This document shows positions 1-33,714 of a DNA stretch of 33,714 bases, piece by piece. The notes under the pieces are model-generated. The model saw only the letters and a list, made by a program, of their open reading frames with translations. It was not told the DNA's origin and searched no databases. The DNA is taken from IMG/VR virus record IMGVR_UViG_3300045911_000704, positions 1 to 33,714 of that record; one strand, written 5' to 3'. Made by a program: the position numbers and the translations under genes. The stretch comes from a virus. Every line of letters begins with the position of its first letter. The first letter of the stretch is position 1.

Positions 1-52
1 ATCCATGCACCGTCACGGGGACATGAACTACACTGGGAGGAGTTCCTCCTGC

Positions 53-126
53 TCCCCGGTCGTCTAACGGTAGGACAGCGGCCTTTGGAGCCGTGAATCG
101 TGGTTCGAATCCATGCCGGGGAGCCA
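53..126 (+). tRNA. tRNA-Gln (anticodon TTG), with encoded CCA
   Basis: The cloverleaf folds by eye. The acceptor TCCCCGG (53-59) pairs with CCGGGGA (116-122). T8 is at 60. The D stem is GTC/GAC (62-64 with 74-76). The anticodon stem GCGGC/GCCGT flanks the loop CTTTGGA (83-89) with anticodon TTG at 85-87. The T arm 99-115 carries the TTCGAAT loop. The discriminator base is G123 and CCA is encoded at 124-126. The gene appears intact although it forms the prophage boundary, as expected when the element carries a copy of the tRNA 3' part. A short inverted repeat (36-49) lies just upstream. Confidence 0.95.
64..126. other. Putative attL: tRNA-Gln 3' part overlapped by integrase gene end
   Basis: The recombinase gene terminates inside the tRNA: its stop codon is the reverse complement of 64-66, in the D arm, and its last 20 codons are antisense tRNA. 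Integrating elements that use tRNA genes normally carry the tRNA 3' end as the shared core, and this geometry fits. The exact crossover dinucleotide cannot be fixed without attR, which lies outside the window. No second copy of the tRNA 3' end was noticed within the window. Confidence 0.5.
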
Positions 127-1653
127 CTTCTCAAAACTGGCCGTTTTCGCCGCATTCTCCCCGACCGCATCGCCTGCCGCCTCACGCGCAAGTGCCAACA
201 TGTCAAAGGGTTGGCGGTATTCCGCGGTCAACACACCGTCCTTCCAAACGCAGTTCGATAGTAGAAAATTGAGGAGGCGCCGTTTTTCCGCCGGTTCCTG
301 CCTCTCGAACAAGGCGTGGGCGCGGTCGGCCAGGCGCAGGAGTTGGACGCCTTCCTCGATGTAGGTCCGGTTGGCGGACTGGTGCGTCTCGATGTCGCGC
401 AGGATGCGGTCCTGCTCGGCGCGCCACTCGGCCGACTTGCGGTCGAAGAAGGCGTTGTCGATCCGGCCGTCCAGCTTGTCCACGTACATCGCGTCGATGC
501 GGTCCTGGAGGCGGCGGTACTCCGCCTGGAGCCGTCCGATGGCTTCGTCGTGGAACGCCTTTTCGTCGCGGTGGCTTTCGCGCAGCGCGGTGACGATCCA
601 CTCCAGGACGTCCTTTGGGAACGTCAGCTTCCGGAGCAGCTCCGAGAACCATTCTTCCAGCACCTCCTCGCGCGTGTACGGCTCCGGGCAGCGGCCCTTG
701 TACCGCGAGCAGTGGTAGTAGACGTACTGCTGCTTCTTCAGTTCGCCGACGATGGCGCATCCGCAGTGGCCACACGTGATGAGGTTGCTGAAAGCGAAGT
801 CGTGCCGGACCTTGCGCGGCTTCTGGCGGCTGCGACCCTCGAGCCGATCCTGGACCTCCTGCCACAATTCACGGGAGACGATCGCCTCGTACTTGCCGGC
901 GTAGGTCTTGCCGTCGAAGTCGAAATCGCCCGAGTAGATGCGGTTGCGGAGGATCTTGTGGACGGTGGATGTCGGCACCGGGTTCCTGCTGCGCGGGTAG
1001 CACAGCCCATCCTGGCGGGCAACCTTGGCCAGTGCCTTCAGGGAATGGCGCCCCTCGGCGTATCGCTCGAAGAGCCGCCGGATGGCGGGGGCGAGGTTGG
1101 GATCGGGAGCGATAGTCCGCTTGCCGTCCGCGCCCATCACGTTGAGATATCCAAGCGGCGCGTAGGAGGGCCAGATGCCCTGGCGCGCCTTTTCGAGCAT
1201 CCCCTTCTTGGTCTCCTCTGACAGGTTGTCGATGTAGTTCTTGGCCATCAGGACCTTGATCCCGTGCATGAACTTCTCGGACGACCGCGATTCCTGGGAG
1301 ATGACGATGTTCTCTTTGACGAGGTGGATCTCGAGGTCCAGTTCGTCGAGCGTGACCCAGTCCTTGAGGTTGCGGTAAAGGCGGTCGGTCTTCTCGACGA
1401 GCAGGATCCGGCAGGTCTTGTCCTTGCGGAGGAACGCGAGCATCTCGCCGAAGCCCGTACGGCCGGCCTGCTTGGCCGTCTCGACGTCGACGAACTCCTT
1501 CAGGACCGTCAGGCCGCGGCTGGCGGCGTAGCCGCGCAGGAGTTGAAGCTGGGCGGGAATGGAGAAGCCCTCCCGCTCCTGGTCCTTCGAGGAGACGCGG
1601 GCGTAGAGGACAGCAGTCCTGTGACTCTCGCTTGGTGTTGATCGAGGCGGCAT
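64..1653 (-). CDS. Large serine recombinase (phage integrase)
   Basis: This 529-residue protein would catalyse site-specific integration and excision through a covalent serine-DNA intermediate. The resolvase-type catalytic domain spans about 12-155, with the signature YARVSS and the likely nucleophile S21. A recombinase DNA-binding domain follows (about 165-275). A zinc ribbon carries C294, C297, C315 and C322, and a long coiled coil covers about 365-460. The length suits the large serine recombinase family. Residues 510-529 are translated from the antisense strand of the tRNA-Gln gene, starting exactly at CCA with W510. The ATG start at 1653 has no obvious Shine-Dalgarno sequence. Large serine recombinases usually target non-tRNA sites, so tRNA use is less common. 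The family assignment is firm; the integrase role is inferred from position. Confidence 0.95.
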   Translation of the reverse strand: MPPRSTPSESHRTAVLYARVSSKDQEREGFSIPAQLQLLRGYAASRGLTVLKEFVDVETAKQAGRTGFGEMLAFLRKDKTCRILLVEKTDRLYRNLKDWVTLDELDLEIHLVKENIVISQESRSSEKFMHGIKVLMAKNYIDNLSEETKKGMLEKARQGIWPSYAPLGYLNVMGADGKRTIAPDPNLAPAIRRLFERYAEGRHSLKALAKVARQDGLCYPRSRNPVPTSTVHKILRNRIYSGDFDFDGKTYAGKYEAIVSRELWQEVQDRLEGRSRQKPRKVRHDFAFSNLITCGHCGCAIVGELKKQQYVYYHCSRYKGRCPEPYTREEVLEEWFSELLRKLTFPKDVLEWIVTALRESHRDEKAFHDEAIGRLQAEYRRLQDRIDAMYVDKLDGRIDNAFFDRKSAEWRAEQDRILRDIETHQSANRTYIEEGVQLLRLADRAHALFERQEPAEKRRLLNFLLSNCVWKDGVLTAEYRQPFDMLALAREAAGDAVGENAAKTASFEKWLPGMDSNHDSRLQRPLSYR

Positions 1654-1691
1654 GGTTGCGTATCCGGTGGCACACGAAGTGTCCAGTACCT

Positions 1692-1721
1692 ACTATACAT
1701 TCGCGTGGGAAACGGAATCCA
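1692..1721 (-). promoter_or_regulatory. Possible integrase promoter
   Basis: On the minus strand a TATAGT (1692-1697) lies about 40 bases upstream of the integrase ATG. Only a poor -35 (TGGATT-like, 1716-1721) is present at 18-base spacing. This is a weak match offered because the 127-base gap between the integrase and the next gene must hold its promoter if it is not read through from the hsd operon. Confidence 0.25.
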
Positions 1722-1752
1722 GCATTGGTGAGATCAGAACGGCCCTCACGCC

Positions 1753-1774
1753 TTCCGAACCAGTGTGGTCCGAA
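1753..1774 (-). terminator. Hairpin downstream of the hsd operon
   Basis: Read on the minus strand, a 9-base-pair stem (1766-1774 with 1753-1762, including two G-U pairs) closes a three-base loop, 7 bases after the stop of the last operon gene. No T-tract follows, so it is not a canonical intrinsic terminator. It may stabilise the 3' end or reduce read-through into the integrase. Confidence 0.3.
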
Positions 1775-1780
1775 ACTGCC

Positions 1781-2734
1781 TCACGGCCTTCGTTGAATCG
1801 GCCTGACAAATCCGGCGGACGACAGCACCTGCACCAAATCAGCAACGACCGTCAACGCGAATTCTGGATCAACCAGCCGCCCTGAGATCACAACCCGGTC
1901 AGAGTGCGTGTGGCCATGCAGAATGCGCACTTTGCTGAGCAGATGATAGTCGAGGAATCCGAAGGGCAAGCGTACGGGCTTCTTCGACTTGAGCCTCTCA
2001 CCGAGTTCGGCGAGGGCTTGATCGAGCGTCTTCTTTTCTGGAGGCCCACCAAGCGCCAAGAGGACCAAGGACTCCGCGACGTTCTTTGCAGCGGTGATCA
2101 GGCTGGAGTGCAGATGGTTGGCGAGGCAGCGTTCCGCTTCCTTCCAGTCGCTCTCGACCTTCTGCCGGAGGAGTTCGTTGTCGATTGATGAGAAATCCAC
2201 CTCCGGCAGGTCACTGGCCATCCTGGTCGGCGCGAGAGTAAACATCTGCCTCCCGGCGATGTCCGATTCGACTCGGGCGATCCGCCAAAGGCTACTGGTC
2301 TCCCCAAGTCCGGTGAGAAAGTATCCCGGACGTCCCCGCTGAATGTCCGGTCCCCATGGGTACAGGTTGAGGGAGACCGCCGCCAAGTACTCCTCTACTT
2401 CGATTTGCGGTCGGCCGTGGTGGCCATCGGTCCAGTTGACCTTCACTGTTGTGTTCCAGCTGAAAACAATGCCGGACCGATTCGGCTCTCCGTCCGGACA
2501 CCGCAACGGCAGAAGCAAGAGTGGATACTTGCCTTCAAGTTCGCTCTTTGCCGCTCTGATCCCATCGTCAGTTCCAGCCTTCTCAACCGAGAGATAGCTG
2601 ACGCGGAGAAGCGGGTACGTGAAGCTGGCGGCCTCTGGAATCCCGCCAATCGTTGGTACCAGCAACAGCGGGGCTCCTCGTCGTTCTGCGATCCAGATCC
2701 TCGTTGCCCATTCGATGTTACTCAGGAACACCAC
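1781..2734 (-). CDS. Uncharacterised protein with HEPN-like C-terminal domain, last gene of hsd operon
   Basis: This is a 317-residue protein. The N-terminal half (about 1-170) is a mixed beta-rich region I do not recognise. The C-terminal part (about 190-310) is helical and resembles HEPN/DUF4145-type domains: an amphipathic helix (about 205-228), then R270-x4-H275 in a KVRILHGH context, then a final helix. R-x4-6-H is the catalytic signature of HEPN ribonucleases, but the polar residue that usually follows the Arg is absent. The GTG start lies 12 bases after the hsdM stop, with GGGAG directly before it, so it is probably translated with hsdM. HEPN proteins occur in several abortive-infection systems, and PrrC, a HEPN anticodon nuclease, guards a type I restriction enzyme. 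A similar role here is inference. Confidence 0.75.
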   Translation of the reverse strand: MVFLSNIEWATRIWIAERRGAPLLLVPTIGGIPEAASFTYPLLRVSYLSVEKAGTDDGIRAAKSELEGKYPLLLLPLRCPDGEPNRSGIVFSWNTTVKVNWTDGHHGRPQIEVEEYLAAVSLNLYPWGPDIQRGRPGYFLTGLGETSSLWRIARVESDIAGRQMFTLAPTRMASDLPEVDFSSIDNELLRQKVESDWKEAERCLANHLHSSLITAAKNVAESLVLLALGGPPEKKTLDQALAELGERLKSKKPVRLPFGFLDYHLLSKVRILHGHTHSDRVVISGRLVDPEFALTVVADLVQVLSSAGFVRPIQRRP

Positions 2735-2746
2735 CTCCCATTCAGG

Positions 2747-4267
2747 CTACCGAGCTGATCGCAGTTCTGCGATCAACGCCGCGATCTCTTTCTGCTTTGC
2801 CTCAATGATGTCCAGCAGCTCGGCTGGCGTCCGTTTGTCTTCGTCCTCGGTGACGTGCGGGTTGACCGCCTTCAGGTCGTAGTTGCGCGCCTCGAGCTGG
2901 CTGCGAGTGACGGTCCAACTCCGCGGCGAGTCGCTCCGCTTCGGCAGCCGGGCGAAGAAGTCATCAAAGTGACTGATCGTCAGCGGCTTTTTTTTCGACG
3001 CCTTCACGTCCGAGAGGTCGTAGTACCAGATCTTCTCCGTCGGCTCTCCCTTGGTGAAAAACACGAGGTTGGTCTTGACACTGGCGCCGGCCGCCACGAA
3101 CACGCCGGCGGGCAGACTGACGATGGACCAGACATTGCAGTCGTCGAGTAGCTTCTTTTTGGTCTGGAGGAACGCCGTTTCGCTCGTCCGGAACAACACG
3201 CCCTCGTCGAGCACGATGCCGCACCGGCCTCCGGGCTTCAGGCTGTCGATGACATGCTGGAGGAACAACACCTGCGTAGCGCCGGTCTTGTACGCGAACC
3301 GCGTCTGGGCCTCCTTGCCCTCTTTCCCACCGAACGGCGGGTTGGTCAGCACGACATCGTAGAGCGGCGGCGCGTCCTGGAAGAGTCCGCCGTAGATCTC
3401 CTGCCCCGTCAGCGTATTCCCGTGCCACAAGTTCGGCCGGTCGATGCCGTGGAGCACAAGGTTGGCGAGCGCAATCGGGTAGATCAGGTTCTCTTTTTCA
3501 CGTCCGTAGAAGGTCCGCTCCCGGAGAGTCTCAAGCTGGTCGGCCGTCGCATCGCGGCCGAGATTGGCCTTCATGTACTCAAAGCTCTGCGCGAGGAACC
3601 CACCTGTGCCGCAGCCTGGGTCGTAAACCGTCTCGCCCACGCGCGGATTGACTGCTCGAACCATCGCCCGGATGACTTCGCGCGGTGTGAAGAACTGCCC
3701 GCCGTCGTTGCCCTTCTCGCCCATCTTCAAGAGGAGGCCCTCGTAGACCTGCGATAGGGTGAAAACGTGGGTCGGGTCCACCGTCTCGCTGCTGATCTCG
3801 TGAACCTTGTCCAGCACGTCGAGCAGGTTGCGTTCCGTATCGATCCGGACCCGTTCGACGCCGGACATGATCTCGCTGATGACCTTCTGTTTTATCGTGG
3901 CGCCTGGCTTATCTTTCAGGCCGCGCAAATACGGCAAGAGCTTGCCGTTAACGAACCCGAAGAACGCACCCAGCGACCCGTCCTGCAAGGCCTTCCTCTT
4001 CTTGCCATCGGGCGCTGCCCAATCCCGCCACCGGTAAGGCTTTTCAACCGATGCTCGAAATTCGGCTCCAACGGCTTCGGCTTCTTGAGCCTCCTGTTCC
4101 TCGCGCTCATCCAGGATGCGGAGGAAAAGGATCCAGGTCAGTTCCGGAACGTACTGCATCGCGCCGGCGCAGTTGGACCGCCGCATGATGTCACAGATGC
4201 TCTTAACAGCGGTGTTGACCGACTGCTGGGTCAGGAGCGCTTTGCCGTTGCCATTCTTTGCCTTCAC
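2747..4267 (-). CDS. hsdM: Type I restriction-modification DNA methyltransferase subunit M
   Basis: The 506-residue product transfers a methyl group from S-adenosylmethionine to adenine N6 within the site chosen by HsdS, and forms the M2S methylase core. The N-terminal helical domain (about 12-160) is followed by the FTP element (193-195), the AdoMet-binding motif I DPGCGTGGF (216-224) and the catalytic motif IV NPPF (309-312). Length and motif order are normal for the family. The start is GTG and overlaps the hsdS stop in the sequence GTGA, indicating translational coupling. The gene order R-S-M is less usual than M-S-R or R-M-S. All key motifs are intact, so the enzyme looks functional. Confidence 0.96.
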   Translation of the reverse strand: MKAKNGNGKALLTQQSVNTAVKSICDIMRRSNCAGAMQYVPELTWILFLRILDEREEQEAQEAEAVGAEFRASVEKPYRWRDWAAPDGKKRKALQDGSLGAFFGFVNGKLLPYLRGLKDKPGATIKQKVISEIMSGVERVRIDTERNLLDVLDKVHEISSETVDPTHVFTLSQVYEGLLLKMGEKGNDGGQFFTPREVIRAMVRAVNPRVGETVYDPGCGTGGFLAQSFEYMKANLGRDATADQLETLRERTFYGREKENLIYPIALANLVLHGIDRPNLWHGNTLTGQEIYGGLFQDAPPLYDVVLTNPPFGGKEGKEAQTRFAYKTGATQVLFLQHVIDSLKPGGRCGIVLDEGVLFRTSETAFLQTKKKLLDDCNVWSIVSLPAGVFVAAGASVKTNLVFFTKGEPTEKIWYYDLSDVKASKKKPLTISHFDDFFARLPKRSDSPRSWTVTRSQLEARNYDLKAVNPHVTEDEDKRTPAELLDIIEAKQKEIAALIAELRSAR

Positions 4268-5436
4268 GTCGATGGTTGGACCTCGTTTCCATTGCGCAGG
4301 ATCGCCGCGACGAGACTCCGAATGCCTTCCACTTGCTGTTGAAGCTTGTTGACAACTTGAGACTGTTGTTCAAACGATTTCAAAAGTGTTTCGGCGATCC
4401 GTCTTTGCTGCGCCAGAGTCGGTAACATGAGCGGGAAGGCCCCGAGCACGCGTTGGTTGATGGTAGCGATGCCAGTGGTTTGCTTTGCGTGGCGCAAAAA
4501 ATACGCCTTCCCGTAGGGTGAGCCGATCTGGAATGACGCAAAATCAGGGTCAGCAATGCTACGGTTAAGGCGGACTCGAAAGATGTGGTTCTGGTGAATG
4601 CAGCCACGCACCTGACCTCGCCAGACCGCACCGCGCCCAAGCTTGTCCCGATCACCACCCTCCGTGAGGAGGACATCACCGTCGCAAAGGGCTAGCCGTT
4701 CGTACTCGCGGTCGGACGCAGGTGTCTCCAGAATCTCAGCGGTGTCGATATAGCCATCCTTCACATTGGCCACCCGCAGGTAAGGACGCAGTGTCACGTT
4801 GTCCCCGTTTAGGTTCCGACCGAGGGTCACGCCCGCGACGATCTCTGCCACGTCGCGCAAGGGCCGGACGGGCCACTGAACACAGCTGGAAGGCTCAAAG
4901 AATGAGCGCAACCAGGAGGTGGGCAGAGCCTTGGCTGCGGCGAGAGCTTCAAGGGAGGTCGATTCAGCAGATGACGCCAGCGAGAGCTTTTGCGCGACGG
5001 ATAGCTGCGTGTCCCAGTTCGGTGCTTCCACCGTTCCATTGGCCAACCGCTTAAACAGAAGGCGCTCGCGGACCGCACCTCGGGCCAGAGAACGAATCAA
5101 ATCCTCTCCGTACTTCGAGCGCAGCCAGTAGTAGAACCATCGGTGGTGCAGCACGCCGGGGCGGGTGCGGAACACCACGTAGTCCGGGCTGGTGATCCCA
5201 GGCTCATCGCCGTCGTCCACCATCGCGATCGACCCAATCATGATACGCATCGGGTTGTAGAAGATCGTTCCCGGCTCGACCAGTTTGTACCGCTCAGGGG
5301 ACTTGCCAACCGGTTCCTTGGCGAGAGCCAGGCCGGCGCGTGTGGCTCCGAGCACGCGATATTCCGACCACCTGGGCCCCACGCCGGACGAAACCTCAAC
5401 CAGGGCCTCGCTGAGCGGGATGTTACGGACACTCAT
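4264..5436 (-). CDS. hsdS: Type I restriction-modification specificity subunit S
   Basis: The 390-residue protein recognises the bipartite DNA target and holds HsdM and HsdR together. Two target-recognition halves are visible: one at about 5-130, and a second beginning at W188 (the WPVRPLRDVAEI pattern typical of the start of an S repeat) and running to about 335. Each is followed by a helical conserved region (about 140-170 and 340-385) ending in a coiled coil. The ATG start overlaps the hsdR stop (ATGA), and the stop overlaps the hsdM start. The sequence specificity cannot be read from the protein. The family is clear although S subunits diverge quickly. Confidence 0.93.
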   Translation of the reverse strand: MSVRNIPLSEALVEVSSGVGPRWSEYRVLGATRAGLALAKEPVGKSPERYKLVEPGTIFYNPMRIMIGSIAMVDDGDEPGITSPDYVVFRTRPGVLHHRWFYYWLRSKYGEDLIRSLARGAVRERLLFKRLANGTVEAPNWDTQLSVAQKLSLASSAESTSLEALAAAKALPTSWLRSFFEPSSCVQWPVRPLRDVAEIVAGVTLGRNLNGDNVTLRPYLRVANVKDGYIDTAEILETPASDREYERLALCDGDVLLTEGGDRDKLGRGAVWRGQVRGCIHQNHIFRVRLNRSIADPDFASFQIGSPYGKAYFLRHAKQTTGIATINQRVLGAFPLMLPTLAQQRRIAETLLKSFEQQSQVVNKLQQQVEGIRSLVAAILRNGNEVQPST

Positions 5437-7808
5437 GCCGAGAACATCCTCCTCTTGGTTTCAGCGAGCACTTGGGCAGGTATGCCAGCGAGTTTGAGAG
5501 CGGCAAGGCCACCCGCTCCGCGCATCTCCGGGGTAGCGAAGATCTGCGGGTTCTCCAGGCCGTCCGTGCCTGCTTTGGCGAACTGGCTGGCCAGGGCGCG
5601 CACGGCGTCCGCAGCCTGCGGCGGCATCGCGCTGAGCCACGGGGCGTGTTTATAGCCAAACGCCGCCGCCCGCTCTGCCCGTGTCCGCGGCTGCATTCCG
5701 TAACCGAGTTCGGCCAGCACGTCGTACAAATCGAAATCCTGCATCTCCTCGAGGTCTCGCACAAGCAGAACGGACCGGCCGGCATCGGGCAATTGGCCGA
5801 TCAACGTGCGCCTCTCCTGTGGCGCGACCCACTTCGCGCGGAAGTCGTCGAGAGTCGGCGCTTCCTCAACCAGTTTCGCGGCGAGCCGTTCCTTGTATTC
5901 TTCCACCGTCACGGGCGTGGCCTTCCCATCCACCGAGGTCAGGATCAGTTTGCCGGCGTCGGTCACGATCACATCGAAGCCCTGGACCATGATCGACGGC
6001 TCGGGTGGGGGCGGCGGTGGCGGCTCTGGTCCTTCACCCGGTTCCTTTGGCTTTCGAGGGGGTGTGATCTTCGTGATGAAACTCTGCCCGAACAGCCGAG
6101 TTGCGTCCGTATAGTCGTACACGCGGAACATGAGTTTGCCGGTTGCCGGGTCGAGCCGGGTGCCGCGGCCTACCATCTGGTAGAACGCGATCGGAGAGCG
6201 GACGTACTTGAAGAAAACGATGTTCCGGACTCGGGGCACATCGACGCCTGTGGTGAGAAGATCGACCGTGGTTGCGATGAAAAAGGATCGCGAGGCGCCT
6301 TTGAGGTCTGCCAGGTACTGAGCCCCGCCGACGCTGGCCGTGCACTTGAATGCGTAGGGCTCCAACCGCTGTTTGCCATTCGAGGCGCACCACTGCGCGT
6401 ACAAGTTGTTCATGGCGATCGCCACGTCGTCTGCGTGCCGGTCGCGCACGCAGAAGATGATCGTTTTCTGCTCCGGGCCGCCCGTCTCCAGCAGATACCG
6501 GAACAGGTCCTCGCACATCGCGAGCACCCGATCCGGGAGCAAGAGCCTGTCCTCAAATTCCGTCTTTTCGTAGAGGTCCTGGAGTTGTTCGCGAGTGACG
6601 GGTTGGCCGGTATTCGCGTCCACCGGGCCACGGGCGAGAATGTCGTCGATCGTGATGCCCGTGTCGTCGAGGTTGACGCGGCCTTTCTGGATTTCACAGG
6701 CCGCCAGGTATCCGTCCTCGATGCCCTGAGCCATGTCGTATTCGTAGACAGGTTCGCCAAAATGCCGGATGTTGTCGGCGCTGATGGCGAGGTCGATGGC
6801 CGCCGCCGGACTCTCCTCCGGGATCTCCAGTTCACGCGGCGTAGCCGTGAGGCCAATTTGAACTGCGTCCGGGTTTCTGGTCAAGATCTGCGACCATTTG
6901 CCCCACGCGCTCCTGTGGCATTCATCAATGACGATGTGACTGAAGTAGTTGGGCGGGTAGAAGGTTGTCAAGAAGGTCGCCGTACCGTCCTCGTTCGAGA
7001 CGTCGAGAGTCTGGTAGGTCGCCACATGGATGCGGGCATTGCGGGCGTTGTTCGTGCCGTCCTGCCGCCGGTACACTTCTGCGGCGTCGGAGCCGAAGAC
7101 ATTCTGCAGGGCGCCCAAGCCCTGCGCCCGCAGTTCGTCGCGGTCGCAGACAAACAGTGCTCGCTTCAACTGGCCGGCATCCGCGATCTTCTTCAGGAGG
7201 TTCACAGCGATGAACGTCTTGCCAGCGCCGGTTGCCAAGGCGAGCAAGGCACGCTTCTCGCCGCGGGCGAGTTTCTCCAGCGCCGCACGAATAGCGGCGT
7301 CCTGGTAGTAGCGTCGGGTTGCCTCACCGCCCATGTACCGGACCAAGAGCGGCTTTGCGCCTTCCGATGCCAGGCTGAACTGCATTGCCTGTTCGTAGCG
7401 GCAGCGCAGTTCGTCAGGCGTGGGAAGTTGACTCAGCGGACGGGGTGCGCTTGTAAGTCCGGTGAAGCGGTCGTACTCGACGAACAGGCGCCCGTTGGTG
7501 GCGATGACGAACGGGACGTTGAGGCGCTTGCAGGCGGCATAGAGTTTGCCTTGCTCCAATCCGTGCGTTGGCGGGAGATGCTCGGCCTTCGCCTCCAACA
7601 CCGCGACAGCGACCAGTTGCGTGTCGATGTTGATCTTCACACGAAGGGTGTAATCGGTCCGGCCCTTGCCACGCCGGCGTGGTTTTCCGTCGATGATCTC
7701 GATGGTGCCGGCGGTCTCTTCGCGGCGGATATGCTCTTCCGTCCACCCGCGCTGGTGTAGTGCGGGGTCGATCAGTTTGGCCCGAGTATCTGCTTCGCTC
7801 AGTGGCAC
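5433..7808 (-). CDS. hsdR: Type I restriction endonuclease subunit R (nuclease plus DEAD helicase)
   Basis: The 791-residue translocase-nuclease cleaves unmethylated DNA after ATP-driven translocation by the R2M2S complex. The N-terminal HsdR_N nuclease carries a PD-(D/E)xK arrangement with D52 and E72-x-K74. The superfamily 2 helicase core shows Walker A ATGAGKT (192-198), the DECH box (295-298), TAT (321-323) and motif VI QMVGRGTR (544-551). A proline-rich linker near 590-605 precedes the C-terminal M/S-binding domain. It is shorter than the EcoR124I-type subunit (about 1040 residues) but within range for EcoEI/type IC-like proteins. The GTG start at 7808 lies 78 bases downstream of the preceding gene. 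All catalytic motifs are present. Confidence 0.96.
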   Translation of the reverse strand: MPLSEADTRAKLIDPALHQRGWTEEHIRREETAGTIEIIDGKPRRRGKGRTDYTLRVKINIDTQLVAVAVLEAKAEHLPPTHGLEQGKLYAACKRLNVPFVIATNGRLFVEYDRFTGLTSAPRPLSQLPTPDELRCRYEQAMQFSLASEGAKPLLVRYMGGEATRRYYQDAAIRAALEKLARGEKRALLALATGAGKTFIAVNLLKKIADAGQLKRALFVCDRDELRAQGLGALQNVFGSDAAEVYRRQDGTNNARNARIHVATYQTLDVSNEDGTATFLTTFYPPNYFSHIVIDECHRSAWGKWSQILTRNPDAVQIGLTATPRELEIPEESPAAAIDLAISADNIRHFGEPVYEYDMAQGIEDGYLAACEIQKGRVNLDDTGITIDDILARGPVDANTGQPVTREQLQDLYEKTEFEDRLLLPDRVLAMCEDLFRYLLETGGPEQKTIIFCVRDRHADDVAIAMNNLYAQWCASNGKQRLEPYAFKCTASVGGAQYLADLKGASRSFFIATTVDLLTTGVDVPRVRNIVFFKYVRSPIAFYQMVGRGTRLDPATGKLMFRVYDYTDATRLFGQSFITKITPPRKPKEPGEGPEPPPPPPPEPSIMVQGFDVIVTDAGKLILTSVDGKATPVTVEEYKERLAAKLVEEAPTLDDFRAKWVAPQERRTLIGQLPDAGRSVLLVRDLEEMQDFDLYDVLAELGYGMQPRTRAERAAAFGYKHAPWLSAMPPQAADAVRALASQFAKAGTDGLENPQIFATPEMRGAGGLAALKLAGIPAQVLAETKRRMFSA

Positions 7809-7886
7809 GGCAATTCCGCAAGTCGTCTGAATACATCAAGTTATCAGATGGCGAAAGCTCGACGCCATCGTATGCCTTGAGTGCCG

Positions 7887-8696
7887 TCAGCCGAAGTCCA
7901 GCAACCCCTGGCGCTGTCTGGGCGGGTAGAAGACGCCGATGACGACCCAGGAGTTGTAAGGGAACGTCGTTCCCATGAACAGCAGGGGATCGCGGTCCTT
8001 GGAGAACATCCAGTGCAGGTACTTCTCCTTCACGCTCTGCGCGGCAAGTTGTTCGCTGGCCTTCCGGCCGCGCTCTTTCAGGTAGAGGACGCCGAGTTCC
8101 CAATCCTCAATCATGGCGCGATGAGGGTTGTCGCTGTCTTCGCAGCGGAAGACATAGCTGAACTTGAAGGGAATCTTCGCCAGGTCCTTTGGGGCATCGC
8201 CGAAGAGCGTGAGCTGATTGAAAAGTGCTTGCCACTCGGGCTTCCATTCCGGATCGGCTGGCTCAATCTCCAGGTCGAGCATTTCCGCGGGCCGGACGAT
8301 GCCGATTGAAATCCGCTCTGAGTCGTACAGCGCCTTCCATTGGTTGACCGTTCGGACCGGCATTTTTTCGATGATGTCCCGGCGCTCGCGCCAACCATTG
8401 TCGGTCGAAAGTGGCGGCCCAAGAATGCGGATGGAGTCCAGGTCGGGCCGGCGGCTCTCGGACCGATTGTCGTTCCCGGCGCCGCGATTGGCGAGGCCCA
8501 CGTTGATCCACTGATACTTGTGGAACTGCTGATTCTGACTGCGGTAGCGGTAGTCTACCGGGTAGAGGCGGACCCACTTATGGTTGCGCGTGATCCCAGC
8601 GGTGCACACCAACTCCTGATACCCGCGGGAGGGATGCGGGTAGGTCATGACGGTGATCAGGACGTCAGTGGGCTGGTACTGGGTGGGCTTTGTCAC
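7887..8696 (-). CDS. Uncharacterised protein paired with DUF488 protein
   Basis: I do not recognise this 269-residue family by name. The N-terminus (TDVLITVMTYPHPS) leads into a conserved-looking segment about cell- or nucleic-acid-independent features: GITRNHKWVRLYPVDYR and a WINV strand, which suggests a small beta-barrel fold. The C-terminal half is aromatic- and charge-rich (FKFSYVFRCEDSD, KEKYLHWMFSKDRDP). No membrane segment or signal peptide is seen. The GTG start at 8696 has a GGAG Shine-Dalgarno 8 bases upstream; an alternative ATG is at 8648. It overlaps the DUF488 gene by 32 bases, so the two are almost certainly co-translated and probably act together. A 78-base gap separates it from hsdR. 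Its function is unknown; defence is suggested only by context. Confidence 0.85.
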   Translation of the reverse strand: MTKPTQYQPTDVLITVMTYPHPSRGYQELVCTAGITRNHKWVRLYPVDYRYRSQNQQFHKYQWINVGLANRGAGNDNRSESRRPDLDSIRILGPPLSTDNGWRERRDIIEKMPVRTVNQWKALYDSERISIGIVRPAEMLDLEIEPADPEWKPEWQALFNQLTLFGDAPKDLAKIPFKFSYVFRCEDSDNPHRAMIEDWELGVLYLKERGRKASEQLAAQSVKEKYLHWMFSKDRDPLLFMGTTFPYNSWVVIGVFYPPRQRQGLLDFG

Positions 8697-9558
8697 TGTT
8701 CAGCTCCACGACAGGCAGGTTGGTCAATGCGGCGATGTGCTCGGCGAGCCGGGTGCGATGACAGCAGGCGGGGTCGGCCTCCATGCACATCAAGGCGCTC
8801 GGCTTCGATTTCACAAAAGCGACGGCTTGCGCCACAGCGGTTTGCTTGCTCTTGCCGAGTTCGGACGCGTACCAGTCGAACAACCTGGCGTAGGACTTCG
8901 GTTCGCTGAGGTTCTGCCTACGATCGGAGGGTACGCCCAAATCTGGAATGTGGATGTACTCGATCCCGAGGTCGGCCGAGACGCGGTCGAGGGTACTCTT
9001 GTGAAAACCGTAGCGGCGCGCAACCGGGTTGCATCGCACGTCGATCAGCCGCGCGATGCCGGCGCGCAGCAAGCGATCCATCAAGCCGTCGACCATCAGG
9101 CCCTCGTAGCCGACCTTGTACACGGCGATCGGCGCCTTGGGCAGTTTCACGGCTCGCTTGCTGAGGTCCTGGCTGTTCGCTGTGTACCAGGGATAGCGGC
9201 GGTAGACGTCCGCGACCAGGTCGCCCACCGGCATGCGGGCGTACTTGTCGAGGATGCGCTCGATTTCGGCGGCGAACCCGAACGCGAGATCGCGGGGCTG
9301 CTCTTTTCGAAAGCCGAGCAACCGAACGCCAGTGTTAGTAGTCTCGATCCAGCCCTCCTCCGCAAGCTGCGCCAGGTCGTAGTAAAGCGTGAAAGAGTAC
9401 GGTCCGAACTTGTACGGCACGAACTCGTAGACCGCACTTCGGGGCGGATCTTCGGCTTCCTGGCTCAACAGGAAAGCAAGTTTGACGAGATGGAGCTTTG
9501 AAGCACTGCCATTGAGGCGGCCAAGGATCCTGACGATCGTGCTCTGTCGGGCGGTCAT
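8665..9558 (-). CDS. DUF488 domain protein with Panacea-like N-terminal domain
   Basis: The 297-residue protein appears to be a two-domain fusion. Residues 5-75 (KLHLVKLAFLLSQ, then an FVPYKFGPYS segment and an EEGWI strand) resemble the Panacea/SocA-like (DUF4065) winged-helix fold found in toxin-neutralising proteins. Residues about 145-285 form a DUF488 domain with the IDVR motif (172-175), NP (177-178), and the late cysteine motif C258-x6-CCHR (265-268). The DUF488 function is not established. A GTG at 9639 would add 27 residues, but a TATAAT sits at 9625-9630 on the same strand, so a transcript from it would begin after that GTG. I therefore prefer ATG 9558. It heads the minus-strand operon and overlaps its partner by 32 bases. 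Confidence 0.85.
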   Translation of the reverse strand: MTARQSTIVRILGRLNGSASKLHLVKLAFLLSQEAEDPPRSAVYEFVPYKFGPYSFTLYYDLAQLAEEGWIETTNTGVRLLGFRKEQPRDLAFGFAAEIERILDKYARMPVGDLVADVYRRYPWYTANSQDLSKRAVKLPKAPIAVYKVGYEGLMVDGLMDRLLRAGIARLIDVRCNPVARRYGFHKSTLDRVSADLGIEYIHIPDLGVPSDRRQNLSEPKSYARLFDWYASELGKSKQTAVAQAVAFVKSKPSALMCMEADPACCHRTRLAEHIAALTNLPVVELNSDKAHPVPAH

Positions 9559-9600
9559 GCCGGGGCCCTGTTGTGACGCCGATGAGCGCACGTACTCCCG

Positions 9601-9635
9601 ATAGTCAACGTGTCGAGCGCCATGATTATAGTCAA
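9601..9635 (-). promoter_or_regulatory. Probable promoter of the DUF488-hsd operon
   Basis: A perfect TATAAT lies on the minus strand at 9625-9630, about 65 bases upstream of ATG 9558, but no good -35 is found at normal spacing. The octamer TTGACTAT occurs twice in the same orientation (9602-9609 region and 9628-9635), 27 bases apart, one copy running into the -10 element. The repeat could be a binding site for a regulator. Confidence 0.45.
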
Positions 9636-9706
9636 GCACATCAACGACTTCCGGACAAGGGCGTTTCAGACAAAATCGCGCAAGAATGTTTTGGCGCGGC
9701 AGGGGC

Positions 9707-9747
9707 TTGACGGAAGATAATCGCCCGGTGTACAGTGGTTAGTACAC
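9707..9747 (+). promoter_or_regulatory. Promoter and inverted-repeat operator of the XRE/ImmA switch
   Basis: TTGACG (9707-9712) and TACAGT (9731-9736) form a plausible -35/-10 pair with 18-base spacing. Overlapping the -10 is a perfect inverted repeat GTGTAC-N8-GTACAC (9728-9747), the size and place expected of an operator for the XRE repressor encoded 30 bases downstream. Autorepression is inferred. Confidence 0.65.
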
Positions 9748-9776
9748 ATGCAGCCTCTTGGATCGAGGGCCGGGTC

Positions 9777-10127
9777 ATGAACCCAAAGAAATTCGGAGCC
9801 ACCATCCGCGCGCTCCGCGAGCAGCGGCAAATCAGCTTGCGGAAGTTCGCCGACAAGGTCGGCATCAGCCCCACGTACCTCTCCAAGGTCGAGCGGGATG
9901 AGTTCCCGCCGCCGGGAGAGGAGACCATCAAGCAGATCGCCGAGGCGCTCGGCCAGGATCCGGATGAATTGCTTGCGCTGGCCGGGAAGGTCTCCTCCGA
10001 CCTGCCGGCCATCATTCAGCAGCGGCCGCGGGAGATGGCCAGCTTCCTCCGTACCGCAGGCGAGTTGACTCCCGAAGAACTGGCCAGGCTGACCAAGTAC
10101 GTCGAGAGGATGAAGCGTCCGGGCTAA
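9777..10127 (+). CDS. XRE-family helix-turn-helix repressor
   Basis: The 116-residue DNA-binding protein probably represses lytic functions and its own promoter. The helix-turn-helix spans about residues 4-60 (RALREQRQISLRKFADKVG, then SPTYLSKVERD). A short helical C-terminal region (about 70-116) follows. An upstream ATG (9735) lies inside the operator and -10 region, so the ATG at 9777, with GAGGG at 9765-9769, is the better start. The next gene, 53 bases on, encodes an ImmA/IrrE protease. This pairing is known from ICEBs1 and many prophages, where the peptidase cleaves the repressor on DNA damage. The partnership here is inferred from adjacency. Confidence 0.93.
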   Translation: MNPKKFGATIRALREQRQISLRKFADKVGISPTYLSKVERDEFPPPGEETIKQIAEALGQDPDELLALAGKVSSDLPAIIQQRPREMASFLRTAGELTPEELARLTKYVERMKRPG

Positions 10128-10180
10128 CGCGGCCTTTCGCGCCGTCCGGCAAACGATGATGAAGATGAGGATGAACCCGA

Positions 10181-10909
10181 ATGGAAGTGAAAGTTCCCCG
10201 GATCTCCGAGCGGACCATTGAGGCGGAAGCGGCCGCCCTGCTGGATCGCTACTCCAAAGAGCACGAGCCGATTCTCAAGCCGCCGGTCCCGGTGGATGAG
10301 TTGCCTGAGATGGTTCTTCAGGTCCGGCTGGAATTCGACGATCTGCGGAAGCTCGTGGGACGCGGCGACGCGATCGGCGCGACGTGGTTCGAGACGCGGG
10401 AGATTTACATCGACCAGAGCCTTGATCCCAAGGATCACCCTCGAAAGCAAGGCCGTTACCGCTTCACCGTGGGTCATGAGATCGGCCATTGGGTCCTGCA
10501 TCGCCGGTTCGTTCCCGACCGGGCGTCGCAGATGGCGCTCTTCGAGGGCCGGGCGCCCGAGCCGTCGATCCTGTGCCGGGAGGCAAACAAGCGCGAGCCC
10601 GCCGAGTGGCAGGCGGACCGGTTCTCCTCCTTTCTGTTGATGCCTCGGGATCTGGTTCTGAAAGCCTGGCGCGAGAGCCGCGGGGCGGCGCCGTGGGTGT
10701 TCGACATGCCGAAGTATCGGACCGCCGTGGCGAACGGGTTCACGGACTCTTTCGACGTGGTCGCCAAGGACATGATGAACCACGTCGCCTCCGATTTCGC
10801 CCCTCAGTTTGGTGTTTCGACCGAGGCTATGCGGATTCGCCTGGAGAACCTGGGATTGCTGAAGAAGGTGCAGGGGCGGCAACTTCTGGATCTGGAGGCG
10901 GCCGGATAG
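10181..10909 (+). CDS. ImmA/IrrE-family zinc metallopeptidase
   Basis: The 242-residue cytoplasmic peptidase carries the zinc motif HEIGH (99-103) in the context TVGHEIGHWVLH and a downstream E-W-Q-A-D (142-146) that supplies the third ligand. Members cleave XRE-type repressors (ImmA on ImmR, IrrE on DdrO) and so switch prophages or SOS-like responses. The likely substrate is the XRE protein just upstream. The leader holds repeated GATGA/GGATGA units, and the ATG start has GAGG about 10 bases before it. The C-terminal 90 residues include a helical segment resembling IrrE relatives. The family call is firm; the biological role is inferred. Confidence 0.93.
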   Translation: MEVKVPRISERTIEAEAAALLDRYSKEHEPILKPPVPVDELPEMVLQVRLEFDDLRKLVGRGDAIGATWFETREIYIDQSLDPKDHPRKQGRYRFTVGHEIGHWVLHRRFVPDRASQMALFEGRAPEPSILCREANKREPAEWQADRFSSFLLMPRDLVLKAWRESRGAAPWVFDMPKYRTAVANGFTDSFDVVAKDMMNHVASDFAPQFGVSTEAMRIRLENLGLLKKVQGRQLLDLEAAG

Positions 10910-10935
10910 GCCTTTCTGTGGCACAAGGGTTTAGC

Positions 10936-11217
10936 ATGAAGCGCACACTGGACACGCCGGATCATCCCACGGCTTTGCGGACCGCGGGCGCTGGAGCGTT
11001 CGAGACCTCCGACTTCTACCTGGCCTGCTACCTGCGGTGCATCGGCTACGCCCTCGACGACGTGCGGCGGGACGGGCGGCGGGTGGTCTTTGTGTTCGGA
11101 GACAAGCCGGCCCGGAAGACGGACCTGATGGCGTTTTTCGGCAACAAGGCGGAAGTGAACCCGCTGCAATTTGTCGCGGCGATTAAGGATTTGAAAACAC
11201 TGATCCACAACTCATAG
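10936..11217 (+). CDS. DUF5659-like small protein
   Basis: This 93-residue protein contains the pattern FETSDFYLACYLRCIGY, then RRVVFVFGD and FFGNKAEVNPLQFVAAIKDLKTLIH, which fits DUF5659, a small family found near phage and element replication genes. The start ATG at 10936 lies 26 bases after the peptidase gene; no strong Shine-Dalgarno is visible. Its function is unknown. It is probably the first gene of the early operon. Confidence 0.75.
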   Translation: MKRTLDTPDHPTALRTAGAGAFETSDFYLACYLRCIGYALDDVRRDGRRVVFVFGDKPARKTDLMAFFGNKAEVNPLQFVAAIKDLKTLIHNS

Positions 11218-11227
11218 GGGATGTCGA

Positions 11228-11437
11228 ATGGACAAGAAGTCGAATCCGGAGACCAGCGCTTTGGCCAGGGCCATGGCGAAGATTGAAGCCGAAGTCCGCG
11301 AGGGCGTCAGCCACGGCCACTTCGACCTGGCCATCTCGTGCAAGATCGCCAACAGCGGCAAGCGCGAGCTGCTCGTCAAGGCCGGCAAGAATCACCGGTT
11401 TCTCATCCCCGAGAGCGAATTACCGCAGTCCGCATAG
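11228..11437 (+). CDS. Small hypothetical protein (69 aa)
   Basis: A basic-acidic small protein begins ATG at 11228, 10 bases after the preceding stop. A helical N-terminus (ALARAMAKIEAEV) leads into strands containing GHFDLAISCKI and ELLVKAGKNHRFLIPE. No known motif is seen. Its close spacing with the DUF5659 gene implies co-expression. Confidence 0.6.
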   Translation: MDKKSNPETSALARAMAKIEAEVREGVSHGHFDLAISCKIANSGKRELLVKAGKNHRFLIPESELPQSA

Positions 11438-11443
11438 TTTTGT

Positions 11444-11468
11444 GAGGACCTCCGCAAACGGGGGCCTC
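11444..11468 (+). terminator. GC-rich hairpin after the small early genes
   Basis: A 10-base-pair stem (11444-11454 with 11459-11468), with one bulged A and a CAAA loop, follows the stop of the 69-residue gene by 6 bases. It lacks a T-tract, so it may attenuate rather than fully terminate transcription, or protect the upstream mRNA. Confidence 0.45.
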
Positions 11469-11572
11469 GAACCACCTACTCGTTAGATCGCTCACCATCG
11501 GCGCTCATGCCGAGGTGGAGGGTCGAAGCGGATGACGCGAGGGCGTTGTCCGGCAGGATCTCCACTTTTCGG

Positions 11573-11767
11573 ATGAGCGAGCCCAGGCAAGAGTTCCTCG
11601 AACAGACCCGAAGCTTCTGGCAGAAGCGGACGGACCGGCCACTGTCTCTTGAAGACGCCCGGCAGATCGCCGCGAACGCGGCCGGCGTGTTCCAGGTGCT
11701 GGCGCAGTGGGCGGAGGCCGAGGACCGCCGTCATCCGAATCCCCCTCAGGAGGCGGCGGGCCGATGA
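11573..11767 (+). CDS. Small hypothetical protein upstream of ParB-like gene
   Basis: The 64-residue protein is predicted from ATG 11573 (MSEPRQEFLEQTRSFWQKR). An upstream in-frame ATG at 11507 would add 22 less plausible residues. It is mostly helical (LSLEDARQIAANAAGVFQVLAQWAEAE) and highly charged. Its stop overlaps the ParB-like start by 4 bases (ATGA), so the two are coupled. The function is unknown; the coupling suggests a role with the ParB-like protein. Confidence 0.65.
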   Translation: MSEPRQEFLEQTRSFWQKRTDRPLSLEDARQIAANAAGVFQVLAQWAEAEDRRHPNPPQEAAGR

Positions 11768-12711
11768 CGTCCAATCTCGTTCTTCGTGAAGTCCCATGCG
11801 ACTCGATCCGCGTCGTGGGGCGGCACCGCCGCGACCTGGGCGAACTGGAGGTGCTCGCAGCCAGCATAGCGACCGTGGGACTGCTCCACCCGCCGGTGAT
11901 TACCAAGGACGGCGTGCTGATCTGCGGAGAGCGGCGCCTCGTGGCGACGCGCGACATCCTCGGCTGGAAGACGATTCCGGTGATTGTGCTCGAGGTGTCG
12001 AGCATTGTCGAAGGGGAGTACGCGGAGAACGAGATCCGCAAGGATTTCACGCCGTCCGAGCGCGTGGCCATCGGCAAGGCGATTGAAGCGGAGATCGGCA
12101 AGCGCCAGGGGCAGCGTACGGATAAGGAACTTCCGCCAGATCTGGCGGAAGTTACGCCGGGCGTGGAGACGCGCGAGGTCGCAGCGAAGAAGGCCGGGTT
12201 TGGCGGCCACTCCACTTATGAGCAGGCCAAGAAGGTCGTCGAGAAGGCCGTTGACGAAGTGGTCGCGCAGATGGACGCCGGCGGCCTGTCGATCAGCGCG
12301 GCCGCGGTGATCGCCGACCAGCCGCCAGAGGCGCAGCGCGAGATCGTGCAGATGCCCGCTGCCGTGCGCCGCCAGATCGTGCGCCAACTGCGCGAGGCCA
12401 CCGAACTCCCTTCCACCGCCGAAGCGCGGCGCATTGCTCGCGAGACGGGCATGCTCGTGGCGGACCGAACCGGAAGGTACCGCTCGGGCCTCTCGGACGA
12501 GGAACGCAAGGCGCTCAAGGAAGATCTTGACTCGATCTGGGCGGTGACGCGCGCCGTCATGGCTCTGGCCGAGACGCCGCTCGATCCGGTCGACCTGGCA
12601 TCGCGGCTTGAATACTGGCACTGCCCGGGCATCCGGGCCAAATCGCCGGTCGCTCTCGACTGGCTCCACCGCTTTGAGGAGGCAATCCGTGACAAGACCC
12701 AGATTTCATGA
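11764..12711 (+). CDS. ParB/RepB/Spo0J-family protein
   Basis: The 315-residue protein has an N-terminal ParB/sulfiredoxin-fold domain (about 8-95: a DLGELEVLAASIATVGLL segment, VITKDGVLICGERRLVAT and NEIRKDFTPSERVAI). A helix-turn-helix region (about 135-165, TREVAAKKAGFGGHSTYEQAK) and an extended helical C-terminus follow. ParB-family proteins bind centromere-like parS sites, and the fold is now known to bind CTP. No ParA partner is seen in the window, so this is more likely a phage transcription or replication regulator than a partition system. AGGAGG lies upstream of ATG 11764. A perfect 26-base palindrome is embedded in the coding sequence at 12128-12153. Confidence 0.88.
   Translation: MTSNLVLREVPCDSIRVVGRHRRDLGELEVLAASIATVGLLHPPVITKDGVLICGERRLVATRDILGWKTIPVIVLEVSSIVEGEYAENEIRKDFTPSERVAIGKAIEAEIGKRQGQRTDKELPPDLAEVTPGVETREVAAKKAGFGGHSTYEQAKKVVEKAVDEVVAQMDAGGLSISAAAVIADQPPEAQREIVQMPAAVRRQIVRQLREATELPSTAEARRIARETGMLVADRTGRYRSGLSDEERKALKEDLDSIWAVTRAVMALAETPLDPVDLASRLEYWHCPGIRAKSPVALDWLHRFEEAIRDKTQIS
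12128..12153. repeat. Perfect 26-bp palindrome inside the ParB-like gene
   Basis: The half-site AACTTCCGCCAGA (12128-12140) is followed directly by its exact reverse complement (12141-12153). It is in frame and encodes part of a linker near the helix-turn-helix. parS sites are palindromes often located in or near parB genes, but they are usually about 16 bases, so a binding-site role is only a hypothesis. Confidence 0.9.
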
Positions 12712-13201
12712 CTCGGAACTGTCGCGCCGGATCGACGAGGTGATCCTGGCGCACCTGGAGACCCGCGAGCCCACCGCTGAGGAAGTCAGCGCGGAGGTGC
12801 TGGAGCGCTACGGTGACCTGGTCGAAGAGTACGGCCGCGAACTGGCCGTGGCGCAGGTGCGGTCCATCGTCAGCGACCGCATGAAGAAGACGCTGGCGAC
12901 GCGGAAGGGGCGCGCGCTGCAACTGCGGCTCGACATGCGCTTCGGAGGTCTGGAGCCGGAGTCGGCCCTCACGTTCCGCGATGACCGTGGAGCCATCCGC
13001 TACGTGGCCACGGCGCGGGCGACCCAGGAACATCACCGGCGCTACATGGCGCTGCTCAAGGAGCAGATTGAAGCCGACACGGCGCGGCTGAAGGTGGCCG
13101 AGTGGTTCTACGCCTGGCTCGAACCGGTCTTTGCCGAGCATCCGGGCATCACCACGGCCGAGGCGATCGCATTGCTCGCCCCCGAAGGTCAGGCGGCGTG
13201 A
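12689..13201 (+). CDS. Hypothetical early phage protein (170 aa)
   Basis: The start is assigned to GTG 12689, because a strong GAGGAGG (12675-12681) sits 7 bases upstream. It overlaps the end of the ParB-like gene by 23 bases. The protein is helical and charged, with SRRIDEVILAHLETREPTAEEV near the start and a tryptophan-containing tail (AEWFYAWLEPVFAEHPG). I recognise no family. It lies between a ParB-like protein and a helicase, so a replication or DNA-metabolism role is possible but unproven. Confidence 0.75.
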   Translation: MTRPRFHDSELSRRIDEVILAHLETREPTAEEVSAEVLERYGDLVEEYGRELAVAQVRSIVSDRMKKTLATRKGRALQLRLDMRFGGLEPESALTFRDDRGAIRYVATARATQEHHRRYMALLKEQIEADTARLKVAEWFYAWLEPVFAEHPGITTAEAIALLAPEGQAA

Positions 13202-13209
13202 AGGGCCCC

Positions 13210-14646
13210 ATGACAACAACGATGCCGGTTCTGCACCACACCACGCCGTGGCGGCACCAGCGCGAAGCCGTTGCCTTTGTCCGCGATCTGTATCGACGCG
13301 GCAGGCGAGGCGCCATGATCGCCGCAGTCATGGGCACGGGCAAATCGGCGATGACCGTGTACATCTGCGTCGAGGAGGGGTTTCAACTGATCCTCATCCT
13401 CTGTCCGCTGCGGGTGGTGCAGGTATGGCGGCCGCAGTTCGAGATGCACTCGAACCTTCCGTTTCTGGTTGTGCCACTCGATGATTCCTTCGCCAGCGTG
13501 CGCGCCAAGCGGGCCGAGGCCGAGCGGCAGATTGCCCTGGCTAAGGCGCGGGGCGTGCCAGCAGTGGTTGTCATCAACTACGACAGCGCTTGGCGATCGC
13601 CGTTTGCGGAGTGGGCCCTCAAGCAGAAGTGGGATTTGGTCGTCGCCGACGAGATCCATCGCTGCAAGGCGCCCGGCGGCAAGGCCAGCCGGTTTCTAGC
13701 GCGGCTCGGCCAGGCGGCGAGGTTCCGTCTAGGCCTGTCGGGCACGCCGATGCCGCACTCGCCGCTCGACGTCTACGCCTACTTCCGCTTCATCGACCCG
13801 TCCATCTTCGGCTGGAGCTTTCACAAGTTCCGGCAGCATTACGCCGTCCTGGGCGGATACCAGAATCATCAGGTTGTCGGCTACCGGAATCTTGATGAGC
13901 TGAACCAGAAGTTCTACTCCGTGACCTTCGCCTGCGGCAAGGACGTCTTGGATTTGCCGGAGGAACTGGAGGTCACCTACCGCTGCGAACTCGGCGCGGA
14001 GGCGCGCCGGATCTACCTCGCGCTGAAGAAGGATTTGATCGCTGACGTTGGCTCCGGCGCCGTCACTGCGGCAAACGCGCTGGTTCGTTTGCTGCGATTC
14101 GCGCAACTGACAGGCGGCTTCATCCCCACCGACGACGGCGAGCAGATACAGATCGACACCGCAAAAATGGAGCTACTGCGCGACGTTCTGGAGGATCTCG
14201 ATCCCACTGAACCTATTGTCGTCTTCGCCCGGTTCCGCAACGACCTCGACGTCGTGCACCGTGTCGCAGCGGACCTGGGCCGCGGCTCGTTAGAGATTTC
14301 GGGCCGCCGTGATGAGCTGCGCGATTGGCAATCCGGCGCCGCGCCCATTCTGGCGGCGCAGATTCAGGCCGGCGGCGTCGGCGTCGATCTGACGCGCAGC
14401 CGTTACGCGATCTATTTCAGCATCGGCTTCAGCTTGGGCGACTTTCTTCAGAGCAAGGCCCGGCTTCACCGGCCCGGCCAGCGCAGGACAACGGAATTCA
14501 TCTTTCTAGCCGCCGCGAACACGGTGGACGAACAGATTCTGCGGGCGCTCGCCGCGCGTCAGGACCTGGTCGAATCCGTGTTGGCGCAAACCATCGGAAC
14601 CGCTGGCAACGGTCCGGTTCGCAGTCGACCGCAGAGGAATGGATAG
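13210..14646 (+). CDS. SNF2/DEAD-type helicase
   Basis: The 478-residue protein is a compact superfamily 2 ATPase. Walker A is MGTGKSA (41-47), the Walker B box is DEIH (147-150), and motif III is SGTP (177-180). The C-terminal RecA fold ends in the SNF2-type motif VI (QSKARLHRPGQ, about 415-425). No nuclease or DNA-binding accessory domain is visible. Phage SNF2 helicases of this size occur in replication modules and probably translocate on double-stranded DNA. A GTG at 13198, overlapping the previous stop, is an alternative start adding 4 residues. The gene sits at the end of the tightly packed ParB-like cluster. Confidence 0.92.
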   Translation: MTTTMPVLHHTTPWRHQREAVAFVRDLYRRGRRGAMIAAVMGTGKSAMTVYICVEEGFQLILILCPLRVVQVWRPQFEMHSNLPFLVVPLDDSFASVRAKRAEAERQIALAKARGVPAVVVINYDSAWRSPFAEWALKQKWDLVVADEIHRCKAPGGKASRFLARLGQAARFRLGLSGTPMPHSPLDVYAYFRFIDPSIFGWSFHKFRQHYAVLGGYQNHQVVGYRNLDELNQKFYSVTFACGKDVLDLPEELEVTYRCELGAEARRIYLALKKDLIADVGSGAVTAANALVRLLRFAQLTGGFIPTDDGEQIQIDTAKMELLRDVLEDLDPTEPIVVFARFRNDLDVVHRVAADLGRGSLEISGRRDELRDWQSGAAPILAAQIQAGGVGVDLTRSRYAIYFSIGFSLGDFLQSKARLHRPGQRRTTEFIFLAAANTVDEQILRALAARQDLVESVLAQTIGTAGNGPVRSRPQRNG

Positions 14647-14710
14647 CCGCGGATTAGATCGGAATGGAGTGGCTCGCAATGGAATTCAACACCGTGGATT
14701 CGAAAGGAAC
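14636..14710 (+). repeat. Leader with degenerate GGANN pentamers
   Basis: From the end of the helicase gene to the next gene, GGA triplets stand in a 5-base register at 14636, 14641, 14651, 14661, 14666, 14681, 14696 and 14706. Units include GGAAT, GGATA, GGATT and GGAAC. The last part, GGATTCGAAAGGAAC (14696-14710), recurs with one insertion before the gene at 15437. Confidence 0.6.
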
Positions 14711-14713
14711 GAA

Positions 14714-15322
14714 ATGTACAAACAACTTGAGGTAACGATTCGGGGCATCACCCCGTGCATGATGCACAACGGCCGGACGGCCTCGCCGCTGGACCCCATC
14801 GTCAAAGAAATGAAGAGGGTCCACAGCAAGAAGACCAAGACGGATGCGGATCACGAGCTGCTCGCCTATCTGGAATGGCTGGGCGCGCTCTACACTACCG
14901 CGCCGGGCGTCTTTCAGGTGGCCGGGAACGCCGTTCTCGTGGAGGGCTTCGGAGTCCCGTGTTGGCCCGGGGAATGCATCGAGGCCATGCTGGTGTCGGC
15001 CGCCAAGAAGAACAAGCTCGGCCAGCAGTTCAAAGCGGGCCTGATCTGCGACGGCAACTGGCCGCTGCTCTATGACGGTCCCAGGGACATCGGCGCGCTG
15101 ATGCGCGATCCCGCCTTCCGCGACAGCCGGATGGTGGTTGTTTCGCGCGCTCGCGTGACGCGGACGCGCCCCATCTTCCACCAGTGGAGGCTCGGCTTCA
15201 CACTGCACTTTCTCCCCGACCTGCTCAATGAGTCCCAAGTCCGCGACGCCGTTGTGGCAGCCGGGCGGCTGGTCGGTCTGGGCGAGTACCGCCCGAAGTT
15301 CGGGCGGTTCGAGATGGAGTAA
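14714..15322 (+). CDS. Conserved-type phage protein of unknown function (202 aa)
   Basis: The start is ATG 14714 with GGAAC 4 bases upstream; the in-frame extension back to 14639 is made of GGANN repeats and is unlikely to be coding. The protein begins with a beta strand (LEVTIRGITPCMMHNG), continues through a central helical part (HELLAYLEWLGALYTT) and ends in a strand-rich domain with RTRPIFHQWRLGFTLHFLPD. I do not recognise the family. Its place, next to a helicase and upstream of further unknowns and a primase, suggests DNA replication or recombination. Confidence 0.75.
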   Translation: MYKQLEVTIRGITPCMMHNGRTASPLDPIVKEMKRVHSKKTKTDADHELLAYLEWLGALYTTAPGVFQVAGNAVLVEGFGVPCWPGECIEAMLVSAAKKNKLGQQFKAGLICDGNWPLLYDGPRDIGALMRDPAFRDSRMVVVSRARVTRTRPIFHQWRLGFTLHFLPDLLNESQVRDAVVAAGRLVGLGEYRPKFGRFEME

Positions 15323-15350
15323 GCGCGATCGGCCGGCAACGCAAAGGCGC

Positions 15351-15434
15351 GGACTGGAAGGGAGAGGATGCGAGTGCATTGGATAGGAACGGCGCGCAAA
15401 ACACGATGACCGGCGGACGGATTCGGAAAGGAAC
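15351..15434 (+). repeat. Second leader with GGANN pentamers
   Basis: Within the 114-base gap before the next gene, GGA triplets again stand in 5-base register at 15351, 15356, 15361, 15366, 15381 and 15386, the first four tandem (GGACT, GGAAG, GGAGA, GGATG). The gap ends with GGATTCGGAAAGGAAC (15419-15434), almost identical to the end of the leader at 14696-14710. Confidence 0.6.
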
Positions 15435-15436
15435 AC

Positions 15437-15904
15437 ATGGCGAGATATCCCATTGACTTCGACATCTTGCAGAAGGGCCAGTTGTTGACCGCGGAGTTTC
15501 TGGAAAACGCCTGCGGCCACCAGCGCGGCACGACGAAGTACGAGTTCTTCTGCATGACCCTGGCGCAGATGATCTTTGCGGAGACCGGCTTCACGGCGAA
15601 ACGGTCGGGGGACGACTTGCGCATCCTCACAGATTCGGAGGCCGCGCAATACAACGCCCGGCGCGTAGAACAGCATGTGCGAGGAGTGTTCCAGCGCTTC
15701 GAAATGCTGGCCTCGGTTGACATGGCCGCCCTCGGCGCGGACGAGAGGCGGGAGTACGAGCGCCAGCTTCTTAACAAAGGCCGCTACGTGCAGGCGCTGG
15801 TGACCGTCAAGCGGCGGCATCAGCTGGAGGGCCACGCCAGAACGGTCCCCGGTCTGCCTGGCGTCCAAGCAGGCAAAACGCAAGACAAGGAAGGACAGCA
15901 ATGA
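15437..15904 (+). CDS. Hypothetical phage protein (155 aa)
   Basis: ATG 15437 has GGAAC just upstream in the repeated leader. The protein starts with a hydrophobic-basic segment (MARYPIDFDILQKGQ). A helical stretch (YEFFCMTLAQMIFAETGFTAK) and a charged helical middle (YNARRVEQHVRGVFQRFEML) follow, with a low-complexity tail. I recognise no family. The stop overlaps the next start (ATGA), so it is coupled to the coiled-coil protein downstream. Confidence 0.72.
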   Translation: MARYPIDFDILQKGQLLTAEFLENACGHQRGTTKYEFFCMTLAQMIFAETGFTAKRSGDDLRILTDSEAAQYNARRVEQHVRGVFQRFEMLASVDMAALGADERREYERQLLNKGRYVQALVTVKRRHQLEGHARTVPGLPGVQAGKTQDKEGQQ

Positions 15905-16296
15905 ACTCCGAACAACTGAAACGCTTCGTCGCTCTGGAAGAGCGGCGCAAGGAACTGGAAGGCGAGATCGACAGAATCAAGGCCGAGGCCGCGGCACTGG
16001 AGTCGGTCCTTATGCCGCAGTTTGAGCAGGAGGGCGTCGAGCGGATTTCAATCGACGGCCGTACGGTCTTCATCGAACGGCGCTTGTGGGCGTCCGCCAG
16101 AAACGGCGATAAGCAGGCCCTCTGCAAGGCGCTCAAACGTGCCCGCCTCTCGGAATTCGTACAGGAAACATTCAACTCGCAGAGCCTTTCGGCCCTGGTC
16201 CGTGAATGGGACCGCGACGGCAGGCCCATGCCACCGAGTCTGCGGGAGGTGTTGGAAGTAAGTGAGGTTTTCAAACTCAGAACAAGGAGAAGCTGA
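15901..16296 (+). CDS. Small coiled-coil phage protein (131 aa)
   Basis: The N-terminal 40 residues form a coiled coil (EQLKRFVALEERRKELEGEI onward). A short beta hairpin (RISIDGRTVFIERRLW) and a helical C-terminus follow. The layout resembles small phage proteins encoded near recombination genes, but I cannot assign a family. It is coupled to the gene before it (ATGA) and ends 2 bases before the next gene. Confidence 0.72.
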   Translation: MNSEQLKRFVALEERRKELEGEIDRIKAEAAALESVLMPQFEQEGVERISIDGRTVFIERRLWASARNGDKQALCKALKRARLSEFVQETFNSQSLSALVREWDRDGRPMPPSLREVLEVSEVFKLRTRRS

Positions 16297-16298
16297 CC

Positions 16299-17051
16299 AT
16301 GGCAAGCAAGGAAGTCATCAAGAAAAACCAGGAAGCGGCGATCAGCCCGTTCGTCGTATTCCAGACGCCGGTCGCGGAGATCCGCGACGCGGTGGCGGCC
16401 AACCTCGGAGACAGCGGCATGAGCGCCACCGACTTCGAGCGCATCAAGATTCCGGCGGGAGGCGGTACGGCCTGGACGCTGCAAACGCTCGACGGCGAGG
16501 AGATGGTGAAGGAACTCGCGGGCATCATCGTCGCCTGGCGTGACACGCGCGCCTACTGGAGCGTGCCGCTCGAGCAGTCGGACGGGAACATGCCTCCGGA
16601 CTGCTACTCGCTCGACGCGCGCACCGGTACCGGCAAGCCGGGTGGCGACTGTCACAAGTGCCCCTTTGCCCAGTTCGGCAGCGACCCGAAGGGCGAGGGC
16701 CAGGCCTGCAAGCTGGTGCGCCAGTTGTTCTTCGTGCGAGAGGAGAACCTGCTGCCCGAGATCGTGAGCCTGCCCGCGAGCTCGGTCAAGCCGGCGCGGC
16801 AGTACTTCATGCGCCTCGCGTCGAAGGCCGTGCCCTGCTACGGCCTGATCACGAAGATCGGCCTCGAGAAGACGAAGAACGCGCAGGGCATCGTGTACTC
16901 GCGGGCGACATTCACCTCCAGCGGCCGGCTCTCGCCCGAACAGGCCGCGCGCATCAAGGAGTACGCCGCGATGCTCAAGCCGTTCCTCGAGTCGGCGCCC
17001 TCGGCTCCCACGGCGAAAGATGTCCAGCACGGTGAAGGCGAAATCATCTGA
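16299..17051 (+). CDS. Phage protein with four-cysteine cluster (possible metal or DNA-binding)
   Basis: In this 250-residue protein C102, C118, C121 and C137 form a C-x15-C-x2-C-x15-C arrangement (GGDCHKCPFAQFG in the middle), which suggests a bound zinc or iron-sulfur centre. The N-terminal part is acidic and helical. The region after the cluster carries basic and aromatic residues (RQLFFVREENLLPE, ARQYFMRLASK). Such layouts occur in phage single-strand-binding or recombination accessory proteins, but I cannot name the family. A strong AAGGAGA precedes the ATG. It sits directly upstream of the primase-helicase, 23 bases away. Confidence 0.75.
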   Translation: MASKEVIKKNQEAAISPFVVFQTPVAEIRDAVAANLGDSGMSATDFERIKIPAGGGTAWTLQTLDGEEMVKELAGIIVAWRDTRAYWSVPLEQSDGNMPPDCYSLDARTGTGKPGGDCHKCPFAQFGSDPKGEGQACKLVRQLFFVREENLLPEIVSLPASSVKPARQYFMRLASKAVPCYGLITKIGLEKTKNAQGIVYSRATFTSSGRLSPEQAARIKEYAAMLKPFLESAPSAPTAKDVQHGEGEII

Positions 17052-17074
17052 CACGGCCGGCGCGGGGAGGAAGC

Positions 17075-19642
17075 ATGGAGGTCGGCGAACTGGCCATCCG
17101 GCAATTTATCGAGCGGGTTCACGGCCCCGAGCCACAAGGGTGGCTCGTGGTGTGGACCCGCCAGGACAAGGCATCGAGGGCGTTTCGTCTCGCGCAAGAG
17201 GGCGCCCTCGATGCCGCAGTCGCCTATTGCGCGGATCGTGCCTCGCGGCAGGACGTCTACGCCGCCGTCGGATTGCAGCGGGAGGCGCCGGAACATGGCA
17301 GCCGCGGCAAGGAAGCTGGTGTCGTGTCGGTACCCGGCGTGTGGGCCGACATCGACATCGGCGGCGCGGCGCACAAGGCGAAGGAGCTTCCCGGCAGCGA
17401 GGAAGAAGCGCTGTCTCTGGTAGATGCCGTCGGACTCCCGCCGTCGGTCATCGTGCGCAGCGGCTTCGGGCTCCAAGTGTACTGGCTCTTCCGGGAGCCG
17501 TTCGTCATCGAGACGGAGGCCGAACGGCGAGAACTGAAATCACTCTCGCGGCGTTTCCAGCAGATGCTTCGCTTGCAGGCGCGTGCGCGGGGCTGGACCA
17601 TCGACCCGACCGCCGATCTCTGCCGCGTTTTGCGCGTGCCGGGAACCTTCAACCGCAAGATCCCCGGCGACGTGCGCCCGGTGACCGCCGAGTACTTCGA
17701 CCGGGCCTACTGCGTGGACGACATCGCCGAGGTCCTTTGCGGGCTCGATGATCCCGGCGAGCCCGCGCCCAGCCAGCCGCCACCGGACCTGCCGCCGGCC
17801 AAACTACCGCCCATCCTCGACGGTTGCGCCTGGATGCGCCACTGCCGGGACGACGCGGCGACGCTTCCGGAACCCGAGTGGTACCGGATGCTGACGGTCG
17901 TCGCCCGGTGCGAAGATGCCGAGCGCTGGGCGCACGAGCTGAGCCAGCCGCACCCGAAGTATTCGCGGCGCGAGACTCAGCGGAAGCTGAAGCAGGCATC
18001 CAGCGAGCAGGTGGCTCCCGTCACCTGCGCCTACGTCGAATCCGACCTCGGCGGCGCACGGTTTTGCGATGCTTGCCTGTTCCGCGGCAACGTGAACTCG
18101 CCCATCGCGATCGGACGGCTGGAGGTGGACGGCGAAGCCGGCGAGTCCGGGCCGCCCGACGATGGGGAACCAGAGGACGGAGACGAATCCGATCCGCCGC
18201 CCCCGGCGGTCACGGCCGCCGCCTCCCAGATTGAGCACTACACGGATCTCGGCAACGCCAAACGCTTCGCCGCCCGGTACCGCGACCGGCTCCTGTACTG
18301 CGAGAAGTGGACCCGCTGGTTCGATTGGGACAACATGCGCTGGCGCGACGACGAGACGCTCGAGGTCTACCGCCTGGCCGGACTACTGATCCGGAGCCTG
18401 TACCCGCTTGCCAAGCGAATCCGCGACGACGAAGAGCGGCAGGCCTTCCTGAAACACTTGGCGCGGTCCGAATCCTTCCGGGCGCAGACCGCCATGATCA
18501 ACCTTGCCAAGGCCGACCCAGCCTTCGCGGTCCGGCCCGGCGACCTGGACCGTGACCCGTGGCTGCTGACCATCGAGAACGGCACGCTCGATCTGCGCAC
18601 CGGCACGCTGCGCCCGCACGATCAGCGGGACCGCATCACCAAGCTGGCGCCGGTCCGCTTCGATCCCACGGCATCCTGCCCCAACTGGCTTGAGTTCCTG
18701 CACATGGTCATGGGCGGCAATCAGCGGCTGGTCTCGTTTCTCCAGCGCGCCTTCGGCTGCTGCCTCACGGGGATCACCTCGGACAAAGCCATGTTCATCC
18801 TCTACGGGGCGAGCGGCGACAACGGCAAGTCGACCATGGTCGACGTCATCCAACTGCTGCTCGGCGACTACGCCGTGCGCACGCCCACCGAAACCTTCCT
18901 GCGCAAAAAGGACGGAGCGATTCCGAACGATGTCGCCAAACTCAAAGGCGCCCGCTTCGTGTGGGCCTCCGAAAATGAGCGCGGCTCGCGGCTGTCGGAG
19001 TCGCTGATCAAGGAGATGACCGGGGGCGACAAGCTCTCGGCGCGATTCATGCGGGGCGAGTTCTTCGAGTTCTACCCGGAGTTCAAGCCGTGGCTGGCCA
19101 CCAATCACAAGCCGCAGGTGCGCGGCGACCGCGCGCTGTGGAACCGTCTAAAGCTGATCCCCTTCCACGTAACGATCCCCAAGGAGCGCCAGAAGCCGCG
19201 CCACGAGGTGATGGCGATGTTCCGGCGGGAGATTTCGGGGATCTTGAACTGGGCGCTGGAGGGGTGCCTCGAATGGCAGCGCAACGGCCTGGGCGTCCCG
19301 GAGGAGGTGTTGGCAGCCACGCGCGAGTACGAGGCCGAACAGGATACCTTCGCGATGTTCCTCGAAGAGAAATGCGTGCGGGCGCCCAACGCGCGCGTGC
19401 TGTCGCTGGCACTGTACCGCGAGTACAAGTCCTGGGCCGAGCAGTACGGCGAGTCGCCCGTCAGCCACAAGATGTTCGCCTCGTTCATGAGCGAACGGGG
19501 GTTCGAGAAGACCAAAACCATGAAAGGCGCGCTGTACTCCGGCGTGGGTTTGCGTACCGAGGACCACTACGACACACCGCGCAGTTCATCGCCGCCACGG
19601 CAAACTCACCTGGTCCACGAGGAAGAAGGGGAGGAAGTGTGA
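17075..19642 (+). CDS. Phage primase-helicase (D5/P4-type)
   Basis: The 855-residue two-part replication protein joins an N-terminal primase-polymerase-like region (about 1-215) to a C-terminal superfamily 3-type helicase. The N-terminal part has acidic ADIDIGG (91-97), SGFGLQVYWLF (129-139) and basic RVLRVPGTFNRK (184-195), as in RepB/prim-pol enzymes. A middle segment has C318, C331 and C334, probably metal-binding, then an acidic linker (355-375). The helicase shows Walker A GASGDNGKST (578-587), the Walker B-like strand RFVWASENE (627-635) and sensor WLATNHKP (673-680). GGGGAGGAAGC precedes the ATG. The iteron region begins at its stop codon, as expected for an initiator-linked origin. 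Confidence 0.94.
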   Translation: MEVGELAIRQFIERVHGPEPQGWLVVWTRQDKASRAFRLAQEGALDAAVAYCADRASRQDVYAAVGLQREAPEHGSRGKEAGVVSVPGVWADIDIGGAAHKAKELPGSEEEALSLVDAVGLPPSVIVRSGFGLQVYWLFREPFVIETEAERRELKSLSRRFQQMLRLQARARGWTIDPTADLCRVLRVPGTFNRKIPGDVRPVTAEYFDRAYCVDDIAEVLCGLDDPGEPAPSQPPPDLPPAKLPPILDGCAWMRHCRDDAATLPEPEWYRMLTVVARCEDAERWAHELSQPHPKYSRRETQRKLKQASSEQVAPVTCAYVESDLGGARFCDACLFRGNVNSPIAIGRLEVDGEAGESGPPDDGEPEDGDESDPPPPAVTAAASQIEHYTDLGNAKRFAARYRDRLLYCEKWTRWFDWDNMRWRDDETLEVYRLAGLLIRSLYPLAKRIRDDEERQAFLKHLARSESFRAQTAMINLAKADPAFAVRPGDLDRDPWLLTIENGTLDLRTGTLRPHDQRDRITKLAPVRFDPTASCPNWLEFLHMVMGGNQRLVSFLQRAFGCCLTGITSDKAMFILYGASGDNGKSTMVDVIQLLLGDYAVRTPTETFLRKKDGAIPNDVAKLKGARFVWASENERGSRLSESLIKEMTGGDKLSARFMRGEFFEFYPEFKPWLATNHKPQVRGDRALWNRLKLIPFHVTIPKERQKPRHEVMAMFRREISGILNWALEGCLEWQRNGLGVPEEVLAATREYEAEQDTFAMFLEEKCVRAPNARVLSLALYREYKSWAEQYGESPVSHKMFASFMSERGFEKTKTMKGALYSGVGLRTEDHYDTPRSSSPPRQTHLVHEEEGEEV

Positions 19643-19885
19643 TGACGGATCCGTCATGTCTTGACCAAGCAAGTGCTTTATTTTCAACAGACCATTTTGG
19701 ATATGACGGGTTATGACGGATAGACCCTATTATCCGCCTATACGCAAAGAAGAACCCATGCCCTTATACACGTATAGAGCTTATATAGGAAAACCCGTCA
19801 TAACCCGTCATATCTGTCATTGTTCGCCGCATCTTATTGCGAAAAAGACAGTTATGACCATGACGGATTCAGCGCAATCCGTCAT
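19642..19885. other. Putative replication origin: ATGACGG iterons
   Basis: Eight exact copies of ATGACGG (either strand) fall in 244 bases. A 16-base perfect palindrome of two copies lies at 19642-19657. Two tandem 10-base repeats (ATGACGGGTT, then a variant) lie at 19703-19722. Two tandem inverse copies AACCCGTCAT lie at 19792-19811, with a degenerate third to 19820. A perfect pair ATGACGGATT-N6-AATCCGTCAT lies at 19860-19885. Between them, 19723-19791 is AT-richer than its surroundings. No gene is convincing here. Position just after the primase-helicase fits an origin. Confidence 0.7.
19764..19772 (+). promoter_or_regulatory. Near-consensus DnaA box
   Basis: TTATACACG matches the DnaA box TTATNCACA at every position but the last. 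It lies in the AT-richer centre between the two inverted iteron clusters, and supports an origin. A single box with one mismatch could be chance. Confidence 0.45.
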
Positions 19886-19896
19886 AGGGGGCGGTC

Positions 19897-20343
19897 GTGG
19901 ACGTTGAAGCCGTTCTGGACCGCCTGATGGAGGCCGGGGTCTCGGTCTGGCTGGACGACGAGGGCAAACTGCGGATCGACAAGGGCGCGCCGGAGGAGAT
20001 CAAGCAGCTCGTGCGCGAGCACAAGCAGGAGGTGATCGACGTGCGCCGGGCGCAGGACTTCATGAACCGCGCCGGCATCCGGATCATTCGCCTGCCGCTG
20101 GGCCATCTTGCCCTGGCCTATCCGCCGCGCACCGACATGGGCGAGCTTCGATGGGCGGCGCGCATTCTTCACATGGAGTCTATGCCGCTGGTCATCAACG
20201 ACGAGGGGCTCGAGTGGATCAGCCCCGAAGAGTGGCGGCGCCGACAAGTCGCTAGGATCTGCGAAGAGTACCGGCGCGAGCGGCTGAGGAAAACGGCGAC
20301 GGATGCCGCCGAGCAGCCCATGCCTCGGAGGCGGCGGGCATGA
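19897..20343 (+). CDS. Phage protein with TubC_N-like docking domain
   Basis: The GTG start at 19897 has GGGGG just upstream. Residues about 1-50 (VEAVLDRLMEAGVSVWLDDEGKLRI, then EEIKQLVREHKQEVID) match the TubC N-terminal docking-domain pattern, a short helix-strand fold that mediates protein-protein contacts and also occurs in many phage and plasmid replication proteins. The rest is strand-rich and ends in a basic tail. Its stop overlaps the nuclease start (ATGA). It may bring the nuclease or primase to a partner; no catalytic motif is seen. Confidence 0.8.
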   Translation: MDVEAVLDRLMEAGVSVWLDDEGKLRIDKGAPEEIKQLVREHKQEVIDVRRAQDFMNRAGIRIIRLPLGHLALAYPPRTDMGELRWAARILHMESMPLVINDEGLEWISPEEWRRRQVARICEEYRRERLRKTATDAAEQPMPRRRRA

Positions 20344-20630
20344 CGACCGAACGTGCGATCGTCAAGGCGATCCTGGCCTACCTGAACGGTCTCCCTGGGT
20401 GCCTGGCGCGCAAGCGTTGGGGCCGTGGCATGGGCGTGGCGGGCGACCCTGACATCGACGCCTGCATCCGCGGCCGCAGCGTGCAACTCGAGGTGAAGCG
20501 CCCGGGCGAGAAACCGACTGCGCTGCAGGCGAAGCGGCTGGAGGAGTGGCGAAAGGCGGGCGCGCTCGCTGCCGTGGTCAGCAGCGTGGAGGAAGTGAAG
20601 TCGCTCTTGGCGGAGGTGGACCTGCGATGA
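20340..20630 (+). CDS. VRR-NUC domain nuclease
   Basis: The compact 96-residue PD-(D/E)xK nuclease has motif GDPDID (35-40), catalytic E51-x-K53 in LEVKRPG and Q63 in the following helix, the standard VRR-NUC arrangement. It is about the usual size of stand-alone phage members. Such proteins are thought to be junction-resolving or restriction-like nucleases, and some act with phage helicases. It is coupled on both sides by 4-base overlaps (ATGA). Confidence 0.92.
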   Translation: MTTERAIVKAILAYLNGLPGCLARKRWGRGMGVAGDPDIDACIRGRSVQLEVKRPGEKPTALQAKRLEEWRKAGALAAVVSSVEEVKSLLAEVDLR

Positions 20631-21094
20631 CAGCGCTCGAGTTCGTATTCCGGTCGACCGAGGTGGCCAGGATCGCGGAAGTGAGCCTTCGGCAACTCCA
20701 GATCTGGGAAGAGAAGAGGGTCGCGGTCGCCTCGCGGCGTGGCCGGGTCCGGATCTACGATGCGACCCAAGCGCTGTTCGTCGTCGTCTGCGCGGAACTG
20801 CGCCGCCGCGGGCTGTCGTTCCAGCGGCTGCAACGGGTGGCTGCCGAGATGCGGCGGATCCTGGTCGACCACCGCGTCGTGGAGATGGCCGGTCATCGCC
20901 AGGTTTTCCTGCTCACGGACGGGCGCCGCGTCCAGTTCGCCGACTCTCCAAACAAAACCTGCGAACTTGTTTCAAACCTTTTCCGGCCATTCATCTGTGT
21001 GAACGTCTCCGATTGCCTGCAACGGATTCAGAATGCAGCGCTTACGGAAAACCTTCGCGAGTCTTGTTCGACCACGCGCTCTGCCGCAAAATAG
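20627..21094 (+). CDS. MerR-like helix-turn-helix regulator
   Basis: The 155-residue protein begins with a MerR-type winged helix (STEVARIAEVSLRQLQIWEEK, 10-30; then a wing RRGRVRIYDATQAL, 37-50). A helical region that could mediate dimerisation follows (FVVVCAELRRRGLSFQRL), then a short C-terminal part. No effector-binding domain is visible. The start ATG 20627 overlaps the VRR-NUC stop. A late-gene or early-gene regulator is plausible, since it ends the early transcription unit; this is inference. Confidence 0.82.
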   Translation: MTALEFVFRSTEVARIAEVSLRQLQIWEEKRVAVASRRGRVRIYDATQALFVVVCAELRRRGLSFQRLQRVAAEMRRILVDHRVVEMAGHRQVFLLTDGRRVQFADSPNKTCELVSNLFRPFICVNVSDCLQRIQNAALTENLRESCSTTRSAAK

Positions 21095-21225
21095 AAGCAA
21101 GCCTGGCGCCGGGACTCGCTGAACCGCCGCAGGCTCGATGGAGCGCCGGCCGCACAACGCAGCGGCGCGTTCCGATCTCCCTTGCGGGCATACCCGCAAT
21201 CCCACCTGGGCATCACACCAGAACT

Positions 21226-21552
21226 GTGCGCAAAACCATCCGCATCGAGAACCCGGTCGCCGGGTGTGGATTCACGTCGAAGAACCGCGCCAAGCGCTTT
21301 GTGGGACAGGGACGCGCCGAGTGGGTGGAGCCGGGCGTCTCGATTCGATTCATCCAGTCGGACCACCGGCACGCCTCCGCGCGGAAGTCGGCGGACACGA
21401 CCCGCTACTGGTATGAGCGCGCGGCGCACACGGGCCTCGCGCAGCTTTCGGAGTTGGCTAATCTGCCGATGATCAAGCCGCACGTGTTGCTGGGGATGGG
21501 TCGGCGCAAAGGAGCAAGCCGCCATACCTTCCTGGCGACGCAGGGAGTCTGA
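21226..21552 (+). CDS. Small hypothetical phage protein (108 aa)
   Basis: The GTG at 21226 gives a plausible start (VRKTIRIENPVAGCGFTSKNRAK). The in-frame extension upstream to 21013 would overlap the MerR-like gene and does not look coding. The pattern of an N-terminal strand, GCGFTS and KRFVGQGRAEWV resembles a small family seen in prophages next to replication genes. There is no clear Shine-Dalgarno. The C-terminus is basic. The function is unknown. Confidence 0.62.
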   Translation: MRKTIRIENPVAGCGFTSKNRAKRFVGQGRAEWVEPGVSIRFIQSDHRHASARKSADTTRYWYERAAHTGLAQLSELANLPMIKPHVLLGMGRRKGASRHTFLATQGV

Positions 21553-21579
21553 GATGCCCCCGTCTTGCGGAGTGGTAAC

Positions 21580-21604
21580 GCATCTTCGGAAATTCCGAAG
21601 ATGC
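21580..21604. repeat. 25-bp palindrome with 12-bp arms
   Basis: GCATCTTCGGAA (21580-21591) is followed after one base by its exact reverse complement (21593-21604). It stands alone in the 184-base gap between the early genes and the methyltransferase genes. No T-tract follows on either side, so an intrinsic terminator is unlikely. A protein-binding or packaging-related site is possible. The short repeats GTCGGTT (about 21691-21704) follow 90 bases on. Confidence 0.85.
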
Positions 21605-21736
21605 TAGGCAATCGTGGGTCCTTCCGGGGCGGCTCGGCCGCGGGTGGATCGGTGGCACGATTTCGCTTGCGTCACGGCTGAAAAAAGGTGGTCGGTTGTC
21701 GGTTGTCACCCGGCGTTATGAAGCCCATCCAGAACC

Positions 21737-22096
21737 ATGGCTGATTCTCCGTCCCTCCAGCCGCGATCGTTTGGGAAGATCGCGGTCTCCACGCCAGGAA
21801 CACCCGTCCGGGTGACCTCCGACACCTCGATCCGGGCTCACCGGATCCGGTTCGCCGTCGCCATCGGCGAGACGGGCCGGGTGTTCCTCGGTGTGGCGGG
21901 GATGAACAAGGCGACCGGCGCCGGCGTGGTGAAAGAGTTCTGGCCCACGGGCGCGGGCGGCGGCGTGGCCGATGAGTTGGTTCTCGAATCCGCCTCGGGC
22001 GACCTGCGGCCGTCGGACTACTTCGTCGACGCCAACACAGCCGGCGAGGGGTTGATCGTCGCCTACTGGGTCTGGGTTCCGAGCTATGGCAGTTGA
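21737..22096 (+). CDS. Hypothetical phage protein (119 aa)
   Basis: A glycine- and strand-rich protein (RVTSDTSIRAHRIRFAVA, RVFLGVAGMNKATGAGVV, VADELVLESASGDLRPSDYFVD) that reads like a small beta-barrel, the type seen in phage structural accessory proteins. ATG 21737 starts it. Its last 11 bases overlap the next gene, a methyltransferase. No family is recognised. Confidence 0.65.
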   Translation: MADSPSLQPRSFGKIAVSTPGTPVRVTSDTSIRAHRIRFAVAIGETGRVFLGVAGMNKATGAGVVKEFWPTGAGGGVADELVLESASGDLRPSDYFVDANTAGEGLIVAYWVWVPSYGS

Positions 22097-23546
22097 TCGC
22101 GTGACGCCGGCGATGGCGAAGCGCATCGAGCTGTGGCGGGTGGACCGATTGGCGCCTTACCAGCGGAACCCGCGGACGCATTCCGAGGAGCAAGTGACGC
22201 AGATCGCGGCCTCGATTGCGGAGTTCGGCTTCTGCAATCCGATCTTGGTGGACTCGCGCGATGGCATCGTGGCCGGGCACGGGCGGCTGCTGGCGGCAAA
22301 GAAACTCGGGCTCGCCGAAGTGCCGGTGATCGTGCTGGATCATTTGGGCGAGACCCAACGGCGAGCCTACTTGCTGGCTGACAACCGGTTGTCGGAGCTG
22401 GCCGGCTGGGATCACGAGTTGCTGGCGCTCGAACTGAAGGAGATTGCGGACGCCGGGTTCGACCCGACGCTCGCCGGATTCGACTCGAAGGAGGTTGACG
22501 ACTTCCTGGCGTCGCTCGAACGGGACGCTGAGCTCGAAGCCGAACAGGTCGGCGACGCCATTCCGGAGTTGCCTGCGGAGGCGGTAACGACGCCTGGAGA
22601 CCTCTGGCTGATTGGTCCCCATCGCCTTATCTGCGGGGACTGCCGCGATCGCAGCGTCATCGCGCGGCTGTTTGAGGACCAGAAAGCGAACGTCGTCATT
22701 ACGTCGCCACCCTACGCCACGCAGCGGCAGTACGATCCGTCGAGCGGGTTCGCGCCGGTCGCGCCGGAGAAATACGTCGCCTGGTTCAGGGACGTGGCGG
22801 GGGCGGTCGAATCGGTGCTCGCGCCCGACGGCTCCTACTTCCTCAACATCAAGGCTCACGCCGAGGAGGGCGAACGGCACACCTACGTGATGGACCTGGT
22901 GCTTGCGCACAAGCGGCAGTGGGGCTGGCGGTTCGTCGATGAGTTCTGCTGGCGCAAGACCGACGACGGCGTTCCCGGCGGCTGGTCGAACCGCTTCAAG
23001 AACGCCTGGGAGCCGATCTACCACTTCTCACGCGAGCGCAAGATCAAGTTCCGGCCGCGCGAAGTGGGTCACTGGTCGGACGACTGTTTCGACTACTCAC
23101 CCGATAACCCGAAATCGACTTCGGGCAGCGGGCTGCTGGGCACGGGGCCGCGCGGCGCGGCGGCCGACAAGGGCAAGAACCATGCGGCCTGGCAGACGAC
23201 GCGCCGCAACGCCAACGACCTCGAAGGCCGGCATGGCGGGCTGGCGCGCCCGTCGAATGTGATCGAGGCCAAGACCGAGTCCTCGCAAGGGAACCACTCG
23301 GCGCCGTTTCCCCGCGCGATTCCGGAGTTTTTCATCAAAGCATTCTCGGACGCCGGCGACGTGATCTTCGACCCGTTCGCGGGCAGCGGCACGACGCTGG
23401 TCGCCGCCGGGCTGCTTGAACGAGCGGGCTTCGGCATCGAGATCAGCCCGGCCTACTGCGATGTGATCCTGCGCCGACTGCAGGAGACCTTGAAGCTCAC
23501 GCCCGTGCATGCGCTGACGGGCGAACCATTTCAACCCAACACGTGA
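22086..23546 (+). CDS. ParB-domain/DNA methyltransferase fusion (SPPY type)
   Basis: The 486-residue fusion has an N-terminal ParB/sulfiredoxin-fold domain (about 15-110, with NPRTHSEEQV and VAGHGRLLAAKKLG) and a DNA methyltransferase (about 170-480). The catalytic motif IV TSPPY (206-210) comes before the AdoMet motif I DPFAGSGTT (429-437), so it is a beta-class amino-methyltransferase, acting on cytosine N4 or adenine N6. Phage enzymes of this design often modify phage DNA against restriction or regulate expression. ATG 22086 overlaps the preceding gene by 11 bases; a second ATG at 22113 is possible. All core motifs are intact. Confidence 0.92.
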   Translation: MAVDRVTPAMAKRIELWRVDRLAPYQRNPRTHSEEQVTQIAASIAEFGFCNPILVDSRDGIVAGHGRLLAAKKLGLAEVPVIVLDHLGETQRRAYLLADNRLSELAGWDHELLALELKEIADAGFDPTLAGFDSKEVDDFLASLERDAELEAEQVGDAIPELPAEAVTTPGDLWLIGPHRLICGDCRDRSVIARLFEDQKANVVITSPPYATQRQYDPSSGFAPVAPEKYVAWFRDVAGAVESVLAPDGSYFLNIKAHAEEGERHTYVMDLVLAHKRQWGWRFVDEFCWRKTDDGVPGGWSNRFKNAWEPIYHFSRERKIKFRPREVGHWSDDCFDYSPDNPKSTSGSGLLGTGPRGAAADKGKNHAAWQTTRRNANDLEGRHGGLARPSNVIEAKTESSQGNHSAPFPRAIPEFFIKAFSDAGDVIFDPFAGSGTTLVAAGLLERAGFGIEISPAYCDVILRRLQETLKLTPVHALTGEPFQPNT

Positions 23547-23560
23547 AGGAGTGAATCACC

Positions 23561-23998
23561 ATGCCTGAAGTTGCCACGCCGAACCAGGCCGAACGCGAGT
23601 TCGAGACCGGCACGGACGAATCGTTCAAGAACACGAGCGCCACGGCCGGAGCCGCGCACAGCGAGAACCAGCGCGTGACGTTCGCCAACATCAAGCGGAC
23701 CTACGACGTCTACCAGGACCTGGACATCCAGGCCGCACGGCAGGCTCTCACCGAGCAGACGCGGCTCAACCAGATCGCCTCGCAGGCGCTCCAGAACGCC
23801 GTTGAGACCGCAAATCTGGTCTCGAAGCAGGCCGTGCGTCACGGCGACATCGCCATCGACGGCCAATGGAACCCTGTGCAGCAGGGCGCGGGCGACACGC
23901 TGACCGCTCGGGCGGTCTCGATCGACGACGTCTCGCTCAAGGCCATCGGGGCGGTGGTCGCCGCCGCCGTGGCCGACGCGCTGGCCAGCCGCAAGTAG
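23561..23998 (+). CDS. Hypothetical phage protein (145 aa)
   Basis: The protein begins 14 bases after the methyltransferase and has an acidic N-terminus (MPEVATPNQAEREFETGTDE). Long helical segments (ARQALTEQTRLNQIASQALQ) and an alanine-rich C-terminus (AIGAVVAAAVADALASRK) follow. It has a composition typical of phage head or membrane-peripheral proteins, but no family is recognised. A Rho-independent terminator follows it at 24023-24063. Confidence 0.7.
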   Translation: MPEVATPNQAEREFETGTDESFKNTSATAGAAHSENQRVTFANIKRTYDVYQDLDIQAARQALTEQTRLNQIASQALQNAVETANLVSKQAVRHGDIAIDGQWNPVQQGAGDTLTARAVSIDDVSLKAIGAVVAAAVADALASRK

Positions 23999-24022
23999 TC
24001 TTTCTCCTGAAGGGCGCATGAA

Positions 24023-24063
24023 GGGGCGGTTCCGCACTCCTCCGCGGGGCCGCCCTGCTTTTT
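24023..24063 (+). terminator. Rho-independent terminator
   Basis: GGGGCGG (24023-24029) pairs with CCGCCCT (24050-24056, one G-T pair), with an inner CCGC/GCGG helix, followed by TGCTTTTT. The Shine-Dalgarno of the next gene (GGGG, 24064-24067) begins at the tail of the terminator, so transcription and translation of the following genes may be coupled to read-through or to a promoter not seen here. Confidence 0.62.
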
Positions 24064-24072
24064 GGGGAAGTG

Positions 24073-24342
24073 ATGATTCGCGAACTGCGGCTGTGGTGGC
24101 GGCTGCGGCCGCTCGTCAACCGATTCCAGGAGCTCACGAAGATGAAGATCTCGTTGAACGTCGCGATTCAGATGCTGGCGCTGGCGGCGCAAGGCTTGAA
24201 CGCCTCGATCGACCTGCTGCCCGGGCGCGGCAAGTTCTGGGCCATGGTCGGGCTGTCCGCCGTGCAGGGTCTCACGGCCGTACTCGCCCACTTTGCCAAC
24301 CCTGATGGCACGCCGGCCGAGGCGCCTTACATCAAGAAGTGA
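24073..24342 (+). CDS. Small membrane-associated phage protein (89 aa)
   Basis: ATG 24073 lies 5 bases after GGGG; a GTG directly before it (24070) is a less likely start. The protein has a basic N-terminus, then MKISLNVAIQMLALAAQGLN and a hydrophobic helix (FWAMVGLSAVQGLTAVLAHF, about 57-76), consistent with one or two membrane segments. A holin-like or membrane-anchor role is possible. Its stop overlaps the next start (GTGA). Confidence 0.6.
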   Translation: MIRELRLWWRLRPLVNRFQELTKMKISLNVAIQMLALAAQGLNASIDLLPGRGKFWAMVGLSAVQGLTAVLAHFANPDGTPAEAPYIKK

Positions 24343-25598
24343 AGCCCGACCTCCAAGTCGAACGCTGGCCCCTCGAGCGGCTGATTCCCTGCGCGAGGAA
24401 TCCGCGCACGCACACCGAGGAGCAGGTGGCGCAGATCGCAGCCTCGATCGCCGAGTTCGGGTTCGTCAACCCCGTGCTGGTCGGCGCCGACGGCGTCATC
24501 ATCGCGGGCCACGCCCGTGTCATGGCCGCCCGGAAGCTCGGGATGGCCGAGGCGCCGGTGATCGTGCTGGACCACTTGAGCGAGGCGCAGCGGCGCGCGC
24601 TGGTGATTGCCGACAACAGGCTTGCCCAGAACGCGGGGTGGGATGAGGAAATGCTGCGCGTCGAGTTGGAGGCGCTTCGCGAAGACGACTTTAACCTCGA
24701 CCTGCTGGGCTTCGAGGACGCAGAGATCGAAGCGCTGCTCGCTGAGTCCCAACGCGAGTCTTCGGGACTAACGGACGAAGACGCCGTCCCGGAGGCGCAG
24801 GAAACCGCAGTCACCGTGCCGGGCGACGTGTGGGTGCTTGGCGACCATCGCTTAGTGTGCGGCGACTCGACGCAGGTGGCGACGGTCGAGAAAGTGCTGG
24901 CCGGCGGGCTGGCGGACATGACCTGGACAGACCCTCCCTATGGGGTCAACTACGGCGCGACGATGAAGGACAAGCTTCGAAAGAAGCATCGCCGGATCGC
25001 CAACGACAACCTCGGCCCCGCGTTCGAACCCTTCCTTCGCGACGCCTCCGCGAACATCCTGGCCGTCACGAAGGGGGCCGTCTACATCTGCATGTCGTCC
25101 TCCGAGCTGCACACGCTGCACAAGGCCTTCACCGCGGCGGGCGGCCACTGGTCGACGTTCCTCATCTGGGCCAAGAACACATTCACGATGGGCAGGTCCG
25201 ACTACCAGCGGCAGTACGAGCCGATTCTCTACGGCTGGAAGGAAGGAATGGATCATTACTGGTGCGGGGCCCGCGACCAGGGCGATGTCTGGTTCGTCAA
25301 GAAGCCCGTTGCGAACGACCTGCACCCGACCATGAAGCCCGTCGAGTTGGTCGAGCGGGCGATTCGCAACTCGAGCAAGAGCCGCGACACGGTACTCGAT
25401 CCGTTCGCCGGGTCGGGCTCGACGCTGATCGCTTGCGAGAAGACCCGCCGCCAGGCGCGGCTGATCGAACTGGAGCCCAGGTACTGTGATGTCATCATCC
25501 GCCGCTTTGAAGAGTTCTCCGGCAAGCGCGCCGTGCTCGAATCCGACGGACGAGGGTTCGCAGAGATCGCCCTGGAACGAGGAGCGGTGGCGGCGTGA
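24339..25598 (+). CDS. ParB-domain/DNA methyltransferase fusion (DPPY type)
   Basis: This is a 419-residue paralogue of the gene at 22086. The N-terminal ParB/sulfiredoxin-fold domain (about 8-110) is strongly similar to that of the first enzyme (NPRTHTEEQV, IIAGHARVMAARKLG, PVIVLDHL). The methyltransferase part has catalytic TDPPY (197-201) before DPFAGSGS (354-361). The different motif IV and the shorter middle part suggest a different target or base, DPPY pointing to adenine N6. The GTG start is coupled to the membrane protein gene by a GTGA overlap. The two enzymes probably arose by duplication of the ParB domain or of the whole fusion. Confidence 0.92.
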   Translation: MKPDLQVERWPLERLIPCARNPRTHTEEQVAQIAASIAEFGFVNPVLVGADGVIIAGHARVMAARKLGMAEAPVIVLDHLSEAQRRALVIADNRLAQNAGWDEEMLRVELEALREDDFNLDLLGFEDAEIEALLAESQRESSGLTDEDAVPEAQETAVTVPGDVWVLGDHRLVCGDSTQVATVEKVLAGGLADMTWTDPPYGVNYGATMKDKLRKKHRRIANDNLGPAFEPFLRDASANILAVTKGAVYICMSSSELHTLHKAFTAAGGHWSTFLIWAKNTFTMGRSDYQRQYEPILYGWKEGMDHYWCGARDQGDVWFVKKPVANDLHPTMKPVELVERAIRNSSKSRDTVLDPFAGSGSTLIACEKTRRQARLIELEPRYCDVIIRRFEEFSGKRAVLESDGRGFAEIALERGAVAA

Positions 25599-25791
25599 TG
25601 TTGCACGATGCGAACGCGAACTCGCCGAAGCAGAGGCACTGCTGCGCGCCGGCCATCCGGACGTCGCGGGCCTATGCCTCGCGCTTCACGACTGGGCGCA
25701 GGAGTTGCGGATCCTGCAGAGGGAGCGTGAGCAATGGATGAACGGATCCTGGCGGCCATCGTGCCAGCCATCGGGCTGGTCTCGGGGTTGA
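25489..25791 (+). CDS. Small helical phage protein, start uncertain
   Basis: The frame read ERWRRDVARCERELAEAEAL, then LCLALHDWAQELRILQ is clearly helical and charged and looks coding. The only ATG start candidate is at 25489, which would overlap the methyltransferase gene by 110 bases, and no start codon is seen near the methyltransferase stop. The last 17 codons overlap the following gene. I take the helical part (about 25573-25740) as real and the start as unresolved. Confidence 0.45.
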   Translation: MSSSAALKSSPASAPCSNPTDEGSQRSPWNEERWRRDVARCERELAEAEALLRAGHPDVAGLCLALHDWAQELRILQREREQWMNGSWRPSCQPSGWSRG

Positions 25792-25988
25792 TCGCCACCT
25801 ACGTGAGCCTCCAGAATCGGGCGCTACTCGCCGAGGTCCGCAAGGAACTGGCCGAGCTCGAGAGCCGGATTATTTTGCGCCTCAACGGTCTGTACATCCG
25901 GCGGGCCGAATGCGAGTTGCACAATGCGCTGCTGGAAGAACGGATCGAGGGGATCGTACGGCAGAAGAGAGAAGCCGCCAGCGATTGA
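25734..25988 (+). CDS. Small membrane-anchored coiled-coil protein
   Basis: The 84-residue protein has one N-terminal transmembrane helix (about 5-27, ILAAIVPAIGLVSGLIATYV). A coiled coil follows (ALLAEVRKELAELESRIILR), and a charged C-terminus ends it. This shape is typical of phage spanin or holin-associated and structural anchor proteins. ATG 25734 overlaps the previous frame by 58 bases. Its stop lies in the loop of a hairpin that also serves the converging operon. Confidence 0.68.
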   Translation: MDERILAAIVPAIGLVSGLIATYVSLQNRALLAEVRKELAELESRIILRLNGLYIRRAECELHNALLEERIEGIVRQKREAASD

Positions 25989-25998
25989 GACTGGCGGC
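25974..25998. terminator. Hairpin between converging genes
   Basis: GCCGCCAG (25974-25981) and CTGGCGGC (25991-25998) form a perfect 8-base stem around a 9-base loop containing the stop of the plus-strand gene. Read on the minus strand, TTCTCTCTTC follows the stem, so it can terminate the operon transcribed towards it. On the plus strand no T-tract follows. Confidence 0.5.
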
Positions 25999-26016
25999 GG
26001 AGGGGCGAGGCCGGTG

Positions 26017-26571
26017 CTATTGAGGCTTGATCCGATACGCTCGGGCGCCTTCGGCAGTCTTCAGAGATTCGACCGTGAGCCCCATCTTCTTGCCGAGCGC
26101 GCCGCTGAGGAAGCCGCGGACGGAATGCGCCATCCAGCCGGTTACGGACATGATCTCCTGCAACGTGGCGCCCTCCGGACGCTTCAGGAGTTCAAGGACG
26201 ATGGCCTTTTTCGAGCCTTCGCGCGCGGACTTTGCCCCGTCACCGGTGGTGGCCTGTTTGGTGGCCTTGGCCTGCTTCGGCGCGACAGGCGCGGCCTGGG
26301 GCGCGGCGGTGGGCGTCAGGGCCTGGATGGCGCGCCAGATCCGCGCGACCGCGGTCTTGCGGTCAGTGAACTTCTTCACGGGCTTCAAGTCGCCGAAGGG
26401 TGGCACGCCGGCGAAGCCGTTCCAGATCTCGACCAGCCGCTCGGTGGGCCAGTTGGCGGCGAGCTTGGCGAGTTCCTTCTCGCTCGAGAATCGCGCGTGG
26501 TCCTCGGGGATAACGTCTCCGGCCAGGTAGGCGGTGATGGTGTTGTCAGTGTCGATGGCAAATGTCGTCAT
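26017..26571 (-). CDS. DUF3489-containing protein
   Basis: The 184-residue protein ends a four-gene minus-strand operon. The C-terminal domain (about 105-184, with KKAIVLELLKRPEGATLQEI, WMAHSVRGFLSGAL and YRI) is a winged-helix-like DUF3489 domain that occurs in many mobile elements next to serine recombinases. A long alanine/lysine-rich linker precedes it, and the N-terminal part is of unknown fold (FAIDTDNTITAYLAGD onward). The ATG at 26571 has AGGA upstream. DNA binding is likely from the fold; the target is unknown. Confidence 0.82.
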   Translation of the reverse strand: MTTFAIDTDNTITAYLAGDVIPEDHARFSSEKELAKLAANWPTERLVEIWNGFAGVPPFGDLKPVKKFTDRKTAVARIWRAIQALTPTAAPQAAPVAPKQAKATKQATTGDGAKSAREGSKKAIVLELLKRPEGATLQEIMSVTGWMAHSVRGFLSGALGKKMGLTVESLKTAEGARAYRIKPQ

Positions 26572-26585
26572 AGCAGGTGTCCTTT

Positions 26586-26819
26586 CTATCGGGTCATGCC
26601 GCCGAGTTGTCCGTCGGCGGTGATGCTGAGGTTCTTGTAATAGGCGCTGGCAATCCTGGCCCAGCCCCAAGGTGTGTGCAGCTCATGCCGAACCGCGATG
26701 CGGCTCAGCTTCAGGCGATGCCAGCCGTTGTCGAACTCCTTTTTGAGGTGGCCCCAGCGGTCGAGCTTCCAGCCGTTTCGCGTGGCCCAGGCGAGCAGTT
26801 CTTCGCGGGTGATGGCCAT
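26586..26819 (-). CDS. Small hypothetical protein (77 aa)
   Basis: The protein is short and rich in tryptophan and basic residues (TREELLAWATRNGWKLDRWG, then HELHTPWGWARIASAYYKNL). It ends 14 bases before the DUF3489 start, so both are one operon. The composition suggests a nucleic-acid-binding helper; no family is recognised. Confidence 0.68.
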   Translation of the reverse strand: MAITREELLAWATRNGWKLDRWGHLKKEFDNGWHRLKLSRIAVRHELHTPWGWARIASAYYKNLSITADGQLGGMTR

Positions 26820-26823
26820 GGCG

Positions 26824-27012
26824 TCAGTCCTCCCGGCGGCGGTCGATAAGGCCCGACGCGTCCTCGACCGACTGCCGGATGTCGTCCCAGCAGTCGCGGC
26901 AGAACTGGGCCTTGTCGAGAAGCAGCCCCTCGCGGTTGGTCAACACGAGCTCGCGGTGGATTGGCTTCGCCTCGTCGCACAGCGAGCATTCGATGTAGGG
27001 TTGTGCGGTCAT
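26824..27012 (-). CDS. Small zinc-finger protein (62 aa)
   Basis: Two C-x2-C knuckles are clear: C9/C12 (CSLC) and C38/C41 (CRDC), a treble-clef-like zinc site. The C-terminus is acidic. It lies 4 bases from the following gene. Small two-knuckle proteins are common in phage genomes as accessory factors; the role is not known. Confidence 0.72.
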   Translation of the reverse strand: MTAQPYIECSLCDEAKPIHRELVLTNREGLLLDKAQFCRDCWDDIRQSVEDASGLIDRRRED

Positions 27013-27027
27013 GGTTCGTCTCCTGGT

Positions 27028-27276
27028 TCAGTACTCGAGGCCCTTGGCGTCGACCGCGCTGCGATCGCCCAGGTCGGCGAGCACGTAGGCGAGCTGCTCG
27101 GTGATGCGGCCGAGGTCGCCCGCGTAGCCCCAATCGGCGGGCGCGGCGGCCTGCCTCTGCTTGTGTTTGGCCAGGCGCGAGGCGATGCGCTTCAGCAGGT
27201 CCTGGGCTTCCGCGTACCGCTCGGCGTAGCAGCCGGCGGCGGTTTGCGTGGTCGATTGCGCTTTGGTGTTCCTCAT
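27028..27276 (-). CDS. Small helical protein, first gene of minus-strand operon
   Basis: The 82-residue protein starts at ATG 27276 with GGAG 7 bases upstream; a second in-frame ATG at 27291 is less well placed. It is largely helical (ERYAEAQDLLKRIASRLAKH, then LGRITEQLAYVLADLGD) with a glycine turn. It lies 15 bases from the zinc-finger gene. It faces the terminase genes divergently across a 72-base gap that must hold both promoters. Confidence 0.65.
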   Translation of the reverse strand: MRNTKAQSTTQTAAGCYAERYAEAQDLLKRIASRLAKHKQRQAAAPADWGYAGDLGRITEQLAYVLADLGDRSAVDAKGLEY

Positions 27277-27348
27277 TGCGACTCCATTCATCGCTTCGGT
27301 TCCGGGTAGAAGCAAGCGAATTCCGGCAGCGAATCGCGAGAAAGTTCC

Positions 27349-27846
27349 ATGCCGTTGCTGAGCCTGCGCGCGTACGCCAAACATCGCGGCGTAAGCCTGG
27401 CGGCGGTGCAAAAGGCGATCCACTCCGGGCGGATTACGCCCAACGCGGACGGCTTGATCGACAGCGACCGCGCCGATGCCGAATGGAATGCGAAGACCCG
27501 GCCAGGGCAGCGGCGGGCGAAGGCAGCGGCTGCCGTGCCAAGGGATCCAAGCGAGGCGCCTGCCGCCGGGCTCGATTACTTCCGTGCGCGGGCGATCCGC
27601 GAGAGCTACCTGGCGCGGCTGGCCAAGCTCGAGTTCGAGGAGCGCATCGCGAAGGTTGTGGATCGCGATGAGGTGCAGGTGGCGGCGTTCACGCGCGGGC
27701 GCGTGGTCCGCGACAACATGCTGAACATCGCCGACCGGGTGGCGGCGACTCTCGCCGCCGAGAGCGACGTAGACCGAGTGCATCGCATTCTGAGCGACGA
27801 GATTCGGATGGCCCTGGATGTCCTTGCCGGCCCAAACAGCGACTGA
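27349..27846 (+). CDS. Terminase small subunit (Nu1-like)
   Basis: The 165-residue protein opens with a winged-helix segment (LSLRAYAKHRGVSLAAVQKAI, residues 4-25, and GRITPNADGLID), the DNA-binding element of lambda Nu1-type small terminases that recognises the packaging site. The C-terminal helical region (LARLAKLEFEERIAKVV, then VVRDNMLNIADRVAATLA) would form the oligomer and contact the large subunit. Its end overlaps the large subunit start by 29 bases. It starts the head module and is the first plus-strand gene after the minus-strand operon. Confidence 0.88.
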   Translation: MPLLSLRAYAKHRGVSLAAVQKAIHSGRITPNADGLIDSDRADAEWNAKTRPGQRRAKAAAAVPRDPSEAPAAGLDYFRARAIRESYLARLAKLEFEERIAKVVDRDEVQVAAFTRGRVVRDNMLNIADRVAATLAAESDVDRVHRILSDEIRMALDVLAGPNSD

Positions 27847-29713
27847 GATTTATAACACCGCCTTCAACGCGGGCCTGAAGCCGGATCCGTTGCTGACGGT
27901 CTCCCAATGGGCGGACCGCTACCGGCGGCTGTCCGGAAAAGCGGCGGCGGAGCCGGGCCCGTGGCGCACGGAGCGCACGCCGTACCTGCGGGAGATCATG
28001 GACTCGCTTTCGCCGTCGTCGCCGGTCGAACGCGTGGTGTTCATGAAAGGCAGTCAGATCGGGGGCACCGAGTGTGGGAACAACTGGGTGGGCTACGTGA
28101 TCCACAAATCGCCCGGGCCGATGATGGTGGTGCAGCCCACGGTCGAACTGGCCAAGCGCAACTCGAAGCAGCGCATCGATCCGCTGATCGAAGAAAGCGA
28201 CGTTCTGCGGGAGCTGGTAAAAAGCCCGCGATCGCGCGACTCGGGCAACACGGTTCTCTCGAAGGAGTTTCCCGGCGGCGTGCTGGTGATGACCGGGGCC
28301 AACAGCGCGGTGGGGCTGCGCTCGATGGCGGTGCGGTATCTGTTCCTCGACGAGATCGACGCCTATCCGGGCGACGTCGACGGCGAGGGCGATCCGATCC
28401 ACCTGGCCTTCGCGCGCACACGCACGTTCTCGCGCCGCAAGGTGTTCCTGTGCTCGACGCCGCTCATTACGGGCTTGAGCCGGATCGAGGCGGCGTTCGC
28501 CGAAAGCGACCAGCGGCGCTACTGGGTGCCGTGCCCGCACTGCGGCGAGTTCCAGGTGCTGAAGTTCGAGCGGCTCCGCTGGCCCAAGGGCGAGCCAAGG
28601 AAGGCGGCCTACCACTGCATCGCCTGTGAGCAGGCCATCTTCAACCACCAAAAGAACACGATGCTCGCGCGCGGCGAGTGGCGGCCCGAGGCGCAAGGTG
28701 ACGGCCGCACGCGCGGCTATCATCTCTCGAGCCTCTATAGTCCCGTGGGTTGGTATTCCTGGGAGCGCGCGGCGGATGACTGGGAAAAAGCCCAGAAGGA
28801 TGTCGAACGCCTGAAGTCGTTCGTGAATCTCGTGCTCGGCGAGTCGTGGCAGGAGCGCGGCGACGCGCCCGACTGGCAGCCGCTCTACGACCGCCGCGAG
28901 GATTATCCGATTGGCACGGTCCCACGGGGCGGCCTGTTTCTCACCGCTGGCGCCGATGTGCAGCGGGACCGGATCGAAGTCGAAGTAGTGGCTTGGGGCC
29001 GCGGCAAGGAGTCGTGGTCGGTCGACTACCGCGTGCTGGTGGGAGACACGGCGCGGGCCGACGTGTGGCGGCAGTTGGACGCATTGCTGGATGAAGAGTT
29101 CCCGCACGCGAGTGGCATGCGGATGCCGATCCGCGTGCTGTGCGTGGATGCGGGCTTCAACCCGCGCATCACCTATGACTGGGTGCGCCAGCACCCGCAG
29201 GCCTCCTGGGGGCCCGCTGGCGCAAGGGCGGCGCATCCGAAGACCGCCGTGGCGGTGAAAGGCACGGCGCGCACGGACCGGCTGATTCTGGGCGCCTCGC
29301 CCGTCGATGCCAGCAAGCGGCGTGGCACGCGGTTGTGGACGCTCGGCACGCCCGTGGCGAAGTCGGAACTTTACAGCCGCCTACGCCTCGTGCCGCCGGC
29401 GAAGGAAGGCGGCGACCCGTTCCCCGCGGGCTACTGCCACTTCCCGCGCTACGAGGAAGAATATTTCCGGCAGTTGACCGCGGAGAGCGTGGTCAAAGGT
29501 CACTGGGTCGTTGCGCCCAACCGGCGCAACGAAGCGCTCGACTGCCGGGTGTACGCGCGCGCGGCGGCCTCGATCTACGGCATCGACCGCTTCAGTGAGA
29601 AGCACTGGCGGGAACTCGAGGCCCTTTTGCCCGCGCCCGCCGCGGAGCCGGCACACCCTCAGCCACGCCCGGTGCGCCGCGTGACGGTGCGTTCGAACTG
29701 GATGAAGCGATAA
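27818..29713 (+). CDS. Terminase large subunit (lambda gpA-like)
   Basis: This 631-residue DNA-packaging motor also cuts concatemers. The ATPase has Walker A KGSQIGGTE (77-85) and Walker B YLFLDEID (174-181). A zinc-type cluster of four cysteines (CPHC ... CIAC, about 232-270) separates it from the nuclease part, where VLCVDAGFN is the probable RNase H-like acidic core. The order TerS-TerL-gpW-portal follows lambda. The length matches the lambda gpA family (about 640). The ATG at 27818 overlaps the small subunit. Confidence 0.95.
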   Translation: MSLPAQTATEIYNTAFNAGLKPDPLLTVSQWADRYRRLSGKAAAEPGPWRTERTPYLREIMDSLSPSSPVERVVFMKGSQIGGTECGNNWVGYVIHKSPGPMMVVQPTVELAKRNSKQRIDPLIEESDVLRELVKSPRSRDSGNTVLSKEFPGGVLVMTGANSAVGLRSMAVRYLFLDEIDAYPGDVDGEGDPIHLAFARTRTFSRRKVFLCSTPLITGLSRIEAAFAESDQRRYWVPCPHCGEFQVLKFERLRWPKGEPRKAAYHCIACEQAIFNHQKNTMLARGEWRPEAQGDGRTRGYHLSSLYSPVGWYSWERAADDWEKAQKDVERLKSFVNLVLGESWQERGDAPDWQPLYDRREDYPIGTVPRGGLFLTAGADVQRDRIEVEVVAWGRGKESWSVDYRVLVGDTARADVWRQLDALLDEEFPHASGMRMPIRVLCVDAGFNPRITYDWVRQHPQASWGPAGARAAHPKTAVAVKGTARTDRLILGASPVDASKRRGTRLWTLGTPVAKSELYSRLRLVPPAKEGGDPFPAGYCHFPRYEEEYFRQLTAESVVKGHWVVAPNRRNEALDCRVYARAAASIYGIDRFSEKHWRELEALLPAPAAEPAHPQPRPVRRVTVRSNWMKR

Positions 29714-29725
29714 GGGGCGTGACTC

Positions 29726-29935
29726 ATGGCCTACTCGCAAACTCAACTCGAAGCGCTTGAGGCAGCGCTGGCCAGCGGCACGCTGCGCGTGACATTTGAA
29801 GGCCGCAGCCTCGAGTACCGCAGCGTCGATGAACTCAAGAAGGCGATCGCCGAAGTGAAAGCCGCCATGGCTGCCGCGGATCCGGTTCGGCCTCGCTCGC
29901 GCGTGGTACGGACCTACACGACCAAAGGTTTCTGA
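29726..29935 (+). CDS. gpW-like head-completion protein
   Basis: The 69-residue protein (SQTQLEALEAALASGTLRVT, then SLEYRSVDELKKAIAEVKAA) matches the lambda gpW pattern: two helices and a short hairpin that plug the portal and connect head to tail. Size is the same as lambda gpW (68). Its position between terminase and portal also matches. The stop overlaps the portal start by one base (TGATG). Confidence 0.9.
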   Translation: MAYSQTQLEALEAALASGTLRVTFEGRSLEYRSVDELKKAIAEVKAAMAAADPVRPRSRVVRTYTTKGF

Positions 29936-31425
29936 TGGGCTACTGGCGGAATCTCATGCGGGCGGCCTTCGGGGCGCCCACCAGGGCGCTTGCCGGTTAC
30001 GAGGCCGCTGCCAGCACGCGCCGCACGCAAGGATGGAACCCATCGAATGAAGGGATCAACGCCCTGGTGGCCGGCGGCGGCGATGCGCTGCGGTCCCGCT
30101 CGCGCGACATGGTCCGCCGCAACGCCTGGGCCAGCAACGCGGTCGAAAGTTTCGTCGGCAATGCGGTCGGCACGGGCATCAAGCCGCAATCGAAACACCC
30201 GGACCCGGCGGTGAAGCGGCGGCTGCAGGAACTCTGGCTCCGGTGGACGGACGACGCCGATGCCGCCGGGCTGACGGACTTCTACGGGCTCCAGGCCTTG
30301 GTCTGCCGCTCGACGATTGAAGGCGGCGAGTGCCTGGTGCGCATTCGCGAGCGCCGGACCGAAGACGGCTTGACGGTGCCGCTGCAACTTCAACTGCTCG
30401 AGGCCGAGCACCTGCCGGCGACGAAGAACGAGAATCTCCCGAACGGCAACGTCATCCGCGCCGGAATCGAGTTCGACCGGATCGGCCGCCGGGTTGCATA
30501 CCACCTCTACCGCGAGCACCCGGGCGAGAAGCTCACGTTCCTCAACGCCGGTGAGACCGCGCGTGTGCCGGCCGAGACCGTGCTGCACATCTATAAGCCA
30601 CTGCGGCCTGGCCAGCATCGCGGCCAGCCGTGGCTCGCGCAGGTGCTGGTGAAGCTGCATGAGCTCGACCAGTACGACGACGCCGAACTCGTCCGCAAGA
30701 AGCTGGCGGCGATGTTTGCGGCGTTCATCACCGAGAACAACCCCGAGGATCCGGTGATCGGCTCAAAGCCCGGCGAGGGCGAGACGGACGCCAGCGGCGC
30801 GCCGCTGGCCGGAATCGAGCCAGGCTCGATCGTGAAGCTGCTGCCGGGCGAGGATGTGAAATTTACCGAACCGGGCGACGTGGGCGGCATGTACACCGAG
30901 TTCATGCGAGTGCAGTTGCGCGCCATCGCCGCGGGCCTTGGGATCACCTACGAGCAGCTCACCGGGGATCTCGAGCGCGTGAATTACTCCTCGATCCGCG
31001 CGGGGTTGCTCGAGTTCCGCCGCCGCTGCGAGCAGTTCCAGCACCAGGTGATGGTCTACCAGTTCTGCCGCCCGGTGTGGCGGGCCTGGATCCAGGCGGC
31101 GTCGCTCAGCGGCGTGATCGATGCGCGCGACTACGCATCGAACCCGAACGCCTATCTCGACGTCGAGTGGCGGCCGCCGTCCTGGGCGTGGGTCGACCCG
31201 CTCAAGGACATGAACGCCGAGGTCGTGGCCGTGCGCGCGGGCTTTAAGCCGCGCAGCGCCGTGATCAACGAGATGGGCTACGACGAGGAAGACGTCGACC
31301 GGCAGGCCGCCGCCGACAACGCGCGGGCCGATGCCTACGGGAACATCTACGACTCCGATCCGCGCAAGACCACGAGCAACGGGCAGCGAGTCGCTGAGCC
31401 AGAGTCCGCAACGCAAGTCGAATGA
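29935..31425 (+). CDS. Portal protein (lambda gpB family)
   Basis: The 496-residue portal forms the ring through which DNA enters the head. Typical blocks are visible: the N-terminal DMVRRNAWASNAVESFVGNA, the central EHLPATKNENLPNGNVIRAG and the tryptophan-rich stretch near the end (VEWRPPSWAWVDPLKD). The final part is a disordered, proline-free acidic tail. The length is near lambda gpB (533). The start overlaps gpW by one base, and the stop overlaps the next start (ATGA), so the genes are translated together. Confidence 0.95.
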   Translation: MGYWRNLMRAAFGAPTRALAGYEAAASTRRTQGWNPSNEGINALVAGGGDALRSRSRDMVRRNAWASNAVESFVGNAVGTGIKPQSKHPDPAVKRRLQELWLRWTDDADAAGLTDFYGLQALVCRSTIEGGECLVRIRERRTEDGLTVPLQLQLLEAEHLPATKNENLPNGNVIRAGIEFDRIGRRVAYHLYREHPGEKLTFLNAGETARVPAETVLHIYKPLRPGQHRGQPWLAQVLVKLHELDQYDDAELVRKKLAAMFAAFITENNPEDPVIGSKPGEGETDASGAPLAGIEPGSIVKLLPGEDVKFTEPGDVGGMYTEFMRVQLRAIAAGLGITYEQLTGDLERVNYSSIRAGLLEFRRRCEQFQHQVMVYQFCRPVWRAWIQAASLSGVIDARDYASNPNAYLDVEWRPPSWAWVDPLKDMNAEVVAVRAGFKPRSAVINEMGYDEEDVDRQAAADNARADAYGNIYDSDPRKTTSNGQRVAEPESATQVE

Positions 31426-32621
31426 CGAACCTTTCGCATATCGCTTCGCGCGTGTTCAACACGCCGCTGATGATCGACTCGAAGAAACTGGCGGCGATCC
31501 TGTCCGTGCTGGCGCCGCGCTTGGGTCTCGAGCCTCCAGCGGTGGAGGCGGCCTTGCTCACCGAGCAACGGTCGCGGAAGCCCTATGCCGTGACGGACGC
31601 TGGCGTCGCCGTCATCGAAGTCTCGGGCAGCCTGGTCAACCGTTCGTCGGGCATGGACGCGCAATCAGGGCTCACCTCGTATGAGCAGTTGGGCAACGAG
31701 ATTCTCGACGCCGCCACGGATACGCAGGTCCGAGGGATCCTCTTACGCTTCGACAGCTATGGCGGCGAGGCCAACGGCGCCTGGGATGTGGCGAGCCTGA
31801 TCGAGGAGGCCGCACGGGTGAAGCTCGTCTGGGCAGCGGTCGATGACTGGGCCTTGAGCGCGGGGTACCTGCTGGCCTCGGCCACCAACCGCATCTGGAT
31901 CACCCGCACCGGCGGCGTCGGTTCGGTCGGCATCATCGCCATGCACCTCGATCAGAGCGGCTGGGACGCGGCGAACGGCCTCCGCTACACGACCCTCTTT
32001 GCCGGGGACCGCAAGAACGACTTCAACCCGCACGAGCCGCTTTCCGACGGCGCCCGCTCGGTGCTTGTGGCCGAGGTCGACCGGCTCTACAGCATGTTTG
32101 TCGACGCCGTGGCCCGCCGCCGCAGCCTGAGCGCCGCGGACGTGCGCGGAACCGAAGCGGGCATCCTCTACGGCGAAGACAGCGTTGCTCAGGGCTTCGC
32201 CGACCATGTCGGCACGTTCCGCGACGCCCTGGCCGCGATGACCGATTCGTTGTCAAAACCGAAGTTCACGAAAGGAGGCACTCCAGTGTCTGAAGCAACC
32301 CAGGCGGTAACGAGTCCGCCCGTCCCCGATCTTGCCGCCATTGAGGCCGCTGCCCGCGAGCAGGGCTACGCCGAGGCGGCCGAGATCGTCGTGCTGTGCT
32401 CGATCGCCGGCCGGCCCACGTTGGCCAGCGACTTCATCAGCCGCCACCTCTCGGCGCCCGAGGTCCGCAAGGAACTGCTCGCGCTGCGCGCCGAGGCCAA
32501 CCAAGAAGAGATCCGATCCCACGTTCTGCCGGAGGCGAGCACCGCAGCCAAGCAGAACCTCGAGGAAAACCCGGTCGTCAAGGCCTGCATGGCCTTGGCC
32601 AGCCCGAAAGGAGGGAAGTAG
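31422..32621 (+). CDS. S49 capsid-maturation protease with scaffold tail (lambda gpC-like)
   Basis: The 399-residue protein's N-terminal protease domain (about 55-260) belongs to the S49/SppA family: FDSYGGEANGA (110-120) and the serine motif ALSAGYLL, with S146 as probable nucleophile and a lysine near 198 as probable base. The C-terminal third (about 289-399) is helical and charged, like the lambda Nu3 scaffold that is the tail of gpC. A second start inside the gene (GTG 32286, see nested entry) supports this. The order portal-protease-decoration-capsid follows lambda. Confidence 0.93.
   Translation: MTNLSHIASRVFNTPLMIDSKKLAAILSVLAPRLGLEPPAVEAALLTEQRSRKPYAVTDAGVAVIEVSGSLVNRSSGMDAQSGLTSYEQLGNEILDAATDTQVRGILLRFDSYGGEANGAWDVASLIEEAARVKLVWAAVDDWALSAGYLLASATNRIWITRTGGVGSVGIIAMHLDQSGWDAANGLRYTTLFAGDRKNDFNPHEPLSDGARSVLVAEVDRLYSMFVDAVARRRSLSAADVRGTEAGILYGEDSVAQGFADHVGTFRDALAAMTDSLSKPKFTKGGTPVSEATQAVTSPPVPDLAAIEAAAREQGYAEAAEIVVLCSIAGRPTLASDFISRHLSAPEVRKELLALRAEANQEEIRSHVLPEASTAAKQNLEENPVVKACMALASPKGGK
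32286..32621 (+). CDS. Nested in-frame scaffold protein (Nu3-like)
   Basis: Inside the protease gene a strong Shine-Dalgarno AAAGGAGG (32271-32278) is followed by GTG 32286 in the same frame, 7 bases on. It would give a separate 111-residue protein equal to the C-terminal part of the protease protein (VSEATQAVTSPPVPDLAAIE at its start). Lambda makes its Nu3 scaffold from gene C in exactly this way. The sequence supports the start; its use is inferred. Confidence 0.65.
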   Translation: MSEATQAVTSPPVPDLAAIEAAAREQGYAEAAEIVVLCSIAGRPTLASDFISRHLSAPEVRKELLALRAEANQEEIRSHVLPEASTAAKQNLEENPVVKACMALASPKGGK

Positions 32622-32624
32622 CCC

Positions 32625-32999
32625 ATGCCCGTTCAATCGCAATCGAACTACCTCGGCGACTGGCTGAAATTCGAAGAGGACAACCTTTACAGCCGCGACG
32701 AGGTCACCGTCGCGAGCGGCCAGAACCTGGCGACCGGCACCGTAGTCGGCGTCATCACCGCCAGCGGCAAGGTGACGCAACTTGCGCCGGCCGCTTCCGA
32801 CGGCTCCGAGAACGCCGCCGGCGTGCTGCTGAACGCTGTCGACGCGAGCGCCGCCGACAAGCCCGGCGTCATCGTCGCGCGCCACGCCATCTGCTCGGAC
32901 AAAGGTCTCATCTGGCCCGGCTCGATCACCGGCCCGCAGAAGGCGGCCGCCATCAGCCAACTCAAAGCCCTGGGCATTCTCGTCCGGGAAGGAGCCTAA
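32625..32999 (+). CDS. Head decoration protein (lambda gpD family)
   Basis: The 124-residue capsid-stabilising protein follows the protease/scaffold gene by 3 bases, with GGAGGG upstream of the ATG. Features include an N-terminal arm (SQSNYLGDWLKFEEDNLYSR), a beta-rich core (VASGQNLATGTVVGVIT) and a helical C-terminal part (QKAAAISQLKALGILVREGA). It is slightly longer than lambda gpD (110). It binds the three-fold positions of the expanded head in relatives. Confidence 0.9.
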   Translation: MPVQSQSNYLGDWLKFEEDNLYSRDEVTVASGQNLATGTVVGVITASGKVTQLAPAASDGSENAAGVLLNAVDASAADKPGVIVARHAICSDKGLIWPGSITGPQKAAAISQLKALGILVREGA

Positions 33000-33002
33000 C
33001 CC

Positions 33003-33714
33003 ATGCCGATGCTCAATCCATTCGCCACCGATGCCTTCAACATGGTCGCCCTCACGGCGGCCATCAACAAGATCCCCAACACCTACGGGCGCCTCGAGCA
33101 GTTGAACCTGATGCCCGCCACCGGCGTCCGTACGCGCACGGTCATCATCGAGGAGATGAGCGGCGTGCTCAACCTGCTGCCCACCCAGCCCGTCGGCGCG
33201 CCCGGCACCGTGGGCGCCCAGGGTAAGCGCAAAGTCCGCTCGTTCGTCATCCCGCATATCCCGCACGATGACGCCGTGCTGCCCGAGGAAGTCCAGGGCA
33301 TCCGCGCCTTCGGCTCGGAGTCCGAGACCGAGGCGCTTGCCGATCTGCTCGCCCTGAAGCTCCAGAACATGCGCAACAAGCACGCCATCACACTCGAGCA
33401 CCTGCGCATGGGCGCGCTCAAGGGCGTGATCCTCGACGCCGACGGCTCGGTTCTCTACAACCTCTACACCGAGTTCGACATCACCCCTAAGACGGTCAAC
33501 TTCGCGCTGTCAACGGCTTCGACTGAAGTGCTGCTCAAGGTGCTCGAGGTGAAGCGCCACATCGAGGACAACCTCAAGGGCGAGTTCATGACGGGCATCC
33601 TGTGCCTGTGCTCCTCGGCGTTCTATGACGCCTTCACGACGCACGCCAAGGTGAAAGAGGCCTTCCAGTACTACCAGCGCAATCAGCAACTCGGCAACGA
33701 CTACCGCACGGGGT
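33003..33714 (+). CDS. Major capsid protein (lambda gpE family), cut by window end
   Basis: The reading frame opens at ATG 33003 (MPMLNPFATDAFNMVALTAA), 3 bases after the decoration gene, and is still open at the window edge after about 237 codons; lambda gpE has 341. Conserved gpE-type features include the N-arm, RTRTVIIEEMSGVLNLLP, the HIPHDDAVLPEEVQGIRAFG block and CSSAFYDAFTTHAKVKEAF. It forms the hexamers and pentamers of the head. The stop codon lies outside the window. Confidence 0.93.
   Translation, partial: MPMLNPFATDAFNMVALTAAINKIPNTYGRLEQLNLMPATGVRTRTVIIEEMSGVLNLLPTQPVGAPGTVGAQGKRKVRSFVIPHIPHDDAVLPEEVQGIRAFGSESETEALADLLALKLQNMRNKHAITLEHLRMGALKGVILDADGSVLYNLYTEFDITPKTVNFALSTASTEVLLKVLEVKRHIEDNLKGEFMTGILCLCSSAFYDAFTTHAKVKEAFQYYQRNQQLGNDYRTG

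Follow-up and report, generated by a model that had tools for sequence, protein, structure and literature searches.

The region at positions 19642-19885 of the stretch of DNA analysed here (an IMG/VR virus contig of 33,714 bases, hereafter the window) very probably serves a temperate acidobacterial phage as its origin of replication, and sequence comparison suggests that it would be bound and melted by the primase-helicase encoded upstream, through the winged helix of that protein. We further propose, as a generalisation with about an even chance of being correct, that phage origins of this class come in specificity types: a wing hairpin of ~16 residues and the adjoining iterons would form a hypervariable cassette that switches specificity through a partly readable code, the helicase, recognition helix and scaffold remaining fixed.

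The window encodes a serine integrase, ParB-domain proteins, an SNF2-type helicase and the primase-helicase, together with the large and small terminase subunits, a portal, a head protease and a decoration protein. This content of integrase, replication and terminase, portal and head genes identifies the window as a temperate tailed phage, and the packaging and head genes led us to reject a PICI as the mobile element. The closest relatives outside the viral collection are contigs of Bryobacteraceae and other Acidobacteriota. The window also carries, on the minus strand, a type I restriction-modification set at 2747-7808 (HsdM 2747-4267, HsdS 4264-5436, HsdR 5433-7808) and, adjoining it at 7887-9639, two genes whose products match PDC-M19B and PDC-M19A, a candidate defence pair.

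Eight exact ATGACGG cores had been predicted between 19642 and 19885, and all of them are present, four starting on the plus strand (19642, 19703, 19713 and 19860) and four on the minus strand (19651, 19795, 19805 and 19879). The layout described for them is likewise there, namely a palindrome, two tandem pairs facing each other and an inverted pair, the whole beginning at the stop codon of the primase-helicase (TGA, 19640-19642). The palindrome ATGACGGATCCGTCAT (19642-19657, no strand assigned) is perfect over 16 bases, contains two cores and overlaps this stop codon. The left tandem pair ATGACGGGTTATGACGG lies on the plus strand at 19703-19719 with a spacing of 10, and the right cluster on the minus strand at 19795-19820, with exact cores at 19795-19801 and 19805-19811 followed by a degenerate one. 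The distal inverted pair (19860-19885, no strand assigned) is itself preceded by a degenerate copy; these two degenerate iterons, CTGTCAT at 19814-19820 and ATGACCA at 19853-19859, are additions to the earlier description. The facing pairs, both with 10-base spacing, lie in 20-base arms (19700-19719 and 19795-19814) that are 100% complementary and 75 bases apart. This clustering is far beyond chance: the 244 bases of the region hold 8 copies of a single 7-mer, as against a mean of 1.96 and a maximum of 3 when the region is shuffled, and no shuffle of the whole window brought more than 2 together in a stretch of that length. The rest of the window holds six ATGACGG copies, all scattered singles, which is close to the 4.9 expected.

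Between the facing pairs lies an A+T-richer centre (19720-19794, no strand assigned), a putative unwinding element that contains CTATTATC, which is kept in most close relatives according to the alignment. The A+T-richer character claimed for it agrees with duplex stability, since the two least stable 50-mers of the whole window, starting at 19764 and 19655, both fall within the region. The DnaA box claimed in the same place is not supported: TTATACACG (19764-19772) departs from TTATNCACA at one base, and L019 is the one locus that shares the site among the relatives examined for it. A DnaA-dependent origin of the iteron plasmid kind, in which the box would be conserved, was rejected on this ground. 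GC skew, a check proposed with the original prediction, has no inflection at 19642-19885 and was uninformative.

The proposed initiator is a primase-helicase of 855 aa (17075-19642, plus strand), in which a D5_N/SF3-type helicase is followed by a C-terminal, Pox_D5-like winged helix formed by the last 100 residues. Pfam gives D5_N at residues 395-546, DUF5906 at 576-683 and, just under the cut-off, Pox_D5 at 755-818; the PHROG assignment is DNA primase, and a profile match to 7ola has an E-value of 1.2e-5. The AlphaFold2 model has a pLDDT of 89.6 and its best fold matches in the PDB (Foldseek) are ASFV PrimPol, MPXV E5 and the SaPI5 primase-helicase (7ola/7om0). Within the winged helix, the predicted recognition helix comprises residues 798-807 (HKMFASFMSE; codons 19466-19495, plus strand; helix 323-332 of the model, offset +475) and is nearly constant between iteron types in the aligned close family. 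The wing β-hairpin comprises residues 811-822 (EKTKTMKGALYS; codons 19505-19540, plus strand; strands 336-340 and 343-347 in model numbering), and the model places M816-K817 at the wing turn.

The layout recurs widely. We collected 270 loci, which reduce to 164 nonredundant primases, 163 of them with enough sequence, and counted as an iteron cluster at least 4 copies of one 7-mer within 300 nt after the primase stop. Such a cluster was found in 119 of the 163 nonredundant relatives, as against 20 of 1296 stretches taken at random from these loci; in the other 44 a cluster of at least 4 copies was absent. Named phages with the same layout are Listeria PSA, B025 and LP-030-2, Acidithiobacillus AcaML1 and Staphylococcus IME1365_01. 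Within the acidobacterial family, the layout is kept and the core is replaced wholesale, being ATGACGG, GTGACGG, GTGAAGG, GTGTAGG, ATGTAGG or GTGGAGG, and despite this change the stretch around the iterons remains recognisably alike, for instance at CTATTATC in the centre. One close relative (L006:8554-9330) has ~540 bases from the primase stop to the first counted GTGGAGG iteron, unlike the others. The idea that co-resident prophages always differ in their iterons was looked at in four genomes with two such prophages (L285/L292, L286/L293, L290/L294 and L287/L291); the iterons differ between the two in three genomes and are the same in one.

The part of the primase that changes with the iterons comprises about 16 residues of the β-hairpin of the winged helix. 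Among close pairs, defined by helicases at least 80% identical, those with different iterons never had an identical wing (0 of 214), as against 66 of the 259 pairs with the same iteron, and helicase divergence was about equal in the two groups (.054 and.060, respectively). Some pairs, such as L181/L189 and L154/L178, show 100% identity both in the aligned part of the helicase and at the 58 winged-helix residues that were compared outside the wing, yet differ at 4 to 9 of 16 wing positions and have no iteron word in common; in L181, L189 and L194, the scaffold between the changed pieces is near-identical. The origins of these five loci have near-identical flanks and interspersed scaffold with different iterons and wings, and the best-matching named phages of L154 infect Listeria. 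At the level of sequence, then, it is the primase wing, among the proteins tested, that follows the base identity of the iterons.

This bears on which protein might bind the repeats. Three candidates had been named in the original prediction: the covariation of the wing favours the primase-helicase; little speaks for the TubC_N-like protein, since the iterons persist in families without its gene; and the ParB-like proteins are encoded elsewhere, with nothing tying them to the repeats. A TubC_N, MerR or ParB-like protein as general binder was rejected, since families that retain the iterons lack these genes or have others in their place. The TubC_N-like gene (19897-20343, plus strand; Pfam TubC_N E=9.6e-5, below the cut-off) adjoins the origin and, among the loci compared, is present in the acidobacterial family only; it is followed by an endonuclease-like gene (20340-20630, plus strand; PHROG match to phrog_93), and a nuclease-like gene lies directly 3' of the origin in many distant relatives. 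That the repeats are operators, through which a phage regulator such as the MerR-like or TubC_N-like protein controls the downstream genes, would fit their position just upstream of the TubC_N-like gene, the MerR-like gene nearby and the suitability of tandem and inverted 10-base sites for cooperative regulators. We nevertheless consider it very unlikely: the covarying segment belongs to the primase and to no regulator, the downstream genes vary by family as the iterons remain at the primase stop, an extra gene separates the iterons from the TubC_N-like gene in L005, L008 and L012, and no sigma-70-like promoter or terminator was found in 19500-20000. This extra gene encodes a stand-alone homologue, 128-135 aa long, of the C-terminal winged helix of the primase (L005:3583-3969, L008:1033-1419, L012:4357-4764), with Pox_D5 above the cut-off in the two of these proteins that were scanned (L005 and L012); it is possibly a replication regulator or a competitor for the iterons. 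A centromere-like (parS) site for one of the ParB-domain proteins of the window is extremely unlikely; the phage does encode ParB-like proteins, including two methyltransferase fusions, but nothing found ties any of them to the repeats, and iteron specificity tracks the primase wing. The two fusions, ParB-domain and DNA-methyltransferase proteins at 22086-23546 and 24339-25598, are paralogous.

The primase-helicase as binder is further favoured by convergence between distant clades. KTMKG accompanies ATGACGG both in the window and in L081, which is about 40% identical; the change from MK to KH accompanies that from ATGACGG to GTGACGG twice (L010/L018 and L081/L112); and KTKT accompanies GTGGA in L006 and in Listeria PSA. 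Searching the phage collection with the L081 region, and E. coli genomes with the L112 region, gave no near matches. Between clades, the identity of the wing core was.404 when a half-site was shared and.229 otherwise (permutation p 2e-4), and that of the helices carried no signal (.325 and.336, respectively; p.71).

Three residue-to-base rules were read from these data and counted on path-disjoint pairs of the helicase tree, thus on the same data, where base 1 agreed with residue 816 in 10/10 pairs, base 4 with residue 814 in 7/7 and base 5 with residue 819 in 8/8. The rules were fixed before the test loci were fetched; the test also took in genome loci L298-L323, fetched earlier and unexamined. 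In a first small held-out round, the base 1, base 5 and base 4 rules were correct in 4/4, 7/7 and 5/6 cases, respectively. On the held-out loci, the base 1 rule (M816 for A at base 1) was correct in 22 of 23 cases and the base 5 rule (residue 819) in 21 of 22; the held-out loci are partly non-independent of each other and of the first set, and several have a common wing. The base 4 rule (R at residue 814 for T, K or H for A) agreed in 7/7 tree pairs but in only 11/24 held-out loci, because of which it was withdrawn as a general rule. Two putative contacts, M816 with base 1 and residue 819 with base 5, thus predict held-out origins. Covariation, convergence and held-out prediction together suggest that the C-terminal domain of the primase-helicase is the iteron binder.

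The same correspondence weighs against a purely structural origin, in which the 20-base inverted arms and the 75-base loop would extrude a stem-loop recognised by the primase-helicase. The perfect arms speak for this reading, as does the ~100-nt stem-loop (21-nt stem, 58-nt loop) required 3' of the primase-helicase gene of pRN1, for which such recognition has been proposed (PMC4234260). It is however very unlikely here, since the wing tracks the base identity of the cores, beyond mere pairing, and since, by eye, relatives differ in the number of iterons per side (two left and three right in L019) and in their flanks (GATT against GGTT in L007), which breaks the long pairing as the cores persist. 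All three rival readings, operator, parS and structure-only, are weaker: of the proteins tested, it is the primase wing that covaries with base identity, and the iterons stay in place as the downstream genes vary.

An iteron-type replication origin, as originally predicted, is thus the best reading of the region; it rests on homology with the annotated origin of phage A2 and with SaPI/PICI origins. For this phage we infer that the protein physically binds the iterons, that its rings are loaded and melt the duplex, and that the region is active as an origin, and we propose the following mechanism. The C-terminal winged helix of the primase-helicase would bind each 10-base iteron, its constant recognition helix reading the constant half-site (GGGTT/GGAT) and its variable wing hairpin the variable half-site (ATGAC). 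The iteron clusters, being inverted, would serve as loading sites for helicase rings at either flank of the A+T-richer centre; the loaded rings would melt it, and the primase domain would then start synthesis. A self-contained replicon, made of the primase gene and the adjoining iterons, is the best explanation of these observations.

The replicon belongs to a known kind, that of the SaPI/PICI Rep-ori and the phage A2 origin, and iteron recognition by such C-terminal domains is already published; the valuable part is the wing-iteron code, partly confirmed and partly failed. In the papers searched, a set that covered a minority of the subscription literature, we found neither a family-wide wing-iteron covariation with a predictive code nor near-identical primases differing only in wing and iterons. 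Initiator-origin pairing is usually solved replicon by replicon, and here a short hairpin and a short DNA word covary across many phages, from Acidobacteria to Firmicutes. The code makes it possible to locate origins from sequence and to guess which of them are compatible, and the natural near-isogenic pairs, which differ almost only in wing and iterons, make the recognition rules directly testable. If specificity switching is real, it could let phages, prophages and satellites that coexist replicate independently of one another, or could evade origin-directed defences.

Among known systems, Lactobacillus phage A2 has a homologous primase with an origin at its 3' end, as here: its rep_origin is annotated at 32208-32717, from the end of the primase (ORF35), with iterons downstream. 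It differs by its iteron core (ACGGGAGGAT), its wing, its Firmicute host and the fact that no TubC_N-like gene was seen; its origin was reportedly studied experimentally around 2000. The alpha protein of phage P4 is a primase-helicase with a C-terminal origin-binding domain and iterons, and two cis sites (ori and crr) are needed. The present protein shares the primase-helicase, the iterons and, as a prediction, the C-terminal origin-binding domain; as to a second cis site of the crr type with the same iterons, the 33.7-kb window, whose record may be a fragment, holds one cluster only. In the crenarchaeal plasmid pRN1, a primase-SF3 helicase-winged helix protein likewise has an essential origin just 3' of its gene, where the sequence is required, but this origin is described as a stem-loop and no iteron code has been described for it (PMC4234260). 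In SaPI Rep, as in the SCCmec helicase Cch2, it is the C-terminal domain that recognises repeats lying directly 3' of the protein's own gene, and the isolated domain of Cch2 binds short direct repeats (AAGTG) just downstream, at a putative origin; Cch2 differs in having three iterons only and a primase that is a separate protein (PMC7581432).

There is also a close likeness to the SaPI/PICI Rep-ori (SaPI5 primase-helicase, E. coli PICI pri-rep-ori), with the same D5-type primase-helicase and an origin directly 3' of its gene. In PICI origins, two sets of iterons flank an AT-rich stretch, and pri plus ori are required (PMC6092414). The window has the corresponding elements: a D5/SF3-type helicase with a predicted C-terminal DNA-binding domain (Pfam, 7ola, AlphaFold2, Foldseek), repeats that start at the stop codon of the proposed initiator gene, an arrangement kept across relatives, and facing iteron pairs around the least stable DNA. 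SaPIs and PICIs are satellites, whereas the replicon proposed here, of the same kind, sits in a full temperate phage that carries terminase, portal and protease genes of its own, and the layout is common in phages; what had been described as an origin layout peculiar to satellites of phages is thereby extended to ordinary temperate phages.
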